Below the pieces are notes generated by a model. It was not told the origin of the DNA. It worked only from the letters and a program-made list of their open reading frames with translations, and searched no databases. Position numbers and translations under genes: made by a program. Positions 1 through 64,000 of a DNA stretch of 64,000 bases are shown here, in pieces. The stretch's first letter is position 1; each line of letters starts with the position of its first letter. Origin of the DNA: Acidocella sp. (GTDB taxonomy: Bacteria; Pseudomonadota; Alphaproteobacteria; Acetobacterales; Acetobacteraceae); the NCBI GenBank assembly GCA_031291755.1, contig JARLIK010000001.1, forward strand, positions 1 to 64,000, given 5' to 3'.

Positions 1-960
1 AATCAAAGTGAGATCGCCAGCCTGGAAATGAGCACAATGCTTTCCGTGAAGGTCAGCCCCAATAACCAATCTACCTTCTGTGTGACCTTGAGCATCTTTT
101 ATAGAACACGTTTTTTCGTATCCATCATGAAATGCGACACGTAATTTACGTTGGAGAGCGTCTTTAGAGGGGTCAACGGTTATGCAAATTACATCTGATA
201 ATTTGAAGTGACTTTTAGTGATCATCACTTTTCCTAATAATTTTCCTTCAAATATTAATTTTACTTGAAGTGTTTTGTAATCCGTTCGCCAAAGGGATAC
301 TTCAGTTTTAGCTTTCCTATTGCCGACCGCAAAAATACATTGCTCCCCATCATAAGTTGGAGGCATGGAAAAAGGCATTACAATTGAAAAGCCTCTTTCA
401 AAATTTAAAGATTTCCAGCATTCTAGGTAATGCGACCCTTCAAAAGAAATCATATTACCGACAATCAACGGCTGACGACTTCTTTTTCTCTGTTCGACAA
501 AATTAACAAGTCGATCAATTGCTGTTCGTAATGGAGTCAAACTTTGCAAAACTGATTCGGCTATATATCTGAGGGCGTCATATCCGAAGTTATTATCAAA
601 ATTTCCGACCAGTTTATCAAAAACTTCGACTTGCCGAGAATCTTTAGCGTAGTGGTGTACGCCTCCTCCGTAATTACTTATAGAATCAACGATCTCGAAG
701 ACTGAAAAGTCGCCGAATTTCCTTTTTAAAAAATCTGCAATTTTTCCAAATTGAGTTGCACCTTCATTTTCATCAAGAGGGAAATTGACGGAAAGTCCAA
801 TTTCATTAGAAAGATTATCTATTAAGGATTGATCCATCAGGAAATGTCTTAATATAGCACTTAATTCAAGAGTATCATCGATGCTTTCTTCTTTAAGGAG
901 CGATTCTAATCGATCAAATTTAATTTTTAAAATTTGAGATAGTCTTTCTATTTCATTCAT
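1..960 (-). CDS. Hypothetical protein, AT-rich, 3' end outside window
   Basis: An uninterrupted frame of 320 codons runs leftward from the ATG at 958-960 to the window edge without a stop, so the C-terminus is missing. AGGA six bases before the ATG is a good ribosome binding site. The protein begins MNEIERLSQILKIKFDRLES and its first 150 residues are charged and probably helical. From about residue 195 it becomes beta-rich and ends in the window with IGADLHGKHCAHFQAGDLTLI-like sequence. The stretch around IGADLHG faintly recalls LamG/concanavalin-like folds, but that is only a guess. I do not recognise the family. Codons are strongly AT-biased (AAA, TTA, ATA, AGA are common), unlike every downstream gene, which suggests horizontal acquisition. 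Confidence 0.75.
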   Translation of the reverse strand, partial: MNEIERLSQILKIKFDRLESLLKEESIDDTLELSAILRHFLMDQSLIDNLSNEIGLSVNFPLDENEGATQFGKIADFLKRKFGDFSVFEIVDSISNYGGGVHHYAKDSRQVEVFDKLVGNFDNNFGYDALRYIAESVLQSLTPLRTAIDRLVNFVEQRKRSRQPLIVGNMISFEGSHYLECWKSLNFERGFSIVMPFSMPPTYDGEQCIFAVGNRKAKTEVSLWRTDYKTLQVKLIFEGKLLGKVMITKSHFKLSDVICITVDPSKDALQRKLRVAFHDGYEKTCSIKDAQGHTEGRLVIGADLHGKHCAHFQAGDLTLI

Positions 961-1039
961 ATCTGATCCTGTATGTGAATAAAATTTGTTCTCGAAAATA
1001 TTTTTTTATCTAAAATATATAATCAGTAAAACAGCAAGC

Positions 1040-1118
1040 GTAGGATGGGTGAGCGAAGCGCTACCCATCATTGATCCCCACTAGCCCTGATGGGTAACGC
1101 TCCGCTCACCATCCTACT
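1040..1118. repeat. Long imperfect palindromic intergenic repeat
   Basis: Two arms, 1040-1070 and 1089-1118, are inverted copies of each other with one indel and two mismatches, separated by 18 bases. Each arm is itself partly palindromic (GATGGGT ... ACCCATC around GAGCGAAGCG). A related unit lies at 9316-9348. The sequence type (GTAGGATGGGTGAGCGAAGCG) resembles palindromic units that I recall as dispersed in intergenic regions of many proteobacteria. It lies between two divergent genes and could fold into a long hairpin in transcripts from either side. Nothing else is recognisable between 961 and 1178 except AT-rich, promoter-like sequence before the gene at 1-960. Confidence 0.75.
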
Positions 1119-1178
1119 TGTCGCCCTAAAAAACCAACCTAAAGTTGACTAAACCTTAAAATTTGCTACCGCTAGCGC

Positions 1179-3323
1179 ATGAGCTTCAGCCTGATCACCG
1201 GCCTCCCACCCGCCGCCGCCGGGCCTGCCGCCCTGCCGGAGCAGCTCATCATCCTGCGCCGTCACCGCCGCCTCATCATCCTCACTACCCTGGCACTCCC
1301 CCTCATCGCCGCCGCCATCCTCATCGCCCAGCCGGCCAGCTACACCGCCACCGGCGTCCTCATTTACAACGCGCCCGCGCCAGCCCCCGGCATCGCCGCC
1401 AGCCCGCAGGATGCGGATGCGCTGATCGCCAGCCAAAGCGCCCTCATCGCCAGCCTGCCGTCGCTCCGCAGCATCGCCACCCAACTCAACCTCGCCGCCC
1501 AGCCGGAATTCAACCCGCCAGCCCCCTGGTGGTGGCCGCTGCCAGCCCCACCCCCAGACCCTGACCGTGTGCCGCTCGCCGCCGGCCGTGCCCTGTCCAT
1601 CCAAGTGCCGCCCAATTCGCGCCTCATCACCGTTGGCTTCACCAGCCAGGACGCCAGCCTTTCCGCCGCCGCCGCCAACCTCGCCATCCAGCTTTATTTG
1701 GCCCACCAGCGTGAGCAATCCTTCGCCAATCTGCAGGACTCCCAAAGCTGGCTGCAAACCCACCAAGCCGCCCTGCAATCGCAACTGGACGCCACCGAAA
1801 CCGCCCTCGCCACCGCCCGCCAAGCCGCCGGCATGGTGCCCGGCATGCAGGGTGACCTTTCAGCCGAAACCGCCAGCCGCATCACCGCCTCCTTCATTGA
1901 TGCCAAAAGTGCCCTGGCCATGGCGCAGGCGCGGCTGAAATCCGCCACCGAGGGCGATGCCGCTGCCGCCAACGCCGCCATCGCGCCAAACTTGCTGCCG
2001 CTGCGCAAGGAGCAGGCGGATTTCTCCGCCCAGGTGCAATCGCTCTCCCGCCAATACGGCCCCAACTACCCTGATCTGGTGGCCGCCCAAACCTCGCTCG
2101 CCGCCATCAATGCCGAAATTGACGCTGAAACTGGCCGGGAGCTTGCCGCCGCCCGCGCCGAGGTGGCGGCTGACCAAGCCCAGGTAGCGGCCCTCGGCGC
2201 CGCGCTGGAGGCCGCCCGCACCGCCTCGCACGCGCAGGACATGCAATCCGCCCCCATCCAGGCCCTTACCGGGCGGGCTGACGCGCTCCGCGCCGCGTTG
2301 CACGCCATCGCCGCGCAGGCTGACCAGCTTGCCCAGCAAACCGCGCTCGACCGTCCGATGGCCGTCATCGTTTCCTCGGCAACCCCGCCCGCCGCGCCCA
2401 ATGCCAGCCATCGCGGCCTGATTGTGGCGGCGGCCGCGTTCCTCGGCCTGTGCCTTGGCATATTGCTCGCGGGCCTTGCCGAAGCGCTGGACACCAGCTT
2501 CCGCTCCACCGGTGACCTGCAAGCCCGCCTCGGCCTGCCATGCCTCGCGGCCGTGCCGGAGGTGAGCAACCCGCGCTTTGCCGCACAGGACGCGCCATTT
2601 TCATTGTTCGCCGAACAATTGCGGGCCCTGCGTACCGCGCTCACTCTGTCCGGCAGCGCCCGCATCCTGGCCATCACCGCGGCCAGGCCTGGCGAGGGCA
2701 AAACCACGCTCACGGTTGCTCTGGGCCGAGCACTTGCCCTCGCCGGGGTGGCCGTCGCGGTGGTCGATGCCGATATCCGCCAGCCCAGCTTCGAGGTTTT
2801 GTTCGAAACCGGCGACCAGCAGGGCCTCACCGATTATCTCTCGGGCTTCATCAGCCTTGATGAAATGACCTTGAAGGATTCCGAGACCGGCCTGCATGTC
2901 ATCACCGCCGGCACCCAGGCCGCTGATGCGCTGTCATTATTTCTATCCCCCAAACTCGGAGCCCTGCTGGCCTTGTTGCGGGAACGCTATGAGATTGTGC
3001 TGATCGACGTGCCACCCGCCTTCGCGTTGGCCGAAACCCGCGTGCTGGCCCGCGCTGCTGATGCCACGTTGCTATGCGTGCAATGGGGCAAAACCCCGGC
3101 GCGGATTGTGCAGGCGGCGCTGCAAATATTGCTCACCGCCAATGTCAAACTCGCAGGCACGGTGCTGACCCGTGTTGACTCCAAAATCCACCGCTCTTCG
3201 GGTTTCCCTGATGCTGAAATCTACCAGCCCCGCTACGGTGGCTATTTCCGCCCACGCAACGTCACATCAGCGCGGCTCCCGCCCAGCCAGCAGCACGATA
3301 TAGAACCGGCTGAACGGGAATAA
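1179..3323 (+). CDS. Polysaccharide chain-length regulator / BY-type tyrosine kinase (Wzc/GumC-like)
   Basis: This 714-residue protein has the layout of a fused Wzz and BY-kinase. There is a membrane segment at about 32-50, a long periplasmic Ala/Gln-rich coiled region (about 170-400), a second membrane segment at about 412-432, and a cytoplasmic P-loop ATPase. The kinase part shows Walker A (ARPGEGKTTL, about 503-512), Walker A' (VVDADIRQP, about 527) and Walker B (LIDVPPAF, about 607). The C-terminus carries a short tyrosine cluster (Y682, Y686, Y689), fewer than in E. coli Wzc but suited to autophosphorylation. The family controls polymer length and export of exopolysaccharide or capsule at the inner membrane. 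The start lacks a clear Shine-Dalgarno sequence. Barrel, glycosyltransferase and acyltransferase genes nearby fit an exopolysaccharide locus. Confidence 0.87.
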   Translation: MSFSLITGLPPAAAGPAALPEQLIILRRHRRLIILTTLALPLIAAAILIAQPASYTATGVLIYNAPAPAPGIAASPQDADALIASQSALIASLPSLRSIATQLNLAAQPEFNPPAPWWWPLPAPPPDPDRVPLAAGRALSIQVPPNSRLITVGFTSQDASLSAAAANLAIQLYLAHQREQSFANLQDSQSWLQTHQAALQSQLDATETALATARQAAGMVPGMQGDLSAETASRITASFIDAKSALAMAQARLKSATEGDAAAANAAIAPNLLPLRKEQADFSAQVQSLSRQYGPNYPDLVAAQTSLAAINAEIDAETGRELAAARAEVAADQAQVAALGAALEAARTASHAQDMQSAPIQALTGRADALRAALHAIAAQADQLAQQTALDRPMAVIVSSATPPAAPNASHRGLIVAAAAFLGLCLGILLAGLAEALDTSFRSTGDLQARLGLPCLAAVPEVSNPRFAAQDAPFSLFAEQLRALRTALTLSGSARILAITAARPGEGKTTLTVALGRALALAGVAVAVVDADIRQPSFEVLFETGDQQGLTDYLSGFISLDEMTLKDSETGLHVITAGTQAADALSLFLSPKLGALLALLRERYEIVLIDVPPAFALAETRVLARAADATLLCVQWGKTPARIVQAALQILLTANVKLAGTVLTRVDSKIHRSSGFPDAEIYQPRYGGYFRPRNVTSARLPPSQQHDIEPAERE

Positions 3324-3473
3324 AATCCGCCGCCGCCAATCAATCAAATGTTGCGACCGGTAGCGCATGCCAAAATGCAAATTAATCGCCTCGCGCTGCG
3401 CTTGGGTGAAACTTTGCGCCAGTTCCGGCTCAATCCGGCTCAGAAACATCGCTAGCGCTTCACTCTCCGCCAC
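3267..3473 (-). CDS. Small conserved-looking hypothetical protein (68 aa)
   Basis: A GTG-started frame begins five bases after the acyltransferase stop on the same strand, with GGA nine bases before the GTG. The product is basic at its C-terminus (RRRILFPFSRFYIVLLAGRE) with one short hydrophobic stretch, perhaps a membrane-associated helix. Its last 57 bases lie antisense to the 3' end of the chain-length regulator gene. No family is recognised. The close coupling to the acyltransferase and the orderly composition favour a real gene, but the antisense overlap and GTG start leave doubt. Confidence 0.45.
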   Translation of the reverse strand: MAESEALAMFLSRIEPELAQSFTQAQREAINLHFGMRYRSQHLIDWRRRILFPFSRFYIVLLAGREPR

Positions 3474-3477
3474 AAGA

Positions 3478-4488
3478 TTAATCCGTCAGCCGCCTCAATA
3501 CCGGCACCCGGCTTAACAGATAAAATTTCAACGCCACCGGCAGCATCACTCCCGCCAGCATCAGCACCACCGCAAAAGGTAGAAAATGCGGCCCGTCCCA
3601 ACTCACCAGCCGCAGCAAAATACCTTTGGTCAGCCCAATGAAGATGGTGTTGAACAAATAGATCATGAAACTATACCGCCCGAGCCAGTGGAAAACCTGA
3701 CCACAGCTTGCGCCCCAATGTCTTACCAAACCATGAAGCGCTGGCATCGAGAGCAACCCCACCGGCAATAAAACCATCGCCACCGGCCAATGCGCCCCAA
3801 ACACCGCCACCATCAGCAAAGCCACCGCAAACAACACAAGCAGCCCACGGTAATGCGCGTCGATAAACCCCGTCCACGCCGCACCTTGCCGCCCCGCCCA
3901 CACGCCGCTTGCAAAAAAAATCGCATAGCGCCCCACATGGTCGGCATAAACATAAGGCGGTAGCGGCAAAAAATATAAACCTGCCGCAAAAGCCACCAAC
4001 AACCGTAATCGCCCACCATCCGTCCACAGCAAAACCGGCGTCGCAACTGACACCACAAACAACACAAATAAATACCAAATCGAGCCATCGGCACTCTCAG
4101 CCGTATCCCACACCAGGCTGGCAATCCCGGCGGCCACGCTCTCCGGCGCATGATCCACGAACATAAAATGCGCCGCCACCCATTTGCCCAGCACGCTGAG
4201 CAGCCCCAGCCCGAAAAACGGCACCAGCAGCCGCCAGGCCCGCGCCGCCAGCAACCCGCGCCATCGCCCCGGTGCTGCCATCGCAGCCCCACTCAGCACG
4301 CTCACCAAACCGCTCAGATACAGAAAAAACGGCATGTGGAAGGCATAAACCGCCCGCCGCAGCGGCTCATACCACTCCACCCCTACCGGGTCCGCCCGCG
4401 CCACCAAATGGCCAAACACCACCAGCACAATGGCCAGCCCTTTGGCTTGGTCGATATCCATCCGGCGTTGCATGCCAAACACAACCAT
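3478..4488 (-). CDS. Membrane acyltransferase (acyltransferase 3 family)
   Basis: This 336-residue polytopic protein has about ten hydrophobic segments. It opens with the family signature MDIDQAKGLAIVLVVFGHL, where H27 is the expected catalytic histidine. Acyltransferase-3 proteins transfer acetyl or other acyl groups to sugars of exopolysaccharide, O-antigen or glucans at the inner membrane. It lies beside a Wzc-like regulator and is divergent from an outer-membrane barrel gene, so decoration of the locally made polysaccharide is the likely role; the substrate cannot be read from sequence. Several ATGs crowd the start (residues 1, 6 and 10), with no strong ribosome binding site before any of them. 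Confidence 0.82.
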   Translation of the reverse strand: MVVFGMQRRMDIDQAKGLAIVLVVFGHLVARADPVGVEWYEPLRRAVYAFHMPFFLYLSGLVSVLSGAAMAAPGRWRGLLAARAWRLLVPFFGLGLLSVLGKWVAAHFMFVDHAPESVAAGIASLVWDTAESADGSIWYLFVLFVVSVATPVLLWTDGGRLRLLVAFAAGLYFLPLPPYVYADHVGRYAIFFASGVWAGRQGAAWTGFIDAHYRGLLVLFAVALLMVAVFGAHWPVAMVLLPVGLLSMPALHGLVRHWGASCGQVFHWLGRYSFMIYLFNTIFIGLTKGILLRLVSWDGPHFLPFAVVLMLAGVMLPVALKFYLLSRVPVLRRLTD

Positions 4489-4549
4489 GCCGCGTATAAA
4501 TAGCCAATACAGGCATTGAAATAATTTAAGGTTGTGTTAACGCTACTGC

Positions 4550-5755
4550 GTGCGCCGTTTCCTCATCCTTATGCTCTCGGCTGGCCTCACCCTCACTGCG
4601 CACCGCGCGCGGGCGCTCGAACTCGATACCCTGCTGCCCGATGGCATCCCCGGCTTCAACGCCGCCCCCGATGTCACCATCCTCACCCGTCAGCACCCGC
4701 AGTATGACAGTCTGGGCATCCGCTGGGGCGGCTTTGAGATCAACCCGGAACTCAGCTTCGGCGCCGGCTATGATTCCAACCCCAACGGCGTGGCGCCGCC
4801 TTCCGCCAACCTCTCCGCCACCGCCAGCCTGCTGCTGCATAATACCGCGCTGGGTTTTGGCGCCTACGCTGCCGCGCAATCGCAAAGCTACCTGCAATCG
4901 CCTTCGCAAAACAGCAATGGTTACACGCTGGCGCTGGGGGAGGGGCTGTTGCTGCCCCATGACACCTTGATTCTGGCCCTGGCCCGGCTGCGCACCCAGG
5001 AAACCGGCTTCACCCTGGATAATTTTGGCTTCACCAAACCCATCACCCTCAACGGCACCGAATTTCGCGCCTCCGATAAATACAGCACCGGCATGCTCAC
5101 GCTCTCGCCCGAATTCACCTATGCCAGCGCCGTCATCCAATCGCCTGCCAGCCTGGCCGCCACCAACATCGGCGGCGGGCTGACACTTACCTTCACGCCC
5201 GATGCTATCACCAGCCTGGTTATGCATCTGCACGCCTCGAACTGGCGTTTCAGCCAGCCCGGCCAGAACGCCAATGATTACACCGCCCTCATCGGGCTTT
5301 CCAACGATGCCGAGCGCCTCTGGAGCTTTCGCCTGTTGGCCGGTGCCGCCGCCCGCCAGCCCACCACCGGCAAATCGCAAATCGTGCCGGTCATCGAAGC
5401 GGCTGCCAGTTGGATGCCCAGCAGCCTCACCAGCCTGGATTTCACCGCCGCGCATGAGATCGAAGACCCCGAGCGTCTCGATGCCGCCAGCTACACACTC
5501 ACGGAATCAAAATTATCGCTGGCGCATGAGCTGCGCCGCAACATCATCATCACCGCCGCCGCCAGCGCCACCCAGGCGGAATATTTCCACAGCCCGCTCT
5601 CGGAAACGCTGCTGGCCAGCAATGCCAGCGTCACCTGGCGTCTCAACCGCCAGATCAGGCTCGTTACCGCCTATAGTTTCAACGACCGGCAAGCCAATTT
5701 ATTGCGTGCGGCGAACGAGCATGTGGTGACACTCACTCTTACCTGGGCACCGTGA
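4550..5755 (+). CDS. Outer-membrane beta-barrel protein of polysaccharide locus
   Basis: The protein has 401 residues with a GTG start and a signal peptide (MRRFLILMLSAGLTLTAHRARA, cleavage before LELD). The mature part is made of alternating amphipathic strands (for example ELSFGAGYDSNPNG, LTFTPDAITSLVMHLHASNW) and ends LTLTWAP. This is the pattern of outer-membrane barrels annotated as exopolysaccharide or capsule biosynthesis barrels (BBP2-like). The stop codon abuts the ATG of the next gene, so it is coupled to the WecG/TagA/CpsF glycosyltransferase. Export or anchoring of the polymer is inferred from context. An alternative ATG lies at residue 8, but it would shorten the signal peptide n-region. 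Confidence 0.78.
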   Translation: MRRFLILMLSAGLTLTAHRARALELDTLLPDGIPGFNAAPDVTILTRQHPQYDSLGIRWGGFEINPELSFGAGYDSNPNGVAPPSANLSATASLLLHNTALGFGAYAAAQSQSYLQSPSQNSNGYTLALGEGLLLPHDTLILALARLRTQETGFTLDNFGFTKPITLNGTEFRASDKYSTGMLTLSPEFTYASAVIQSPASLAATNIGGGLTLTFTPDAITSLVMHLHASNWRFSQPGQNANDYTALIGLSNDAERLWSFRLLAGAAARQPTTGKSQIVPVIEAAASWMPSSLTSLDFTAAHEIEDPERLDAASYTLTESKLSLAHELRRNIIITAAASATQAEYFHSPLSETLLASNASVTWRLNRQIRLVTAYSFNDRQANLLRAANEHVVTLTLTWAP

Positions 5756-6502
5756 ATGCCGTGCAACCGGCTCGAGCTTTTAGGTTTCAGCTTCGATACT
5801 CTTACAGTGTCCGCGGTTCTTGATGAATTACTGCGGCGGCCACGGGCGTTGCGCTTCGCCTATATCGTCACCCCCAATGCTGATCATCTGACAAGGCTGA
5901 AGCGTCAACCCCAACTGCGGCTGGTTTACGATGCCGCCTGGCTGCGCCTGCTGGATTCAAAATTCATCTGGCATGCCGCCCGCATCCTGCGCCAGCCGGT
6001 GCCGCCGGTTGCCACCGGCGCTGACATTGCCGCTGCATTATTGTCGCGCCTCACCGCCCAGACTGTCGCCATCATAGGCATGCAGCCTGCGGTGCTAACC
6101 GCCTTGCAGCAGCGCTATCCGCATCTCACCTTTGCGCACCACGTCCCGCCGCAAAATCTGCTGAATGACCAACTCGGCTTCCGCCGCGCCCGTGACTTTG
6201 CCGTCAGCACCAATGCCCGCTTCACCTTCATAGCCCTCGGCTCGCCGTTGCAGGAAATACTGGCCTATGCCATTGCCAGCCAGCCCAACGCCTTGGGGCT
6301 AGGGTTATGCACCGGCAGCGCCCTGGAATTTTGCGCCGGCACCCAAGCCCGGGCCCCGGCCTGGATGCGTAGCGCCGGGCTGGAATGGCTGCACCGTCTG
6401 GCCCGCAACCCGCGCCGTCTGGCCCGCCGCTACCTCATCGACGACCCGCCCATTCTGGCCGCCTTGGTTAAACAAACATGGCGTCAATCGCGGCAGAACT
6501 AA
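5756..6502 (+). CDS. WecG/TagA/CpsF family glycosyltransferase (GT26)
   Basis: This 248-residue protein starts immediately after the preceding stop, which implies translational coupling. It shows the family pattern: LGFSFDTLTV near the N-terminus, VTPNADHLTRL at about 39-49 with the conserved Asp, a central LLDSKFIWHAARILRQPVP segment, FIALGSPLQEILAY, and GLCTGSALEFCAGTQARAPAWM near the C-terminus. Members transfer ManNAc(A), glucosyl or similar residues from UDP-sugars to lipid-linked intermediates in exopolysaccharide, teichoic acid or enterobacterial common antigen synthesis. The donor here is unknown. The last 35 bases overlap the 3' end of the convergent hydrolase gene. Confidence 0.88.
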   Translation: MPCNRLELLGFSFDTLTVSAVLDELLRRPRALRFAYIVTPNADHLTRLKRQPQLRLVYDAAWLRLLDSKFIWHAARILRQPVPPVATGADIAAALLSRLTAQTVAIIGMQPAVLTALQQRYPHLTFAHHVPPQNLLNDQLGFRRARDFAVSTNARFTFIALGSPLQEILAYAIASQPNALGLGLCTGSALEFCAGTQARAPAWMRSAGLEWLHRLARNPRRLARRYLIDDPPILAALVKQTWRQSRQN

Positions 6503-7475
6503 CCTCCTCCAGCCGCGCCGGCTGCCACTTCGGCGCGCGGTCCTTATCCACCACCACCGCCCGCACCCCTTCAAAAAACTCCGGATGCAGCGTCACTTTT
6601 TTCACCAGCGCCAGCTCGGCCTTGAGGCACTCCTCCAATGTGCGATGCGCCCCCTCGCTCACAATCTTGAATGACCAATTTATCGATGATGGTGACAATG
6701 TCCGCAATGTTGCCAATGTCTCATTCGCAAACGCGCTGCCATCGGCCTCCAAGGTTGCAATAATCTCCGCCACGCTCGGTTTTGAGAACGCCGTATTGAT
6801 CACCGCCATATGCGGCGCCAGCGTGAAGGCGGGCAGGGGCTCGGCAAACGCTGCGATCACCGCCACTCCATCCGCCGCAATCGCCGCCGCCAACGCAGGC
6901 AAGCGGGCGCGGCTGACATAATGCGTGGCCAGCCCGGCATGCACCGCATCGGCCCCCAATATCCGCGTGCCGGTCAGCGCCAGATACATCCCCAAGGCGC
7001 CCGGCATCCGCGGCAGCAAATAGGTGGCACCGATATCCGGGAATAATGCAATCGCGGTCTCCGGCATCGCAAACATCGCATGCTCACTCGCCACCCGGTG
7101 GCTGCCATGCACCGAAATCCCAATCCCGCCGCCCAGGCAAATCCCATCCACCAGCGCCACATACGGCTTGGGGTAATCGGCAATCGTCTGGTTCATCCGG
7201 TACTCAGCCTCAAAAAACGCCGCGATCGGCGCGGTCTCACCGGCCATCCCCTGCGCCCTGATCGCCCTCACATCGCCGCCCGCGCAAAACGCCTTCTCGC
7301 CGGTGGCATCCACCAGCACGGCATGCACCGCCGGCATCCCGCGAAACCGCGCCAGCGCCGCTTCCACCTGCTCCACCATCTCCAAATCCAGAGCGTTCAG
7401 CGCTTTGGGCCGATTCAACCTAATCCGCCCCACACGGCCCTCAACCCAGACATTCACCGTCATATCCATCTGCAT
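6468..7475 (-). CDS. Enoyl-CoA hydratase-family protein, probable 3-hydroxyisobutyryl-CoA hydrolase
   Basis: The 335-residue crotonase-fold protein has the oxyanion-hole motifs AFCAGGDVRAI (about 62-72) and DGICLGGGIGISVHG (about 109-123), and the MPETAIALFPDIGATYLLPR segment typical of 3-hydroxyisobutyryl-CoA hydrolases, with both expected acidic residues (Glu in MPE, Asp in FPD). Such enzymes release 3-hydroxyisobutyrate from its CoA ester in valine breakdown. No valine-pathway partner lies nearby, so the substrate is inferred from family resemblance. GAGG precedes the first ATG by only two bases but is eight bases from the second ATG (7469), which may be the true start. Its 3' end overlaps the glycosyltransferase gene. 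Confidence 0.82.
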   Translation of the reverse strand: MQMDMTVNVWVEGRVGRIRLNRPKALNALDLEMVEQVEAALARFRGMPAVHAVLVDATGEKAFCAGGDVRAIRAQGMAGETAPIAAFFEAEYRMNQTIADYPKPYVALVDGICLGGGIGISVHGSHRVASEHAMFAMPETAIALFPDIGATYLLPRMPGALGMYLALTGTRILGADAVHAGLATHYVSRARLPALAAAIAADGVAVIAAFAEPLPAFTLAPHMAVINTAFSKPSVAEIIATLEADGSAFANETLATLRTLSPSSINWSFKIVSEGAHRTLEECLKAELALVKKVTLHPEFFEGVRAVVVDKDRAPKWQPARLEEVSSAAIDAMFV

Positions 7476-7530
7476 TTCCTCACAATTTTAACTTTGACGC
7501 CACGGCGTAACCTGTGCGAACTTTTCTGCC

Positions 7531-7812
7531 ATGCTCGAGGCCACCCGCCAACCGCCAGCCGATTCCGCACTTTGGGCGGTGGTCGCCATTTTGGACAAAG
7601 TCATCCGCATCGCCGAAATCTATCCCAGCCGCGCTGCCGCCCTGGCCGATCAGGCGTGGCGTGAAGCCCAGGTGCGGGCTTATGCCGGATTTTTGGAACG
7701 CTCTTCCCAGCCTTTTCCGCGCTATGCGGTAAAACCCATCCGCCGGACTGATTTACCCCGCCGCTGGAAACCACTCCCGGCACTCGGTTTCCTGCGCGAC
7801 CAGATGTTTTAA
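7531..7812 (+). CDS. Small hypothetical protein (93 aa)
   Basis: A compact frame lies between the divergent hydrolase gene and fumC, 29 bases upstream of fumC and on its strand. The product is basic and mostly helical ([42 protein letters not shown]), with no signal peptide or membrane segment. Third-position GC resembles its neighbours. No family is recognised and the ribosome binding site is weak. It may be co-transcribed with fumC. Confidence 0.45.
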
Positions 7813-7841
7813 TTGCCAAACGCGCTCCCCATGTAGGGGCC

Positions 7842-9242
7842 ATGAAAACCCGCATCGAGCATGACGCCCTCGGCGACGTCGAAGTTCCCGCCGACAAACT
7901 CTGGGGCGCGCAAACTGAGCGCAGCCGCCACAACTTCCCCATCGGCGTATCGCGCTATGTGTGGGGCAGGGAGGTCATCCGGGGCTTTGGCATCTTAAAA
8001 AAAGCCTGCGCCCGCGCCAATCTGGCGCTCGGCCAACTCTCCGAGGAAAAAACCAGCCTCATCATGCAGGCCGCCCAGGAGGTCATTGACGGTAAATGGG
8101 ACGCCGAATTCCCGCTGGTGGTGTTCCAGACCGGCTCCGGCACGCAATCCAACATGAACGCCAATGAGGTCATCGCCAATCGCGCCATCCAGATCGCCGG
8201 CGGCGTCATCGGCTCGAAAAACCCCATCAACCCCAACGATGACGTCAACCACAGCCAATCCTCCAACGACACGTTTCCCGCCGTGATGCACATCGCCGCT
8301 GTTGAAGTAATTGAGGCCCGCCTGCTCCCCGCCGTCGCCCGCCTCGCACAAATTTTCCGTAACCAGACCATCGAATTCGGCAATGTGGTGATGACCGGCC
8401 GCACCCATTTGCAGGACGCCACCCCCATCACATTGGGTCAGGTGATCTCTGGGTGGGAGGCTCAGTTGCTGGCGGCAGCAGCGGGCATCAAAAACGCGCT
8501 GCCGGGGTTGTATGAACTCGCCATCGGCGGCACCGCGGTCGGCACCGGCCTGAACGCGCACCCTAACTTCGGTGCCACGGTGGCACAATTCATCGCCATC
8601 GAAACCGGCCAACCCTTCATCACCGCGCCCAACAAATTTGCCGCCCTCTCAGCGCATGACGCCATCGTCACCGCCTCGGCCGCACTGCGCACCTTGGCAG
8701 GCGCTGCCATGAAGATTGCCAACGATGTACGCTGGTACGCCTCCGGCCCGCGCACCGGCATCGGCGAAATCACCATCCCGGAAAACGAACCCGGCTCCTC
8801 CATCATGCCCGGCAAAATCAACCCCACCCAATGCGAGGCATTGACCATGGTGGCGGTGCAGGTGTTCGGTAACGACGCCGCCGTGGCCTTCGCAGGCTCT
8901 CAGGGCAACTTCCAGCTTAACGTGTTCAAACCGGTGATGCTCTCGAACTTGCTAGATTCCGCCAACCTTTTATCCGATGCGCTGGAGGCGTTTTCCACCC
9001 ACTGCGCCAGCGGTATCGAACCAAACCTGCCGCGCATCGAAGCCCACCTCGCCGATAATCTAATGCTGGTCACGGCGTTGAACCCTCACATCGGCTACGA
9101 AGCCGCCGCCAAAACCGCCCTGCTAGCCCACCGCGAAAACCTAACCCTCAAAGTAGCCGCCCTAAAACTAGGCGTCGCGACTGAGGAACAATTCGACGAA
9201 TGGATAAATCCCGAAGACATGACACGCCCGCTGCGGATTTAA
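7842..9242 (+). CDS. fumC: Class II fumarate hydratase
   Basis: This 466-residue protein is of standard class II fumarase length and interconverts fumarate and malate in the TCA cycle as a cytosolic homotetramer without iron-sulfur cluster. Visible family motifs are SQSSNDTFP (about 134-142), [11 protein letters not shown] (about 185-195) and the fumarase/aspartase signature [11 protein letters not shown] (about 318-328) with the catalytic loop serine. The start [25 protein letters not shown] is the canonical N-terminus, and TAGGGGCC lies just before the ATG. No iron-sulfur fumarase is seen in the window; icd and acnA are present elsewhere in it. Confidence 0.97.
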
Positions 9243-9418
9243 CCCCAGATCGTCATTGCGAGTGTGCAAAGCATACGCGACAATCCATCTTCCTAACAAC
9301 AAGCCATATGGGCCTGTAGGGCGGATAAGTGCAGCGCCTTTCGCCATTTTACGCGCAACATATCAAAAACAAAATACGTACCACCGGAGTTGCATTTGAA
9401 CGGGCTTAATTTTTGATA
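9243..9418. repeat. Intergenic repeat cluster between fumC and GT87 gene
   Basis: Two repeat-like units occupy this gap. At 9251-9289 is a CGTCATTGCGAG ... CGCGACAATCCATC unit of the dispersed palindromic type common between proteobacterial genes. At 9316-9348 is GTAGGGCGGATAAGTGCAGCG followed by CTTTCGCCATTT, the same architecture as the arms at 1040-1118. The surrounding sequence is AT-richer than the flanking genes. No terminator with a clear U-tract is visible after fumC. Confidence 0.6.
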
Positions 9419-10681
9419 TTAAAAACCAAGAAAGGAACTACGATTTTCTGCCCCATCTGGACTGTATTTTAATATCTTGGTTCTCGAAGCCATTTCTCTC
9501 CACACCATAAAAGCAGCAAAACCTACGACTAATGGCATAATGATAAAGCCACTCAGCGCTGCAATCACTCCCGAATAGCCAGGCGTTATCCATAGCAACG
9601 CATAAATTGGCTTTCTGCTATCTGGTGCACGTATGAATAACGCGGCCATGCCAATCGTGTAGCCGACAAGGTCATATAAATAGCCATAAGGGCTAATAAG
9701 GGCGGACAGACATAGGGTTAGAGCAACTCGTTCCAAGGCAAACTTGGTTGGTTTTCTCCATAAAATCCATGTCAATGCGAGCGAAATTGCGCTGCTTAAA
9801 GCCTGCAAAGTATAAGCCGTCATTAAATCGGCATGAAAACTTCTGGCCATAAAAAAAACTGTAGTTCCTGCGGCAAGTAAATTTTGATGAAATGGTGTTT
9901 GTAAAACGCGCACAGAACTCGGCTCTGCGACATCAATAAACCACTTCCAGACTTGCCATCCTTCTATCATACCAGACAGGCCAACCAAAATTACGATAGA
10001 TAAAATGCTCATAGCGAAAGCAGGAAAATATTTTGGTTGAATAAAAATTCCACCTAAAATCAAGCCAACTTGTGGTTTTATGCAAAGCAGTCCCGCCAAT
10101 CCGCCACTCAGAATAGGTTTTTTTCCACACCAGAGTAAAACGGCCACCAGCAACCCGCCTGTCAGCACACCATTCTGGCCCATGACAAAATTTTGGATCG
10201 AGGCAGGGCCGATAAGGCCCAAAAAAATACTTTTCCAGTCCAGTCCGCCATGCTTAAGCAGCAAAGTGGCCGCAAGCAACGAGGCAATATTCCAAAGGAA
10301 AAAGCTGACTTGTAATGGCACAATGGAAAACAACATGGCCAATATATTCATGGTCGGCGGATATAACCATTCTTGGGAAGGGTCTCCATTGCGGCCAAGG
10401 ATGTTTATTTGGAAGGTCGCTTGCAGCCAATGTGAGGATGCATCAGAAAAGCCGAAATGATTAAGCCGATTCAATACCAATAATTTTCCAACGTACCAAA
10501 ATCGCGCGAAATCCCCTTCGGGGAGATAATTCTGGATGGCGGTCATGACGTTACTATTTGGATTGTTCCACCAACCAATCATCACACGCACATCGCCTAA
10601 CAAAAAAAAGCAATACAGTAACCCGACGATTGTCAATGCGCCAATAGTGCCAACTCGCACCCCAATTATTTTAAGGCTCAT
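9419..10681 (-). CDS. Polytopic glycosyltransferase, GT87/DUF2029 family
   Basis: This 420-residue integral membrane protein has about ten to eleven hydrophobic segments. It matches GT87-type polyprenol-phosphate-sugar-dependent transferases: an N-terminal GDFARFWYVGKLL loop with the acidic residue expected for catalysis, EWLYPPTMNILA, NFVMGQNGVLTGGLL and LLCIKPQVGLILGG. These enzymes add mannose or other sugars to glycans on the periplasmic side. AGGTGG six bases before the ATG is a good ribosome binding site. Base composition is clearly lower in GC than flanking genes and repeats lie on both sides, so it may have been acquired laterally. The acceptor is unknown. Confidence 0.82.
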   Translation of the reverse strand: MSLKIIGVRVGTIGALTIVGLLYCFFLLGDVRVMIGWWNNPNSNVMTAIQNYLPEGDFARFWYVGKLLVLNRLNHFGFSDASSHWLQATFQINILGRNGDPSQEWLYPPTMNILAMLFSIVPLQVSFFLWNIASLLAATLLLKHGGLDWKSIFLGLIGPASIQNFVMGQNGVLTGGLLVAVLLWCGKKPILSGGLAGLLCIKPQVGLILGGIFIQPKYFPAFAMSILSIVILVGLSGMIEGWQVWKWFIDVAEPSSVRVLQTPFHQNLLAAGTTVFFMARSFHADLMTAYTLQALSSAISLALTWILWRKPTKFALERVALTLCLSALISPYGYLYDLVGYTIGMAALFIRAPDSRKPIYALLWITPGYSGVIAALSGFIIMPLVVGFAAFMVWREMASRTKILKYSPDGAENRSSFLGF

Positions 10682-10776
10682 AGGTTGCCACCTGTTGATA
10701 TCCTCGTATCAAATAACAGCGAAGGATCTCCGCGACAAATTTGAAGCAGAAAGCGGTAAATAGGTAAGCTTAACAT

Positions 10777-10850
10777 AACTTACCGACTTTCCGTGTCCTA
10801 AGAAACGTATCGGTAGGGCTTTGTTTATGTGAGTGCTTAGGTGGTAAGTT
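10777..10850. repeat. Nested inverted repeat in intergenic region
   Basis: AACTTACC at 10777-10784 pairs perfectly with GGTAAGTT at 10843-10850. Inside it CCTAAG at 10797-10802 pairs with CTTAGG at 10836-10841. The element sits between the GT87 start and the 3' end of the molybdopterin-binding gene, in AT-rich sequence. No function is assigned. The remainder of the gap 10682-10910 shows nothing recognisable. Confidence 0.45.
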
Positions 10851-10910
10851 GTCTGCTCCCGGCGATATGATGGTTCCCCAACGCCGCAAAGCCCTTTTAT
10901 ACCTTGAACT

Positions 10911-13205
10911 TTAAGCCGCCCTCGCGTGATTTATCGCCTCCCAGACCCGCTCCGGTGTCGCCGGCATATCCACCGTCCGCACCCCATCAACCTTCAACGC
11001 ATCCACAATCGCATTCACCACCGCCGGTGGGCTGCCCACAGCCCCAGCCTCGCCAGCGCCCTTTACCCCCAGCGGATTGGTCGTGCACGGAATTTCAATG
11101 AATTCCACCTCAATATCCGGCAAATCATCAGCCCGCGGCAGCGCATAATCCATAAAGCTGCCAGCCACCAACTGCCCGGACTCCTGGTCATACGAAACCC
11201 GCTCCAGCAGCGCCTGGCCAACGCCCTGCGCCACACCACCATGCACCTGGCCGCGCACAATCATCGGGTTCACCGCCTTGCCCACATCATCGATCACCAC
11301 ATATTTCATAATAGCAACAACCCCGGTCTCAGGGTCAATCTCCACCTCAGCCACATGGCAGCCATTGGTGAAGGTATGCGCATCAATCTTGGCAATCTCG
11401 GCAGTATCCAAAGCACCCGGCTTCACTTGCGCCAGCGTCATGATATCAACCCCGCGATCGGTTCCCACCACCGAGAACTTGCCCGCCGTAAACTCAATAT
11501 CCGCCACCGCCGCTTCCAAATATTCCCCAGCCTCAGCCTTACCTTTTTCAATCACGCTGGCGGCGGTCAGCAATATCGCTTGGCCTTCGGAATACAGGCT
11601 GCGTGCCCCGCCAGTGCCACCGCCCATCGGAATCGTATCAGTATCACCCTGGCGAATCCGCACCTTATCGCCATCAATTCCCAACTGATCAACGGTCAAC
11701 TGCACATAAGCCGTCTCATGCCCTTGCCCGGTGGATTGTGTGCCAACATACACATCCACAAACCCATCCTCGGCAAACTTAATCTCAGCCCGCTCGGTCG
11801 GCGCGCCACCGGTCGCTTCCAGATAATACGCCAGCCCAATGCCGCGCCGCTTGCCCAACTTCGCAGCCGCCGCCTGCCGGACCGGGAAGCCCGCCCAATC
11901 CGCCCGCTCAAGCGCTGCTTTCATCACCCGGGCAAAATCACCGGAATCATAAGTCTGTTTCATCACCGTGGTATAGGGCATCGCCGAGGGTGGCACGATG
12001 TTGCGCATCCGCAACTCAATCCGGTCAATCTCCACCTCGGCCGCCGCTGTGTCAATCAACCGCTCAACCAGATAATTACTCTCAGGCCGGCCCGCGCCCC
12101 GGTACGCATCCACCGGCACCGTATTGGTGAAAGCTCCTAAAACATTCAGGTAAATTGCCTTGAAATCATAAATACTGGCCAGTACCTTGGCGCCCAGCAG
12201 GGTGGGAATCAGCGGCGCAAAGTTTGAGAGATAAGCCCCCATATTCGCCACGGTGCGAATCCGCATGGCAATAAATTTGCCATCCTTATCCAGCGCCAAT
12301 TCTGCCTGTGAGAGATGATCGCGCCCATGCGTATCGGATAAAAACGCTTCTGAGCGTTCCGACGCCCACCGCACCGGATGTCCCAATTTACGCGCCGCAT
12401 AACAAACCAGCACATGCTCGGCGTATAAAAACAGCTTCATCCCAAACCCGCCGCCCACATCCGGCGTGATCACCCGGAAGGCTTTGGGGTCCACTTTGAA
12501 AATGGCCTCGGCCAGCATGTTGCGAATGCCCCAGCCGCCCTGGGTATTGGTGGTCAGCGTCCAGCGGTCATTCTCATAAACCGCCAGTGCCGCCCGCGCC
12601 TCCATCGACGCCACCACAATCCGGTTATTCACCAAATTCAGCTTGGTCACATGGTGGGCGCTGGCAAATAGCGCATCCACCTCCGCCTTATCGCCAAAGT
12701 CCCAGTCAAACGCAGTGTTGTTCGGTGCTTCCGGCCATAGCTGCGGCGCTGATGGGTCAAGCGCGTCCGCCAGTTCGGTAACCGAATTCACCCCGTCATA
12801 ATCAACCATCACCAGCTCAGCGGCATCCCGTGCAATCTGGATGGTCTCAGCGACAATAAACGCCACCGGGTCGCCCACATGGCGCACCATATCCACCGCC
12901 AGCACCGGGTGCGGCACGCTGGCACGCGGCGAGCCATCACGGTTTTTCAGCGGGATATTGCATGGCAACCCGCCAATTCCGTCGGCGGCCAAATCCGCCC
13001 CGGTATAAACCGCCGCCACACCCGGCAACGCCCGCGCGTCTGTGGCATCAACCTTCAATATCCGCGCCGCCGCGTAGCCGCTACGCAGCACATATCCAAA
13101 CAACGCACCGGGTGCCGCCACATCATCGGTATAGCGCCCATGACCCAGCAAAAGCCTGGGGTCCTCAACCCTGCGTACCGGTTGCGCCATGCCAAATTTC
13201 GTCAT
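10911..13205 (-). CDS. Xanthine dehydrogenase-family molybdopterin-binding (large) subunit
   Basis: The 764-residue protein starts at ATG 13203-13205, with CAGGAG eight bases upstream. A longer in-frame start at 13322 would add 39 unrelated residues. The N-terminus (GMAQPVRRVEDPRLLLGHGRYTDD) is typical of CoxL/XdhB-like large subunits. The loop AYRGAGRPESNYLVER (about 363-378) places it with the non-CO-oxidising members, since true CO dehydrogenase has AYRCSFR. The C-terminal GAGEAGAVGSPP (about 714-725) carries the catalytic Glu. Such subunits bind the molybdenum cofactor and hydroxylate aldehydes or N-heterocycles. The usual FAD and 2Fe-2S partner subunits are absent from the window, so the substrate and partners are unknown. 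Confidence 0.88.
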   Translation of the reverse strand: MTKFGMAQPVRRVEDPRLLLGHGRYTDDVAAPGALFGYVLRSGYAAARILKVDATDARALPGVAAVYTGADLAADGIGGLPCNIPLKNRDGSPRASVPHPVLAVDMVRHVGDPVAFIVAETIQIARDAAELVMVDYDGVNSVTELADALDPSAPQLWPEAPNNTAFDWDFGDKAEVDALFASAHHVTKLNLVNNRIVVASMEARAALAVYENDRWTLTTNTQGGWGIRNMLAEAIFKVDPKAFRVITPDVGGGFGMKLFLYAEHVLVCYAARKLGHPVRWASERSEAFLSDTHGRDHLSQAELALDKDGKFIAMRIRTVANMGAYLSNFAPLIPTLLGAKVLASIYDFKAIYLNVLGAFTNTVPVDAYRGAGRPESNYLVERLIDTAAAEVEIDRIELRMRNIVPPSAMPYTTVMKQTYDSGDFARVMKAALERADWAGFPVRQAAAAKLGKRRGIGLAYYLEATGGAPTERAEIKFAEDGFVDVYVGTQSTGQGHETAYVQLTVDQLGIDGDKVRIRQGDTDTIPMGGGTGGARSLYSEGQAILLTAASVIEKGKAEAGEYLEAAVADIEFTAGKFSVVGTDRGVDIMTLAQVKPGALDTAEIAKIDAHTFTNGCHVAEVEIDPETGVVAIMKYVVIDDVGKAVNPMIVRGQVHGGVAQGVGQALLERVSYDQESGQLVAGSFMDYALPRADDLPDIEVEFIEIPCTTNPLGVKGAGEAGAVGSPPAVVNAIVDALKVDGVRTVDMPATPERVWEAINHARAA

Positions 13206-13263
13206 CCCGATGCTCCTGCTGTGCGTTGCAACATTATATGGGGATGAACCTGAAAAAGTAAGG

Positions 13264-16200
13264 CTATTCCCGCTTCTTGCGTGGCTTAAAATACCGCTCA
13301 CTGATGGCCTGGAACATCGCATACAGCAGTGGGATCACGAAAATCCCGATCGCGCTGGCGGCAATCATCCCAAAAAACACCGGCGTGCCTAGCGACCTCC
13401 GGCTGATCTGCGCCGCCCCGGTTGCTACCACCAGCGGCAACAGGCCGAATACAAAGGCAATCGAGGTCATCATTACGGCGCGGAACCGCATCCGCGCTCC
13501 CGCTTCGGCGGCTTCCAAAATTGGCATGCCTTCCTCGCGGCGGTCCTTGGCGAACTCCACAATCAGAATGCCGTTTTTCGCTGCCAGCGCAATCAGCGTC
13601 ACCATGCCGATCTGCGCGTACAAATTCACATTCAGCCCGCACAATGCAACCCCCAGCATCGCGCCAAACACACCCACCACCACTGAGAGCAGCACCGGGA
13701 TCGGAATAATCCAGCTCTCATAAAGGGCTACCAGAAAGAGGTATGCGAACAGCACCGAGAGACCCAAAATCGGCCCGGTCTGCCCGGCGGCAGAAAGTTC
13801 CTGATACGCCGTGCCGGTCCATTCATAGGCAAACCCGGCCGGCAGCGTGCGCGCTGAAATATCCGCCATCGCGGTCAATGAATCCCCCGAGGACACATTC
13901 GGCCCCGGTGTGCCGATGATGGGTATCGCTTCCACGTCGTTGTAGCGCGAGATAATCTGCGGCTCCAGAATAGTGCTCACTGTTGCCAGCGAGCGCATGG
14001 GAATCATCGCCCCCGACTGGCTCCGCACATAGCTCTGGAAAATCGCATCCGGTGTATCGCGGTTGGAGGCCACGCCTTCAATGTTAACTTGCCAGATTCG
14101 CCCATATAGGTTGAACTGATTGACAAAATAGCCGCCAAGTGTCGCCTGCAACGTAGTGAATATATCATTGATATTCACCCCCAGCGCCTCCGCTTTGGTG
14201 CGGTCAACCTTCAAGTAAATAGCAGGGTTATTGGCATTATATGTCGAGAACACATGGCTCAGGCGCTTATCTTGGTTGGCATTCACCAGCAGCCCATTGA
14301 GCACACTTTGGAACTGTGACTGCGAGGCCCCCTGGGTATTTTCCAACTCATACTGAAACCCGCCATTGGTCGAAAGACCGATGATCGGCGGTAGGTTGAA
14401 CGCCACCAATTGTGCGCTTTGCAACTGACTGCCAATGGCAAATACATGCTTAATGGCTTCATCAACCCCATTGGCGAAACCTGGGCGTTCCGAAAATGGC
14501 TTGAGACGCACCACAATAAATGCGGCGTTCGATTCCGTGGTGCCATCCAGCAGCGAAAACCCGATGATCGAAATCACCTGCTGCACTTGCGGCAATTTGC
14601 GCACCTCATCGGTCAGCTTATCAGCCACCACCTCGGTCCGGTTCACTGAAGCTCCCGGCGGTAAGGTCACCTGCGCAAAAAACGCCCCCTGGTCTTCGGT
14701 CGGCAAAAATCCGCCTGGCGTGATGTATGAAATAACCCCGGCACCCACGGCAAACACCAGGATCACCACCACGCCAATCCAGGATTTACGCAGCATCCGC
14801 CTCACGACATTGGAATAGCCGTTACGCGTATGGTCAATGCCGTTCAGAATCCGTCCCAAAATTCCGTGCCGCGCATGTTGCGGCTTAATAAGCAACGCGC
14901 ACAGCGCCGGCGAGAGCGTCAGCGCATTGGTCGCTGAAATCAGCATGGCCACGCTCACGGTGAAGGCAAATTGCTGGAATAACAGCCCGGACAGCCCAGG
15001 GATAAACGCAATCGGCACAAACACTGAAAGCAGCACCAGCGAGATCGCGATAATCGGCGCGGTGATCTGCGTCATCGCCAGCTTGGTGGCGGCATTGGCA
15101 CTCATCTCCGGATGTGCTGCCATCACCCGCTCAACATTCTCCACCACCACGATGGCATCATCCACCACAATCCCGGTCGCCACCACCAAGGCCAGCAATG
15201 TCACGGTGTTGGCGGAAAATCCAAACGCCAGCATAAATGCAAAGGCACCAATCAGCGCGATCGGCACCACCACCATCGGCACAATCGTCGCCCGCCAGTC
15301 ACCAAGGAATAAAAACACCACCAGCACCACCAGCGTAAAGGCTTCCGCCAGCGTGGTCTCAACCTCATGGATGGTATCAAGCACAAAGGCCGAGGTGTCA
15401 TAGACCGTGGTAATCTGCAGACTCGGCGGTGCCTGTTTTTGCAGCACCGCAATTTCTTTCTGAATCGCCGCCGAGGTACTCACCGCGTTGGCGCCGGGTG
15501 CCAGATAAATCCCCATCGCCAGACCGGCATTATTATCAATCTTGTTAATCCGGTTCTGAGTCTGCGCCCCCAAAACCACGGTCGCGACATCCTTCAGCCG
15601 CAACAGTGACCCATCCGGATTGGAGCGGATCACGATATTGCCAAACTGTTCCGGCGTGGAAAGCCGCCCTTGCGTCTCCACGGTCATCTGCATTTGCTGG
15701 TCATTGGCGTCCGGCGGCATCCCTATCGCCCCAACCGGCGCCTGGATATTCTGCTGCTGCAAAGCCGTGATAATATCTCCCGGCGTCAGCCCCAACTGGG
15801 TCAGCCGGTTGGTGTTATAATTGATCCGCATTGAATAATTCTGCGCACCAAACAAAAATGCCTGGCCGACACCTGGCACGCGTGAGAGTGGGTCCAGCAG
15901 ATTGATCGTCGCATAATTGGAAATCTGCAGAGGCGTTAACTTGTTGCCCGGGCTGGAGACAAACAAAAACGCCAATACTGCGGCCGAGCGCTTGCGCACC
16001 ACAATGCCTTCCTGCTGCACCTGGGTCGGCAATTGCGATGTTGCCTGCTGCACCGCATTGGTTACGTTCACCGTATCAATATCCGGGTTCGAGCCCACCC
16101 GGAAGGTCACCGTCAGCGCGTAACTGCCGTCATTGGCGCTGGTTGATGACATATAGATTTCATCATTGATCCCGTTCACCGCCTCCTCAATCGGCTCGGC

Positions 16201-16386
16201 CACGGTGTCTTCCACCACCTTTGCCGAAGCGCCCGGATACGTCACGGTCACCTGCACCTGCGGCGGCACGATCGAGGGAAACTGCGCCACCGGAATTCGC
16301 GTCAGCGCAATGCCGCCGGCCAGCGTGATAATCAGCGCGATCACAATCGCAAAGCGCGGCCGATCAATAAAGAATGCTGAAAACAT
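13264..16386 (-). CDS. RND multidrug efflux permease (HAE1/AcrB-like)
   Basis: This 1040-residue protein has full AcrB-type length, with an N-terminal transmembrane helix ([23 protein letters not shown]), two large periplasmic loops and two blocks of transmembrane helices. The proton-relay aspartate pair is visible in TM4 ([13 protein letters not shown], about residues 407-408). The protein pumps lipophilic compounds out using the proton gradient, as a trimer in the inner membrane. It starts four bases after the stop of the membrane-fusion gene, so the two form an operon. No outer-membrane factor follows directly; the NodT-type channel at 39570 or a TolC elsewhere could serve. Substrates are not readable from sequence. 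Confidence 0.95.
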
Positions 16387-16390
16387 GCGG

Positions 16391-17533
16391 CTATTTCGCC
16401 GGTTTCGGGTTTACGATCATTCCTGGATGCACCCGTTGGATGCCATCCACAATCACCTGGTCTCCCGCGCTCAGCCCTTTGACAATCTGCACGCTGTCAT
16501 TGGTATTGGCGCCCATCACCACCGTCTGCCGGATAACTTTATTGTCATTACCCAATTTCAGCACATAATCACCAAGCTGGTCGGTAATTACGGCATCGCG
16601 CGGCACCACAATCTGGTTCTGCGGGTTGCGGTTGCGCAAAATCACCGTGACAAACTCACCCGCGGTCAACTCACGCGCCGCGCCTGGCACATTGCCGGCC
16701 CCCTGCAGCGGCGGGTTGGCAATCGTGCCGCGCCAGTTCAGCGTATCGGTGGTGGTGGTGATCTGGTTATTGATGAAATCAATCGTGCCGGTCTGCCCAT
16801 ACATCCGTCCGTCCGGCAGTTGCAGCAATAAATCAATGCCTTTCAGCCCGCCTTGCGCCAGCGCCATGTTACGGAATTTCAGCGCATCCACAACCGGCAA
16901 CGCAAAGGTCACATAAACCGGGTCCTCGCTCACAATGGTATCCAGCATCCCGCTGGTCGGTCCCACCACATTGCCGACATTTACCGTGGTCGCGCCGATT
17001 TGCCCGTCCAACGGTGAGCGTATCTCGGTGTAGCCCAAATTAATCTGCGCGGTTTGCAGTTGCGCCTTGGCTTCATCAATCTGCGCCGTGTCGCTCAGCG
17101 CGGTTGCCTTCGCCGCATCCACGGTCGACTGCTGCCCCGCCGGCGTGCGCAACAGCGCTTCAGCCCGCTGCAATGTAACATTAGCGTTTTGCGACTGCGC
17201 AATTGCCGCCTCAACCTGCGCTTGCGCCTGCGCCACCGCCGCCTGATAGGGGGCTTGCTCAATCACATAAAGCAACTGCCCGGCTTTCACGTCGTCGCCG
17301 TCTTTGAAATTCTGGGATTCCAGATATCCGGTGACCCGGGCATTCAACTGCACGGTATCGGTCGCCGCAATCCGCCCCACATATGATTGCTGGGCGTAAA
17401 CCGGCTGTTCGCTTACGCTCATCACCGATACCACTGGCGGCGGCGGATTGGCGCTCTGGGCCAAAGCGGGCGCGTTCGACATCAGCAACCCTGGCAAAAT
17501 CAATCCCGCCAGACGGAAAGTTTTTCGATTCAT
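16391..17533 (-). CDS. RND efflux periplasmic adaptor (membrane fusion protein)
   Basis: The 380-residue secreted protein has a signal peptide ([26 protein letters not shown]) and the AcrA/MexE order of elements: a barrel-sandwich half ([32 protein letters not shown]), an alpha-hairpin rich in Ala/Gln (about 95-170), the second lipoyl half ([27 protein letters not shown]) and a beta-barrel with C-terminal membrane-proximal domain. There is no lipobox, so it is probably soluble or loosely attached. It bridges the RND permease encoded immediately downstream to an outer-membrane channel. No dedicated regulator gene is adjacent; the MFS gene upstream is divergent. Confidence 0.94.
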
Positions 17534-17703
17534 CCGGACCCCAAGTATTTTTTACGCTAACGCCGCACCATGCTGATTTGCACGTCGCCGATCCGCCAGC
17601 CATTGCGCTAATATGGGCCGACGCCGGGTTGGTCAATAAGTCTGCCATTATGTCAGGCCCGATCATTTGGCGGGTGGCCGGGCTGCGTTCAAGCTTCTAA
17701 AGC

Positions 17704-18858
17704 ATGCCCATGAACCGGGCCCGACTCTTCATCGCCATTGCGGGCGCCTTTCTCTCCGCTGCCTCATTCTGGATGTCGCTACCCCTCATAGCCGTATCCC
17801 TGCGCCGCGATGGGGTAAGCGATCTATGGGTCGGCCTGATCTCAGGACTGCCCTGGGTGGGGCTGCTGACGGTCCTGCCGCTGGTTCCGCGCCTTATCAG
17901 GCGGATCGGCCTGCAGCGCACAGTGCTGAGCGGTATGCTGATCTCAATTTTGGTGTTCGTCGGCTTCGCCAGCACCCGTTCGGTGGTTATCTGGAGTGTC
18001 CTGTTCTGCATCCAAGGTGCCACGCTGGGGCTGCGCTGGGCCGCTATGGACACCTGGATCAACGGCGCCGTGCCGGACCATGCCCGTGGCCGCCTGGTGG
18101 GGCTGTATGAGCTGGTGGCCAGCGGCTCGATCGCCGCCGGCCCGGCCTGCCTGGTATTTCTCGGCAATAGCGGGTCGCTGCCATTTATTTTCTGCGCCGC
18201 CATCGTCACACTGGCCTCAGTGTTGCTACTGATCGCCGGACGCGAAACCGCCATCAAGGTCCGCGCCAAAATCCAGCTCTCAGTTTGGCGTATTCTCAGC
18301 CTGGAGCGCGCCGCCTTTGTCGCCATCGCGCTTGTAGGCGTCACTGAGGCCTGTAACCTATCCCTGTTGCCATTATTTGCCCTCGGCTCAGGCGCATCGG
18401 CTTCCGCCGCTTCGATGTATCTGGTCATCATGCAGGGCGCCGGGGCCGCAGGCGCGTTTCTGTTCGGGTTTTTGGCCGACAAATTCAACCGCCCGGCCAT
18501 CTTGCTCGGCACCGGCTTCATCACCATCGCCGCGCCGCTGGCCCTGCCGCTACTCTACCCCAGCCTATTCTTATGGCCGCTGCTGCTGGCCTGGGGTTTG
18601 GCCATCGGCGGCATGTTCACCCTGGGCATGATCGTCCTGGGCGCCCGCTTCAAGGGCAACGCGCTGGCCTCCGCGGTGGCGCTCTCAGTGGCAGTTTACA
18701 CCATCGGCGGCATCCTCGGTCCGCCCGCCATGGGCGCCCTGATGGCCAGATTCGGCGCCTTCGGCCTGCCTTACGGCCTGGCCGCCATCGCTCTGCTCAG
18801 CGTGGCCTCAGCCGCTTGTTTTGAAGTTTTGCGCCCGCATATGGTAATAGCCCCCTGA
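17704..18858 (+). CDS. MFS transporter
   Basis: This 384-residue protein has twelve predicted membrane helices in two halves. It begins MPMNRARLFIAIAGAFLSAASFWMSLPLIAVSL, and its loops include GDKs-like RLIRRIGLQRT after TM2 and DHARGRLVGLYELVASG in the first half. It resembles small sugar/drug facilitator MFS proteins; the substrate is unknown. The gene ends 20 bases before map on the same strand, so the two may be co-transcribed. A second ATG two codons later is equally possible as start, as no strong ribosome binding site is present. The region 17534-17703 upstream is the divergent promoter space with the RND operon and shows no clear operator. Confidence 0.8.
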   Translation: MPMNRARLFIAIAGAFLSAASFWMSLPLIAVSLRRDGVSDLWVGLISGLPWVGLLTVLPLVPRLIRRIGLQRTVLSGMLISILVFVGFASTRSVVIWSVLFCIQGATLGLRWAAMDTWINGAVPDHARGRLVGLYELVASGSIAAGPACLVFLGNSGSLPFIFCAAIVTLASVLLLIAGRETAIKVRAKIQLSVWRILSLERAAFVAIALVGVTEACNLSLLPLFALGSGASASAASMYLVIMQGAGAAGAFLFGFLADKFNRPAILLGTGFITIAAPLALPLLYPSLFLWPLLLAWGLAIGGMFTLGMIVLGARFKGNALASAVALSVAVYTIGGILGPPAMGALMARFGAFGLPYGLAAIALLSVASAACFEVLRPHMVIAP

Positions 18859-18878
18859 GAGTTCAGAGAAAGATTATC

Positions 18879-19682
18879 ATGATGGATGGCGGAGCCGATT
18901 CCCGGCGGATTAGAATATACGATTCTGAAGATTTCGGCCCGATGCGAGACGCTGGCCGTCTGGCCGCCGAAACTCTGGATATGATCGGCCCGTACGTGGT
19001 GCCAGGTGTCACTACCGAGACGCTGAATACGCTCTGTCACGAGTTCATCATGGCCCATAACGCCATCCCAGCGCCGCTGAATTACCGTGGCTTCCCGAAA
19101 TCCATCTGCACCTCGATCAATCACGTGGTCTGTCACGGCATTCCGGGCGATAAAAAACTGTTGGACGGTGATATCGTGAACATCGACGTCACAGTCATCC
19201 TGGAAGGCTGGTTCGGCGATTCCAGCCGGATGTATGTGGCAGGCACCGCCAACACCCGTGCCAAGCGCCTGATCGATATTACCTACGAGTCCCTGATGCG
19301 CGGCATCGCGGTGGTCAAACCCGGTGCCACCTTCGGCGATGTCGGCCATGCCATCCAAAAATTTGTGGAATCCCATCGCTATTCGGTGGTGCGGGACTTC
19401 TGCGGCCACGGTATTGGCCGGCAGTTCCACGAACCCCCCAATGTGTTACACTTTGGCCGCCCTGGCGAAGGCCCAGTTTTCAAACCCGGAATGTTCTTCA
19501 CCATCGAGCCGATGGTGAATGCCGGCCGGCCGGAAGTGAAAATCCTCGAGGACGGCTGGACGGCCGTCACCCGCGATCGCACTCTCTCAGCCCAGTTCGA
19601 GCACATGGTGGGCGTCACCAAAACCGGCTGCGAGATTTTCACCTTATCCCCGGCCGGCTATACGGTCCCACCGTACGTCTGA
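18879..19682 (+). CDS. map: Type I methionine aminopeptidase
   Basis: The 267-residue cytosolic enzyme removes the initiator Met from nascent proteins. All metal ligands of the family are visible: Asp in DGDIVNIDVT, Asp in GWFGDSSRM, His in CGHGIGRQFHEPP, Glu in MFFTIEPMVN and Glu in SAQFEHMVGVT. The substrate-pocket motif NHVVCHGIP is also present. It starts 20 bases after the MFS gene. A REP-like hairpin follows the stop. It is an essential housekeeping gene in most bacteria. Confidence 0.97.
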   Translation: MMDGGADSRRIRIYDSEDFGPMRDAGRLAAETLDMIGPYVVPGVTTETLNTLCHEFIMAHNAIPAPLNYRGFPKSICTSINHVVCHGIPGDKKLLDGDIVNIDVTVILEGWFGDSSRMYVAGTANTRAKRLIDITYESLMRGIAVVKPGATFGDVGHAIQKFVESHRYSVVRDFCGHGIGRQFHEPPNVLHFGRPGEGPVFKPGMFFTIEPMVNAGRPEVKILEDGWTAVTRDRTLSAQFEHMVGVTKTGCEIFTLSPAGYTVPPYV

Positions 19683-19688
19683 CCCATG

Positions 19689-19716
19689 GTCATCCCGCGC
19701 AAGCGGGGACCTCCCC
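19689..19716. repeat. REP-like hairpin between map and DUF3833 gene
   Basis: TCCCGC (19693-19698), loop GCAA, then GCGGGG (19703-19708) form a short stem inside a GTCATCCCGCGCAAGCGGGG unit, a common dispersed element of proteobacterial intergenic DNA. It separates two convergent genes and may help stop transcription from both sides, although there is no U-tract. Confidence 0.55.
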
Positions 19717-19725
19717 ATCTTCCGG

Positions 19726-20250
19726 CTACGAAGCCACCTTCTCAAACTGCTCCGAGACTTCAATCAGCCTTATCCCCGCCTTGGTCACAATGGTGTGAAT
19801 CATCACCGCACCGTCACTCATTTGATAAAACCACTGGTCCATGGTTACATTTTTTAACGAATTTCCGGGCGAAGCTTCCAGCACCCAGGTCCAGTGAAAC
19901 GCCCGTCCCGAGGCCGTCCCCACCGCCGTTCCGTCCATGTCGTTGGCCGTTGCCTGATATTGACCGCTACCCGTTTGGCGAAGTTGCCATGTCCGCACCC
20001 GGGTTTTGCCATCCACATGCAGCGTCTGCACCATGTTAATACTACGCGGCCCGGTTGGCGTGCCCACACAATCGGTGGTTACAATCCCGGTCGGCTGACC
20101 GTCACGATTTTCCTCGACACCCCAGCTCGTGACATGCCCGGTAAAAAACGCCACCGGATCAAAATTCCCGGTCCCGGCAAATTTATCAGGCGTCAGGGGC
20201 GCACTGCATCCGGCAAGCAGCAACAACACCGCCCAAGCCAGGCGCCTCAT
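19726..20250 (-). CDS. DUF3833 family lipoprotein
   Basis: The 174-residue protein starts at ATG 20248-20250, overlapping the upstream ygfZ-like stop by four bases (ATGA). A longer frame to 20523 would run antisense-like through ygfZ and lacks a signal peptide. The N-terminus MRRLAWAVLLLLAGCSAP is a lipoprotein signal with lipobox LAGC (Cys15). The mature part follows the DUF3833 pattern: FDPVAFFTGHVTSWGV, NRDGQP, RTWQLRQTGSGQYQATANDMDGTAVGTASGRAFHW and a C-terminal DQWFYQMSDGAVMIHTIVTKAGIRL. The function of the family is unknown; a periplasmic or outer-membrane location is expected. Confidence 0.8.
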   Translation of the reverse strand: MRRLAWAVLLLLAGCSAPLTPDKFAGTGNFDPVAFFTGHVTSWGVEENRDGQPTGIVTTDCVGTPTGPRSINMVQTLHVDGKTRVRTWQLRQTGSGQYQATANDMDGTAVGTASGRAFHWTWVLEASPGNSLKNVTMDQWFYQMSDGAVMIHTIVTKAGIRLIEVSEQFEKVAS

Positions 20251-21056
20251 CCGTCCAGCACCAGCCAGCCCGGCAGCTTGGGCGTCAGCTGAATACCATC
20301 CACCGACATCGGCTTCGCCAGCGCATCCACCCGCAGCATCGCCAGCGCCATGCCATCCGCTGAACTTCGTAACGTGCCAACCTCCTGCCCATCGGCCATA
20401 ATCGCGGTCCCAGGGGCAGGGACAGGGGCGCTCAGTGTCACCGGCACCAGCCGCCGTTTTACCAGCCCGCGATATTTCGTCCGCGCCGTCAACTCCTGGC
20501 CCATATAGCAGCCCTTTTTCCAATCTACCCCGTTCAGCTCATCAAACCCGGCCTCCAGAAGCAGAGTCTTATCCGGCTCCAAATCCGGCGGACCATCCGG
20601 CAGGCCAAGCCGCAACCGGTGCGCGGCGTAAGCGGCCGCATCGGCATTGGTGGCTAGTCTCTCGGGGCTCAGCAGCCTGAACCCGGCCTCGCGCAGCCTG
20701 GGGTCCGGTGCGGTCAGCGCCACGCGGGGCGGCGCACCATCCCACACGGCATAAACCAGTAGTTCATCCGAAACATCCGCCAGCGCCACCGCCGCCCGCA
20801 ATTTATAGCGCGATAATTTCCCTATAATCGCCGCCACCGCCGCCCGAGGAGCCTCCAGCAACAGCCGCTCATCGTCATAGAAGATAAAAAAATCCGCGGC
20901 ATACCGCCCTTGCGGTGACAACATAGCCGCCCAAACCGCCCGCCCGTGCGCCGCCTGCGCCACGTCATTCGAGACCAGCCCGTTAAGAAATACCACCCGG
21001 TCAGCCCCGGTCACCGCAATTACGCCGCGATCCGTTAAATGAGCAATTTGCGCCAT
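20247..21056 (-). CDS. ygfZ: YgfZ/GcvT-like folate-binding protein
   Basis: The 269-residue protein uses ATG 21054-21056; an upstream in-frame ATG at 21092 lies inside the divergent glycosyltransferase promoter space. The signature KGCYMGQELTARTKYRG (about 198-214) is the diagnostic KGCYxGQE motif of YgfZ, whose Cys takes part in folate-dependent assembly or repair of certain Fe-S enzymes. The N-terminal region (VIAVTGADRVVFLNGLVSNDV) matches GcvT-fold proteins. It overlaps the DUF3833 gene by four bases and is translationally coupled to it. Confidence 0.88.
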   Translation of the reverse strand: MAQIAHLTDRGVIAVTGADRVVFLNGLVSNDVAQAAHGRAVWAAMLSPQGRYAADFFIFYDDERLLLEAPRAAVAAIIGKLSRYKLRAAVALADVSDELLVYAVWDGAPPRVALTAPDPRLREAGFRLLSPERLATNADAAAYAAHRLRLGLPDGPPDLEPDKTLLLEAGFDELNGVDWKKGCYMGQELTARTKYRGLVKRRLVPVTLSAPVPAPGTAIMADGQEVGTLRSSADGMALAMLRVDALAKPMSVDGIQLTPKLPGWLVLDG

Positions 21057-21113
21057 GCCTCGATAATTGGGCGCATGGCAAGCGTACGGCAAGCCATGCT
21101 ACAGCCCCGCCAT

Positions 21114-22004
21114 ATGCGGATTCTTTTTATAACCTCCTCACGTATCGGCGACGCCGTGATTTCCTGCGGGATTCTGGAGCATTTGCGCCAAACACACCCG
21201 CACGCCCGCATCACCGTTGCTTGTGGCGCGGTGGCTGAAGGTGTGTTCTCCCGCCTGCCGGGGCTGGAACAATTGATCATTTTCGAGAAGGAACGCTTCG
21301 ATCTGCATTGGTTACGCCTGTGGACCAGACTGGTCCCGCATGTGTGGGACATCGTAGTTGATGTGCGTGGCTCCGCCATGGCGTTGCTGCTGCTTGCCAA
21401 AAAACGCCATATGCTGCGTGGCGGCCGCCGCCCGGGGCGGCGCTATGAGCAGCTTGCCACCAGCATGGGGTTTACCCCGCCGCCTTTGCCAGTGACCTGG
21501 ATCGTCCCCGAGGATGCCGCAAAAGCTGCCAGTTTGCTGCCGGAAGGGCCGATTATCGGCCTCGGCCCCACCGCCAATTGGTCCGGCAAGGTCTGGCCGG
21601 CAGATAATTTTATCGCGTTGTTCAAAGCCCTGGCCACTGGCCCGCTCGCCAATGCCCGCGCCGCCATCTTCGCCGGTCCTGGCGAAGTTGAGCGCGCCGC
21701 CGCCGCCCCGGTAATCGCCGCGCTGCCGGGCGCCATTGACCTCGTTGGCTCGCTTACCCTGCCCGAGGCCGCCGCCTGCCTAGGCCGTTGTGCTTTGTTC
21801 ATCGGCAATGATTCCGGCCTGATGCATCTCGCCGCCGCCTCGGGCACACCAACGCTCGGCCTGTTTGGCCGCTCGCGCGCGGATGAATATGCCCCCGCCG
21901 GCCTGCGTACCGCCGTCGCCGTCGCCCCTGGTCCGGCGGGCGAGGCCCTCATGGAAGACCTGACCGTCGAAGCCGCCCTGGCGGCAGCGAAGACGCTGTT
22001 ATGA
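21114..22004 (+). CDS. Glycosyltransferase family 9 (heptosyltransferase-like)
   Basis: The 296-residue protein is read from the ATG at 21114 (MRILFITSSRIGDAVISCG), which gives the usual GT9 N-terminus. Upstream in-frame ATGs at 21039 and 21096 are possible, but 21039 lies inside the divergent ygfZ gene. Family marks are the N-terminal SRIGDAVI loop, IIGLGPTANWSGKVWP, and FIGNDSGLMHLAAASGTPTLGLFG near the C-terminus, which binds the ADP-heptose-type donor. GT9 enzymes extend the lipopolysaccharide core. It is the first gene of a four-gene coupled operon with a GT4 enzyme, asnB and a dihydroorotase-family gene. Confidence 0.88.
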   Translation: MRILFITSSRIGDAVISCGILEHLRQTHPHARITVACGAVAEGVFSRLPGLEQLIIFEKERFDLHWLRLWTRLVPHVWDIVVDVRGSAMALLLLAKKRHMLRGGRRPGRRYEQLATSMGFTPPPLPVTWIVPEDAAKAASLLPEGPIIGLGPTANWSGKVWPADNFIALFKALATGPLANARAAIFAGPGEVERAAAAPVIAALPGAIDLVGSLTLPEAAACLGRCALFIGNDSGLMHLAAASGTPTLGLFGRSRADEYAPAGLRTAVAVAPGPAGEALMEDLTVEAALAAAKTLL

Positions 22005-23026
22005 AAATCGCCCAAATCATGGCCGGTGCTGCCAATGGCGGCGCTGAATTATTCTACGAGCGCATGACCATTGGCCTGGCCGCAGCCGGGCAGGAGGTAC
22101 TGCCGATCATTCGTGGCCACGCCAACCGCATCGCCCGCCTGCAAGCCAGCGGCCTCACGCCCGTCACCGCCCGTTTCGGCGGCCCGCTCGATATTTTCAC
22201 TCGCCCTAAAATCCGCAACGCATTGCAAAATTTCAAAGCCGACATCGCCATCGCCTGGATGAGCCGCGCCGCTGCATTCCTCCCGAAAGGTGATTGGGTC
22301 ACTGCGGGCCGCCTCGGCGGTTATTACGATCTCAAATATTTCCGCGCCTGTGAGCATCTCATCGGCAACACTCGTGGCATCACCAATTGGATCATCGACC
22401 AGGGTGTTGCCGCCAGCAACGTGCATTACCTGCCCAATTTCGTTGATGATTTCGCCGCTGCTGACCCCGCTTCGCGTGCAGATATCGGTGTGCCGGAAGA
22501 TGCCAAACTCATGCTCGGTCTTGGCCGCCTGCACCCGGTCAAAGGCTTTGATATCCTCATCAAGGCGGCAGCGTCGCTCCCGGATGTATATTGCGTCATC
22601 GCCGGCGAGGGGCCCGAACGCGCCCGGCTGGACTCTCTCATCAATCAGCTTGGTGTAGCTGAGCGCGTCAAACTTCTCGGCTGGCGCAACGATTCCGGCG
22701 CGTTGTTAAAAGCCGCCGATATTTTTGTCTCCTCATCGCGCCACGAGCCGCTCGGCAACATGGTGCTGGAAGCCTTCGCCGCGCAAACGCCGGTGCTGGC
22801 AGCAAAATCCGAAGGTCCGGGCGAGGTGATTCGCAACGGCACCGATGGTATTCTGGTTCCCATCGACGATGCCGCCGCCCTGGCGGACGCCGCCAAAACC
22901 ATGCTGAGCGATGTTCGCCTGCGCATGAAACTGGCCCTCGGCGGGCGGCAGCGTTTCGTCAACGAATTCAGCCAAGCCACCGTCACCGCCGCCTGGCTGG
23001 AATTTTTGCATAAGGTAAAGCGCTAA
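22001..23026 (+). CDS. Glycosyltransferase family 4
   Basis: This 341-residue GT-B enzyme overlaps the GT9 gene by four bases (ATGA). The N-terminal half has MKIAQIMAGAANGGAELFYERM, the loop that usually contacts the acceptor. The C-terminal half has MLGLGRLHPVKGFDILIKAA and SSSRHEPLGNMVLEAFAAQTPVLAAKSEGPGEVI, including the nucleotide-sugar-binding E-x7-E type motif. Together with the neighbouring GT9 protein it probably builds lipopolysaccharide core or another surface glycan. The donor sugar cannot be deduced. Confidence 0.88.
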   Translation: MKIAQIMAGAANGGAELFYERMTIGLAAAGQEVLPIIRGHANRIARLQASGLTPVTARFGGPLDIFTRPKIRNALQNFKADIAIAWMSRAAAFLPKGDWVTAGRLGGYYDLKYFRACEHLIGNTRGITNWIIDQGVAASNVHYLPNFVDDFAAADPASRADIGVPEDAKLMLGLGRLHPVKGFDILIKAAASLPDVYCVIAGEGPERARLDSLINQLGVAERVKLLGWRNDSGALLKAADIFVSSSRHEPLGNMVLEAFAAQTPVLAAKSEGPGEVIRNGTDGILVPIDDAAALADAAKTMLSDVRLRMKLALGGRQRFVNEFSQATVTAAWLEFLHKVKR

Positions 23027-24774
23027 TGTGCGGCATCGCCGGCATCATGCTCGCCCCTGGCCAAACGCTGGATGAAACCCTGCTGGCCCGTCTTATGACC
23101 GCCCTCGCGCATCGCGGTCCGGACGGGGCAGGGGAGTTTATGACCGCCGATGTGGCGCTCGCCCATACCCGCCTCGCCATCATCGACCTCACCACCGGTG
23201 ACCAGCCTTTATTCTCCGGCCCGCTCACCCTCATCGCCAATGGCGAAATTTACAACTACCTGGAAATAAAAGAGGACAATCCTGGCAGTTACAGCACCAG
23301 CAGCGATTGCGAGCCGCCGCTGAAACTGTTCTCTCGCTGTAGCGCCGACTACGCAAAATACTTGCGCGGCATGTACGCCATCGCGATTCACGACCGCGCC
23401 TTTCGCACCCTCACACTCTCGCGCGACCCGTTCGGCATCAAGCCGCTTTACACCGTGCAAACCCCTGCCGGCATCGCTTTCGCTTCCGAGCCGCAAGCCC
23501 TACTGGCGGCTGGTCTCGCACCGCGAACAATCAATCATACCAAGCTCGCCGAATTGCTGAATTTGCAATTCACCACCGGCAAGCAGAGTATATTCAACAA
23601 CATCGAGCGGGTGCTGCCCGGCGAAACTCTCACATTGCGCCAAGGCAAAATCCAGACGGTCAATCGCATCCCGGCCATCCTGTCGGGCGAAACCCCGCCC
23701 GCCAACGAGAGTGATGCGCTCGCCCGCCTCGATGAAGTTTTTGAAAACGCTGTCGATATGCATCAGCGCAGCGATGTTCCCTACGGCATGTTCCTCTCCG
23801 GCGGTATCGACAGTTCCGCCATCCTCGCCATGATGGCGCGGCTGAATTCTTCGCCCGTTCTCGCCTTCACGGCAGGCTTCGACATTCCCGGCGTGGCTGA
23901 TGAACGTGACGCCGCGGCCATCACCGCCAAATCCGTTGGCGCACACCATGAACGCATCAATATCACCGAAAAAATGGTGTGGGAGCATCTGCCGGAAATT
24001 GTCGCCTGCATGGACGATCCGGTGGCGGATTACGCCATCATCCCCACCTGGTTCCTGGCCCGCCGTGCCCGCCTGGATGTCAAGGTGATTTTATCCGGTG
24101 AGGGCGGCGACGAGATGTTTTGTGGTTATGGCCGCTACCGCGCCGCCGCGAGGCCATTTCCGCTGGCTAAAAAAATGCGCGCCAAAGGCGTGTTCAACGG
24201 CTTGGATATTCTGCGCCATAAGCCCAAGCATTGGCGCGACGGCATCGCCGCCGCTGAAGCCGCCATCGACGATCCTTCGGCGCTCAAGCGCGCCCAACGC
24301 ATCGACATGCAAGATTGGCTGCCGCATGATCTGCTGTTGAAACTCGACCGCTGCCTGATGGCACACGGCATCGAAGGCCGCACGCCGTTTGTCGATCAGG
24401 AAATCGCCAAATTTGCCTTTTCGCTGCCCGATAAGTTTCTGATCCACAACGGCCAAGGCAAATATTTGCTACGCCTATGGCTGGCCAAAAATCTCCCGGC
24501 GGCCAAGCCTTTTGCCAAAAAGCAAGGTTTCGACGTTCCCATCGGTGTCTGGATCGCCGCACAGGGTACGACCCTCGGCGAGTTGGTCGCGCAAAATCCG
24601 CTCATCAATGAACTCGCGGCACCCGAGAAAGTTCGTGCATTATTTGCCAACGCGCATGAAAAGCGTGCAGGCTTTGCCGCCTGGGTGCTATTATTCACCG
24701 CTCTTTGGCACCGCCGTCATATTCTCAACCTGGCCCCAGCGGGCGACGTTTTTACCACTTTGAGGCAGTTATGA
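23026..24774 (+). CDS. asnB: Asparagine synthase (glutamine-hydrolysing) family
   Basis: The 582-residue protein shares one base with the previous stop (TAATG). Class II glutaminase features are the N-terminal nucleophile Cys2 (MCGIAGIM), HTRLAIIDL, NGEIYNY and SSDCE. The synthetase half has the pyrophosphate loop LSGGIDSSAILAMM (about 256-269), LSGEGGDEMFCGYGRYR and the C-terminal KKQGFDVPIG. All catalytic elements look intact. The enzyme makes asparagine from aspartate and glutamine, but family members in glycan loci instead amidate sugar acids. The close coupling to two glycosyltransferases makes that alternative reasonable. Confidence 0.88.
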   Translation: MCGIAGIMLAPGQTLDETLLARLMTALAHRGPDGAGEFMTADVALAHTRLAIIDLTTGDQPLFSGPLTLIANGEIYNYLEIKEDNPGSYSTSSDCEPPLKLFSRCSADYAKYLRGMYAIAIHDRAFRTLTLSRDPFGIKPLYTVQTPAGIAFASEPQALLAAGLAPRTINHTKLAELLNLQFTTGKQSIFNNIERVLPGETLTLRQGKIQTVNRIPAILSGETPPANESDALARLDEVFENAVDMHQRSDVPYGMFLSGGIDSSAILAMMARLNSSPVLAFTAGFDIPGVADERDAAAITAKSVGAHHERINITEKMVWEHLPEIVACMDDPVADYAIIPTWFLARRARLDVKVILSGEGGDEMFCGYGRYRAAARPFPLAKKMRAKGVFNGLDILRHKPKHWRDGIAAAEAAIDDPSALKRAQRIDMQDWLPHDLLLKLDRCLMAHGIEGRTPFVDQEIAKFAFSLPDKFLIHNGQGKYLLRLWLAKNLPAAKPFAKKQGFDVPIGVWIAAQGTTLGELVAQNPLINELAAPEKVRALFANAHEKRAGFAAWVLLFTALWHRRHILNLAPAGDVFTTLRQL

Positions 24775-26093
24775 ACTTCGACCTTCTTATCAAAAACGGC
24801 AGCGTCGTCCTCCCCTGGGGGATCATTGAAGCCGACATCGGTGTTACTAAAGGCTACATCGCTGCCATCGGCAAAAACCTTGGTACCGCGCCTCAAACAA
24901 TTGACGCCACCCATCTACACATTCTCCCCGGCATCATCGACCCGCATGTGCACTTCCGTGACGGCGGCAAGGGCGGCATCAACGGTGTGGAAGACCTCCT
25001 CTCCGGCACCAAAGGCGCGGTGCTCGGCGGCGTCACCTCAGTGTTCGACATGCCCAACACCACCCCCGCCGCGGTGGATGCTGCAACCCTGAACGCCAAG
25101 CGCGACTACATTACCGGCCACGCCTATTGCGATGTCGGCATTTACGTCGGCGCCACCACCGACAATGCCGACAGCATCGGCGCGTTGGAAACCATTGACG
25201 GCGTCTGCGCCATCAAAGTTTTCGCAGGCTCCTCCACCGGCAATCTGCTGGTCGCCTCCGATGCCGACATCGAGCGCGTGATGCGTTCAGGCCGCCGCCG
25301 CATCGCCTTTCATTCCGAAGATGAAACGCGCTTGCAGGAGCGCCGCAAAAGTTTTTCATCGGGCGATCCTTATGCCAACCACATGGTCTGGCGCGATGTT
25401 GAATGCGCCTTCCTCGGTACCCGCCGCATCATGGCGCTCGCCCGCAAAACCAAACGTCCGGCCCACATCCTGCATGTTTCCACTGCCGAGGAGCTTGATT
25501 ACCTGAAAGGCTTCCACGACATCGCCAGCGTTGAAGTCCTCCTCAACCACCTCGTGCAATCCGCCCCCGATGTGTACGAACGCCTCGGTGCCTACGGCGT
25601 GATGAACCCGCCCATCCGTGATGCCCGCCACGTCGCCGCCGCCTGGGCCGCCATTGCCGATGGCACGGTCGACACCATCGGCTCCGACCACGCGCCACAT
25701 TCCCGCGCCAACAAGGAAAAGCCCTGGCCCGATTGCGCGGCAGGCCTGACCGGCGTGCAAACCCTGCTGCCGATGATGTTAGAGCAAGTCCACCAGGGCA
25801 AACTCTCACTACTGCGCCTGGTTGACCTGATGTCAGCCGGCCCCGCCCGCATTTACGGCGCGGTCAACAAAGGCCGCATCGCCGCCGGTTACGATGCCGA
25901 TTTTTCCATTGTTGACCTTAAAAAAACCGAAACCATCAGCAACGAAGCGATGGCCACCCAATGCGGCTGGACCCCGTTCGACGGCGTGTCTGTCACCGGC
26001 TGGCCGGCTGCCACCATCGTACGGGGCAACATCGTCATGCGCGAGGGGGAAGTCGCCACGCCCATCGGCCAGCCGATTCACTTCAGGTCGTAA
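24771..26093 (+). CDS. Dihydroorotase-family amidohydrolase
   Basis: The 440-residue protein starts at ATG 24771, overlapping the asnB stop by four bases; the frame open from 24705 is an unlikely extension. Metal-site residues of type I dihydroorotase/allantoinase are all visible: HVHFRD, the carboxylated Lys in IKVFAGSSTG, His in AFHSED, His in HILHVST and Asp in TIGSDHAPHS, plus FDMPNTTP. The reaction would be cyclisation of carbamoyl-aspartate to dihydroorotate in pyrimidine synthesis (pyrC), or a related cyclic-amide hydrolysis. Its position as last gene of a glycan operon is unusual, and pyrE is 16 kb away. The 3' end overlaps the convergent MFS gene by 11 bases. Confidence 0.82.
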   Translation: MNFDLLIKNGSVVLPWGIIEADIGVTKGYIAAIGKNLGTAPQTIDATHLHILPGIIDPHVHFRDGGKGGINGVEDLLSGTKGAVLGGVTSVFDMPNTTPAAVDAATLNAKRDYITGHAYCDVGIYVGATTDNADSIGALETIDGVCAIKVFAGSSTGNLLVASDADIERVMRSGRRRIAFHSEDETRLQERRKSFSSGDPYANHMVWRDVECAFLGTRRIMALARKTKRPAHILHVSTAEELDYLKGFHDIASVEVLLNHLVQSAPDVYERLGAYGVMNPPIRDARHVAAAWAAIADGTVDTIGSDHAPHSRANKEKPWPDCAAGLTGVQTLLPMMLEQVHQGKLSLLRLVDLMSAGPARIYGAVNKGRIAAGYDADFSIVDLKKTETISNEAMATQCGWTPFDGVSVTGWPAATIVRGNIVMREGEVATPIGQPIHFRS

Positions 26094-27303
26094 TCGGCGT
26101 CCAATACCGCATCGCCACCGCCAGCATCATCGCTTGCATCACGCATACAATCGCCACGCAACCTGGCCAGCCGAAGGCATGCCACACACCCGCCGGCAAA
26201 ATACCGCCAGCACTGCCGCCGATGTAATAGCACATCACATATAACCCAACGGCGGTTGATTTCGCCTCCCGCGCCGCTTGGCTAACAAATGCCGTGCCCA
26301 CCGTCTGCTGCACAAACACGCCCGAGCAGAACAGCAACAACCCGGCTATAATCATCCACAAAGGCCCGGCCAGCGTAATCATCAACCCCAGCACTAATAT
26401 CGGCGCCGCCGCCGCCATCACGCGACGTCGTCCAAACCTGTTGGCCAGCCGTCCTGCCAGTGGGCTCATCACCACACCACCCAGATAGACCGCAAAAATA
26501 CTGCCCAGCGCTGCCGGCCCGAGAAAATACGGTGCCGCCGCCAGCCGGAAATTCACGTAGGTAAATACCGCGATCAGGCTGAACAACACCCCAAACCCCA
26601 CCGCAAACGTTGCCAGTAATCGCGGGTTAGACAAATGAATCGGAAACGATTTCAGTGCCCGCCCAATCCCATACTGCGCCTTGAAGCGCCGCTCAGGCCG
26701 CATCATCACCGCCACCACCATCGCCATGCTGAAGGTAATGCCCGCCACCACCAGCATCGCCCCGCGCCAGCCGATAAACTGCGTGGCAAAACCGGTAATC
26801 AAGCGTCCGCTGAACCCGCCGGTAATGGTGCCCGCCATGTAAATACCGGCCAGCCGCGCCGTCATCGGCCCGTCGGATTCATCACCGATGTAGGCGATGG
26901 TCACCGTGAAAATAAACGGCAGCATCAGCCCCTGCACAAACCGCCAGAACACGAACATCTCAAAATTTCCGGCATCCGCTGCAAGGGCTGTGGGTATTAC
27001 CAATAATGTGGCCGCTCCCAATATCAGTCTCTTGCGCCCAAACCGGTCGGAGATTGCGCCCACCACTGGCGCTACCATCGCGGTCGCCAGCAACGGCGCG
27101 GTCACTGAAAGTCCGGTCTGCGCCTGCGGCACATGAAAGGCATCCGCCAGCACCGGCAAAATCGACTGCGTGCAGTACATATTAATGAAAGTAGCGATCC
27201 CAGCGGCCACCACCGCCACATTCATCTGCCAAGTACCGGGGCCAAACGTACCAGAGCGCAACGTGCCTGGCTTAAAATCGCCGCTCAAAAACCGTGATGA
27301 CAT
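26083..27303 (-). CDS. MFS transporter (YnfM-like)
   Basis: This 406-residue carrier has twelve helices. The first helix with INMYCTQSILPVLADAF and the following ISDRFGRKRLILG loop match the YnfM/arabinose-efflux-like group of drug/proton antiporters. A second GRLANRFGRRRVM loop marks the repeat half. The first 26 residues are polar and Gly/Ser-rich; an internal Met at residue 27 is an alternative start. The gene start overlaps the 3' end of the upstream Wza-type gene on the same strand by 32 bases, implying coupled expression. Substrate unknown. Confidence 0.82.
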   Translation of the reverse strand: MSSRFLSGDFKPGTLRSGTFGPGTWQMNVAVVAAGIATFINMYCTQSILPVLADAFHVPQAQTGLSVTAPLLATAMVAPVVGAISDRFGRKRLILGAATLLVIPTALAADAGNFEMFVFWRFVQGLMLPFIFTVTIAYIGDESDGPMTARLAGIYMAGTITGGFSGRLITGFATQFIGWRGAMLVVAGITFSMAMVVAVMMRPERRFKAQYGIGRALKSFPIHLSNPRLLATFAVGFGVLFSLIAVFTYVNFRLAAAPYFLGPAALGSIFAVYLGGVVMSPLAGRLANRFGRRRVMAAAAPILVLGLMITLAGPLWMIIAGLLLFCSGVFVQQTVGTAFVSQAAREAKSTAVGLYVMCYYIGGSAGGILPAGVWHAFGWPGCVAIVCVMQAMMLAVAMRYWTPITT

Positions 27304-27838
27304 CGCCAGGTTCTGCCAGTGCCGTTATGGGGGCGCGATACTGGGCAGGGCCTCTGCCAAAATCGCGCGTTACCCCTACGTAGCCTTGCTCCGCCCGGTA
27401 CGTGAAGCCTCCGGCGATAGAAATTGCTGTCAGGACAGTCATGCCCGGACGGTATGGGTACTGGCCCGGATTATTCACCTCACCCAGCGCATAAAACGGC
27501 CGGTATTTGGAAACCTCAATTGCGACACTCGGAGTCAGAATCAAATTTTTGGCTTTGAGCAGCGCAGTAATCGCATCCGCCAGTTCCGACGTTGTATCAG
27601 TGGCCGCAGGCACCAGCCCCAACAGCGGCATATCAATCATCCCGCTATCATCAACAATAAATTCGCCTGACAATTGCGGCTGATCATACACCCGTATTTT
27701 CAGCCCATCGCCAGCTCCCAGCCGGTAGGTGCCGGTTGGGCCAATCGGCAGCTTCGGCAGCCGGGAGCCATCAGCCGCCAGCACCGCGCAACCGCTCAAC
27801 AGGACTCCCGAAAGGCTGACGAAATAACGGCGCTGCAA
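27272..27838 (-). CDS. Short Wza-type polysaccharide export lipoprotein
   Basis: The protein starts best at TTG 27836-27838, with GGAG six bases upstream, giving 188 residues beginning MQRRYFVSLSGVLLSGCAVL. That is a lipoprotein signal with lipobox LLSGC and twin arginines. An ATG at 27871 in the same frame would spoil the signal. The mature part has the polysaccharide-export domain (TYRLGAGDGLKIRVYDQPQLSGEFIVDDSGMIDMPLLG) and a single SLBB-like domain (FYALGEVNNPGQYPYRPGMTVLTAISIAGGFTYRA). It is about half the length of E. coli Wza and resembles the short GumB-type outer-membrane exporters. It is presumed to act with a Wzc-like partner such as the one at 1179. Confidence 0.85.
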   Translation of the reverse strand: MQRRYFVSLSGVLLSGCAVLAADGSRLPKLPIGPTGTYRLGAGDGLKIRVYDQPQLSGEFIVDDSGMIDMPLLGLVPAATDTTSELADAITALLKAKNLILTPSVAIEVSKYRPFYALGEVNNPGQYPYRPGMTVLTAISIAGGFTYRAEQGYVGVTRDFGRGPAQYRAPITALAEPGDVITVFERRF

Positions 27839-27895
27839 GCAACTCTCCAACCAGAGGTTGCTTACAATCACTCAACTACACGTAAAAGGAAACCC

Positions 27896-29035
27896 CTATG
27901 CAGCGATTGCCGCCCCAGATGCGGCCAATTTTCGCAAATGATAATCAGAATCACCAAACATCTGTTCAATCATCGTCAACCGCTTGAAATAATGCCCGGC
28001 CTTATACTCCATCGTCACCCCAATACCGCCATGCAGTTGAACGGATTGTTGGCCGATAAACTTCGCTGACCGCCCGATCTGCACCTTCGCCGCTGAAATC
28101 GCGTTGCCACGTGCAACCGGGTCTGCATCATCCACGCTGAGAGCCGCATAAATCGCCATCGAACGCGCCTGCTCCAGCATCACCAGCATATCCACCGAGC
28201 GATGCTGCAACGCCTGGAATGACCCAATCGCCACCCCAAACTGTTTGCGGGTTTTCAAATACTCCACGGTCATTTTCACCAGCGCATCCATCGCGCCCAC
28301 CGCCTCGGCGCACAGCCCGGCAATCGCCTCATCCACCGCCCGCGCCAAAATCGGCAAGCCTTTACCAGCCTCGCCGATCACATTGGCCACCGGCACCCGC
28401 ACCGAACCAAACGACACCTCAGCCGCATGCTGGCCATCCTGCGTCGGGTAGCCGCGCCTGGAAATTCCGGGGCTTTTGGCATCCACAAGCAGTAACGTTA
28501 TGCCGTCCGCATCGCGCCTCGCACCAGCAGTCCGCGCCGCCACGATAAAATAACCCGCCGCCCCGCCACCGAGCACCACGGATTTCTCACCCTCCAGCAC
28601 ATAATCATCGCCATCCCGGCGTGCGGCCAAACTCACATCATTCAAATCATAGCGCGATGAACGCTCAATATTCGCTAGCGCCACAATCGCCTCACCCGAA
28701 GCGATTTCAGGAATTATTTGTTCTGCCTTGCCATATTTCAAAATCGCGCCGGACAGCACCACGCACGCCAAATATGGCTCCACCGCCAGCGCCGTGCCCA
28801 TCTCCTCCATCACAATCATGGTCTCAACCGGCCCGCCGCCAAACCCGCCTTGCTCTTCGGAAAAGGGCAGGGACAATATGCCGGCTTCGGCATATTCCGC
28901 CCACACCGCCGGGTCGAACCCGTTAGGGTGCATCTGGTAGCCTTTGCGTTTTTCAAAATCGCCGTAGCGCGAGGCCATCAACTTCCCCACACTCTCCTTC
29001 AGCAACTTCTGGTCATCGGAAAAATCAAAATCCAT
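27896..29035 (-). CDS. Acyl-CoA dehydrogenase, PimD-like small subunit
   Basis: The 379-residue flavoprotein begins MDFDFSDDQKLLKESVGKLMASRYGDFEKRK, the pattern of the small subunit of pimeloyl-CoA dehydrogenase. It keeps the mixed FAD/substrate-binding fold, with VLEGEKSVVLGGGAAGYFIVAA in the middle domain, RKQFGVAIGSFQALQHR in the C-terminal helices and LHGGIGVTMEYKAGHYFKRL near the end. It would oxidise acyl-CoA or dicarboxyl-CoA to the enoyl-CoA, passing electrons to ETF. It is the last gene of a four-gene operon and starts 11 bases after its partner subunit. Confidence 0.85.
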   Translation of the reverse strand: MDFDFSDDQKLLKESVGKLMASRYGDFEKRKGYQMHPNGFDPAVWAEYAEAGILSLPFSEEQGGFGGGPVETMIVMEEMGTALAVEPYLACVVLSGAILKYGKAEQIIPEIASGEAIVALANIERSSRYDLNDVSLAARRDGDDYVLEGEKSVVLGGGAAGYFIVAARTAGARRDADGITLLLVDAKSPGISRRGYPTQDGQHAAEVSFGSVRVPVANVIGEAGKGLPILARAVDEAIAGLCAEAVGAMDALVKMTVEYLKTRKQFGVAIGSFQALQHRSVDMLVMLEQARSMAIYAALSVDDADPVARGNAISAAKVQIGRSAKFIGQQSVQLHGGIGVTMEYKAGHYFKRLTMIEQMFGDSDYHLRKLAASGAAIAA

Positions 29036-29046
29036 ATCAAAACTCC

Positions 29047-30258
29047 TTAAAAACCCAGAATCGCCTTCGCAATAATATTCCGCTGAATCTCATTCGACCC
29101 GCCATAAATCGAAATCTTCCGCGAATTAAAATAGGTCGGCCCCGCTGAGGCGGCATAATCCGGCCCAATCGGCGGCTCATTGGTGCGGTCCTCATCATCC
29201 ATCGAGGCCGCAAACGGTAGCACATACGGCCCCATCACATCCATCATCAGCTCGGTCGTCACCTGCTGCAATTCCGAGCCCTTGATTTTCAATATCGACG
29301 AATTCGGGTCCGCCTCGCCATGCTTGCCGCGCTTGCGTGCTTCCGCCAGCACCCGCAACTGCGTAATCTCCAGCGCCTTCAATTCAATTTCCACGCTCAC
29401 CAATTTTTCCCTGAACCACGGCTGATCCAGCAATTGCGTATCGCCGTAACGTTCAATCTTCGCCAGTTCCTTAATCCGCCTGATGCGCTGCTTGGAAACC
29501 CCAATCCGCGCGATTCCCATGCGCTCATTGGTCAGCAAATACTTGGCATAATCCCAGCCGCGATTCTCCTGCCCGACCAAATTCTCAGCCGGCACCTTCA
29601 CCTCGTCAAACCACACCTCGTTCACCTCGCGCCCGCCGTCGATCAACTGGATCGGCCGCACCGTCACGCCCGGCGTTTTCATATCCACAAGAATAAACGA
29701 AATACCCTGCTGCTTCTTCTCCGCTTGCGGGTTGGTGCGCGCCAGCACAAATATCCAATCGGCATATTGCGCCAACGTGGTCCAGGTTTTCTGGCCATTG
29801 ATGATATAAAAATCCCCCTCGCGCCGCGCCGTGGTTTTCAACCCTGCCAGGTCCGACCCCGCCCCCGGCTCGGAGAATCCCTGGCACCACCAAATGTCCA
29901 AATTCGCCGTCGGCGCCAGAAATTTCTTCTTCTGCTCCTCCGAGCCAAACGTCGCAATCACCGGCCCCACCATCGAGCAATTAAACTGCAAAGGTGACGG
30001 GGCAGGGGCCTGCTGTAATTCATCCAGGAATATATATTCCTGCATCGGCTCCCAATTCTGCCCACCCCATTCCACCGGCCAGTTCGGCACGGCCCAGCCT
30101 TTGGCATTCAACTTGCGCTGCCACTCAACAAAATCATGCTTGCCAATCTCGCGCCCCAGCACCAGTTTCTCGCGCGTCTCGGGCGATAATTCCGCCGCAA
30201 TAAACGCCCGCACCTCATCACGAAATGCCATTTCCTCGGCTGATAAATTCAGATCCAT
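29047..30258 (-). CDS. Acyl-CoA dehydrogenase, PimC-like large subunit
   Basis: The 403-residue protein starts MDLNLSAEEMAFRDEVRAFIAAELSPETREK, matching the large subunit of pimeloyl-CoA dehydrogenase. ACAD signatures are visible: WWCQGFSEPGAGSDLAGLKTTA (about 122-143), YIINGQKTWTTLAQYADWIFVLART, and the C-terminal SRKISIYGGSNEIQRNIIAKAILGF. It presumably forms a heteromer with the product of the next gene and catalyses the first oxidation of beta-oxidation of a medium-chain or dicarboxylic acyl-CoA. It begins 13 bases after the CoA-ligase stop. Confidence 0.87.
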   Translation of the reverse strand: MDLNLSAEEMAFRDEVRAFIAAELSPETREKLVLGREIGKHDFVEWQRKLNAKGWAVPNWPVEWGGQNWEPMQEYIFLDELQQAPAPSPLQFNCSMVGPVIATFGSEEQKKKFLAPTANLDIWWCQGFSEPGAGSDLAGLKTTARREGDFYIINGQKTWTTLAQYADWIFVLARTNPQAEKKQQGISFILVDMKTPGVTVRPIQLIDGGREVNEVWFDEVKVPAENLVGQENRGWDYAKYLLTNERMGIARIGVSKQRIRRIKELAKIERYGDTQLLDQPWFREKLVSVEIELKALEITQLRVLAEARKRGKHGEADPNSSILKIKGSELQQVTTELMMDVMGPYVLPFAASMDDEDRTNEPPIGPDYAASAGPTYFNSRKISIYGGSNEIQRNIIAKAILGF

Positions 30259-30271
30259 CCTGATAATCCCT

Positions 30272-31945
30272 TCACTGATGCGTCTTTAGCTTCGCCACTT
30301 CTTCAGCGACCAACTCTTTCTTCGATAATTTCCCCACCGGCGTCTTCGGCAGCGCGTCCCTGAATTCAACGACGCTCGGCATCTCATGGCGTCCAATCTT
30401 ATCAGCCAGAAACACCCGCAACTCATCCAACGAAAATTCTGCCGCCCCAGCCCTTAACTTGATAAACGCTTTCGCCGCCTGGCCGCGATATTCATCGGCA
30501 ATCCCGATCACGCTGCACTCCTCAACGCTGGGGTGCTCATAAATCGCATCCTCGATATACCGCGGATAAACATTAAACCCGCCCGAGATGATCATATCCT
30601 TCTTGCGGTCCACCAGATACAACATGCCATCAGCATCCATCTTACCAATGTCACCGGTCAAAAAATATCCGTCGATAAAATCCTTGGTCGTCTCAGCAGG
30701 CTTATTATAATAGCCTTTGAATATATTCGGCCCCTTCACCCGCAACTCGCCAGTCTCCCCCACGGCCAATAGCCGGGTCGGATCATCCAGCGCCACAATC
30801 TGCACCTCAAACCCCGGTAACGGCAGGCCGACGGAATCCTCTCTGAAAATCCCTTCCATCAAATGCCCGGTCCCCGCCGAAGCGGTTTCGGTCATCCCCC
30901 ATCCACCGCCAATCCGCTTGCCCACCAGCCGTTCAAACCGCGCCGCCACCTCCACCGGCAATGGTGCGCCACCTGAAGCCACATGCTTCAATGATGAAAA
31001 ATCGCGCGTCTCAATGCCCGGCATTGTGCTCAGCGCAATCCACATCGTCGGCACGCCCGGAAAATAACTGGCGCGTTTGACCTCAATATCCCGCAAAATC
31101 GCCTCGGCATCAAAGCGCAAATGCAGCAACAACGCTGAGCCACGCTTCATCTGCCACAATAGCAACACCACCAGCGCATAAATATGAAAAAACGGCAGCA
31201 CCGCGATCACCCGCAGCGTTTCATCCTTATCTTCCGTTATCTGTCCCTCATAAAACTGATCATAAATCGCAATCGAGGCGCCGAGCGTTGCATGCGTATG
31301 CATCGCCCCCTTCGGCAGCCCCGTGGTGCCGCCGGTATATTGCAGCACCGCCAGGTCTGTCGGCACCAGCACCGGCCAGGTCTCCGGCAATGCCGCCTCA
31401 AACAGCGAATTGAAATTTACAATCGCCGGAATCCCCTCAGGCACCGCCACAATCGGCAGACCGGGGGCAGGGCCGTACACCGCATCATCGCCGACAATCA
31501 GCCGGTCAATAAACTCACCGGCCAACAACTTTTGAGCACCTTCCAGCATCGGCCCGATATTGGTGGTGATTAAAATCCGCGCCCCACTATCGCTCAGCTT
31601 ATGCACCAACTCACGCGGCGCATCCAAAGGCGATAAATGCACAACCACCCCGCCGGCTTTCAACACGCCAAAAAAGCTAAACGGATGATACGGCGTATTG
31701 GGCAAATACAACGCCACTTTCTCACCAGGCTGCAACCCCAGCGCCAGCAGCCCCGCGGCGGTCTGGTGCACCTTACGGCCAAACTCAGCGTAGGAAATTT
31801 CAACTCCGCGATAGTCAATAAATAGCCGGTGCCCATGCGCCGTCACGCAATGTTGCAAATGCTCGGGCAACGAAATTTGCGGAGGTGCCACATCCCACAC
31901 CAATCCCGGCGGGTATGAAGCCTCCCACGCAAACGGCCGTGCCAT
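30272..31945 (-). CDS. Acyl-CoA synthetase, PimA-like (dicarboxylate/long-chain CoA ligase)
   Basis: The 557-residue adenylate-forming enzyme has the P-loop YTGGTTGLPKGAMHTH (about 208-223), GGWGMTETASAGTG (A5-type motif), YFLTGDIGKMDADGMLYLVDRKKDMIISGGFNVYP (A7-A8) and the C-terminal catalytic Lys in KTPVGKLSKKELV. It activates a carboxylic acid with ATP and CoA. The N-terminus (WEASYPPGLVWD) is like PimA of the Rhodopseudomonas pim operon. The ATG shares one base with the stop of the upstream PimF-like gene (TAATG), so the two are translationally coupled. Confidence 0.87.
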   Translation of the reverse strand: MARPFAWEASYPPGLVWDVAPPQISLPEHLQHCVTAHGHRLFIDYRGVEISYAEFGRKVHQTAAGLLALGLQPGEKVALYLPNTPYHPFSFFGVLKAGGVVVHLSPLDAPRELVHKLSDSGARILITTNIGPMLEGAQKLLAGEFIDRLIVGDDAVYGPAPGLPIVAVPEGIPAIVNFNSLFEAALPETWPVLVPTDLAVLQYTGGTTGLPKGAMHTHATLGASIAIYDQFYEGQITEDKDETLRVIAVLPFFHIYALVVLLLWQMKRGSALLLHLRFDAEAILRDIEVKRASYFPGVPTMWIALSTMPGIETRDFSSLKHVASGGAPLPVEVAARFERLVGKRIGGGWGMTETASAGTGHLMEGIFREDSVGLPLPGFEVQIVALDDPTRLLAVGETGELRVKGPNIFKGYYNKPAETTKDFIDGYFLTGDIGKMDADGMLYLVDRKKDMIISGGFNVYPRYIEDAIYEHPSVEECSVIGIADEYRGQAAKAFIKLRAGAAEFSLDELRVFLADKIGRHEMPSVVEFRDALPKTPVGKLSKKELVAEEVAKLKTHQ

Positions 31946-34053
31946 TACGCCGCCACCTTCGCCGCTACGCCAATATCGCTAAACTTACCACCTGTCTCAG
32001 CCAGTTTCCGCAGCAGGGCGGATGGCTGCAACCCGGCATCACCACTCATCGCTGCGTAATGCTCCAGCGCCTCGCAAATAACCTTGGCACCTACCAAATC
32101 CGCATAAAAGCACGGCCCGCCCTGCCAAACCGGCCAGCCATACCCATAGGCCCACACCACATCAATATCCGAAGCCCGCACCGCGATGCCTTCTTCCAAA
32201 ATCCGCGCCGCTTCATTGATCATCGGATAAAACATCCGCTCAAATATTTCCGGCTCTGATATATTGCGCCGCTTTATCCCCAGCGCCTCAGCTTTTTGCG
32301 CGGCCAGTTCTATCACTTCAGCATCCGGCACCGGCACGCGCGAGCCATTTTCGTAAATATAATACCCTTTGCCAGTCTTCTGCCCAAACCGCCCGGCCTC
32401 GCACAACGCATCGCTCACCGGCGCCTTCACGCCACGGCCCTTACGAATCCGCCAGCCCACATCCAGCCCGGCTAAATCCCCCATCGCATAGGGCCCCATG
32501 GGGAAGCCAAATTTCACCACCACCGCATCAACATCCTGCGGCTTGGCGCCCTCCAGCAATAACCGCTCGCACTCGGTCGAGCGCCGGGCCAGCATCCGGT
32601 TGCCCACAAACCCATCGCAATTACCAACAACAACCGGAATTTTCCCCAGCAGCTTGCCCGCCGCCACCGCCGTTGCAATCGCTGCCATCGAACTATGTGA
32701 ACTCCGCACAATTTCCAGCAGCTTCATCACATTGGCCGGCGAGAAAAAATGCATTCCCACCACATCCCCTGGGCGTGATGTACTTTCCGCAATCGCGTCC
32801 ACATCCAAGGTCGAGGTGTTCGAGGCCAGCAACGTTCCGGGCTTGGCAATTTTATCCAGCTTGCCAAAAATCTCTTTCTTCAGCCCAATCTCTTCAAACA
32901 CCGCCTCGATCACAATATCCGTATCGGCAATTACATTCCAATCCAGCGTGCCGGTAATCAGCGCGACACGCTTATCCATGGCGTCTTGCTGCAACGCCCC
33001 GCGCTCGACTGAAACCGCATAAGTCTGTTGAATCCGCGCCAGCCCTTTGGCGAGGAACTCCTCGGTGGTCTCCACAATACTCACCGGCACACCAGCATTG
33101 GCAAAGCACATCGCAATGCCGCCGCCCATGGTGCCGCCCCCAATCACCACGGCTTTTTTAATCACCGCAGGCTTTACCCCGGCAGGCATATCCGGAACCT
33201 TCGCGGCCTCGCGCTCGGCGAAAAATATATGCCGCTGCGCCCGGCTCTGGTCGCCCACCACCAATTTCATGAACAAGTCGCGCTCCGCCGCCAGCCCCGC
33301 CTCAAACGGCAGCATGAATGAATTGCGCACCGATTCCACGCAGGCCGCAGGCGCATCCACGCCCGCCAGTTTTTTCAATGCCGCCTTCGCCGCCGCCTCA
33401 AATGCCGCCGGGTTCTCGCGCACCGGTAAAATCTTCGCCGCGCGGTCACGCACTTTCACCAGCGGTACAGCCTCCGCCAGCACGCGCTTGGCAAATGCCA
33501 CCGCGCCTGCAACCGGCTCGGCCACAATCTCATCAATAATCCCATCCGCCAGCGCCTGCTTTGCGCCAACCGGCGCACCCGCCACTATCATCGCCACCGC
33601 CTTTTGCGGCCCCACCAAGCGTGGCAGCCGCTGCGTCCCGCCCGCCCCCGGCAGCAGCCCCAACTTCACTTCCGGCAGGCCCATCCGCGCATCAGCACTG
33701 GCCACCCGGAAATGACACCCCAGCGCAATCTCCAGCCCGCCACCCAAAGCAGTGCCAAATATCGCCGCCACCACCGGCTTCGGGCTGGCCTCAAATTCCG
33801 CAATCACCTCCTGCAATCCCGGCTGCTTCAGCGGCTTGCCAAACTCGGTAATGTCGGCGCCCGCAAAAAACATCCGGCCCTTGCAGCCCAGCACAATCGC
33901 CCGCACCGCCGCATCGGCCACCGCCTGACGCACTGCCGCCACCAGGCCTTCGCGTACCGCATGGCCCAGCGCGTTCACCGGCGGGTTATCAGCCAAAATC
34001 AGCGCCACGCCATCAACAACAGCCAGTTCGATACATCCATTGATCTGGACCAT
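31945..34053 (-). CDS. Bifunctional enoyl-CoA hydratase / 3-hydroxyacyl-CoA dehydrogenase, PimF-like
   Basis: The 702-residue fusion has an N-terminal crotonase domain (GRMFFAGADITEF; FGTALGGGLEIALGCHFRVA; LPEVKLGLLPGAGGTQRLPR with the catalytic Glu) and a dehydrogenase half with the NAD loop VVIGGGTMGGGIAMCFANAG (about 301-320), HFFSPANVMKLLEIV and GFVGNRM. It performs hydration and the second oxidation of beta-oxidation. Start choice: the ATG at 34065 contains the sequence GGAGGATAAC that serves as the ribosome binding site of the ATG at 34053, so the latter (MVQINGC) is preferred. It is the first gene of a pimF-A-C-D-like operon that has no thiolase. Confidence 0.9.
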   Translation of the reverse strand: MVQINGCIELAVVDGVALILADNPPVNALGHAVREGLVAAVRQAVADAAVRAIVLGCKGRMFFAGADITEFGKPLKQPGLQEVIAEFEASPKPVVAAIFGTALGGGLEIALGCHFRVASADARMGLPEVKLGLLPGAGGTQRLPRLVGPQKAVAMIVAGAPVGAKQALADGIIDEIVAEPVAGAVAFAKRVLAEAVPLVKVRDRAAKILPVRENPAAFEAAAKAALKKLAGVDAPAACVESVRNSFMLPFEAGLAAERDLFMKLVVGDQSRAQRHIFFAEREAAKVPDMPAGVKPAVIKKAVVIGGGTMGGGIAMCFANAGVPVSIVETTEEFLAKGLARIQQTYAVSVERGALQQDAMDKRVALITGTLDWNVIADTDIVIEAVFEEIGLKKEIFGKLDKIAKPGTLLASNTSTLDVDAIAESTSRPGDVVGMHFFSPANVMKLLEIVRSSHSSMAAIATAVAAGKLLGKIPVVVGNCDGFVGNRMLARRSTECERLLLEGAKPQDVDAVVVKFGFPMGPYAMGDLAGLDVGWRIRKGRGVKAPVSDALCEAGRFGQKTGKGYYIYENGSRVPVPDAEVIELAAQKAEALGIKRRNISEPEIFERMFYPMINEAARILEEGIAVRASDIDVVWAYGYGWPVWQGGPCFYADLVGAKVICEALEHYAAMSGDAGLQPSALLRKLAETGGKFSDIGVAAKVAA

Positions 34054-34125
34054 GTTATCCTCCATTGGCAGTTAGGTTTTCGTCAGTTGAGCCGCACTTT
34101 CCGTTTACGTCAAGGTAAGTTTCCG

Positions 34126-34776
34126 ATGCCGCATTTACAACAACGCACCGCCCTCATCGCCGCCGCCCGCAGCCTCACCGGGCTGGGCCTCAACACCGGC
34201 ACCGCCGGTAATTTAAGCCTGCGCACTATCCACGGCATGCTCATCACCCCCTCCGCCATCCGTTACGACGACCTTACCACCGAGATGATCGCGATGATGC
34301 CGCTGACAAGAGATTACGGCACCTGGGAAGGCCCGAAACGCCCCTCCTCGGAATGGCGCTTCCACCTCGATATCATGCGCGCCCGCCCGGATGTCGGCGC
34401 CATTGTCCACACCCACGCGCCTTTTTGCACGGCACTCGCCATGGCCCGGCGCGCCATCCCGGCCTGCCACTACATGGTCACCCGCTTCGGCGGCGGTGAT
34501 GTCCGCTGCGCGCCCTACGCTTTGTTTGGCACCGCCGCGCTTTCCGCTCTGGCGGTCGAGGCGCTGGAAGGCCGCACCGCCTGCCTGCTCGCCAACCACG
34601 GCCTCATCGCCACCGGCGCCACGCTCGATGCCGCCATGGGCACGGCGGTGGAACTGGAAATGCTGGCCAAACAATATTGCCTTTCACTCAGCATCGGCGG
34701 CCCGGTGCTGCTCACCGCGCAGGAAGTCGCCGAAGCCCAGCAGCAATTCGCCACCGCCTATTTGCCTAATGAGTAG
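34126..34776 (+). CDS. Class II aldolase/adducin family protein (fuculose-phosphate aldolase-like)
   Basis: The 216-residue protein starts at ATG 34126 (MPHLQQRTALIAAARSLTGLGLNTGTAGNLS); the frame is open further upstream, but only antisense to the pimF-like gene. The family metal and catalytic residues are all present: Glu76 in SSEWRFH, His95 and His97 in VHTHAPF, and His158 in LANHGL. The length equals FucA. Members cleave sugar 1-phosphates to dihydroxyacetone phosphate or glycolaldehyde plus lactaldehyde; the substrate is not determined. It is followed five bases later by a glycerophosphodiesterase gene and is divergent from the pim-like operon. Confidence 0.85.
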   Translation: MPHLQQRTALIAAARSLTGLGLNTGTAGNLSLRTIHGMLITPSAIRYDDLTTEMIAMMPLTRDYGTWEGPKRPSSEWRFHLDIMRARPDVGAIVHTHAPFCTALAMARRAIPACHYMVTRFGGGDVRCAPYALFGTAALSALAVEALEGRTACLLANHGLIATGATLDAAMGTAVELEMLAKQYCLSLSIGGPVLLTAQEVAEAQQQFATAYLPNE

Positions 34777-34781
34777 CGCCA

Positions 34782-35501
34782 ATGACTAAAGCCGCCATTT
34801 ATGGCCATCGCGGGGCGAGGGGAGAGTGCCCGGAGAACACCCTGGCAGGTTTCGCGCATGCAATGGCCGCCGGCGTCACCGGCTTCGAGACCGACATCTC
34901 CCTCACCGCCGACCTCATCCCGGTGCTGCACCACAACCCCGACCTGCCCGACGGCCGGCTGATCCGTAACCTAAATTTCGCCGAACTCTCCGGCATTCCC
35001 ACGCTCGCCGAAGCCCTGGCACAATTTCCCCACCTCAACTGGCTGCTGGAAATCAAAACCTTCCCGCCAACCCCCGAGAAATGCCACGCACCCGCGCTGA
35101 TGGTGGAAAAAACCCTCGAAGCGATCGCGGCCTCCGGCATTTCGCCAGACCTCATCAGCATCCTGGCGTTCGATTGGTCGGTGTTGCGCGAAGTGGCCGC
35201 CCAAGCGCCCACCATGCCCCGCGTCTGCCTGACCGCCCCCGACACCGAGGCCGAGCCGGTGTTATGGTGGGGCGTGACAAGCCCGGCCAGCACCCCGCAG
35301 GCAGTGGCCGATAGCGGTGCCACCGCCTGGGCCGCGCATTTTGAGACTCTGAGTGAACATAAAATCCATAAGGCCCGTGCCCTGGGCCTCAAGATTTACA
35401 GTTGGACCGTCAACGACCCGGCGCAATTCACCCGCCTATCACCCTTGATCGACGTCATCATGACCGACTACCCAACCCGCTTCATTCCGCCGCCACGTTA
35501 A
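34782..35501 (+). CDS. ugpQ: Glycerophosphodiester phosphodiesterase
   Basis: The 239-residue protein carries the GDPD hallmark YGHRGARGECPENT (about 7-20) with the catalytic His9, then FETDISLTADLIPVLHHNPDL with metal-binding Glu/Asp and the second catalytic His, and a C-terminal IYSWTVNDPAQF. It has no signal peptide, so it should act in the cytoplasm like UgpQ, hydrolysing glycerophosphodiesters to glycerol 3-phosphate and an alcohol. It starts five bases after the aldolase stop. The 3' end overlaps the convergent hypothetical gene by 20 bases. Confidence 0.9.
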   Translation: MTKAAIYGHRGARGECPENTLAGFAHAMAAGVTGFETDISLTADLIPVLHHNPDLPDGRLIRNLNFAELSGIPTLAEALAQFPHLNWLLEIKTFPPTPEKCHAPALMVEKTLEAIAASGISPDLISILAFDWSVLREVAAQAPTMPRVCLTAPDTEAEPVLWWGVTSPASTPQAVADSGATAWAAHFETLSEHKIHKARALGLKIYSWTVNDPAQFTRLSPLIDVIMTDYPTRFIPPPR

Positions 35502-36120
35502 ACGCCCAGAAATTCGCCTGCGGTGAGGTGCGGGCAATGAACGTTCGCATTTCCGGTTGCAGCCAGCCATCCTGGCCCAGCAGTACACTCACCGGCACGA
35601 AGAACTCATGCGCATGTGGCACTTGATGGGTTGAAAATCCTTCGTAATCCTTTGGCCGCAGCCCGTACATCACCCGAATATCACGCACCGGCACGGTAAT
35701 CGCCTCGGTCGGCGCGGCTTTCAGCAACTCGGTGCGCTTCCAGCGCGGCGTGCCGTCGGTGGTGGCGTACTCACCCAGCAGCCAGTTCAGCGGGCACACC
35801 GCCAGCAACGAATGCATCGAGGGCGAAAAACGCGAGCGTTTATCAAGCAAATTCGGAAACGATCCGCAAACCTCGATGACGAAAATATCCACGTACGGAT
35901 CGCGCTCGCTGCCGCCAAAATTCATCCACAGCCCATCCGGCACAGTGCGCATCCGGTTGGTGCCAGGCAGCTTCAAATAAGGGTATTCAATATCGTCATT
36001 CACCACCGGCCGGGCTTTCACCCAGGCGCCGCCCCACATCCCCTCATCCAGCCCAGGCGGACGGTTCGGCCAGGCCCGCAATTTTTGCCGTACCAACGCA
36101 TCCAGACTCACGATCGCCAT
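35482..36120 (-). CDS. Hypothetical protein (212 aa)
   Basis: The gene starts at ATG 36118-36120 (MAIVSLDALVRQKLRAWPNRPPGLDEG), which has GGAGG five bases upstream; an ATG at 36138 is less likely. The protein is soluble, with no signal or membrane segment. It is rich in aromatic residues and Pro (MWGGAWVKARPVVNDDIEYPYLKLPGTNRMR; FVIEVCGSFPNLLDKRSRF; HQVPHAHEFFVPVSVLLGQDGW). I do not recognise the family. It is single-standing, downstream of an AT-rich promoter-like gap, and convergent with the GDPD gene. Confidence 0.75.
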   Translation of the reverse strand: MAIVSLDALVRQKLRAWPNRPPGLDEGMWGGAWVKARPVVNDDIEYPYLKLPGTNRMRTVPDGLWMNFGGSERDPYVDIFVIEVCGSFPNLLDKRSRFSPSMHSLLAVCPLNWLLGEYATTDGTPRWKRTELLKAAPTEAITVPVRDIRVMYGLRPKDYEGFSTHQVPHAHEFFVPVSVLLGQDGWLQPEMRTFIARTSPQANFWAFNVAAE

Positions 36121-36332
36121 TATTGCCTCCAGTTTCATGTCAGGTCACACAACCATAAATTGAATACTGACCAAAACGACTCGAGATGCAAGATGTATTT
36201 CATGTAAATATAAAATTAATTTTAAGTTAACACTCAAAAAGCTGCATTTGTAATATGTTTATAATTCAGCAGACTCTCCAATGGTCTTTCCATGAAGCTT
36301 AAATTTATCCACAGCCATGGCCTGATAGCCGT
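36121..36332. other. AT-rich intergenic region
   Basis: This stretch between the start of the hypothetical gene and the 3' end of the TetR gene is markedly AT-rich (for example ATATAAAATTAATTTTAAG near 36210). It probably holds the promoter of the leftward hypothetical gene. No RNA gene, terminator hairpin or repeat was recognised. Confidence 0.4.
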
Positions 36333-36968
36333 CTATAACTCTGGGTTGCAATAGGCCGCCAGAAAAACCCGTACCGCCCCATCCACCACTTGCTCAATCT
36401 CCGCCTCGCTGGCGCGGAATGCCGCATTGGTGCGCGCCCGCATCACCAGCCTTGTCTGCGAGAGGGCAAAAAACTGCTCGGCGGCAAACACCGGATCGCT
36501 CGCCCGCAACCGTCCCACCGCCACCTGCCGGGATATCCAGGCCGCCATTTTAGCGACCATGATATTCGGTCCGGCCTCGATAAATGCTTGTGCCAACTCG
36601 GGAAATTTCGAGGCTTCCATCACCGCCACCCGGTAGATCGCCATGCCGCGCGCCGACAGCATCATCCGCAGCATAGCCCGGCAAATCCGCGCCAGTTCGG
36701 CTTCTACGGCGTTCCCCTCCGGCGCGTCTTTGAAAACTTCCTGCACCAGACAGTCGCAATTCTCCCTCACAAAGGCCGCAAACAAGGCTTCCTTACCGGG
36801 AAAATAATTATACAACGTGCCCTTTGAGACATTGGCCGCCGCCGCAATCTGCGACATTGAGGCGCCCTCATAGCCATCACGTATGAACACCGCTGCGGCA
36901 CCGGCCACAATCCGCTCGCGCCGCTCGGGGGAAAGCATATCAGGGTCAATATGAACAACGTCTACCAT
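36333..36968 (-). CDS. TetR/AcrR family repressor of the adjacent EmrAB-NodT pump
   Basis: The 211-residue regulator has an N-terminal helix-turn-helix (MSQIAAAANVSKGTLYNYFPGKEALFAAFV, about 37-67) preceded by RRERIVAGAAAVFIRDGYEGAS. It has an AefR/TetR_C-like ligand-binding domain (MLRMMLSARGMAIYRVAVMEASKFPELAQAF). It is divergent from the pump genes, with 70 bases between start codons. A 19-base inverted repeat in that gap is the likely operator, so it should repress the pump and probably itself until an inducer binds. Confidence 0.92.
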   Translation of the reverse strand: MVDVVHIDPDMLSPERRERIVAGAAAVFIRDGYEGASMSQIAAAANVSKGTLYNYFPGKEALFAAFVRENCDCLVQEVFKDAPEGNAVEAELARICRAMLRMMLSARGMAIYRVAVMEASKFPELAQAFIEAGPNIMVAKMAAWISRQVAVGRLRASDPVFAAEQFFALSQTRLVMRARTNAAFRASEAEIEQVVDGAVRVFLAAYCNPEL

Positions 36969-37005
36969 CTCTTGATCTTGACCCTGTTTGGTGCGAAATG
37001 CAAGA

Positions 37006-37024
37006 TGACCGAACCGATCGGTCA
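37006..37024. promoter_or_regulatory. Probable TetR operator
   Basis: TGACCGA-ACCGA-TCGGTCA is a perfect 7-base inverted repeat with a 5-base spacer. It ends four bases before the GGGAGAG ribosome binding site of the emrA-like gene and lies 38 bases from the regulator's ATG. Size, symmetry and position fit the binding site of the divergent TetR protein. Binding here would block transcription of the pump operon, and probably of the regulator gene too. Confidence 0.7.
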
Positions 37025-37038
37025 GTTGGGAGAGTCAT

Positions 37039-38031
37039 ATGGGAAAGCCACCGCAAACCCGCAGCAGGAAGCCGTTTGTCATTTTATTCCTGGTGCTCGC
37101 CAGCGTCGCCGCTGCCGGGCTGGTCTATTACCTCCTCAACCGCGGTTATGAAACCACTGACGACGCCCAGATTGACGGCAACATCTATGAAATATCCCCT
37201 CGCACTGCCGGGCAGGTGGTGCAGGTGCTGGTGAACGATAATCAGCATGTCACCAAGGGCCAGGTGCTGGTGCAACTAGACCCGCGTGATGAGCAAGCCG
37301 CCCTGGCCAAGGCCGAGGCGGATCTGGCGCAGGCGCAAGCGCAGGTGACCGTGGAACAGGCCAATCAGGGTCAGGCCACCGCCAATGTCAGCGTCGCCGA
37401 CGCCTCATTGCTGCAAGCGCAGCAGGATTATCAGCGTTACCGCGCCATTAACCAGCGCGCCATCAGCCAGCAACAACTGGATTCCGCCACCGCCACCATC
37501 CGCGCCGCCAAGGCCAAATATGACGCCGCCATCCAGCAGCAATCTGGTTCACAGGCTTCGGTCACGGCGGCCAAAGCCGATTTAGCGGCCGCCAAGGTCG
37601 CTGTCGATAACGCCAAGCTGCAACTTTCCTACACCACAATCATCGCTCCCGCCGCCGGCCGGGTCGCCATGCGCACCGTCCGCACAGGAGATGTTGAGGC
37701 TGCAGGCGCTGGGCTGATGGCCGTTGTCGGTGATGACGTCTGGGTGACCGCCAACTATAAGGAAACCCAGCTACCCGGTATCCACCCCGGCGAACCCGCC
37801 ACCATCACGGTTGATGCCATCCCCGGGGTTACCTTCAAGGCGCATGTCGATAGCATCGGGGCAGGGACGGGCGCGGTATTCAGCCTGCTGCCTTCGGAAA
37901 ACGCCACCGGCAATTATGTCAAAGTCATCCAGCGCGTACCGGTGAAGCTGGTGTTCGACGACAACCGCGTCGCGCAATACGGCCTTGCACCTGGTCTATC
38001 GGTATTGCCCACCATCACCATCCAGCCATGA
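37039..38031 (+). CDS. HlyD/EmrA-type membrane fusion protein
   Basis: The 330-residue protein has one N-terminal membrane anchor (PFVILFLVLASVAAAGLVYYLL, about 14-35) and a periplasmic part in EmrA order: YETTDDAQIDGNIYEISPRTAGQVVQVLVNDNQHVTKGQVLVQLD (first lipoyl half), a long Ala/Gln coiled hairpin (about 90-195), LSYTTIIAPAAGRVAMRTVRTGDVE and WVTANYKETQLPGIHPGEPATI. GGGAGAG precedes the ATG. It links the DHA2 transporter, with which it overlaps by four bases, to the outer-membrane NodT channel encoded third. Confidence 0.94.
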   Translation: MGKPPQTRSRKPFVILFLVLASVAAAGLVYYLLNRGYETTDDAQIDGNIYEISPRTAGQVVQVLVNDNQHVTKGQVLVQLDPRDEQAALAKAEADLAQAQAQVTVEQANQGQATANVSVADASLLQAQQDYQRYRAINQRAISQQQLDSATATIRAAKAKYDAAIQQQSGSQASVTAAKADLAAAKVAVDNAKLQLSYTTIIAPAAGRVAMRTVRTGDVEAAGAGLMAVVGDDVWVTANYKETQLPGIHPGEPATITVDAIPGVTFKAHVDSIGAGTGAVFSLLPSENATGNYVKVIQRVPVKLVFDDNRVAQYGLAPGLSVLPTITIQP

Positions 38032-39560
38032 ATGCTGCTGCCGCCAGTCCGGCCTACGACCTGCCGCGCTCCCCGGCAGGGCCGTTTAACCCCTGGTTCA
38101 TCGCCGGAGTGGTCTCGCTTGCCACTTTCATGGAGGTGCTGGACACCACCATCGCTAATGTTGCGCTCACCCATATGGCCGGTTCGCTTGGCGCCAGTGA
38201 GGATGAAAGCACCTGGATTCTCACCAGCTATTTGGTGTCCAATACCATCATCCTGCCGATCAGCGGCTGGCTCGCCAACGTCATTGGCCGCAAACGCTTT
38301 TATCTCATCTGCGTGGCGTTATTCACAATCAGTTCAGTCGGCTGCGCTTTCGCCTCCACTCTACCGATGATGCTGATCGCCCGGGTCTTCCAGGGCCTCG
38401 GCGGTGGTGGATTAGCGCCCGTCACGCAATCCATGCTGGCCGACAGCTTCCCGCCCGCCAAACGCTCCCAGGCCTTCGGCGTTTTTGGCCTCACCGTCAT
38501 CGCCGCCCCTGCCATCGGCCCCATCCTCGGTGGCTGGCTCACCGATAACCTCTCCTGGCATTGGATTTTCCTGATCAACCTGCCGGTCGGGCTAATAGCC
38601 TTCACCCTCATCAGCGTTTTCATCTCCGAACCCGCCATCATGGTTCAGGAGCGCATCGAGCGTCTGAAAGGCGGCCTGAAGCTGGATTATCTCGGCCTGT
38701 TTCTGGTCACCGTGGGTTTTGGCATGCTGCAAATCTTCCTCGATAAATTCCAGGAAGATGATGGTTTTTCCTCACACTTCATCCTTACCAGCTTCATCAT
38801 CGTGGTGGTTTCGCTCAGCCTGCTGGCGGTATGGGAGTGGCAGCACCCTTATCCAGTGATGAACGTCCGGCTGTTCAAAGTCCGCAATTTTGCCATCGGC
38901 AACATCCTGTTATTTTTTGTCGGTTTTATCCTGCTCAGCTCAACCCAGCTACTCCCCGAACTCACCCAGACCCTGCTCGGCTATGATTCCACCACCTCGG
39001 GTTTTGCCTTGGCACTTGGCGGCATGTTTACCATCGGGCTGATGCCGGTGGCAGGCTACATCACCGGCCGCTATGTTCCGGCAAAACTGCTGATGGGGTT
39101 GGCCTTTATCGAAGTCGGTATCGCTTTGCTCTTACAAAGCTCGATCTCACCGGAGGTCTCGTTTGGCATCATTTCAACCTACCGGGTTTTGCAGGTCATC
39201 GCGCTGCCATTCATTTTCATTCCGGTAAATTCCGTCAGCTACATCGGCGTCCCGCCGCAAAACAACGGCGAGGCCTCGGCGCTTATCAACCAGTCGCGCA
39301 ACCTCGGCAGTTCAGTTGGTATTTCCTTCGTCAACACCATGCTGGCATACCGGCTGCAATTTCATCACGCCCGGCTGACAGAAGCGATCACACCGTATAC
39401 CAGCCCGCACGGGCTTAAGCTTTCTCAAATCAGCCCGATAGTGCAAACTCAGGCTTCATTCTTAAGCTATCTGGATATGTTTCATCTGGTCGGAATCATC
39501 GCCCTGATGCTCTGGCCTTTGGTGTTTTTGTTGAAATCGCCGCCGAAATCGGCGTCATAG
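38028..39560 (+). CDS. DHA2 family multidrug MFS transporter (EmrB-like)
   Basis: The 510-residue protein has about fourteen membrane helices, as expected for DHA2 drug/proton antiporters. Motif C-like sequence VTVIAAPAIGPILGGWLTDNLSWHWIFLINLPVG and the TM1 motif LATFMEVLDTTIANVALTHM are clear. It works with the EmrA-type adaptor and an outer-membrane factor to export drugs directly to the medium. The ATG overlaps the adaptor stop by four bases. Specific substrates cannot be told. Confidence 0.95.
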   Translation: MNAAAASPAYDLPRSPAGPFNPWFIAGVVSLATFMEVLDTTIANVALTHMAGSLGASEDESTWILTSYLVSNTIILPISGWLANVIGRKRFYLICVALFTISSVGCAFASTLPMMLIARVFQGLGGGGLAPVTQSMLADSFPPAKRSQAFGVFGLTVIAAPAIGPILGGWLTDNLSWHWIFLINLPVGLIAFTLISVFISEPAIMVQERIERLKGGLKLDYLGLFLVTVGFGMLQIFLDKFQEDDGFSSHFILTSFIIVVVSLSLLAVWEWQHPYPVMNVRLFKVRNFAIGNILLFFVGFILLSSTQLLPELTQTLLGYDSTTSGFALALGGMFTIGLMPVAGYITGRYVPAKLLMGLAFIEVGIALLLQSSISPEVSFGIISTYRVLQVIALPFIFIPVNSVSYIGVPPQNNGEASALINQSRNLGSSVGISFVNTMLAYRLQFHHARLTEAITPYTSPHGLKLSQISPIVQTQASFLSYLDMFHLVGIIALMLWPLVFLLKSPPKSAS

Positions 39561-39569
39561 GAGCTTTTC

Positions 39570-41057
39570 TTGGTCACCTCTTTCAAATCCCGGCTTCTGG
39601 TTGCCTGCCTCTTCACCACCGCGCTTAGCGGCTGTGAAGTCGGCCCCAATTTTATCAAGCCACATGCCGCCGTCCCGCCGGCCTTCATCCAGGACCAGCC
39701 GGCCGCTGAAACCACGCCCTATGTCACCGGCGATGCGGTGGACCCGAAATGGTGGGAAAGCTTCAATGACCCTGAGCTTACCAAGCTGGAAACCGAGGCG
39801 GTGGCTGGCAACCTCGATCTGCAAATCGCCACTCAGCATCTGCTGGAGGCGCAGGCGCAAGCGCAGGTCGCCGGCGCACCTTTGTTTCCCAACCTGAGCG
39901 GCAATGGCTCCTACACCCGCGAGGCTCCCAGCAAGGAAGGTATTTTCAACGCTTTCGGCTCTGGTGCCAATGGCGGCCTGGCGGGCGGCGGCATCGTACC
40001 GCTCAACCTCTATCAATACGGGCTGCAATCAATGTTCGACCTCGATCTATGGGGCAAGAACCGCCGGGCGGTAGAAGCCGCCGTCGCCGCCGCGCAATCC
40101 TCCGAGGAAGCCCGCCGGGCCGCATTGTTGAATGTCGAGGCGCAGGTTGCCGCCGCTTATATTCAAATGCGCGGTGCCGAGGCAGTTCTCACCCTCACGC
40201 AGCAAAACCTTGAATCCGCCAACCAGTTGGTCAAGCTCACCTCCGAGCGTGAGCAGGCGGGTCTGACCACCGCGCTCGATGTTGCCAATGCCCGCGCCAC
40301 CCAGGCCCAGATCGCCAGCCAGATTCCCACCCTAATCGCCCAGCGCGATACCTATATGGGCCAGATCGGCCTGCTGCTGGGTGTCACCCCGGTCACACTT
40401 CCCGCCGATCTTACCACCCCCGCCGCCGTGCCTTTGGCGCCGCCTTCGGTGCCGGTGGGTCTGCCATCTGACCTATTGCGCCGCCGCCCCGATGTGCGCG
40501 AAGCCGAAGCCAGCCTGCATGAAGCGACCGCCGAAACCGGCGTGGCGGTGGCCAGCTTCTTCCCCGATATTTCGCTCTCCGGGTCGGTCAGCCTGCAGGC
40601 ATTGCAGCTCAGCAACCTCAATGAGTTCAAGGCGATCACCTATGCCGCCGGCCCTGAAATCACCATCCCGATCTTCCAGGGCGGTGAGCTGAATGGCCAG
40701 TTGAATTTGCGCAAGGCCCAGCAGAAAGAAGCCGCCATCAACTACGCCAAAACCGTGCTGACCGCGTTCTATCAGGTCGATGTGGCGCTGGTGACCTACA
40801 ACCAGGAGCACGCCGCGCTCGAACAACTCACCGTCGAAACCCAGCAGAGCAAAATTGCCTTAAACCTCGCTGAAGACCAATATAAGCAAGGCTTGGCCGA
40901 CTATCTGGCAGTGCTGAACGCCGAACAGACCTTCATCGCCGCGCAGCAGGCGCAAGCGCAGGCAGTAGCGCAACTCTCCGGCGATTTAGTGACCTTATAC
41001 CAAGCCCTCGGCGGAGGCTGGGAAGGCACTTTCCCTGAGGCTCCGGCTGCCAAATAA
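39570..41057 (+). CDS. NodT/TolC-type outer-membrane efflux lipoprotein
   Basis: The 495-residue protein starts at TTG 39570, with AGGAG seven bases upstream, giving MVTSFKSRLLVACLFTTALSGC with lipobox LSGC (Cys22). The mature start EVGPNFIKPHAAVPPAF and the two outer-membrane-efflux repeats, with LYQYGLQSMFDLDLWGKNRR and VGLPSDLLRRRPDVREAEASLHEA, are typical of the NodT/OprM family. A C-terminal ALNLAEDQYKQGLADYLAVLNAEQTF segment closes the second repeat. It forms the trimeric outer-membrane channel of the EmrAB-like pump and could also serve the RND pair at 13264-17533. Confidence 0.93.
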   Translation: MVTSFKSRLLVACLFTTALSGCEVGPNFIKPHAAVPPAFIQDQPAAETTPYVTGDAVDPKWWESFNDPELTKLETEAVAGNLDLQIATQHLLEAQAQAQVAGAPLFPNLSGNGSYTREAPSKEGIFNAFGSGANGGLAGGGIVPLNLYQYGLQSMFDLDLWGKNRRAVEAAVAAAQSSEEARRAALLNVEAQVAAAYIQMRGAEAVLTLTQQNLESANQLVKLTSEREQAGLTTALDVANARATQAQIASQIPTLIAQRDTYMGQIGLLLGVTPVTLPADLTTPAAVPLAPPSVPVGLPSDLLRRRPDVREAEASLHEATAETGVAVASFFPDISLSGSVSLQALQLSNLNEFKAITYAAGPEITIPIFQGGELNGQLNLRKAQQKEAAINYAKTVLTAFYQVDVALVTYNQEHAALEQLTVETQQSKIALNLAEDQYKQGLADYLAVLNAEQTFIAAQQAQAQAVAQLSGDLVTLYQALGGGWEGTFPEAPAAK

Positions 41058-41087
41058 AAAAGGGCTGCGGCAATAAACCGCAGCCCT
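41052..41087 (-). terminator. Rho-independent terminator of icd (possibly bidirectional)
   Basis: AGGGCTGCGG (41061-41070) and CCGCAGCCCT (41078-41087) form a perfect 10-base stem with a 7-base loop. Read leftward the stem is followed by TTTTTATTTGG, a U-tract that suits icd transcription. Rightward the T content is lower, but the hairpin may also end the nodT transcript. Confidence 0.85.
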
Positions 41088-41113
41088 CTCGTCTAATGCG
41101 GCAAGCCGCGCCG

Positions 41114-42328
41114 TTACTTCATCGCAATTTGTAAGTTGCTATCAATTTTATCGAGGAAGTCCTGAGTATTCAGCCAGGGCGCACTCTTGCTGATCAGCAA
41201 CGCCAAATCCTTCGTCATGAAGCCGGATTCCACCGTCTCCACGCACACACGCTCCAATGTCTCGGCAAACGTCACAACATCGGGCGTACCATCAAACTGG
41301 CCGCGATAAATCAACCCGCGGGTCCAGGCAAAAATACTGGCGATCGGGTTGGTGCTGGTCGGCTTGCCCTTCTGGTGGTCGCGGTAATGCCGGGTCACGG
41401 TGCCATGCGCCGCCTCGCTTTCCACTGTCTTGCCATCCGGGCTCAGCAGCACTGAAGTCATCAGGCCCAAGCTGCCAAAACCCTGCGCCACGATGTCGCT
41501 TTCCACGTCGCCATCGTAATTCTTACAGGCCCACAAATAGCCGCCGTTCCATTTCAGCGCACTGGCCACCATGTCGTCGATCAGGCGGTGTTCGTAGGTT
41601 AGGCCTTCGGCTTCGTATTTGTCCTTAAACTCGTTATCATAAATTTCCTGAAACGCATCCTTGAACATGCCGTCATAGGCTTTCAAAATTGTGTTCTTGG
41701 TGGAGAGATACACCGGGTATTTGCGCATCAAACCATAATTCAAACTGGCGCGGGCAAAACCCTGAATTGAGGCCAGGGTGTTATGCATGCCCATCGCCAC
41801 GCCGGGGCCTTTGAAATCATGCACATCCATCAGCATCGGCGCACTGCCGTCCGCCGGATGATAGGTTAATTGCACCAGGCCAGGGCCGGGGATTTTGGTC
41901 TCGGTGGCGCGGTAAATATCGCCATACGCATGGCGCCCGATCACGATCGGCTCGGACCAGTGCGGCACCAGACGCGGCACGTTTTTGCAGATGATCGGCT
42001 CGCGGAAAATCGTGCCGTCCAGCACATTGCGAATCGTGCCGTTCGGGCTGCGCCACATCTTCTTGAGGTTAAATTCCACCACCCGCGCTTCGTCAGGCGT
42101 AATGGTCGCGCATTTCACGCCCACGCCATATTGCTTGGTGGCATAGGCGGCATCCAGGGTCACCTGATCATTGGTCTCGTCGCGATATTCGATCCCGAGG
42201 TCGAAATACTTCAGGTCGATGTCGAGATAGGGGAGGATCAGCTTTTCCTTGATGAACCCCCAGATGATCCGGGTCATCTCATCGCCGTCCATTTCAACAA
42301 CCGGGGTCTTTACCTTGATTTTGGCCAT
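41114..42328 (-). CDS. icd: NADP-dependent isocitrate dehydrogenase (eukaryote-type)
   Basis: The 404-residue enzyme opens [23 protein letters not shown] and belongs to the homodimeric type II NADP-IDHs shared by alphaproteobacteria and eukaryotes, rather than the E. coli type. Substrate-binding [19 protein letters not shown] (about 95-113), the metal Asp in NYDGDVESD, and [28 protein letters not shown] are visible. It converts isocitrate to 2-oxoglutarate. AGGAG lies eight bases before the ATG, and a strong terminator follows. It lies next to a NodT gene with no functional link. Confidence 0.97.
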
Positions 42329-42471
42329 ATTTCAGCTCCTGAGTTATAGCTATTCCCTAATCATCATCGTCCGGCCCGACAACCCTGACGCGCACGTTAA
42401 CTCAAGTCGGCCCCGCATGGACGCCATGCGCCGGGCGCGATAGAAAACCGCTTCAACCATGAGGATTTGCG

Positions 42472-43215
42472 ATGAGCGGACGGATTGCGGCGAAAATTGA
42501 CTGGGCAAGCGACTGGGACCGCGACGCCGCGCTGACCACCGCCCGGCTGCTGCTGGAGATCAAGGCGGTGAATTTCCGCCCCGAGGAGCCTTATACGCTC
42601 ACCTCCGGCTGGAAATCCCCGGTCTATATCGACTGCCGCAAAATTATCTATTTCCCCCGGGCGCGGGCCAAAATCTGCGACCTGGCGGTCGAAAAAATCT
42701 CCCGCCACATCGGCTATGAGTCCATTCAGGCGGTGGCCGGCGGTGAGACGGCGGGGATACCTTTTGCCGCCTGGATCGCCGAGCGCATGGGCGCCCCGAT
42801 GGCCTATGTCCGCAAGCAGCCCAAAGGCTTTGGCAAAAACGCCCTGATCGAGGGCGATGTGCCGGAGGGCTTGAACACCCTGCTGGTGGAGGACTTAACC
42901 ACCGATGGCGGTTCCAAAATCGCCTTCGCCAAGGCGCTGCGCGACTCTGGCGCCATCTGCAACCATACCTTCGTGGTGTTCTTCTACGGCGTGTTCCCCG
43001 GCAGCTTCGAGACGCTGAAGAAAATGGATATCGAATTGCACCATTTATGCACCTGGTGGGATGTGCTGGAAGCCGCCAAGGACCGGCCATATTTCTCCGA
43101 TGCCGCGCTGGCAGGGGTGCGCAAGTTCCTGGAAGACCCAATGAAATGGTCGGCCGCCCACGGCGGCGTGGCCACGGCCGAGGAAGCCTTGGCGAAGAAG
43201 CTGGGCAAAGGCTGA
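42472..43215 (+). CDS. pyrE: Orotate phosphoribosyltransferase
   Basis: The 247-residue protein has the OPRT pattern: YTLTSGWKSPVYIDCRKIIYFPRARAKI (about 41-68), VAGGETAGIPFAAWIAERMGAPMAYVRKQPKGFGKNALIEG, and the PRPP-binding loop NTLLVEDLTTDGGSKIAFAKALRDSG (about 137-162). It makes orotidine 5'-phosphate from orotate and PRPP in pyrimidine synthesis. GAGGA stands about eight bases before the ATG. It is divergent from icd; the 143-base gap between them shows no clear regulatory element. Confidence 0.95.
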   Translation: MSGRIAAKIDWASDWDRDAALTTARLLLEIKAVNFRPEEPYTLTSGWKSPVYIDCRKIIYFPRARAKICDLAVEKISRHIGYESIQAVAGGETAGIPFAAWIAERMGAPMAYVRKQPKGFGKNALIEGDVPEGLNTLLVEDLTTDGGSKIAFAKALRDSGAICNHTFVVFFYGVFPGSFETLKKMDIELHHLCTWWDVLEAAKDRPYFSDAALAGVRKFLEDPMKWSAAHGGVATAEEALAKKLGKG

Positions 43216-43230
43216 GCTACCCCGCCTCCT

Positions 43231-43295
43231 CGTCATTCCCGCGGCTCCCCTCGTCATTCCCGTGCCCCTCCCGTCATTCCCGCGAAGGCGGGAAT
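43231..43295. repeat. Three tandem REP-like units with hairpin
   Basis: CGTCATTCCCG occurs three times at 43231-43241, 43252-43262 and 43272-43282, with 20-21 base periodicity. The last copy continues into ATTCCCGC GAAG GCGGGAAT (43276-43295), a perfect 8-base stem with a 4-base loop. This is the widespread GTCATTCCCGCGAAGGCGGGAATC element. It lies just after pyrE, between convergent genes, and may act as an attenuator or mRNA 3' stabiliser. The rest of the gap to 43388 shows nothing recognisable. Confidence 0.75.
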
Positions 43296-43388
43296 CCTCT
43301 AACTTTTCGTTAGTCGATTTCCGAATTCTTCAACCACATCAGTGCCTTACCGCGAAAATGTTACACGTGTACCATTGATAACTTCGCG

Positions 43389-44663
43389 TTATTTCCAGTT
43401 ATAAAGCGACTCCGCCAAAATCCGCTCCAACACCATCGCGTCCACCGCTTTCGGTGCCCCCGCCAGCAGCCGCTGTTGCTTCAACGCCCCCGCAATAATC
43501 TCCGGAAAATCCGCCTCGCCATACCCAAGCTCAGCAATTCCCGAGGGCGCACCAACGGCTTTCATCATATCAATCAGCGCGCCCGGCAAGCTCTCGGCAT
43601 CAGGATGCTCAATTTTATGTCCACGCAGCAATTCCGCCGCCTGAATATGTTTTGCTGGTGCGGCATCATAAGTATAACGAAACGCCGCTGGTGAACTAAC
43701 AATCACTGAATACCCGTGCGGCACAAAGCCATAATTGCGTGAGTACCCCTGTGCATGAAACACATGCTTGATCCCAGCAACCGGGTAGGCGATGGCATGC
43801 GGAATATGCACGCCCGCGGTGCCAAACCCGATGCCCGCCATGGTCGCCCCCAGCATCATGGTGCCGCGCGCCTCGGTATCATCGCCATCCGCCACGGCGC
43901 GCGCCAAAAACTGTCCGGAAAATTCAATGGCTTTCAACGACCAGATATCCGCCACCGGGTTCGAGCCCTGATAAGGCGGGCGCTCATCGGGCGAGGCCGG
44001 CTTCGGTCGCTCGTTATAGGGCTTGGAAATATAGCTCTCAATGGCATGGCAAAGCACATCCAGCCCCGCTGAAGCGGTCACGCCGCCGGGGGTCGAGCGT
44101 GCTAAATCCGGGTCAACAATCGCCAAAGTGGGCCGCATATACCGGTGCGAGATGCCGGTTTTCACATGCAACTCGGGAATATCCAAAATCGCCACTGTCG
44201 TCGCCTCTGAACCCGAACCCGACGTGGTGGGCAGGCAAATAAGAGGTTTGAGCGGCGCGGAGGGCTTCTTGCCCCCGCCGATCGGCGGGTTCACATAATC
44301 CATGATCGCGCCGCCATGCACCGCAACCAAATTCATGATCTTGGCAGTATCAATGGTAGAGCCGCCGCCCAAAGCCACAAACCCATCGACGCGGTGCTGC
44401 TTGCAAAAATCCACGGCCTGATTGAGGGAGTCCAGGGTCGGCTCAACGCGGATATCCTCGAAGCGCGTGAATTTTACGCCGGATTTCGTAATAATCGTCT
44501 CGATTCGCTCGATCAGCCCGAATTCGTGCAGCGCCGGGTCGGTGACCAATATCACGCTGGCAAGGCCAAACCGCTTTAATTCCCAGCCCAGTTCCTCGGA
44601 ACTGCCGGTGCCGAATTTCAATTGGGTTGCTTCCAGCGTGAAAATGCTCTCAAATTCGGCCAT
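43389..44663 (-). CDS. Iron-containing alcohol dehydrogenase, hydroxyacid-oxoacid transhydrogenase type
   Basis: This 424-residue group III alcohol dehydrogenase resembles ADHFE1 in detail: TGISHRYMRPTLAIVDP, ASAGLDVLCHAIESYISKPYNERPKP, YQGSNPVADIWSLKAIEF, GATMAGIGFGTAGVHIPHAIAYPVAG and FVPHGYSVIVSSPAAFRYT. The metal-binding Asp and His residues of the family (LDVLCHA, GVHIPHA, VPHG) are present, as is the NAD loop GGGSTIDTAK. The known reaction moves a hydride from 4-hydroxybutyrate to 2-oxoglutarate, giving succinic semialdehyde and D-2-hydroxyglutarate. The divergent neighbour is a D-2-hydroxyglutarate dehydrogenase-like flavoprotein, which supports this assignment. Confidence 0.85.
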   Translation of the reverse strand: MAEFESIFTLEATQLKFGTGSSEELGWELKRFGLASVILVTDPALHEFGLIERIETIITKSGVKFTRFEDIRVEPTLDSLNQAVDFCKQHRVDGFVALGGGSTIDTAKIMNLVAVHGGAIMDYVNPPIGGGKKPSAPLKPLICLPTTSGSGSEATTVAILDIPELHVKTGISHRYMRPTLAIVDPDLARSTPGGVTASAGLDVLCHAIESYISKPYNERPKPASPDERPPYQGSNPVADIWSLKAIEFSGQFLARAVADGDDTEARGTMMLGATMAGIGFGTAGVHIPHAIAYPVAGIKHVFHAQGYSRNYGFVPHGYSVIVSSPAAFRYTYDAAPAKHIQAAELLRGHKIEHPDAESLPGALIDMMKAVGAPSGIAELGYGEADFPEIIAGALKQQRLLAGAPKAVDAMVLERILAESLYNWK

Positions 44664-44740
44664 TGGTGTTTCCCCTTGCTGCTTCTGCTTTCATCATTCA
44701 CTCAGGCAGCGAGGTCAATCTTCATAAAGGTGATGTGCCG

Positions 44741-46150
44741 ATGTTGGATCTGATCAGCCAGTTGCGTTCCGCGCTGGGCGACAAGGCGGTTATTGCCAGC
44801 ACACCGGAAATGGCCCCGTACGAGACCGACTGGCGGCGGATTTATAACAATAAGGCCGTATGTGTGGTGCTGCCCGAGACCACCGCCCAGGTGGCAGCCG
44901 TGGTGCGTCTGGCGGGTGCTGCCGGCGTGAAGCTGGTCCCGCAAGGCGGCAATACCGGGCTGGTGGCCGGTGGCGTGCCGGTGGCCGGACCGCCTCAAAT
45001 TATCATGAATTTACAACGAATGAATAAAATCCGCGCCCTCGATGCTACGAGTGATACCATCACAGTCGAAGCCGGTGTGACCTTGCAGGCGGTGCAGGAA
45101 GCCGCGGCCAGGGCAGGGCGGCTGTTTCCGGTCAGTCTGGCCGCCGAAGGCTCGGTGCAGATCGGCGGCGCGATTTCCACCAACGCCGGTGGCATCCAGG
45201 TGCTGGCCTATGGTTCGATGCGCGCCCAGGTGCTGGGGTTGGAAGTGGTGCTGGCCGATGGCCGCACCTGGAATGGATTGCGGGTGTTGCGCAAGGACAA
45301 TACCGGTTTTGATCTCAAACAGATTTTTATCGGTGGCGAAGGCTTGCTCGGCATCATTACCGCCGCAGTGCTGCGGCTGCACCCGGCAGTCACGGCGCAT
45401 GCCACCGCTCTGGTAGGGGTGCCCAACATCTACGCGGCGGTGGCGGTGTTCAAGGCGATGCAGGTGCAGGCCGGTCAGGCGGTTAGCGCGTGTGAATTCA
45501 TTACGGCCGGGGCACTGGCGCTGGGCCTGGCGCATAGTCCCGCCATCCGCCTGCCATTTACCTCTGCTAATTATGTGCTGGTGGAAATCTCCGCGCACGC
45601 GCCCGGCCAGGGCGTGCAGGAGATATTGCTCTCGGCGCTTGAGCCTTTGCTGGAAGATGGCATCGCCAGTGATGTGGTGGTGGCGCAGTCCGAGCGTGAG
45701 CGGGCGGACCTATGGCGGATCCGCGAAACCTTGTCGGATGGTGAGCTGGCTGCCGGCGGCTCGATCAAGCATGATATCTCGGTGCCGATCAGCGATATTC
45801 CGGTGCTGGTGGCGGCGGTCGAGACGCTGGTGGCGTATCGGTTTCCAGGCTTCCGCTTAAATATTTTTGGCCATCTTGGTGATGGTAATCTGCATGTGAA
45901 TGTGCGCCCGCCGGCGGGGCGCACGCTGGCAGATGTTGGTCCCAGCAAAGCCGCGATCACCGAAGCGATTGAGAGTCTCGCGATGAGCTATGGCGGCAGT
46001 TTCAGCGCCGAGCACGGCATCGGCCAGATGCGCCTTGAAGGTATGGCGGCGCATAAATCATCGGTGGAGTTGGACTTGATGCGGGCGCTAAAGACCGCGC
46101 TTGATCCACAAGCACTGCTAAACCCCGGCAAGATGCTGCCGGAGCCGTAA
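44741..46150 (+). CDS. FAD-linked D-2-hydroxyacid dehydrogenase (D-2-hydroxyglutarate dehydrogenase-like)
   Basis: The 469-residue protein is read from ATG 44741 (MLDLISQLRSALGDKAVI), with AAGG ten bases upstream; the frame from 44663 adds an unlikely N-terminus overlapping the divergent gene. The VAO/PCMH FAD domain shows LVPQGGNTGLVAGGVP (about 65-80), GSVQIGGAISTNAGGIQVLAYGSMRAQVLGLEVVLADG and IGGEGLLGIITAAVLRL. The FAD-oxidase C-domain has KHDISVPISDIP, FGHLGDGNLHVNV (metal histidines) and SAEHGIGQMR. D-2-hydroxyglutarate is the favoured substrate over glycolate or D-lactate, given the divergent transhydrogenase gene 77 bases away. Electrons probably go to ETF. Confidence 0.85.
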   Translation: MLDLISQLRSALGDKAVIASTPEMAPYETDWRRIYNNKAVCVVLPETTAQVAAVVRLAGAAGVKLVPQGGNTGLVAGGVPVAGPPQIIMNLQRMNKIRALDATSDTITVEAGVTLQAVQEAAARAGRLFPVSLAAEGSVQIGGAISTNAGGIQVLAYGSMRAQVLGLEVVLADGRTWNGLRVLRKDNTGFDLKQIFIGGEGLLGIITAAVLRLHPAVTAHATALVGVPNIYAAVAVFKAMQVQAGQAVSACEFITAGALALGLAHSPAIRLPFTSANYVLVEISAHAPGQGVQEILLSALEPLLEDGIASDVVVAQSERERADLWRIRETLSDGELAAGGSIKHDISVPISDIPVLVAAVETLVAYRFPGFRLNIFGHLGDGNLHVNVRPPAGRTLADVGPSKAAITEAIESLAMSYGGSFSAEHGIGQMRLEGMAAHKSSVELDLMRALKTALDPQALLNPGKMLPEP

Positions 46151-46154
46151 AACA

Positions 46155-46178
46155 GTTGGGGCGCTAGACTGCCCCAAC
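46155..46178. terminator. Hairpin between convergent genes
   Basis: GTTGGGGC (46155-46162), an 8-base loop and GCCCCAAC (46171-46178) form a perfect 8-base stem between the flavoprotein stop and the cytochrome c stop. There is no long U-tract on either side, so it may act as a weak bidirectional terminator or 3' stabiliser. Confidence 0.55.
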
Positions 46179-46191
46179 CGTGTATAGTTGA

Positions 46192-46584
46192 TTACTTGCC
46201 GGTGAGCGTGGCGAGATAGGCAATCACGTCGGCGCGGTCAGCCGCATCCGGCAGCCCGGCGTAGGGCATTTTGGTGCCGGGAACAGCGCCCTGCGGGGCG
46301 GCGAGAAATTTATCCAGCGTGGCGTCGTTCCAGGTCAGATTGGCGCCCTTCAGCGCGGGTGAATATTCATAGCCAGCCGCCACGCTGGCGGCAGGCTTGC
46401 CATAAATCCCCGCCAAGGATGGTCCAATGCCATTGGCACCAACTGTCACACCGTGACACATGGCGCACTGACTTTGAAACACGCCGTTCCCCTTTGTGGC
46501 GTCGCCCGCGGCATGGGCTACACTGGCGCCCGCCAGCATCAGAATGCCTGTAGCCAAACTGAATAATTTGCTCGTGGATGTCAT
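46192..46584 (-). CDS. Periplasmic monoheme class I cytochrome c
   Basis: The 130-residue protein is read from ATG 46582-46584, with AGGA eight bases upstream; the longer frame to 46860 is spurious because it runs through the upstream gene. A signal peptide (MTSTSKLFSLATGILMLAGASVAHA) leads to a mature chain with CAMCH (Cys40, Cys43, His44) and the probable distal ligand Met106 in GTKMPYAG. Class I marks IGPSLAGIYGKPAA and ADVIAYLATLTGK are present. It would carry electrons in the periplasm. It follows the cytochrome-porin gene by 22 bases, so the two form an operon and probably work in series. Confidence 0.92.
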   Translation of the reverse strand: MTSTSKLFSLATGILMLAGASVAHAAGDATKGNGVFQSQCAMCHGVTVGANGIGPSLAGIYGKPAASVAAGYEYSPALKGANLTWNDATLDKFLAAPQGAVPGTKMPYAGLPDAADRADVIAYLATLTGK

Positions 46585-46606
46585 TGCAGTTTTCCTAATA
46601 GAAGTT

Positions 46607-47950
46607 TCAGAAAGCGAGCCAGATGCCGGTGAACAACAGATTATTGGCATTTGCGCTGGCCCCCGCGCCGTCATAATTACTACCGCGGCCGTTGAAGGTG
46701 GGGTAGATGATCGCCTCAACAAAAAATTTCGCATTTGCCCATGGCATGAATTTTGGCCCGCCATTGTTCCAGGGGTAATAGTCAATCTCAGTCGTAAAAC
46801 TGCTGGTATCGGGTTTGGTATTGGCGGTACCATAAGCCAGAGCGTCGCCGCTGCCAACAATGTTGCTGTAGGTTTCGGTGATGCCGTATTTCTGGTGGTA
46901 CAAATATGAGGCCGTCAACGTCACGGTATCAAGTGTGTCATTCATATTGCTGCTCAGCCCCTGAGCATAACTTGCGGGCAGATGCTGCCATTCATGGATA
47001 TAGGCGGCTTGCAGCGAGAGCGCGTGTGTGGCGGAGATGAATTGCAGTTGGGAATCCAACCCAATATCGGTCTTGTGATCAGCGGCGGTGTGCGAGATGC
47101 CGCTGGGAATCGGATTGTCCTGCAGGCCGATAGCACCAAGCTCAAACGAATTATTCGCCCAGCTATGCTGCCAGGCTAGGCGGCCATAGGGGATGACGCC
47201 CGAGATCGGGTTATAGCCGACACCCAGCGTGTGGCCGAGATTGTTGGGCAGCGATTGATAGACATTGACCTCGGCATATAACAGGTCACTCAGCGTGATA
47301 TTCATCGCTCCGTAAGCACCGAGTCCCATTACCTGCCCGCCTAGCGAGGCCAACTGCACGGCAGTTGGCGGGCCAGCGCCCAATGCATCAGGCAGGAACG
47401 GATAGCCCCAGGCGGGCGGGGTGTTCCATAAATCGGTCACGCCGGGGTTGTTGTTGAAGGTGAAGCCGTAGAAGAGCGGTTTTTTTAAGAACGTTGTCAG
47501 ACGAGCTAACCTTATGTCGGTATTGTCCCAACTAAAGGTATGGCCGATGCCATTGTAAGTGGCCTGAATGAAGGCACCCAATCCAATGGGGGCATACAGC
47601 GCACCACCGTAAAAGATGCTGGTTTGCTGGACTGACCAAGCGTTATTGGAGGGATAATCGGGGGCCAACCCGCCTGGTACTTTGTTCTGCACATGGGTAA
47701 AGCCGATTTGCGACATCAGGGCCAGATTCTTGAAATCCGGGAACATGCCGCCGGCGACATAGCCTTCCAGTTTGAACTCCCGCCCGTACGGGGTGAGTTG
47801 CGGAAAGCCGATATGGCAGGCGGAGCAAGGCTCACCGGTCTGCGCGGCAAACGCCGGAATGGCATGGGCGGCATTAGTATTCGCCAGGAAGCCGGTAAGA
47901 GCCAGGGCCGCAACAGGCCAGGGCCGACATACAGTTGAGACTCGGACCAT
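46607..47950 (-). CDS. Outer-membrane cytochrome-porin fusion (Cyc2-like)
   Basis: The 447-residue protein has a signal peptide ending AAHA (residue 30). It is followed by a short heme domain with CSACH (Cys42, Cys45, His46) inside IPAFAAQTGEPCSACHIGFP and QLTPYGREFKLEGY. The remaining 370 residues are alternating aromatic-capped strands of an outer-membrane barrel, ending in Phe (LLFTGIWLAF), the usual assembly signal. This arrangement, one heme fused to a porin, is that of Cyc2, the outer-membrane iron oxidase of Acidithiobacillus and Zetaproteobacteria, and the heme-domain pattern is close to it from memory. Related fusions exist in organisms not known to oxidise iron, so the electron donor is uncertain. 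GGAG lies seven bases before the ATG. Confidence 0.82.
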   Translation of the reverse strand: MVRVSTVCRPWPVAALALTGFLANTNAAHAIPAFAAQTGEPCSACHIGFPQLTPYGREFKLEGYVAGGMFPDFKNLALMSQIGFTHVQNKVPGGLAPDYPSNNAWSVQQTSIFYGGALYAPIGLGAFIQATYNGIGHTFSWDNTDIRLARLTTFLKKPLFYGFTFNNNPGVTDLWNTPPAWGYPFLPDALGAGPPTAVQLASLGGQVMGLGAYGAMNITLSDLLYAEVNVYQSLPNNLGHTLGVGYNPISGVIPYGRLAWQHSWANNSFELGAIGLQDNPIPSGISHTAADHKTDIGLDSQLQFISATHALSLQAAYIHEWQHLPASYAQGLSSNMNDTLDTVTLTASYLYHQKYGITETYSNIVGSGDALAYGTANTKPDTSSFTTEIDYYPWNNGGPKFMPWANAKFFVEAIIYPTFNGRGSNYDGAGASANANNLLFTGIWLAF

Positions 47951-48007
47951 CGTTTCGCTCCACTTTATTCGATAGTCGCCAATACGGGCAAAACCCCAAT
48001 ATCTTCA

Positions 48008-48021
48008 TTGATTTGGATCAA
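48008..48021 (-). promoter_or_regulatory. Perfect FNR/Anr-type box upstream of the cytochrome-porin operon
   Basis: TTGAT-TTGG-ATCAA matches the FNR/Anr consensus TTGATNNNNATCAA without mismatch. Its centre is about 64 bases upstream of the cytochrome-porin ATG. About 30 bases further downstream, reading leftward, TATTGG could be a weak -10 element, placing the site near -41 as in FNR-activated promoters. The box suggests control by an oxygen- or NO-sensing CRP/FNR family protein. The rest of the gap 47951-48187 shows no other feature. Confidence 0.7.
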
Positions 48022-48187
48022 TAGTTGCAGAATATCGCTACTAACGGCGAGCCTGGGGATAAGTTAGAGCGCTTTATGTCCAGCTTGACGCAACCGCGCC
48101 AAGCCGAACGCGCTTTAACCATTTGATAAGAGGCCGATTCACGTTTTCGGTTGCCGCACAGTGCGCGTCAACCTCAAACGATCAGAT

Positions 48188-49426
48188 TCAGGCGCTGACC
48201 CGGTTGCGGCCAGCGGTCTTGGCCCGGTACAAGGCCGTATCGGCATGTTCGATCAGGGTCTCGCCGCTGATCGGATGGGCTAGGTGCGTATAAACCCCGA
48301 TGCTGGCTGTAATAATCCCATATGGCGAACCGGGATTGGCATGTTGCAGATCAGTAATGGCGGCCAGAACGCGCCCGGCAACTTCAAGTGCACGCTCTTC
48401 ATCGGTGCCCGGCAAGATGAGCAAAAACTCATCTCCACCATAGCGGATTAAAATATCGGTCTTGCCGCGCAGGTTATTGCGGATGGTATCAGCCACCACC
48501 CGGAGACAATGGTCACCTCGTAAATGGCCAAGCTGGTCATTGAGAGATTTGAATTTGTCGATATCGATCATGCAGACACTGAGCGGGATGAGATTTTTGG
48601 TGGTTTCACTCATTGCGGCGCAGAGTTCGTCGAAATAGCGGCGGTTGGGGATATCGGTCAGCCGGTCAAGATAAGCCATTGAGGAAAGTTCAGCATTGCG
48701 GCTGGCGGTTTCCTGCGCGTTGATCTCATCGCGCAAATTGATGAGAAACAGCCGGTGCTGAAAGCGGTTCTGAATCCGCCGGGCCTGCAGCAAGGCATAG
48801 GCGGTGGCAGCATATAAGGTGAAGAGCTGTAATTTGGCCGCCACCGCGCCGAAGCTGTTGATGGACATGTAGATAGCGGTCAGAAAAATGGCCAGCAAGG
48901 CCAGCAGTTTTGCATATTTCAAATCAATGTTGATGAACATGATGACCGAATAAACCACCAGCAGGGCGTTAATGAGATAGCCCTCCGCAATTTCGGGCTG
49001 GCCTGAGAGGTTTCCAGCAACGCAGGCTCCGGCGATGCACATCAGCGGCATAATGATGACGGGCCATTGCTCGCGTCCCATCAAATAGCTGCGCCGCAAC
49101 AGCAAGCCGCAAACCAGGCAGGTGAGCGAGATGAAGATGCGGACGGCGATGGTAATTTTCAACGCTATCGGCGGCTGTTCAAAAACATCGAAACCGGTGA
49201 GGAGAATATTGATGGCGCCGACCCAGAAGAACCAGGCACTCATGATGGCGCGGCGGATTTTGCTGGAGCGGGCCTCGTACAGTGTGGCGATGTCAGGCGG
49301 CAGTTCGAGGTCACGCACCCTGACCATCAACAGGGCTTCAACCTGCTGTTTTAAATGCGCAGGCATATTGTCGTTCACGGGTGATGGCAGTGCTGCGCCA
49401 TATTCAGGTATCGCAGCAAGGCTCAT
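48188..49426 (-). CDS. Membrane-bound GGDEF diguanylate cyclase
   Basis: The 412-residue protein has six predicted membrane helices (about 60-215) followed by a short linker (NLRDEINAQETASRNAELSSMAYLDRLTDIPNRR) and a GGDEF domain whose active-site motif is RYGGDEF (about residues 330-336). It should make cyclic di-GMP from two GTP. The inhibitory I-site position, normally RxxD five residues before the motif, reads GKTD, so product inhibition may be lost. No EAL domain is attached. There is no clear ribosome binding site before the first ATG. The signal sensed by the membrane part is unknown. Confidence 0.9.
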   Translation of the reverse strand: MSLAAIPEYGAALPSPVNDNMPAHLKQQVEALLMVRVRDLELPPDIATLYEARSSKIRRAIMSAWFFWVGAINILLTGFDVFEQPPIALKITIAVRIFISLTCLVCGLLLRRSYLMGREQWPVIIMPLMCIAGACVAGNLSGQPEIAEGYLINALLVVYSVIMFINIDLKYAKLLALLAIFLTAIYMSINSFGAVAAKLQLFTLYAATAYALLQARRIQNRFQHRLFLINLRDEINAQETASRNAELSSMAYLDRLTDIPNRRYFDELCAAMSETTKNLIPLSVCMIDIDKFKSLNDQLGHLRGDHCLRVVADTIRNNLRGKTDILIRYGGDEFLLILPGTDEERALEVAGRVLAAITDLQHANPGSPYGIITASIGVYTHLAHPISGETLIEHADTALYRAKTAGRNRVSA

Positions 49427-49604
49427 GGTCGTTCAAACAGGCGCGGCTGGATTTCATGTTGCTTGAATATAACCTTTGGTTGAATTTATAAAGTCTGTAT
49501 ATTTGAAATTGCACGTAAATTATAGGAATTTTGTGAACAGCCAATGAACCGGATGGCAAATCAATTATAATTTATATTTGATTAATTAGTGCTGCGGCGC
49601 CTGG
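49427..49604. other. AT-rich gap between GGDEF and GNAT genes
   Basis: This AT-rich stretch follows the GNAT gene stop and precedes the GGDEF start, both leftward. AATCAA and TTGATT around 49560-49585 form a short inverted repeat with an AT-only spacer. It probably holds the GGDEF promoter; no RNA gene or strong terminator is seen. Confidence 0.35.
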
Positions 49605-50030
49605 TTAAGCCTGGCGGTATTTGCGCATGTGGCAATGCGCGATGCCGGCTTCCATAAATGCCTCGCCGATGGCGGTGTAACCAAGCGCTGCGTAGAACGG
49701 CATGGCTTGAATCTGAGCATCGAGGATGATGACCGGCGCTGTCGTCATGGCTTCGACATGGCGCATCAAGGCTGCACCGACGCCGGTCCCCCGGCTGCTT
49801 GCCAGCACGGCCACCCGGCCGATTCGGGCGCTGCCATCGGGCTGCATCAACAATCGCGCGGTGCCTACCGGTTTGCTGTCAGCCAGGGCCAGAAAATGCC
49901 GGGCGGCGCGGTCGTGCTCGTCATGTTCTTCCTCAAGCGGAACATGCTGCTCCTGCACGAAAACGGCGACACGAATCGCCAGGCAATCAGCAAATTGCGG
50001 GGCGCTGGACTGATACTCGTAGATGATCAT
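49605..50030 (-). CDS. GNAT family N-acetyltransferase (ElaA-like)
   Basis: The 141-residue protein is read from ATG 50028-50030 (MIIYEYQSSAPQFADCLAIRVAVFVQEQHVP). A TTG seven codons upstream is an alternative start. GNAT elements are AVFVQEQHVPLEEEHDEHD, RIGRVAVLASSRGTGVGAALMRHVE (acetyl-CoA loop SSRGTGVG) and FYAALGYTAIGEAFMEAGIAHCHMRK. The length and the C-terminal pattern fit the ElaA-like acetyltransferases of unknown substrate. It follows the phoX-like gene closely and ends the bamE-phoX-GNAT gene string. Confidence 0.85.
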   Translation of the reverse strand: MIIYEYQSSAPQFADCLAIRVAVFVQEQHVPLEEEHDEHDRAARHFLALADSKPVGTARLLMQPDGSARIGRVAVLASSRGTGVGAALMRHVEAMTTAPVIILDAQIQAMPFYAALGYTAIGEAFMEAGIAHCHMRKYRQA

Positions 50031-50057
50031 CGGGGCAGGGCGCTGGTTCAAGGCCGG

Positions 50058-51662
50058 TTAGCCGGTGAGCGCGATAACGGTGCTCTGCGGCGGCATGCTG
50101 GGCAGCAAGGTTGGCCAGCGGGTGGCTGGGTCATCGAAACTGGCGCTAGTGGTGGCGCCAGGGTGGCGCACCATCGCAAAGCTGGTGTGGGTGGCGGCAT
50201 CGAAAGCCGCACCGCCGATGGCCGCCCCCACCGGGGCCAAATAGGCGGTGGTGATGCGGTATTTCGAGGGACCGCCGATCTGCATGATGAATAGGCCATC
50301 AGCGGTCTCGGAGGTATCGCCATGGCTGTCAGTGCCGATCCAGAGCTGGCCGAGCGAATCCAGGTTTAGCGTGCGCGGGTGTTTGAACCATCCATCCGAG
50401 CCAAGCCCGTACTGCGTTCCGGCAGATGTAGCGGGATTGCCGGCGGCAATAGCGATTTCGGCGCTGAAATTTTTGGCGGTTAGATCGCCGCCCGGCGCCT
50501 GCAGGGCCAGCACATAACCATTATCATCGTTGGCGCGCGGATTAAGGGCATTGCTATTGCCTGGGTTGCGGCCTGGATTACCCTGGCAGGCGAGGTAGAG
50601 CCTGCCATTTGCAGCAATCGCGATGCCGCCGGGCGCATCAAAAACGCTGCCGTTTGCGGTGCTGGCTGCCGCCAGCGTGCCAACCAGGCCCGGCGTATCG
50701 CCAGGCAGATCGATCCAGGTGAGGTGGCTGCCGTTGACCTGCGCCACCGCCAGCGTGCCGGAATCCAGCGCGGTACCGTCAGTGGCGTTGGTAGCGGCGA
50801 TGAAGCGGAACAAATACCCGGCGGGATCATCCTGGCTCATAAACACCACCGGGCGGCCATCTGATGTGGCGGCGGCGATGGCGGATTTGGCGAAGCGGCC
50901 CAAAGCGGTGCGTTTGATGGGGATGGCGGCGGGATCGAGCGGGTTGACCTCAGTCGCCCAGCCGAATTTGGGCGCCTGGGCGGGGTCGTTATAGCCATAA
51001 CCGGTATTGGCGAGGCGGGTCAGCCAGGGTGCGGCATGGCCTTCGCCGAACAGGGCCGTGCCCCAGGGGGTGATGCAGCCTCCTTGCGGCGCCAGCACGC
51101 CTTGCACTGTGTTGCCGATGGCGGCTGCCGCGGGGCCGGAAATCTGGCAGAGCGTGCCGTCGGTCAGGCGGCGGTTCTGGTACCCGCCAGCCACTGTTAC
51201 CCAGCGGCCGCTGAGATATTGCAAGTTCAAAATGGTACCGCCCTGCAATTTGCCGGCGGCGTCGGGGTTATCAACCCCGCCGGGGAACACCATGCGGGCA
51301 GGGGCATCAGGGTTGGCCAGCACCATAATGAGGCGGGGGATGTTATCCTCGGCGGGCGGCGGGGCCAGCAGGCCGATCAGACTGGCATCATAGGGGAATT
51401 GCGTGCTGGCCTGTCCGGCGGTGAGCGGGTGAGGGTTAAAATTTGGGGCATCAGGCAGCAGCGCATCGCCCCAGCGCATGATGGTGAGCCGCGTGAAGGC
51501 TGGATTTACAGTATCATCCAGCTTGGCCGCTTGAGGATTGGGCAAAATCGCGACTGGGAGCGAGGCGGGTGGGCTGGCCACCCCGAGTGCAGTTTGGGCG
51601 CGGGCGAAGCCAAATCTGAGCGCTGTGAGCGATAACCCGCCCAGCAGAACCCGGCGCTGCAT
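50058..51662 (-). CDS. PhoX-family phosphatase (DUF839), Tat-exported
   Basis: The 534-residue protein starts at ATG 51660-51662, four bases after the bamE stop. MQRRVLLGGLSLTALRFGFARA looks like a short twin-arginine signal peptide (RRVLL), and PhoX proteins are Tat-exported. The mature part shows DUF839 features: TIMRWGDALLPDAPNF, GGCITPWGTALFGEGHAAPWL, YGWATEVNPLD-like sequence (FGWATEVNPLDPAAIPIKRTALGRFAKSA), VFMSQDDPAGYLFRFI and a C-terminal PRTLNLDSLGQLWIGTDSHGD. PhoX enzymes are Ca/Fe-dependent alkaline phosphomonoesterases that release phosphate from organic esters. The ligands here are not verified one by one. A longer start at 51851 would overlap bamE. Confidence 0.8.
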   Translation of the reverse strand: MQRRVLLGGLSLTALRFGFARAQTALGVASPPASLPVAILPNPQAAKLDDTVNPAFTRLTIMRWGDALLPDAPNFNPHPLTAGQASTQFPYDASLIGLLAPPPAEDNIPRLIMVLANPDAPARMVFPGGVDNPDAAGKLQGGTILNLQYLSGRWVTVAGGYQNRRLTDGTLCQISGPAAAAIGNTVQGVLAPQGGCITPWGTALFGEGHAAPWLTRLANTGYGYNDPAQAPKFGWATEVNPLDPAAIPIKRTALGRFAKSAIAAATSDGRPVVFMSQDDPAGYLFRFIAATNATDGTALDSGTLAVAQVNGSHLTWIDLPGDTPGLVGTLAAASTANGSVFDAPGGIAIAANGRLYLACQGNPGRNPGNSNALNPRANDDNGYVLALQAPGGDLTAKNFSAEIAIAAGNPATSAGTQYGLGSDGWFKHPRTLNLDSLGQLWIGTDSHGDTSETADGLFIMQIGGPSKYRITTAYLAPVGAAIGGAAFDAATHTSFAMVRHPGATTSASFDDPATRWPTLLPSMPPQSTVIALTG

Positions 51663-51666
51663 AAGT

Positions 51667-52224
51667 TTACAGCCCGCTGCCGCCAGATGCGCTTGGCCCG
51701 CCCAGCGCATCTGCCCCGATGCCCGAACCGGCCGCCGTGGCACCAGCGCCGCCCAGGCCCGGATTATAGCTGCCGACGCCGCCGACGAGCTGCTGCAGAA
51801 TGCTGGCATTGCCGCCTGGCACCGGAGTTTGATTGTCATCCATCGCGACATTGACGCGATTCTTCAAACCATCCTTGCTGACCTTGCGAAGAATCCCGGC
51901 GTTGTCGAAGCTGAGCGTCACCACCTGCTGCTGCGAAATACCCTCAGTCTGGCCGATCCGCATTTTGGTGACCTGGCTGACATAAACCCAGTTATTATCG
52001 TTGAATTCCTCATGGAACGTCGGCGGGCCAAGCAGAGCCTGCACATCCGCCTGGTTGGAGGTGCCGGGGGTGAGTTCCTTCAGATCATGGTCGGAGACCT
52101 CGATGCCCCGGTAATGCGGGGCATCCGTGAACAGGGCGCAACCCGGCAGGGCCAAGGCGGCACCAAGGGAAGTGATGCGGAGCAGGCGTTGGAATGCAGG
52201 CAACTGGGTGGGGCGCAAGCTCAA
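51667..52224 (-). CDS. bamE: BamE/SmpA-like outer-membrane lipoprotein
   Basis: The protein has a TTG start. The TTG at 52224 has AAGGA only one base away, while a second TTG two codons later (52218) has the same AAGGA seven bases upstream and may be the true start. A lipobox ALPGC is at about 25-29. The BamE core is HYRGIEVSDHDLKELTPGTSNQADVQALLGPPTFHEEFNDNNWVYVSQVTKMRIG. The last 40 residues are a Gly/Ala/Ser-rich tail not found in E. coli BamE. It is part of the outer-membrane protein assembly complex. It is divergent from the DUF177 gene, as commonly seen in this group. Confidence 0.88.
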   Translation of the reverse strand: MSLRPTQLPAFQRLLRITSLGAALALPGCALFTDAPHYRGIEVSDHDLKELTPGTSNQADVQALLGPPTFHEEFNDNNWVYVSQVTKMRIGQTEGISQQQVVTLSFDNAGILRKVSKDGLKNRVNVAMDDNQTPVPGGNASILQQLVGGVGSYNPGLGGAGATAAGSGIGADALGGPSASGGSGL

Positions 52225-52325
52225 GTCCTTCGGGTCTGGTTTCTGGCCGTGGCGTCTCCTACCATGGCTGCTCAGGATGTTCTACGCGCTCAAGCGGATG
52301 ATGCCAATAAAGCGGGACGATATTG

Positions 52326-52859
52326 ATGAATGACGAGATGAGCGAGATTTTTAGCCGCCGGATGAAGCTGGGGGGAGTCGCTACGGCGCCGGTCAAGCGG
52401 GTGATAACGGCAACCGCGGCGGAATGTGCCGCTTTGGCGGCGTTATTTGGCTTGCCGGGTATCGCAGCCCTGGAGGGTGAGTTCGTGGTGAGCCACGAGC
52501 GCGGTGGGGTGCTGCTGGCGGATCTCAAATTATCGGCAAGCGTGACGCAGATTTGTGTGGTGACTCTGGAGCCGTTCGATACGAAAATAACGGAAGCAAC
52601 CAAATTGCGGTTCGTGCCCGCAGCCAAGCTGCGCGATGCTGAGCCACTGGTGCTGGATGCCGAGACGCTCGATGGCCCCGATGAGATCCCCTACGGCGGC
52701 GATACAATCGACCTGGGTGCGGTTCTGGCCGAGCAACTGGCGTTGGCGCTCGACCCCTACCCGCGCAAGCCGGGGGCGACATTGCCGGAAGGTTTCGGTG
52801 AGGAGGAAGCAAGCGGGCCGATGGCCGCCCTGCTGGCGTTCAAAAAGCCGGGCATCTAA
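52326..52859 (+). CDS. DUF177/YceD family protein
   Basis: The 177-residue protein is read from ATG 52326 (the TTG immediately before is in frame). The family core, TQICVVTLEPFDTKI and DAETLDGPDEIPYGGDTIDLGAVLAEQLALALDPYPRKPGA, is clear. YceD-type proteins are linked to 23S rRNA and L32 accumulation and normally sit directly upstream of rpmF. Here a lipoprotein gene and a LysE gene intervene. A zinc-like Cys is limited to one (VTQICVVTLEP). Confidence 0.88.
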   Translation: MNDEMSEIFSRRMKLGGVATAPVKRVITATAAECAALAALFGLPGIAALEGEFVVSHERGGVLLADLKLSASVTQICVVTLEPFDTKITEATKLRFVPAAKLRDAEPLVLDAETLDGPDEIPYGGDTIDLGAVLAEQLALALDPYPRKPGATLPEGFGEEEASGPMAALLAFKKPGI

Positions 52860-52928
52860 GTTAGGAAATTTTATTGGCGCTGAATAATGACCTCGTGATA
52901 ATTCCGGGATGTTATTAGGGGATTCACG

Positions 52929-53678
52929 ATGCGCCTCGCCTTGCGGTTTTATTTCGGCGGTCAGAATTTCGCTTTACGGCGCAAGCCGGTTTTACGCGGC
53001 GTGCTGGTTTTAGCCTTGGGTGCCCTAGCAGGCTGCCAGGACGCGGGTGATGCGGCGACACTCGGCTTTAGTGACGAGGGAACGCCGCAGGATATTCAGA
53101 TTTCTTCATCTCCGGTGTCAGCGGCCTGCACGCTGAACCGGGCTGGGTTGTCGATCGGCAATGTGGCGGCAACGCCTGGTACCGTGACCATCATGCAGAC
53201 CCAGAACGATATTACCGTGAATTGTGCCGCACCCGGTTATGCCGGGTCAGCGATTTTGCATGCCAATGTGGGTGGTTCGGCTACGGCTGGGTTGCTGACC
53301 GGTGGAATTGTAGATGTGCATGTTTATCCTGACACCGTTAGCGTCTCGATGGTGCCAAGTGCAGGCACCGCTCCGTTAGCTGCGGGCACGCCGGCAACGC
53401 CGCCGCGGTTTGGCGTTGAGGTCAGGACAGGCGCTTCGGGGGTTATGGATGCCAGTCATCAGCCGGTCGCTGGAGCGTTTGTGCAGGGGGTGATTAAAGG
53501 GTCGCTGGCTGATACTGCCGGTGTGCAACCTGGCGATATTATTGTCTCGTTCAATAAAGCGGCCATTGATTCAGGACAGGCTTTGCTGGACGCAATTGCC
53601 GCGGCACCGCCCGGTCATCAAATTAAACTTGAAGTGCTGCGGGCCAGTTACCGTATCGATCTGACAGTGACTTTCTAG
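52929..53678 (+). CDS. PDZ-domain lipoprotein, unknown function
   Basis: The 249-residue protein has a long basic n-region and lipobox LAGC (Cys36), giving a lipoprotein. The middle part (about 45-140) is beta-rich (PGTVTIMQTQNDITVNCAAPGYAGSAILHANVGG), with two Cys that could pair. The C-terminal 90 residues are a PDZ domain: RFGVEVRTGAS, GAFVQGVIKGSLADTAGVQPGDIIVSFNKAAIDSGQALLDAI and KLEVLRASYRIDLTV. No protease domain is attached. It lies between DUF177 and rpmF and overlaps the convergent LysE gene by four bases. Similar PDZ lipoproteins are rarely characterised; a periplasmic scaffold role is a guess. Confidence 0.8.
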   Translation: MRLALRFYFGGQNFALRRKPVLRGVLVLALGALAGCQDAGDAATLGFSDEGTPQDIQISSSPVSAACTLNRAGLSIGNVAATPGTVTIMQTQNDITVNCAAPGYAGSAILHANVGGSATAGLLTGGIVDVHVYPDTVSVSMVPSAGTAPLAAGTPATPPRFGVEVRTGASGVMDASHQPVAGAFVQGVIKGSLADTAGVQPGDIIVSFNKAAIDSGQALLDAIAAAPPGHQIKLEVLRASYRIDLTVTF

Positions 53679-54298
53679 CGCCGCGCCAGTGCCAGTTTGG
53701 CGCCGAAGGCAATGAAGGCGCAGCCGGTGAAACGGTCGATCAGCCGTAGGCTGGCGGGCCGCTGCATCAACCGGGCCAGCGGCTGGGTGGCCAAAATCAG
53801 GGCGCCGAACCACAGCACATCGAGTGTGCCGTGAATCACCGCCAGGAAAAACGTATAAAAGCCTGGTGATACGGCGGCGGGGATGAATTGCGGTAAAAAC
53901 GAGATATAAAACACCCCGACCTTCGGGTTCAGCAGATTTTGCAACATGCCCTTGCGGAACCAGTTGGCCCGGCCCGGCGCGGCAGCTTCAGGGGAGGTGC
54001 CCAGGCTGGTGCGCGGGCGGCGCAGCAGTTGCACGCCCAGCCAGAGCAAATAGCACACCCCCGCCCATTTCACCCCCTGATAAGCCAATGGTGCAGCGGT
54101 CAGCAGCACGCCCAGCCCCACCGCGACGGCAGCGCCCCAGGCCAGACAGCCGCAAATCACCCCGAGCGCCGCCTTGATGGCACTGGCTGCCCCTTCCGCC
54201 ATGGCGGTACGCAGCACCAGCGCGGTATCCAGCCCGGGCGTAATAGTGAGCAGTCCGGCGGCCAAAATGAAAGAAATCAGCGATTGGGCGATGGTCAT
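53675..54298 (-). CDS. LysE/RhtB family amino-acid exporter
   Basis: The 207-residue inner-membrane protein has six hydrophobic segments and the family N-terminus ISFILAAGLLTITPGLDTALVLRTAMAEG. It also has LGVICGCLAWGAAVAVGLGVLL, WFRKGMLQNLLNPKVGVFYISFLPQFIP and a C-terminal RLIDRFTGCAFIAFGAKLAL. RhtB-type proteins export homoserine, threonine or other amino acids; the substrate is not known. It runs against the surrounding rpmF cluster and shares four bases with the PDZ gene's 3' end. Confidence 0.9.
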   Translation of the reverse strand: MTIAQSLISFILAAGLLTITPGLDTALVLRTAMAEGAASAIKAALGVICGCLAWGAAVAVGLGVLLTAAPLAYQGVKWAGVCYLLWLGVQLLRRPRTSLGTSPEAAAPGRANWFRKGMLQNLLNPKVGVFYISFLPQFIPAAVSPGFYTFFLAVIHGTLDVLWFGALILATQPLARLMQRPASLRLIDRFTGCAFIAFGAKLALARR

Positions 54299-54433
54299 TG
54301 CCGTTTATAGCCCGCAAGGGCGCGTAGGTGAATGTCGTATGATGCAATGGTGGGATACTTGCGATGCGCCGATGGGTCTGCTACGCCGCGCCTCTCATAC
54401 ATCCTTTACCGTTTTTTCAAGGCGTAACTTACT

Positions 54434-54637
54434 ATGGCCGTTCCTAAGAGAAAGACTTCCCCTTCACGTGCTGGCATGCGCCGCAGCCATCTGGCTCTGC
54501 GTGCAGAATCCCACGCTGAATGTGGCAATTGCGGCGAGTTGAAGCGCCCGCACCATGTGTGCGCTCACTGCGGTCATTATGACAATCGCGAAGTGGTGGC
54601 CTCTGGCAAAACCGCCAAGGGCGTCGTTCGTATCTGA
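54434..54637 (+). CDS. rpmF: 50S ribosomal protein L32
   Basis: The 67-residue protein begins [22 protein letters not shown], the canonical L32 N-terminus, with a zinc ribbon (Cys30, Cys33, Cys43, Cys46: CGNC and [12 protein letters not shown]). AAGG precedes the ATG by eleven bases. It is a structural protein of the large subunit and is followed by plsX, fabH, ihfA and a merR-type gene in the classical order. The 135 bases upstream form a divergent promoter region with the LysE gene. Confidence 0.97.
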
Positions 54638-54683
54638 TTTTTGACAGCCTCCCCCCGCGTATTTTTAGACCAAACGGTGTGAA

Positions 54684-55736
54684 ATGAGCCGGAGCAATGT
54701 GTTGGCGGTGGACGCCATGGGGGGAGATGAGGCGCCGGTAATGGTAATTGCCGGGCTTGAAATTGCGGCGGTGCGTCAGCCGCTGGCGAAATTCCTGATT
54801 TATGGCGATGAGGCCGTGATTGCTCCGCTGGTGGCCAAGACCAAGCGGTTAAAGGCGCAGTCGGTGTTGTATCATGCCACTGAGACCATCAGCGGCGATA
54901 TGAAGCCCACCATTGCGCTTAGGCTTCGTAACAGCTCGATGCGCCGGGCGATTGACGCCGTGCATGCCGGCGAGGCTGCCGGGGTGATTTCAGCCGGCAA
55001 TACCGGCGCGCTGCTGGCGCTTTCCAAAATTGTTTTAAAAACCTTGCCAGGAATCGACCGGCCGGCGATGGCGGCCATTGGGCCTTCAGCCAAGGGCGAC
55101 GTGGTGATGCTCGATCTGGGGCTGAACGTGGTCTATGACGCCCGCAATCTGGTGGAATTTGCCCTGATGGGCGAGATTTTCGCCAAGGTGGTGCTGGGTT
55201 TACCGGCGCCAACCTTTGGCTTGCTGAATATCGGCTCGGAAGAGGGCAAGGGCGATGAAACGCTGCGCTCGGCGGCCGCGACGCTGCGTGACAGCCCGAT
55301 CGGCAAGCAGTTTTATGGATTTGTTGAGGGCCACGATATTGCCGCCGGGACGGTGGATGTGGTGGTGACGGATGGGTTTACCGGCAATGTGGCGCTGAAG
55401 ACCGGCGAGGGTGCCCTGAAGCTGGTAGGAGAGCTGCTGAAGAAAGTATTCACCTCCGGGCCGCTGGCGCGAGTAGGTTACGTGCTGGCCCGCGGCGGCT
55501 TGCAGCGGCTGAAGGAATGGCTTGACCCGCGGCGCTACAACGGTGCGGTGCTGCTGGGGCTGAATGGCGTGGTGGTGAAGTCGCACGGCGGCACCGATGC
55601 CGAGGGGTTTGCGCATGCGGTGGATGTGGCGCTGGATATGATTACCCATGATTTCAACCAGATGATTATTGATGGGCTGACGGCGATGGATCAAGCGATT
55701 TTGGCACCAGAGGCAACGGCGATCCAAGATGTCTGA
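54684..55736 (+). CDS. plsX: Phosphate acyltransferase PlsX
   Basis: The 350-residue enzyme has the PlsX N-terminus LAVDAMGGDEAPVMVIAGLEIA, SSMRRAIDAVHAGEAAGVISAGNTGALLALSKIVL, VVYDARNLVEFALMG and NIGSEEGKGDETLRSA, and the C-terminal GAVLLGLNGVVVKSHGGTDAEGFAHAV. It makes acyl-phosphate from acyl-ACP for phospholipid synthesis. It overlaps fabH by eight bases. Length is standard. The enzyme feeds PlsY, which is not in the window. Confidence 0.96.
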   Translation: MSRSNVLAVDAMGGDEAPVMVIAGLEIAAVRQPLAKFLIYGDEAVIAPLVAKTKRLKAQSVLYHATETISGDMKPTIALRLRNSSMRRAIDAVHAGEAAGVISAGNTGALLALSKIVLKTLPGIDRPAMAAIGPSAKGDVVMLDLGLNVVYDARNLVEFALMGEIFAKVVLGLPAPTFGLLNIGSEEGKGDETLRSAAATLRDSPIGKQFYGFVEGHDIAAGTVDVVVTDGFTGNVALKTGEGALKLVGELLKKVFTSGPLARVGYVLARGGLQRLKEWLDPRRYNGAVLLGLNGVVVKSHGGTDAEGFAHAVDVALDMITHDFNQMIIDGLTAMDQAILAPEATAIQDV

Positions 55737-56709
55737 GGGCTTGAGGCGGCGTGCCGTAATGACCGGGGTTGGCCATTATCTACCCGAAAAAATAGTCTCC
55801 AATGCCGAGATGGCGGAGCGCGTTGAGACCTCCGACGATTGGATCACCGAGCGTACTGGCATTAAGCAGCGGCATTTTGCTGCCCCGCATGAGACCGCCG
55901 CCTTTATGGGCGCGGCAGCCGCCCGCGAGGCGCTGGCCAAGGCTGGGGTCGATGCCCTGGCTGTCGATGCGATCATTCTGGCTACCTCGACGCCGGACCA
56001 GGCGTTTCCGGCCACTGCCGTCCATGTGCAGGCCGCCATAGGCGCGCATAAGGCGTTCGGATTCGACCTGGCAGCGGCATGCTCGGGATTTATTTTTGGG
56101 CTGTCGGTGGCGGATGCGATGATCCGGGCTGGGCAGGTCAGTAACGTACTCGTGATCGGTTCGGAAGTTTATTCGCGGATTTTGAATTTTGAGGACCGCG
56201 GCACCTGCGTATTGTTCGGTGATGGCGCTGCCGCCGTGCTGTTGCAGGCCCGCGATGTGGCGCATAGCGGGCCAGGCTTGCTCTCAACTCATTTGCACTC
56301 CGACGGCCGCCTGGCCGAGATGCTGTATGTGGATGGGGCGGTGGGACAACCCGAGAAATCCGGCAAATTGGTGATGAATGGCCGCGAGGTGTTTCGCCAT
56401 GCCGTGACCTTGCTGGCATCGGCGGTTAACGAAGCTTTGGCTGCTAATAATATAACAAATAAGGATATTGATTGGTTGGTGCCGCACCAGGCGAATTTGC
56501 GGATTATCGACGGCGTGGGCAAAAAGCTCGGCCTGCCGCCCGAAAGGGTGGTGGTGACGGTGGATAAGCATGCCAATACATCGGCGGCTTCCATCCCGCT
56601 GGCACTGTATCAGGCGGTGTCGGATGGAAGAATACTGCCAGGGCAATTAGTTCTGCTGGAAGCCTTAGGTGGTGGGTTAACCTGGGGCTCGGCGCTGCTG
56701 CGTTTGTAA
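55729..56709 (+). CDS. fabH: Beta-ketoacyl-ACP synthase III
   Basis: The 326-residue thiolase-fold enzyme has the Cys-His-Asn triad of FabH: Cys118 in LAAACSGF, His253 in LVPHQANLRII and Asn283 in DKHANTSAASIP. The N-terminal MTGVGHYLPEKIVSN and TSDDWITERTGIKQRH are typical. It starts fatty-acid synthesis by condensing acetyl-CoA with malonyl-ACP. The gene overlaps plsX and precedes ihfA by 52 bases. Confidence 0.97.
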   Translation: MSEGLRRRAVMTGVGHYLPEKIVSNAEMAERVETSDDWITERTGIKQRHFAAPHETAAFMGAAAAREALAKAGVDALAVDAIILATSTPDQAFPATAVHVQAAIGAHKAFGFDLAAACSGFIFGLSVADAMIRAGQVSNVLVIGSEVYSRILNFEDRGTCVLFGDGAAAVLLQARDVAHSGPGLLSTHLHSDGRLAEMLYVDGAVGQPEKSGKLVMNGREVFRHAVTLLASAVNEALAANNITNKDIDWLVPHQANLRIIDGVGKKLGLPPERVVVTVDKHANTSAASIPLALYQAVSDGRILPGQLVLLEALGGGLTWGSALLRL

Positions 56710-56761
56710 GCGATTCGTAAGGATTTCTTGACCGCAGGAAATCGCGTGCTAATCTTGTAAA

Positions 56762-57070
56762 ATGAACACTTTGACGCGCGCTCAACTCACTGAGGCCATT
56801 TATGCCACGGTTGGGTTATCTCGTAACGAATCGGCTGATTTGCTCGAGTCGATGTTAACCCGTGTGGCGGATGCCTTGATGCAGGGGAAATCTGTTAAAA
56901 TCAGCGGGTTCGGAACTTTTTCGGTGCGCCAGAAGGGCCGCCGGATTGGCCGCAATCCGAAAACCGGCGTTGAAGTGCCAATCCTGCCGCGGCGGGTTCT
57001 GGTGTTCCGCCCGAGCCAGATGCTGCGTGATGCGGTGAATGCGCCTGATATAACGCCGCAAGAACATTGA
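56762..57070 (+). CDS. ihfA: Integration host factor subunit alpha
   Basis: The 102-residue HU/IHF-fold protein shows [29 protein letters not shown] (dimer helices), [43 protein letters not shown], with the RNPKTG beta-arm tip carrying the intercalating Pro. It is a DNA-bending heterodimer with IhfB. It is placed downstream of fabH and just before a merR-type gene, the usual order in alphaproteobacteria. Confidence 0.95.
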
Positions 57071-57075
57071 GACCC

Positions 57076-57699
57076 ATGAAATTGGATCACGGGGATGAAG
57101 ACGATTTCTCTGATGAGCATCTCGATGATGCCCACCCGGCGGATGTAGCGCGCGGGCGCACCCGTAAATCCGCTGATGCCTTCCGCACCATCAGCGAAGT
57201 GGCCGATGAGTTGCATGTGCCGCAGCATGTGCTGCGATTCTGGGAGACCAAATTTCCGCAGGTAAGGCCGCTGAAGCGCGGCGGGGGGCGGCGCTATTAC
57301 CGGCCCGAGGACGTGCTGCTGCTGCGGCGGGTGGCGGATTTGCTCTATACGCAGGGCTACACCATTAAAGGTGTGCAAAGACTGTTGCGTGAAGGCGGCG
57401 GAGCGTTGCAAGAAGATATTCCGCCTGCGTCAGCGGATGAGCGTCTGGCGGCTGAGGTAGAACGTACGATGATCCCGGAAGCCGAGACGATGCGCAAACC
57501 AATTGAGTCCCCGCCCCAACTGCCAATGCCCGGTCTGCTGCCGGCGGAACCGGTACAGCCGATGCGCTCGGATAATCTGCGTCCGGCGCAGGCACGCGTG
57601 CTGGTGCGCCAGAAGGCCGACCCGGAGGCCGAGCGGCTGCGGGCGCTGCTGAGCGACACGCTGATGGCGCTAGAGCAATTACGCGCATTGCTGGGGTAA
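57076..57699 (+). CDS. MerR family transcriptional regulator
   Basis: The 207-residue protein is read from ATG 57076, five bases after the ihfA stop; a TTG at 57067 is in frame. After an acidic N-terminus ([17 protein letters not shown]) comes a MerR DNA-binding domain, [68 protein letters not shown] (about 37-103). The Pro-rich middle leads to a C-terminal helix ([22 protein letters not shown]). This is the conserved MerR protein found next to ihfA; its effector and targets are unknown to me. No Cys metal-binding site is seen. Confidence 0.88.
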
Positions 57700-57769
57700 A
57701 TCCGCTAGCGGTTGCTGGATGGCGATAAATCACCCAAAAGGCCGCTGATCTAGCCGGAAGCAAGCTGCC

Positions 57770-58399
57770 GTGACCTATGCCGTGAAAGAGATTTTCTACA
57801 CCCTGCAAGGGGAAGGCCGCCATGCCGGGCGGGCGGCGGTGTTTTGCCGGTTTGCCGGGTGCAATTTGTGGTCGGGCCGTGAGGCTGACCGGGCGCAGGC
57901 TGTATGTAATTTCTGCGATACGGATTTTATTGGCACGGACGGTGAAGGCGGCGGCAAGTTTGAGAGTGCTAAGGCACTGGTGATAGCCATTGGCAAGGCG
58001 TGGCGCGGCGATGCCAGGCGGTTTGTGGTGTGCACCGGCGGTGAGCCGCTGCTGCAGCTTGATGCGGCGCTGGTTGAGGCGCTGCATGCTGCCGGGTTTG
58101 AAATTGCGGTGGAGACCAACGGCACAGTTGCCGCGCCGCCGGGGATTGATTGGATTTGCGTCAGCCCGAAAGCGAATGCGCCGGTCGCGCTGGCCGGCGG
58201 CGATGAGTTGAAATTGGTGTTTCCACAAGCTCAGGCGATGCCGGAGCGGTTTGAGGGTGCAGCGTTCAAGCATTTTTATTTGCAGCCGATGGATGGGCCG
58301 CAGGTGGTGCAAAATACCGTGGCGGCGATTGCGTACTGCATGGCGCATCCGCAATGGCAGTTGAGCCTGCAGACGCATAAAATAACGGGAATTCCTTAA
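57770..58399 (+). CDS. queE: 7-carboxy-7-deazaguanine synthase
   Basis: The 209-residue radical-SAM enzyme has a GTG start with GGAAG about nine bases upstream. It has the N-terminal VKEIFYTLQGEGRHAGRAAVFCRFAGCNLWSGRE and the non-standard cluster motif C31-X14-C46-X2-C49 (CNFCDTDF) of QueE. Next come FVVCTGGEPLLQLD and VETNGTVAAPPGIDWICVSPKANAP. It converts 6-carboxytetrahydropterin to 7-carboxy-7-deazaguanine in preQ0/queuosine synthesis. It is first in a queE-queD-queC-queF operon. The 70-base leader (57700-57769) can form short helices, but I do not recognise a preQ1 riboswitch in it. Confidence 0.95.
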   Translation: MTYAVKEIFYTLQGEGRHAGRAAVFCRFAGCNLWSGREADRAQAVCNFCDTDFIGTDGEGGGKFESAKALVIAIGKAWRGDARRFVVCTGGEPLLQLDAALVEALHAAGFEIAVETNGTVAAPPGIDWICVSPKANAPVALAGGDELKLVFPQAQAMPERFEGAAFKHFYLQPMDGPQVVQNTVAAIAYCMAHPQWQLSLQTHKITGIP

Positions 58400-58406
58400 A
58401 GGTTAA

Positions 58407-58787
58407 ATGATGTTCGAGATTTTCAAAGAGTTCCGGTTTGAGGCGGCGCATGCGCTGGAGGATAGCAGCACCTCGGGTGGCCGTTATTCGCGGCTGCATG
58501 GTCACTCCTATCGCGCCCAGGTGTTTTTGCGGGGTGAGCCGCAAGCGGCGGGGTGGATTATGGATCTGGGGCAGTTGGAATTGCAGATGGGGGCGATCAG
58601 AGCGCGGCTGGATCATCAGTTCCTCAATGAGATCAATGATTTGGGGCCACCGACATTGGAGCATCTGGCGCGCTTTATCTGGCAGCAGTTGGCGCCTGAA
58701 ATGACCGGTCTGCACAAGGTGATTGTGAACCGCGATAGTTGTTTTGAAGGCTGCATCTATTACGGACCAGGCCCCCATGCTGGATGA
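58407..58787 (+). CDS. queD: 6-carboxytetrahydropterin synthase (QueD family, variant active site)
   Basis: The 126-residue protein has the zinc ligands His15 (FEAAHAL), His31 and His33 (LHGHSYRA), the [10 protein letters not shown] segment and the Asp-His pair LDHQFLN (72-73). AAAGG precedes the ATG. By hand alignment with E. coli QueD, the catalytic Cys27 position, four residues before the first HGH histidine, is Tyr27 here. The C-terminal KETC-type Glu is replaced by Asp in [12 protein letters not shown]. In the operon it occupies the QueD position between queE and queC, so the same reaction (7,8-dihydroneopterin triphosphate to 6-carboxytetrahydropterin) is expected. The altered residues leave some doubt. 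Confidence 0.85.
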
Positions 58788-59484
58788 CGGCAAGGCGCTG
58801 GTGCTGTTTTCAGGCGGGCAGGATTCCACCACTTGTTTGGCATGGGCGCTGGATAAGTTTGAATCAGTCGAGACGATCGGGTTTGTGTATGGTCAGCGGC
58901 ACGCGGTTGAGATGACGTGCCGGGCACCGGTGCGCGAGGCGATGTGGGGCGTTAATCCTGATTGGCGGGCACGGCTGGGGGAGGATCATGTGATTGATCT
59001 TTCGGTGCTGGGCGCGGTGGCTGAGAGTGCGCTGACCAGGGACATTGAAATTGCGATGAATGAAGAAGGGCTGCCGACGAGCTTCGTGCCGGGGCGGAAT
59101 CTGGTGTTCCTCACTTTTGCAGCCATGCTGGCGTACCGGCGTGGTGCCAAGCATATTGTGGGTGGCATGTGTGAGACGGATTTCTCGGGCTATCCGGATT
59201 GCCGGGATGATTCGGTGAAGGCCATGCAACTGGCACTGAATATCGGCATGGCGCGGCAGTTTGTGCTGCATACCCCGCTGATGTGGATTGATAAGGCCGC
59301 GACCTGGGCGCTTGCTAAAAGCCTGGGCGGGGACAGGCTCGTTGAGATGATCGTGAATGAAACTCACACTTGTTATCATGGCGACCGAGGCACCCGGCAT
59401 GAGTGGGGTTATGGGTGCGGCGCGTGCCCGGCGTGTGAGTTGCGGGCGCAGGGGTTTTTGAAATTTTCATCGGGCGGGGCGTAA
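58777..59484 (+). CDS. queC: 7-cyano-7-deazaguanine synthase
   Basis: The 235-residue enzyme is read from ATG 58777, overlapping queD by 11 bases; a frame from 58744 is open but adds 11 residues inside queD. The PP-loop is [18 protein letters not shown] (about 8-25). Conserved [43 protein letters not shown] follows, and a C-terminal zinc site is formed by THTCYHGD and [15 protein letters not shown]. It makes preQ0 from 7-carboxy-7-deazaguanine, ammonia and ATP. Confidence 0.96.
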
Positions 59485-59949
59485 ATGACGGATGATCGTT
59501 ATCAGGGTTTGCACCAGCTAGGTGCCGATGCGCGGATGCCTGGTTCGCCGGAGGCTGCCGTTTTGGAAAAAGTGCCGGCGCGGACTGAAGGCAAGCACTA
59601 TATGGTGCGCTTCACCTGTCCGGAATTCACCTCGCTCTGCCCGATCACCGGGCAACCGGATTTCGCTCATATCGTGATTGATTATATTCCGGGTGAGTGG
59701 CTGGTTGAGAGTAAATCTCTGAAATTATTTCTGCAGAGCTTTCGCAATCACGGTGCATTTCATGAAGCCTGTACCATTATGATTGCGGATCGGATCGTTG
59801 CGCTGTTGAACCCGGTATGGCTACGGATTGGCGGTTATTGGTATCCGCGCGGCGGGATTCCGATTGATGTGTTCTGGCAAACCGGCACGCCACCGGAGGG
59901 TGTTTGGCTGCCCGAGCAGGGCGTGCCGAGTTATCGCGGGCGGGGTTGA
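59485..59949 (+). CDS. queF: NADPH-dependent 7-cyano-7-deazaguanine reductase
   Basis: The 154-residue protein is of the short YkvM-type QueF. It has the active-site Cys52 and Asp59 in [12 protein letters not shown], Glu75 in the NADPH/substrate motif [26 protein letters not shown], and a C-terminal [16 protein letters not shown]. It reduces the preQ0 nitrile to preQ1. Its ATG directly follows the queC stop. Downstream lies a palindromic repeat. The queuosine transfer genes (tgt, queA, queG) are not in this window. Confidence 0.96.
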
Positions 59950-59959
59950 TTATCTTCCT

Positions 59960-60053
59960 CGTCATGACTGGGCTTGACCCGGTCATCCACGGCTTTTCCT
60001 AATAATCAGCGGCAAGCAAGGCGTGGATGGCCCGATCAAGTCGGGCCATGACG
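59960..60053. repeat. Large palindromic intergenic repeat
   Basis: Arms 59960-59991 and 60022-60053 are 32-base inverted copies with a few mismatches (CGTCATGACTGGGCTTGACC ... versus CGTGGATGGCCCGATCAAGT ...). Each arm has internal dyad symmetry around GGGCTTGACCC or CCCGATCAAGTCGGG. This CGTCATGGCCGGGCTTGACCCGGCCATCC type is common between alphaproteobacterial genes. It lies between the convergent queF and acnA genes. Confidence 0.75.
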
Positions 60054-60066
60054 GGATGAGTGACGT

Positions 60067-60098
60067 AAAAAAAGGGGACCGTGAGGTCCCCTTTTTAA
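60067..60098. terminator. Bidirectional rho-independent terminator
   Basis: AAGGGGACC (60072-60080), loop GTGA, GGTCCCCTT (60085-60093) form a perfect GC-rich stem. It is flanked by A-run on the left and T-run on the right, so each strand sees a U-tract. It sits just beyond the acnA stop and probably ends acnA and read-through from queF. Confidence 0.88.
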
Positions 60099-60114
60099 TG
60101 ATGTCGGCAGGTTT

Positions 60115-62802
60115 TTACGCCGCCTTCGCCATGCCGCGCAGAACGTACTGCAGAATGCCGCCGTGCTGGTAGTAGTTCACCTCATCAGCAGTATCGACGC
60201 GGCAGAATACATCGACGTGGTCGGTGGTGCCGTTGGCGCGGTGGATGGCTAGTTTGAGGTCCATGCGCGGGGAGAGGTTATCCAGCCCCACGATGTCGAT
60301 CAGCTCGTCGCCCTTCAGGTTCAGGGTTTTACGGTCCATGCCGTCCTTGAAGGTCAGCGGCAGCACGCCCATGCCGACGAGGTTGGAGCGATGGATACGC
60401 TCGAAGCTCTCGGTGATGACGGCTTTGACGCCCAGCAGCATGGTGCCCTTGGCGGCCCAGTCACGCGATGACCCGGTGCCGTATTCCTTGCCGCCGAACA
60501 CCACCAGCGGAATGCCCGCGGCCTTGTAGCGCACTGAGGCATCATAGATCGCGAGTTCATCGCCCGAGGGATAATGCCGCGTCATGCCGCCTTCGACATT
60601 GTTCAGCATCTCGTTCTTGATGCGGATATTGGCGAAGGTGCCGCGCACCATCACATCGTCATTGCCACGCCGCGCGCCGTAGGAGTTGAAGTCTTTCTGC
60701 AACACCTGATGCTCGCTGAGGAACACGCCGGCCGGGCTGGATTTTTTGATGTTGCCCGCAGGAGAAATATGATCGGTGGTGATGCTATCACCGAGGATCG
60801 CGAGGATGCGGGCCCCCTTGATGTCGCCAACCGGCTTCGGCTCCATGGTGATACCGTCAAAGTATGGCGGGTTTTTCACATAGGTGGAGCCGGACGGCCA
60901 GGTGTAGGTGTCAGTGCCGCCGGTGACGGCAATTTCCTGCCACTGTTTCGGACCTTTGAACACATCGCCATAACGTTCCAGGAACATCTGGCGGTTCAGG
61001 GCAGCGGCCACAGTGTCGGTGATTTCCTTGTTGGTCGGCCAGATGTCTTTGAGGTAAACTGGCTTGCCGTCTTTGGAGGTGCCCAGTACGGCGGTGGTGA
61101 TGTCCTCGCGCATGTTGCCGAGCAGTGAGTAGGCCACCACCAGCGGCGGGCTGGCGAGATAGTTGGCGCGCACGTTCGGGTGCACGCGGCCTTCAAAGTT
61201 GCGGTTGCCCGACAGCACCGAGACCGCGACGAGCTTGTTGTTTTCAATGGCATCCACAATCGCATCCGCCAGCGGGCCGGAGTTGCCGATGCAGGTGGTG
61301 CAACCGTAGCCGACAGTCTGGAAGCCCAGTGCGTCGAGGTCAGCCGAGAGGTTGGATTTATCGAGATATTCAGTGACCACCTGTGAACCAGGCGCCAGCG
61401 AGGTTTTTACCCAGGGCTTCGGGGTGAGGCCGAGTGCGCGGGCTTTGCGGGCAACCAGGCCAGCGGCGACCAGCACGTTCGGGTTGGAGGTGTTGGTGCA
61501 GGAGGTTATGGCCGCGAGCACCACGTCGCCATGGGTAAGTTCATAGTTGGTGCCAGCCACTTTGACCTTGGTGCCGACGTCGTTAGCGGCTACGCCGAGT
61601 GACTTGGTAAGCTCAACCTTGAAGGCGGAGGCGGCATCTTTCAGCAGCACGCGGTCCTGCGGGCGCTTCGGGCCGGCCAATGAGGGCAGCACGGTGCCCA
61701 TGTCGAGCTCCAGCGTGTCAGTGAATGTTGGATCGACATTGGTGCGCCACAGGCCCTGCGCCTTGGCATAGGCTTCAACCAGCTTGATGCGGTGCTCATC
61801 GCGGCCCGAGAGGTGCAGATAATCCAGCGTGACCTGATCAACCGGGAAGAAGCCGCAGGTGGCGCCGTATTCCGGGGCCATGTTGGCGATGGTGGCGCGG
61901 TCAGCGAGGCCCAAATCATCGAGGCCAGGGCCATAGAATTCCACGAACTTCCCAACCACGCTCTTTTTACGCAGCATTTGGGTGACGGTGAGCACGAGGT
62001 CAGTGGCGGTGGCACCTTCGGGCAGTTTGCCGGTGAGTTTGAAGCCGATGACATCGGGGATCAGCATGGCGATCGGCTGGCCGAGCATGGCGGCTTCAGC
62101 CTCGATGCCGCCGACGCCCCAGCCCAGCACGCCCATGCCGTTGACCATGGTGGTGTGGCTGTCAGTGCCGTACAAAGTATCAGGGTACACAAAGGTTGAA
62201 CCGCCGTTCTCGGAGGTCCAGGCCACCTGGGCCAGATATTCCAAATTCACCTGATGGCAGATGCCGGTATCGGGCGGGACGACGCGGAAATTATCAAACG
62301 CTTCCTGGCCCCAGCGCAGGAAGCGGTAACGCTCACCGTTGCGGTCAAATTCCATGTTGATGTTGGTGGCCAAAGCGCTGGCTGAACCGGCCACGTCCAC
62401 CATCACCGAATGGTCGATGACCAGATCAACCGGCACCAGCGGGTTTACTTTCTCAGGCTTGCCACCGAGGGCCAGAATGCCATCGCGCATCGCGGCGAGG
62501 TCAACCACGCCGGGGACGCCGGTAAAATCCTGCATCAGGATGCGGGCGGGCTTGAAGGGGACTTCGTTGGTGGAGGAGGCATTGGTGAGCCAGGCGACGA
62601 TGGATTTGGCATCATTTACCGTGTAGCTGCCGCCATTCTCGAAGCGCAGCACGTTTTCGAGCAGAACCTTCAGGGTGCGCGGCAGCTTGGAGATGTCTCC
62701 CAGCGCATCAGCGGCTTCAGCCAGCGAGAAATACTTATAGTCCTTGCCCTCAACGGTCAGGGTTTTCAGGGTTTTAAGGGTATCGTGGCCGATGGCTGTC
62801 AT
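60115..62802 (-). CDS. acnA: Aconitate hydratase A
   Basis: The 895-residue enzyme is of full AcnA/IRP length. Fe-S cluster Cys residues are in AAITSCTNTSNPNVL (about 430-444) and YGCTTCIGNSGPL (about 498-510). Other marks are MQDFTGVPGVVDLAAMRDG, TDSHTTMVNGMGVLGWGVGGIEAEAAMLGQP, and the C-terminal swivelling domain with GDSITTDHISPAGNIKKSSPAG, YGARRGNDDVMVRGTFANIR and KEYGTGSSRDWAAKGT. It interconverts citrate and isocitrate. A terminator follows. Divergent from ccmA, with 94-112 bases between the starts depending on the ccmA start used. Confidence 0.98.
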   Translation of the reverse strand: MTAIGHDTLKTLKTLTVEGKDYKYFSLAEAADALGDISKLPRTLKVLLENVLRFENGGSYTVNDAKSIVAWLTNASSTNEVPFKPARILMQDFTGVPGVVDLAAMRDGILALGGKPEKVNPLVPVDLVIDHSVMVDVAGSASALATNINMEFDRNGERYRFLRWGQEAFDNFRVVPPDTGICHQVNLEYLAQVAWTSENGGSTFVYPDTLYGTDSHTTMVNGMGVLGWGVGGIEAEAAMLGQPIAMLIPDVIGFKLTGKLPEGATATDLVLTVTQMLRKKSVVGKFVEFYGPGLDDLGLADRATIANMAPEYGATCGFFPVDQVTLDYLHLSGRDEHRIKLVEAYAKAQGLWRTNVDPTFTDTLELDMGTVLPSLAGPKRPQDRVLLKDAASAFKVELTKSLGVAANDVGTKVKVAGTNYELTHGDVVLAAITSCTNTSNPNVLVAAGLVARKARALGLTPKPWVKTSLAPGSQVVTEYLDKSNLSADLDALGFQTVGYGCTTCIGNSGPLADAIVDAIENNKLVAVSVLSGNRNFEGRVHPNVRANYLASPPLVVAYSLLGNMREDITTAVLGTSKDGKPVYLKDIWPTNKEITDTVAAALNRQMFLERYGDVFKGPKQWQEIAVTGGTDTYTWPSGSTYVKNPPYFDGITMEPKPVGDIKGARILAILGDSITTDHISPAGNIKKSSPAGVFLSEHQVLQKDFNSYGARRGNDDVMVRGTFANIRIKNEMLNNVEGGMTRHYPSGDELAIYDASVRYKAAGIPLVVFGGKEYGTGSSRDWAAKGTMLLGVKAVITESFERIHRSNLVGMGVLPLTFKDGMDRKTLNLKGDELIDIVGLDNLSPRMDLKLAIHRANGTTDHVDVFCRVDTADEVNYYQHGGILQYVLRGMAKAA

Positions 62803-62896
62803 GGATTGATGTTACCTTCTATTAAAGCAGTAAATACCGTCCGGCTTTAACCATAGCTGGGGGGCTCCGTCCATTGATACGAAAGGTTTTCTTACA

Positions 62897-63460
62897 CTGA
62901 TATTAGCAGAAACTTTGGCGGTGTTTCGCGGGGAACGGCTGGTTTTCCGCGATGTTGGCTTTGCTGTGCCAGCGGGCGGGGCATTGCTGTTGCGCGGGCC
63001 GAACGGGGCTGGGAAATCATCGCTGTTGCGGGCGGTGGCGGGGCTGACACCGCTGGCAGCGGGGCGGATACTGTGGAACGGCGAGGATGCGCTGGATGAT
63101 CTGCCGACGCATGCCAAGCGGATTGCCTGGCTGGGGCATCTGGACGCCGTGAAACTGGCGTTGAGTGTGGGCGAGCATGTGGCCGATGCGGCGGCGTTGG
63201 CGGCGGTGGGGCTGGAATCCTTCCGGGATTTGCCGGCGAAATTGCTCTCGGCTGGACAGAAGCGGCGGCTGGCGCTGGCGCGGGTGATCGCCTCGAAGGC
63301 GCCGCTGTGGCTGCTGGATGAGCCGACCAACGGGCTGGATGCGCGCTCGATTGCCATGCTGGGCGCGGTGTTTGCCAGGCATATGCAGGGCGGCGGTATG
63401 ATTATCGCCAGCACCCATACCCCGCTGGATTTACCCGAAGCCGGGACTTTGAACCTGTGA
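62897..63460 (+). CDS. ccmA: Cytochrome c biogenesis ATP-binding protein CcmA
   Basis: This ABC ATPase has Walker A LLLRGPNGAGKSSLLRAVAGL, signature KLLSAGQKRRLALARVI and Walker B LWLLDEPTNGLDARS. Like CcmA it is small (187 residues from the start used). The start is unusual: no ATG fits. A CTG at 62897 (after GAAAGG, ten bases) would give MILAETLAVFRGERLVF, close to the family N-terminus, while TTG 62915 gives six fewer residues. With CcmB and CcmC it exports or releases heme for cytochrome c maturation by driving CcmE. The stop overlaps the ccmB start (GTGA). Confidence 0.9.
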   Translation: MILAETLAVFRGERLVFRDVGFAVPAGGALLLRGPNGAGKSSLLRAVAGLTPLAAGRILWNGEDALDDLPTHAKRIAWLGHLDAVKLALSVGEHVADAAALAAVGLESFRDLPAKLLSAGQKRRLALARVIASKAPLWLLDEPTNGLDARSIAMLGAVFARHMQGGGMIIASTHTPLDLPEAGTLNL

Positions 63461-64000
63461 GGCGGCTGTTAGGGCGGGAATTGCGGCTGGCCTGGCGCCA
63501 TGCGTCAGATACCGCGGCGGCTTTGCTGTTTTTTGTGATCGCGGCGACGTTGTTTCCGTTTGCGCTGGGGCCGGATGCCAAAACTTTGAGCGCGATTGCG
63601 CCGGGGATTGTGTGGGTGTGTGCGCTGCTGGCGGCGCTGCTGCCGCTGGATAGGCTGTTTGGGGCGGATTTTGAAGATGGCTCGCTGGATTTGCTGCTGC
63701 TCTCGGGGCTTTCGGCAGGCGGGGTGGCAGCGATGAAAACCCTGGCGCATTGGCTGACCACCGGCTTGCCGTTGCTGCTGATCGCCGCACCGCTGGCGGT
63801 GATGCTGCGGATGCCGGCGGAGGCCGTGCCGATGTTGCTGCTGACATTACTGCCGGGGACCATGCTGCTCTCGCTGCTGGGTACCATGGCGGGGGCGATC
63901 ACGCTGGGGGCGCGGCGCTCGGCGGTGCTGATGCCGTTGATTACGCTGCCTTTGATGATTCCCGTGCTGATATTCGGCTGCGCGGCGGTGACCTCACCGC
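63457..64000 (+). CDS. ccmB: Heme exporter protein CcmB (partial, cut by window end)
   Basis: A frame from GTG 63457-63459, overlapping the ccmA stop, is open to the window edge for 181 codons. The translation begins MRRLLGRELRLAWRHASDTAAALLFFVIAATLFPFALGPD, then has IAPGIVWVCALLAALLPLDRLFGADFEDGSLDLLLLSG, the classic CcmB pattern. Four or more hydrophobic helices are visible; the expected full length is about 220 residues. It is the membrane subunit partner of CcmA. The c-type cytochromes at 46192-47950 would need this system. Confidence 0.92.
   Translation, partial: MRRLLGRELRLAWRHASDTAAALLFFVIAATLFPFALGPDAKTLSAIAPGIVWVCALLAALLPLDRLFGADFEDGSLDLLLLSGLSAGGVAAMKTLAHWLTTGLPLLLIAAPLAVMLRMPAEAVPMLLLTLLPGTMLLSLLGTMAGAITLGARRSAVLMPLITLPLMIPVLIFGCAAVTSP

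Follow-up and report, generated by a model that had tools for sequence, protein, structure and literature searches.

A Cyc2-like cytochrome-porin and its cytochrome c partner in Acidocella, with an FNR-type box that recurs in part of the family

The gene pair and its features

The window (the whole 64,000-nucleotide stretch of Acidocella sp. DNA that was analysed) contains two minus-strand genes, for a cytochrome-porin and a cytochrome c, separated by a gap of 22 bp with the cytochrome gene downstream, and an FNR/FixK-type box ahead of the pair. The features of this locus are as follows.

46607 to 47950, minus strand: Cyc2-like cytochrome-porin, 447 aa, with a probable signal peptide, one c-type heme and a predicted 16-strand outer-membrane barrel
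47861 to 47950, minus strand: probable signal peptide, residues 1-30, ending in AHA, judged by inspection of the sequence
47837 to 47863, minus strand: AIPAFAAQT, the Cyc2-type motif AXPXFAR[QK][TY] with Ala in place of Arg
47813 to 47827, minus strand: CSACH heme c binding motif, residues 42-46, with PQL (PXL motif) after it
47958 to 47961, minus strand: GGAG, a ribosome-binding-like site ahead of the porin ATG, read from the sequence
46192 to 46584, minus strand: gene for a monoheme cytochrome c of the c2/cy class, 130 aa, the second in the putative operon
48008 to 48021, no strand assigned: FNR/FixK-type box TTGATTTGGATCAA, an exact TTGAT-N4-ATCAA, 57 bp ahead of the porin ATG

The original prediction had described a secreted protein of 447 residues with a single CXXCH near its N-terminus and a terminal Phe, and this description was borne out in position and in detail: the protein holds one CxxCH (CSACH), close to the N-terminus and spaced CSACH-IGF-PQL, and ends in ...WLAF. 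It had no match in Pfam or NCBIfam at E values up to 1, and an Rfam scan of the window gave nothing at gathering scores. A phmmer search of the PDB with the same protein returned only 5fid (E 0.061), which was set aside as a chance match. The monoheme cytochrome c of 130 residues that had been predicted 22 bases after the porin gene was also found; the ORF contains one CxxCH and matches Pfam Cytochrom_C (1.4e-10), and its nearest solved relatives, among the best 60 of 101, are cy, c2 and mitochondrial-type cytochromes. Elsewhere in the window, positions 50058-51851 encode a PhoX-type phosphatase-like protein (Pfam 3.3e-51) that is unrelated to the porin finding.

Predicted fold and kinship to Cyc2

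Within the genus Acidocella the porin was matched in 26 of 37 genomes, its own (2.59 Mb, 84% complete) included; in two of these (G005 and G012) what is present is only a truncated form or a fragment at a contig edge, and the copy in G002 runs off its contig. Matches were found in 14 of the 385 genomes of a class sample, own genome included, and in 88 of the 398 genomes of a phylum sample, mostly in one family (f188). Homologs from a named collection were the best 80 of 562 confirmed stretches (594 in all), many of them found via flanking-motif patterns. From 117 homologous heme-bearing ORFs an alignment of 106 rows was drawn (the window protein and 105 non-redundant homologs taken from genus and class genomes and the named collection), leaving out a fragment of 161 aa and ten sequences that shared 95% identity or more with another one. 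At two loci (L068 and L084), ORFs that lack a heme motif were dropped before the alignment and the counts; in these homologs the heme end and the barrel lie in separate ORFs, or the main ORF has no heme motif, which may reflect a frameshift, an assembly fault or decay. A short form was also seen in one genome (L026, G012:C59, ORF 1420-1839, minus strand): its 139 aa comprise the heme domain and the final strand of the barrel, the rest of which is nearly all gone, and a deletion or an assembly fault may account for it.

Structure prediction had been proposed as a check of the barrel. AlphaFold2 run on the 106-row alignment predicted a porin-like fold of 16 strands, with a mean pLDDT of 91.1 and a pTM of 0.86, and so solved a fold that an earlier run on 21 close homologs had rendered poorly (pLDDT 66). 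Confidence drops (pLDDT about 50-80) at residues 21-50, the heme motif among them. The best Foldseek matches in the PDB were outer-membrane porins and barrels, with TM-scores mostly of 0.4-0.5 and about 10% identity; OprO (4rjw) stood at rank 8 and OprP (2o4v) at rank 22. These are the two barrels that Keffer et al. 2021 matched to Cyc2 (PMC8406198; this and the other publications are cited for portions of their text). The PXL motif residues P50 and L52 are invariant in the 106 rows, and M79, kept in 100 of the 106, is a candidate sixth heme ligand; conservation of CxxCH carries no weight, as the rows were picked for its presence.

According to Keffer et al. 2021 (PMC8406198), the motif AXPXFAR[Q/K][T/Y] before the heme is unique to Cyc2, and PXFAR[Q/K][T/Y] was used there as a sequence screen. 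Of the features listed by these authors, the window protein has the single N-terminal CXXCH, a length of at least 365 aa (447), the PXL four residues after the CXXCH and, in the predicted structure, the fused 16-strand porin; at the motif itself it departs from them, reading AIPAFAAQT. The Arg of the motif is Ala in all 27 rows of the Acidocella/Acidiphilium clade and Arg in 64 of the 79 other rows. Because this diagnostic residue is Ala throughout the clade, we call the protein Cyc2-like and not Cyc2 sensu stricto.

The textbook motif, A[IV]P[AS]FARQTG ahead of the heme, was present at 12 loci of the phylum sample (L172-L183), and the small genomes, the repeated copies and the motif suggest that their hosts are Zetaproteobacteria. 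A profile was built from 11 of these canonical-motif proteins, L172 being excluded because it starts at a contig edge. It matched the 106-row family at 99.6% (E 4.8e-24, 316 columns) and the close family alone (A1) at 99.1%. With this profile standing in for the published FeGenie Cyc2 HMMs, and with the porin-like fold, the prediction of a Cyc2-like cytochrome-porin holds, and by these comparisons the protein is strongly akin to Cyc2-type proteins. In a quick tree of 128 rows, the 11 canonical-motif rows lay on one side of a branch (100*), as did the 27 Acidocella/Acidiphilium rows (100*); the clade of the window protein is thus separate from the canonical-motif rows in a tree built without named references for clusters 1, 2 and 3. 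A Biopython monophyly test on the re-rooted tree returned False for the 11, which may be a rooting effect.

Directly downstream of the porin gene, a monoheme cytochrome c gene was found in 15 of the 27 clade rows and none in 11, the contig end cutting off the remaining one. Outside the clade the downstream gene encodes a diheme cytochrome in 19 of 79 rows and a monoheme one in 15 (34 of 79 c-type together), as counted by a script that missed the diheme gene of L031 because of an overlapping ORF. A search of five of the 11 clade members lacking an adjacent cytochrome gene (G009, G010, G016, G024 and G034) showed relatives of the cytochrome elsewhere in each, the best being 43-50% identical. Among named strains, Acidiphilium sp. 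PA has the pair, and Acidocella aquatica NBRC 112502 has the porin gene with no cytochrome gene adjoining it. In three members of the genus a multiheme cytochrome gene lies upstream of the porin gene, and the full ORF in G007 contains three CxxCH motifs.

The FNR-type box in the genome and in the family

The box upstream of the pair had been predicted to be perfect, and it is exact. In the 64-kb window 0.07 exact boxes were expected, and one was present in 7 of 100 shuffles; when one mismatch was allowed, 3 sites were found against 1.70 expected, a number reached by 19 of 100 shuffles, so that no enrichment is seen across the whole window. The entire genome contains 9 exact boxes, compared to 0 for the reversed control pattern. 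Exact boxes immediately precede cydA, the [NiFe] hydrogenase small subunit gene, a gene for an FNR-type regulator, ompW and the Cyc2-like gene; one of the nine separates a chemoreceptor gene from a Rieske-type oxygenase gene, and three, inside ORFs or 3' of genes, have no apparent assignment. An exact box at L136:7606 (G000:C24:10605) is 3' of both ompW and a hemN-like gene and has no obvious downstream target. The FNR-type regulator (L136:5918-6766) carries Crp/FNR domains and, towards its N-terminus, a cluster of cysteines, CGDCGARHHGMC; its top NCBIfam model is FnrL, with 161 bits, under the cut-off of 300.

The recurrence of the box was examined in the 104 of the 106 non-redundant sequences that had at least 200 bp of upstream DNA, by scanning 300 bp ahead of start codons chosen by script. 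A box with at most one mismatch was present in 45 of these 104 family genes (20 exact) and lacking in 59. The reversed pattern gave 0 of 104, shuffles 1.6% of 2080, and other genes at the same loci 14 of 340. The box was carried by 22 of the 27 genes of the Acidocella/Acidiphilium clade and by 23 of the 77 outside it. Outside the clade, the degenerate pattern TTGAYN4RTCAA was found in 20 of 77 family genes as compared to 7 of 304 other genes (Fisher 4e-10, a P value that overstates the case because the rows are related), and each of five control patterns was absent from all 104 family genes and present in no more than 1 of 340 other genes. When the box state was mapped on the tree, at least 21 changes were required.

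A second sample, taken from the loci of the best-scoring matches only, provided 27 new loci (L157-L183), 12 of them with the canonical motif, 3 repeating earlier rows and 12 new; eleven of the last share no more than 85% identity with the earlier set, and L157 is 92% identical. Five of the 12 new loci had the box (2 exact), against 0 of 600 shuffles, while it was found in 0 of the 11 canonical-motif genes with enough upstream DNA. As read from these upstream regions, the putative low-oxygen switch is common to part of the wider family and not to all of it. Chance was considered as the origin of the box and rejected on account of the genome-wide 9 versus 0, the recurrence in the family and the window shuffles. 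The FNR-type control that had been predicted for the pair is supported by the genome-wide sites, the regulon-like targets and the recurrence in homologs; an FNR-type box is not separable from the site of an NO regulator on sequence alone.

The surroundings of the pair were also inspected in relatives. In Acidiphilium sp. STC_13 (L049) it is followed by box-preceded genes which, by eye, read as CydDC-like ABC and cydA, with two further boxes; at L054 an FNR-type regulator gene lies 1.4 kb downstream. In Acidiphilium iwatense (L055) a COX2/COX1-type oxidase is encoded 119 bp upstream of the pair, and a box, TTGATCCAGATCAA at 2875, precedes the oxidase. The oxidase region (L055:3131-5771) comprises a COX2 with a fused cytochrome c and a divergent COX1, and NCBIfam scores under all cut-offs suggest an unusual oxidase or an NO reductase. 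At the same locus a YtfE/RIC iron-sulfur repair gene lies approximately 5 kb upstream. This arrangement is not fixed, since a near-identical copy at L051 has different neighbours. The L051 copy, which bears a box, belongs to the Acidiphilium STC_15 MAG; a second Cyc2-like copy in that MAG (L053:4543-5901) has no box in the 300 bp upstream and two boxes farther up, at 3881 and 3980.

Respiratory context and direction of electron flow

A Rieske protein is expected to display the motif CTHLGC/CPCHGS. In the bc1 operon of the Acidocella genome (L140; G000:C37, near 57648-57950) the Rieske protein reads NTGISC/CPCDGS, so that, relative to the expected motif, it lacks three of the four ligands of the cluster but retains the cysteines of the disulfide; the cytochrome b lacks one expected heme histidine, and a cytochrome c1-like ORF with a CxxCH adjoins. 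A degenerate bc1 has already been described for Acidocella by Degli Esposti et al. 2023 (PMC10715153). With such a complex, electrons would not readily pass from quinol to the c2 cytochrome. A search of this genome (84% complete) for a NapC/CymA-type quinol dehydrogenase found none, whereas its E. coli control was positive; the MtrB/PioB model had no match either, and it gave none in the control genomes. The genome has one COX1 gene, a RuBisCO gene and a [NiFe] hydrogenase. The hydrogenase operon, with its FNR box, occupies G000:C18:23463-39855, and the RuBisCO large-subunit gene is on the same contig, approximately 15 kb away from the box; with this gene content, autotrophic growth of an Acidocella on H2 is possible. 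The host had been taken for a probable heterotroph, a view that needs refining, as the presence of RuBisCO and [NiFe] hydrogenase indicates that it may not be purely heterotrophic. Two short HiPIP matches (E about 1e-4) were also seen.

Taken together, the computed genes, predicted fold, homology and recurrent box suggest that the pair may move electrons to or from dissolved iron as oxygen runs out. Our main reading, to which we assign a probability of about 0.5, is that it forms an FNR-induced Cyc2-type outer-membrane conduit from which electrons most likely pass out to Fe(III); for the direction taken separately, we infer outward flow at about one half and inward flow at about one fifth. At low oxygen FNR would bind the box and turn on both genes, presumably as one transcript, together with cytochrome bd oxidase and uptake hydrogenase. 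The porin would reside in the outer membrane, its one heme lying close to where the pore opens into the periplasm, and the c2-type cytochrome would connect it, as an electron carrier, with redox enzymes of the inner membrane or the periplasm. Electrons would run from dehydrogenases or the hydrogenase through periplasmic cytochromes and reach dissolved Fe(III) inside the pore, a ferric reductase role matching the reverse operation that is thought to be open to Cyc2 in Acidithiobacillus.

Outward flow is favoured because the regulation is of a low-oxygen type that includes the hydrogenase and the bd oxidase, and because Acidocella and Acidiphilium are known to reduce ferric iron (PMC8790237, PMC8223813, PMC10715153). 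In At. ferrooxidans growing anaerobically on H2/Fe(III), Cyc2A, Cyc2B and Cyc1B are elevated, and Cyc2 was modelled as the terminal reductase (PMC7735108). Effective iron reduction by Acidiphilium acidophilum was reported only under micro-aerobic conditions, when three extra proteins appeared; the iron reduction system of Acidiphilium SJH looks constitutive, and without oxygen neither organism reduced iron (PMC8790237). A constitutive system in SJH and a reduction that requires oxygen are not what a strictly FNR-run reductase predicts. The outward reading is also weakened by the degenerate bc1, the lack of a NapC/CymA match, the 59 of 104 family genes without a box and the 11 of 27 clade members without an adjacent cytochrome gene, and the oxidase next to the pair at L055 fits micro-oxic Fe(II) oxidation equally well. 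A wider proposal is correspondingly tentative, and we hold it to be somewhat improbable: that a broad branch of the Cyc2 superfamily consists of FNR-controlled outer-membrane ferric reductases serving anaerobic or micro-oxic respiration and not of aerobic iron oxidases, and that these are the Fe(III) reductase long sought in acidophilic heterotrophs. Box-bearing members of the branch occur in Alpha-, Beta- and Gammaproteobacteria, the Arg-less form in Acidocella/Acidiphilium.

One alternative, which we regard as rather unlikely, is micro-oxic Fe(II) oxidation, in which electrons from extracellular Fe(II) would pass via the porin heme and the c2 cytochrome to cytochrome c oxidase, around the broken bc1. 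Fe(II) oxidation bypassing bc1 was proposed by Degli Esposti et al. for acidophilic Acetobacteraceae (PMC10715153); here too the bc1 is degenerate and a single COX1 gene is present, as is RuBisCO, and the neighbouring oxidase genes at L055 would find a ready place in such a chain. It is harder to reconcile with FNR-type control shared with cydA and the hydrogenase, with the absence of the box from all 11 canonical-motif genes, which we infer to come from iron oxidizers, and with a partner of the c2 class. The usual potential of a c2 cytochrome is well under that of Fe(III)/Fe(II) in acid.

It is likewise unlikely, in our estimate, that iron is incidental and that the pair serves as a low-oxygen conduit for another partner, such as NO or nitrogen oxides, copper, humics or some other extracellular redox compound. 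Such a role would agree with the resemblance of the box to an NO-regulator site, with the YtfE/RIC gene some 5 kb upstream at L055, and with the homologs in Dyella and Roseateles among the matches listed, genera that to our knowledge are neither iron oxidizers nor iron reducers; the strong Cyc2-type kinship and the iron reduction known in the genus Acidocella (PMC8790237, PMC8223813, PMC10715153) speak against it. An ordinary diffusion porin with a merely structural or vestigial heme domain is very improbable, for in spite of a barrel like that of general porins, P50 and L52 are invariant, M79 is kept in 100 of 106 rows, and c-type cytochrome genes follow in 15 of 27 clade rows and 34 of 79 others.

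The window protein resembles Cyc2 of Mariprofundus PV-1 and Acidithiobacillus ferrooxidans in its N-terminal c-type heme joined to a predicted 16-strand porin, its PXL, its length of more than 365 aa and its homology via the canonical-motif proteins; it differs from them in the Ala that replaces Arg, in the FNR-type box and in the c2-class partner. MtrCAB and PioAB also carry electrons across the outer membrane, as proposed for this pair, but are multiheme systems of separate subunits. By description, the pair is like Cyc2B/Cyc1B of At. ferrooxidans, a porin-cytochrome and cytochrome tied to anaerobic Fe(III) reduction (PMC7735108, PMC8790237). Also by description, it probably belongs to the same family as the Cyc2 homologs of Acidocella and Acidibrevibacterium, which come from the same genus and the same kind of neighbourhood (PMC10715153), and for which Degli Esposti et al. 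2023 proposed an iron oxidoreduction bypassing bc1 (PMC10715153).

The original prediction had suggested that such a system may be undescribed in this lineage. This stands for the regulation and not for the genes: a 2023 paper (PMC10715153) reported Cyc2 homologs, those of Acidocella among them, that often lie beside genes for mono- or di-heme cytochromes, and a published Cyc2 similarity network (PMC10654088) contains homologs from Acidocella/Acidiphilium, whereas no description of FNR control of Cyc2-like genes was found in the portions of the open-access literature that were covered. The word FNR is absent from the main texts of PMC10715153, PMC8790237 and PMC7735108. Some open-access texts that mention Cyc2, FNR and iron together have fnr, in the portions covered, in a reference title only or use FNR for ferredoxin-NADP oxidoreductase; a paper on c-type cytochrome production in Vibrio (PMC10937671) also mentions all three. 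The pair is real and well formed. It is a Cyc2-like variant within a family whose presence in the genus was known before, and its recurrent putative low-oxygen switch was not found described in the literature covered.

How extreme acidophiles reduce ferric iron has been described as little known (PMC8790237), and a published study addressed cyc2 as a candidate marker gene for microbial iron oxidation (PMC7029218). If a sizeable part of the relatives are indeed low-oxygen-induced and iron-reducing, counts of cyc2-like genes in mine waters, peat and soils would give a wrong picture of which way iron is being cycled there. Ferric reduction would then have one named gene pair and a testable regulator, in the cultivable Acidocella and Acidiphilium.
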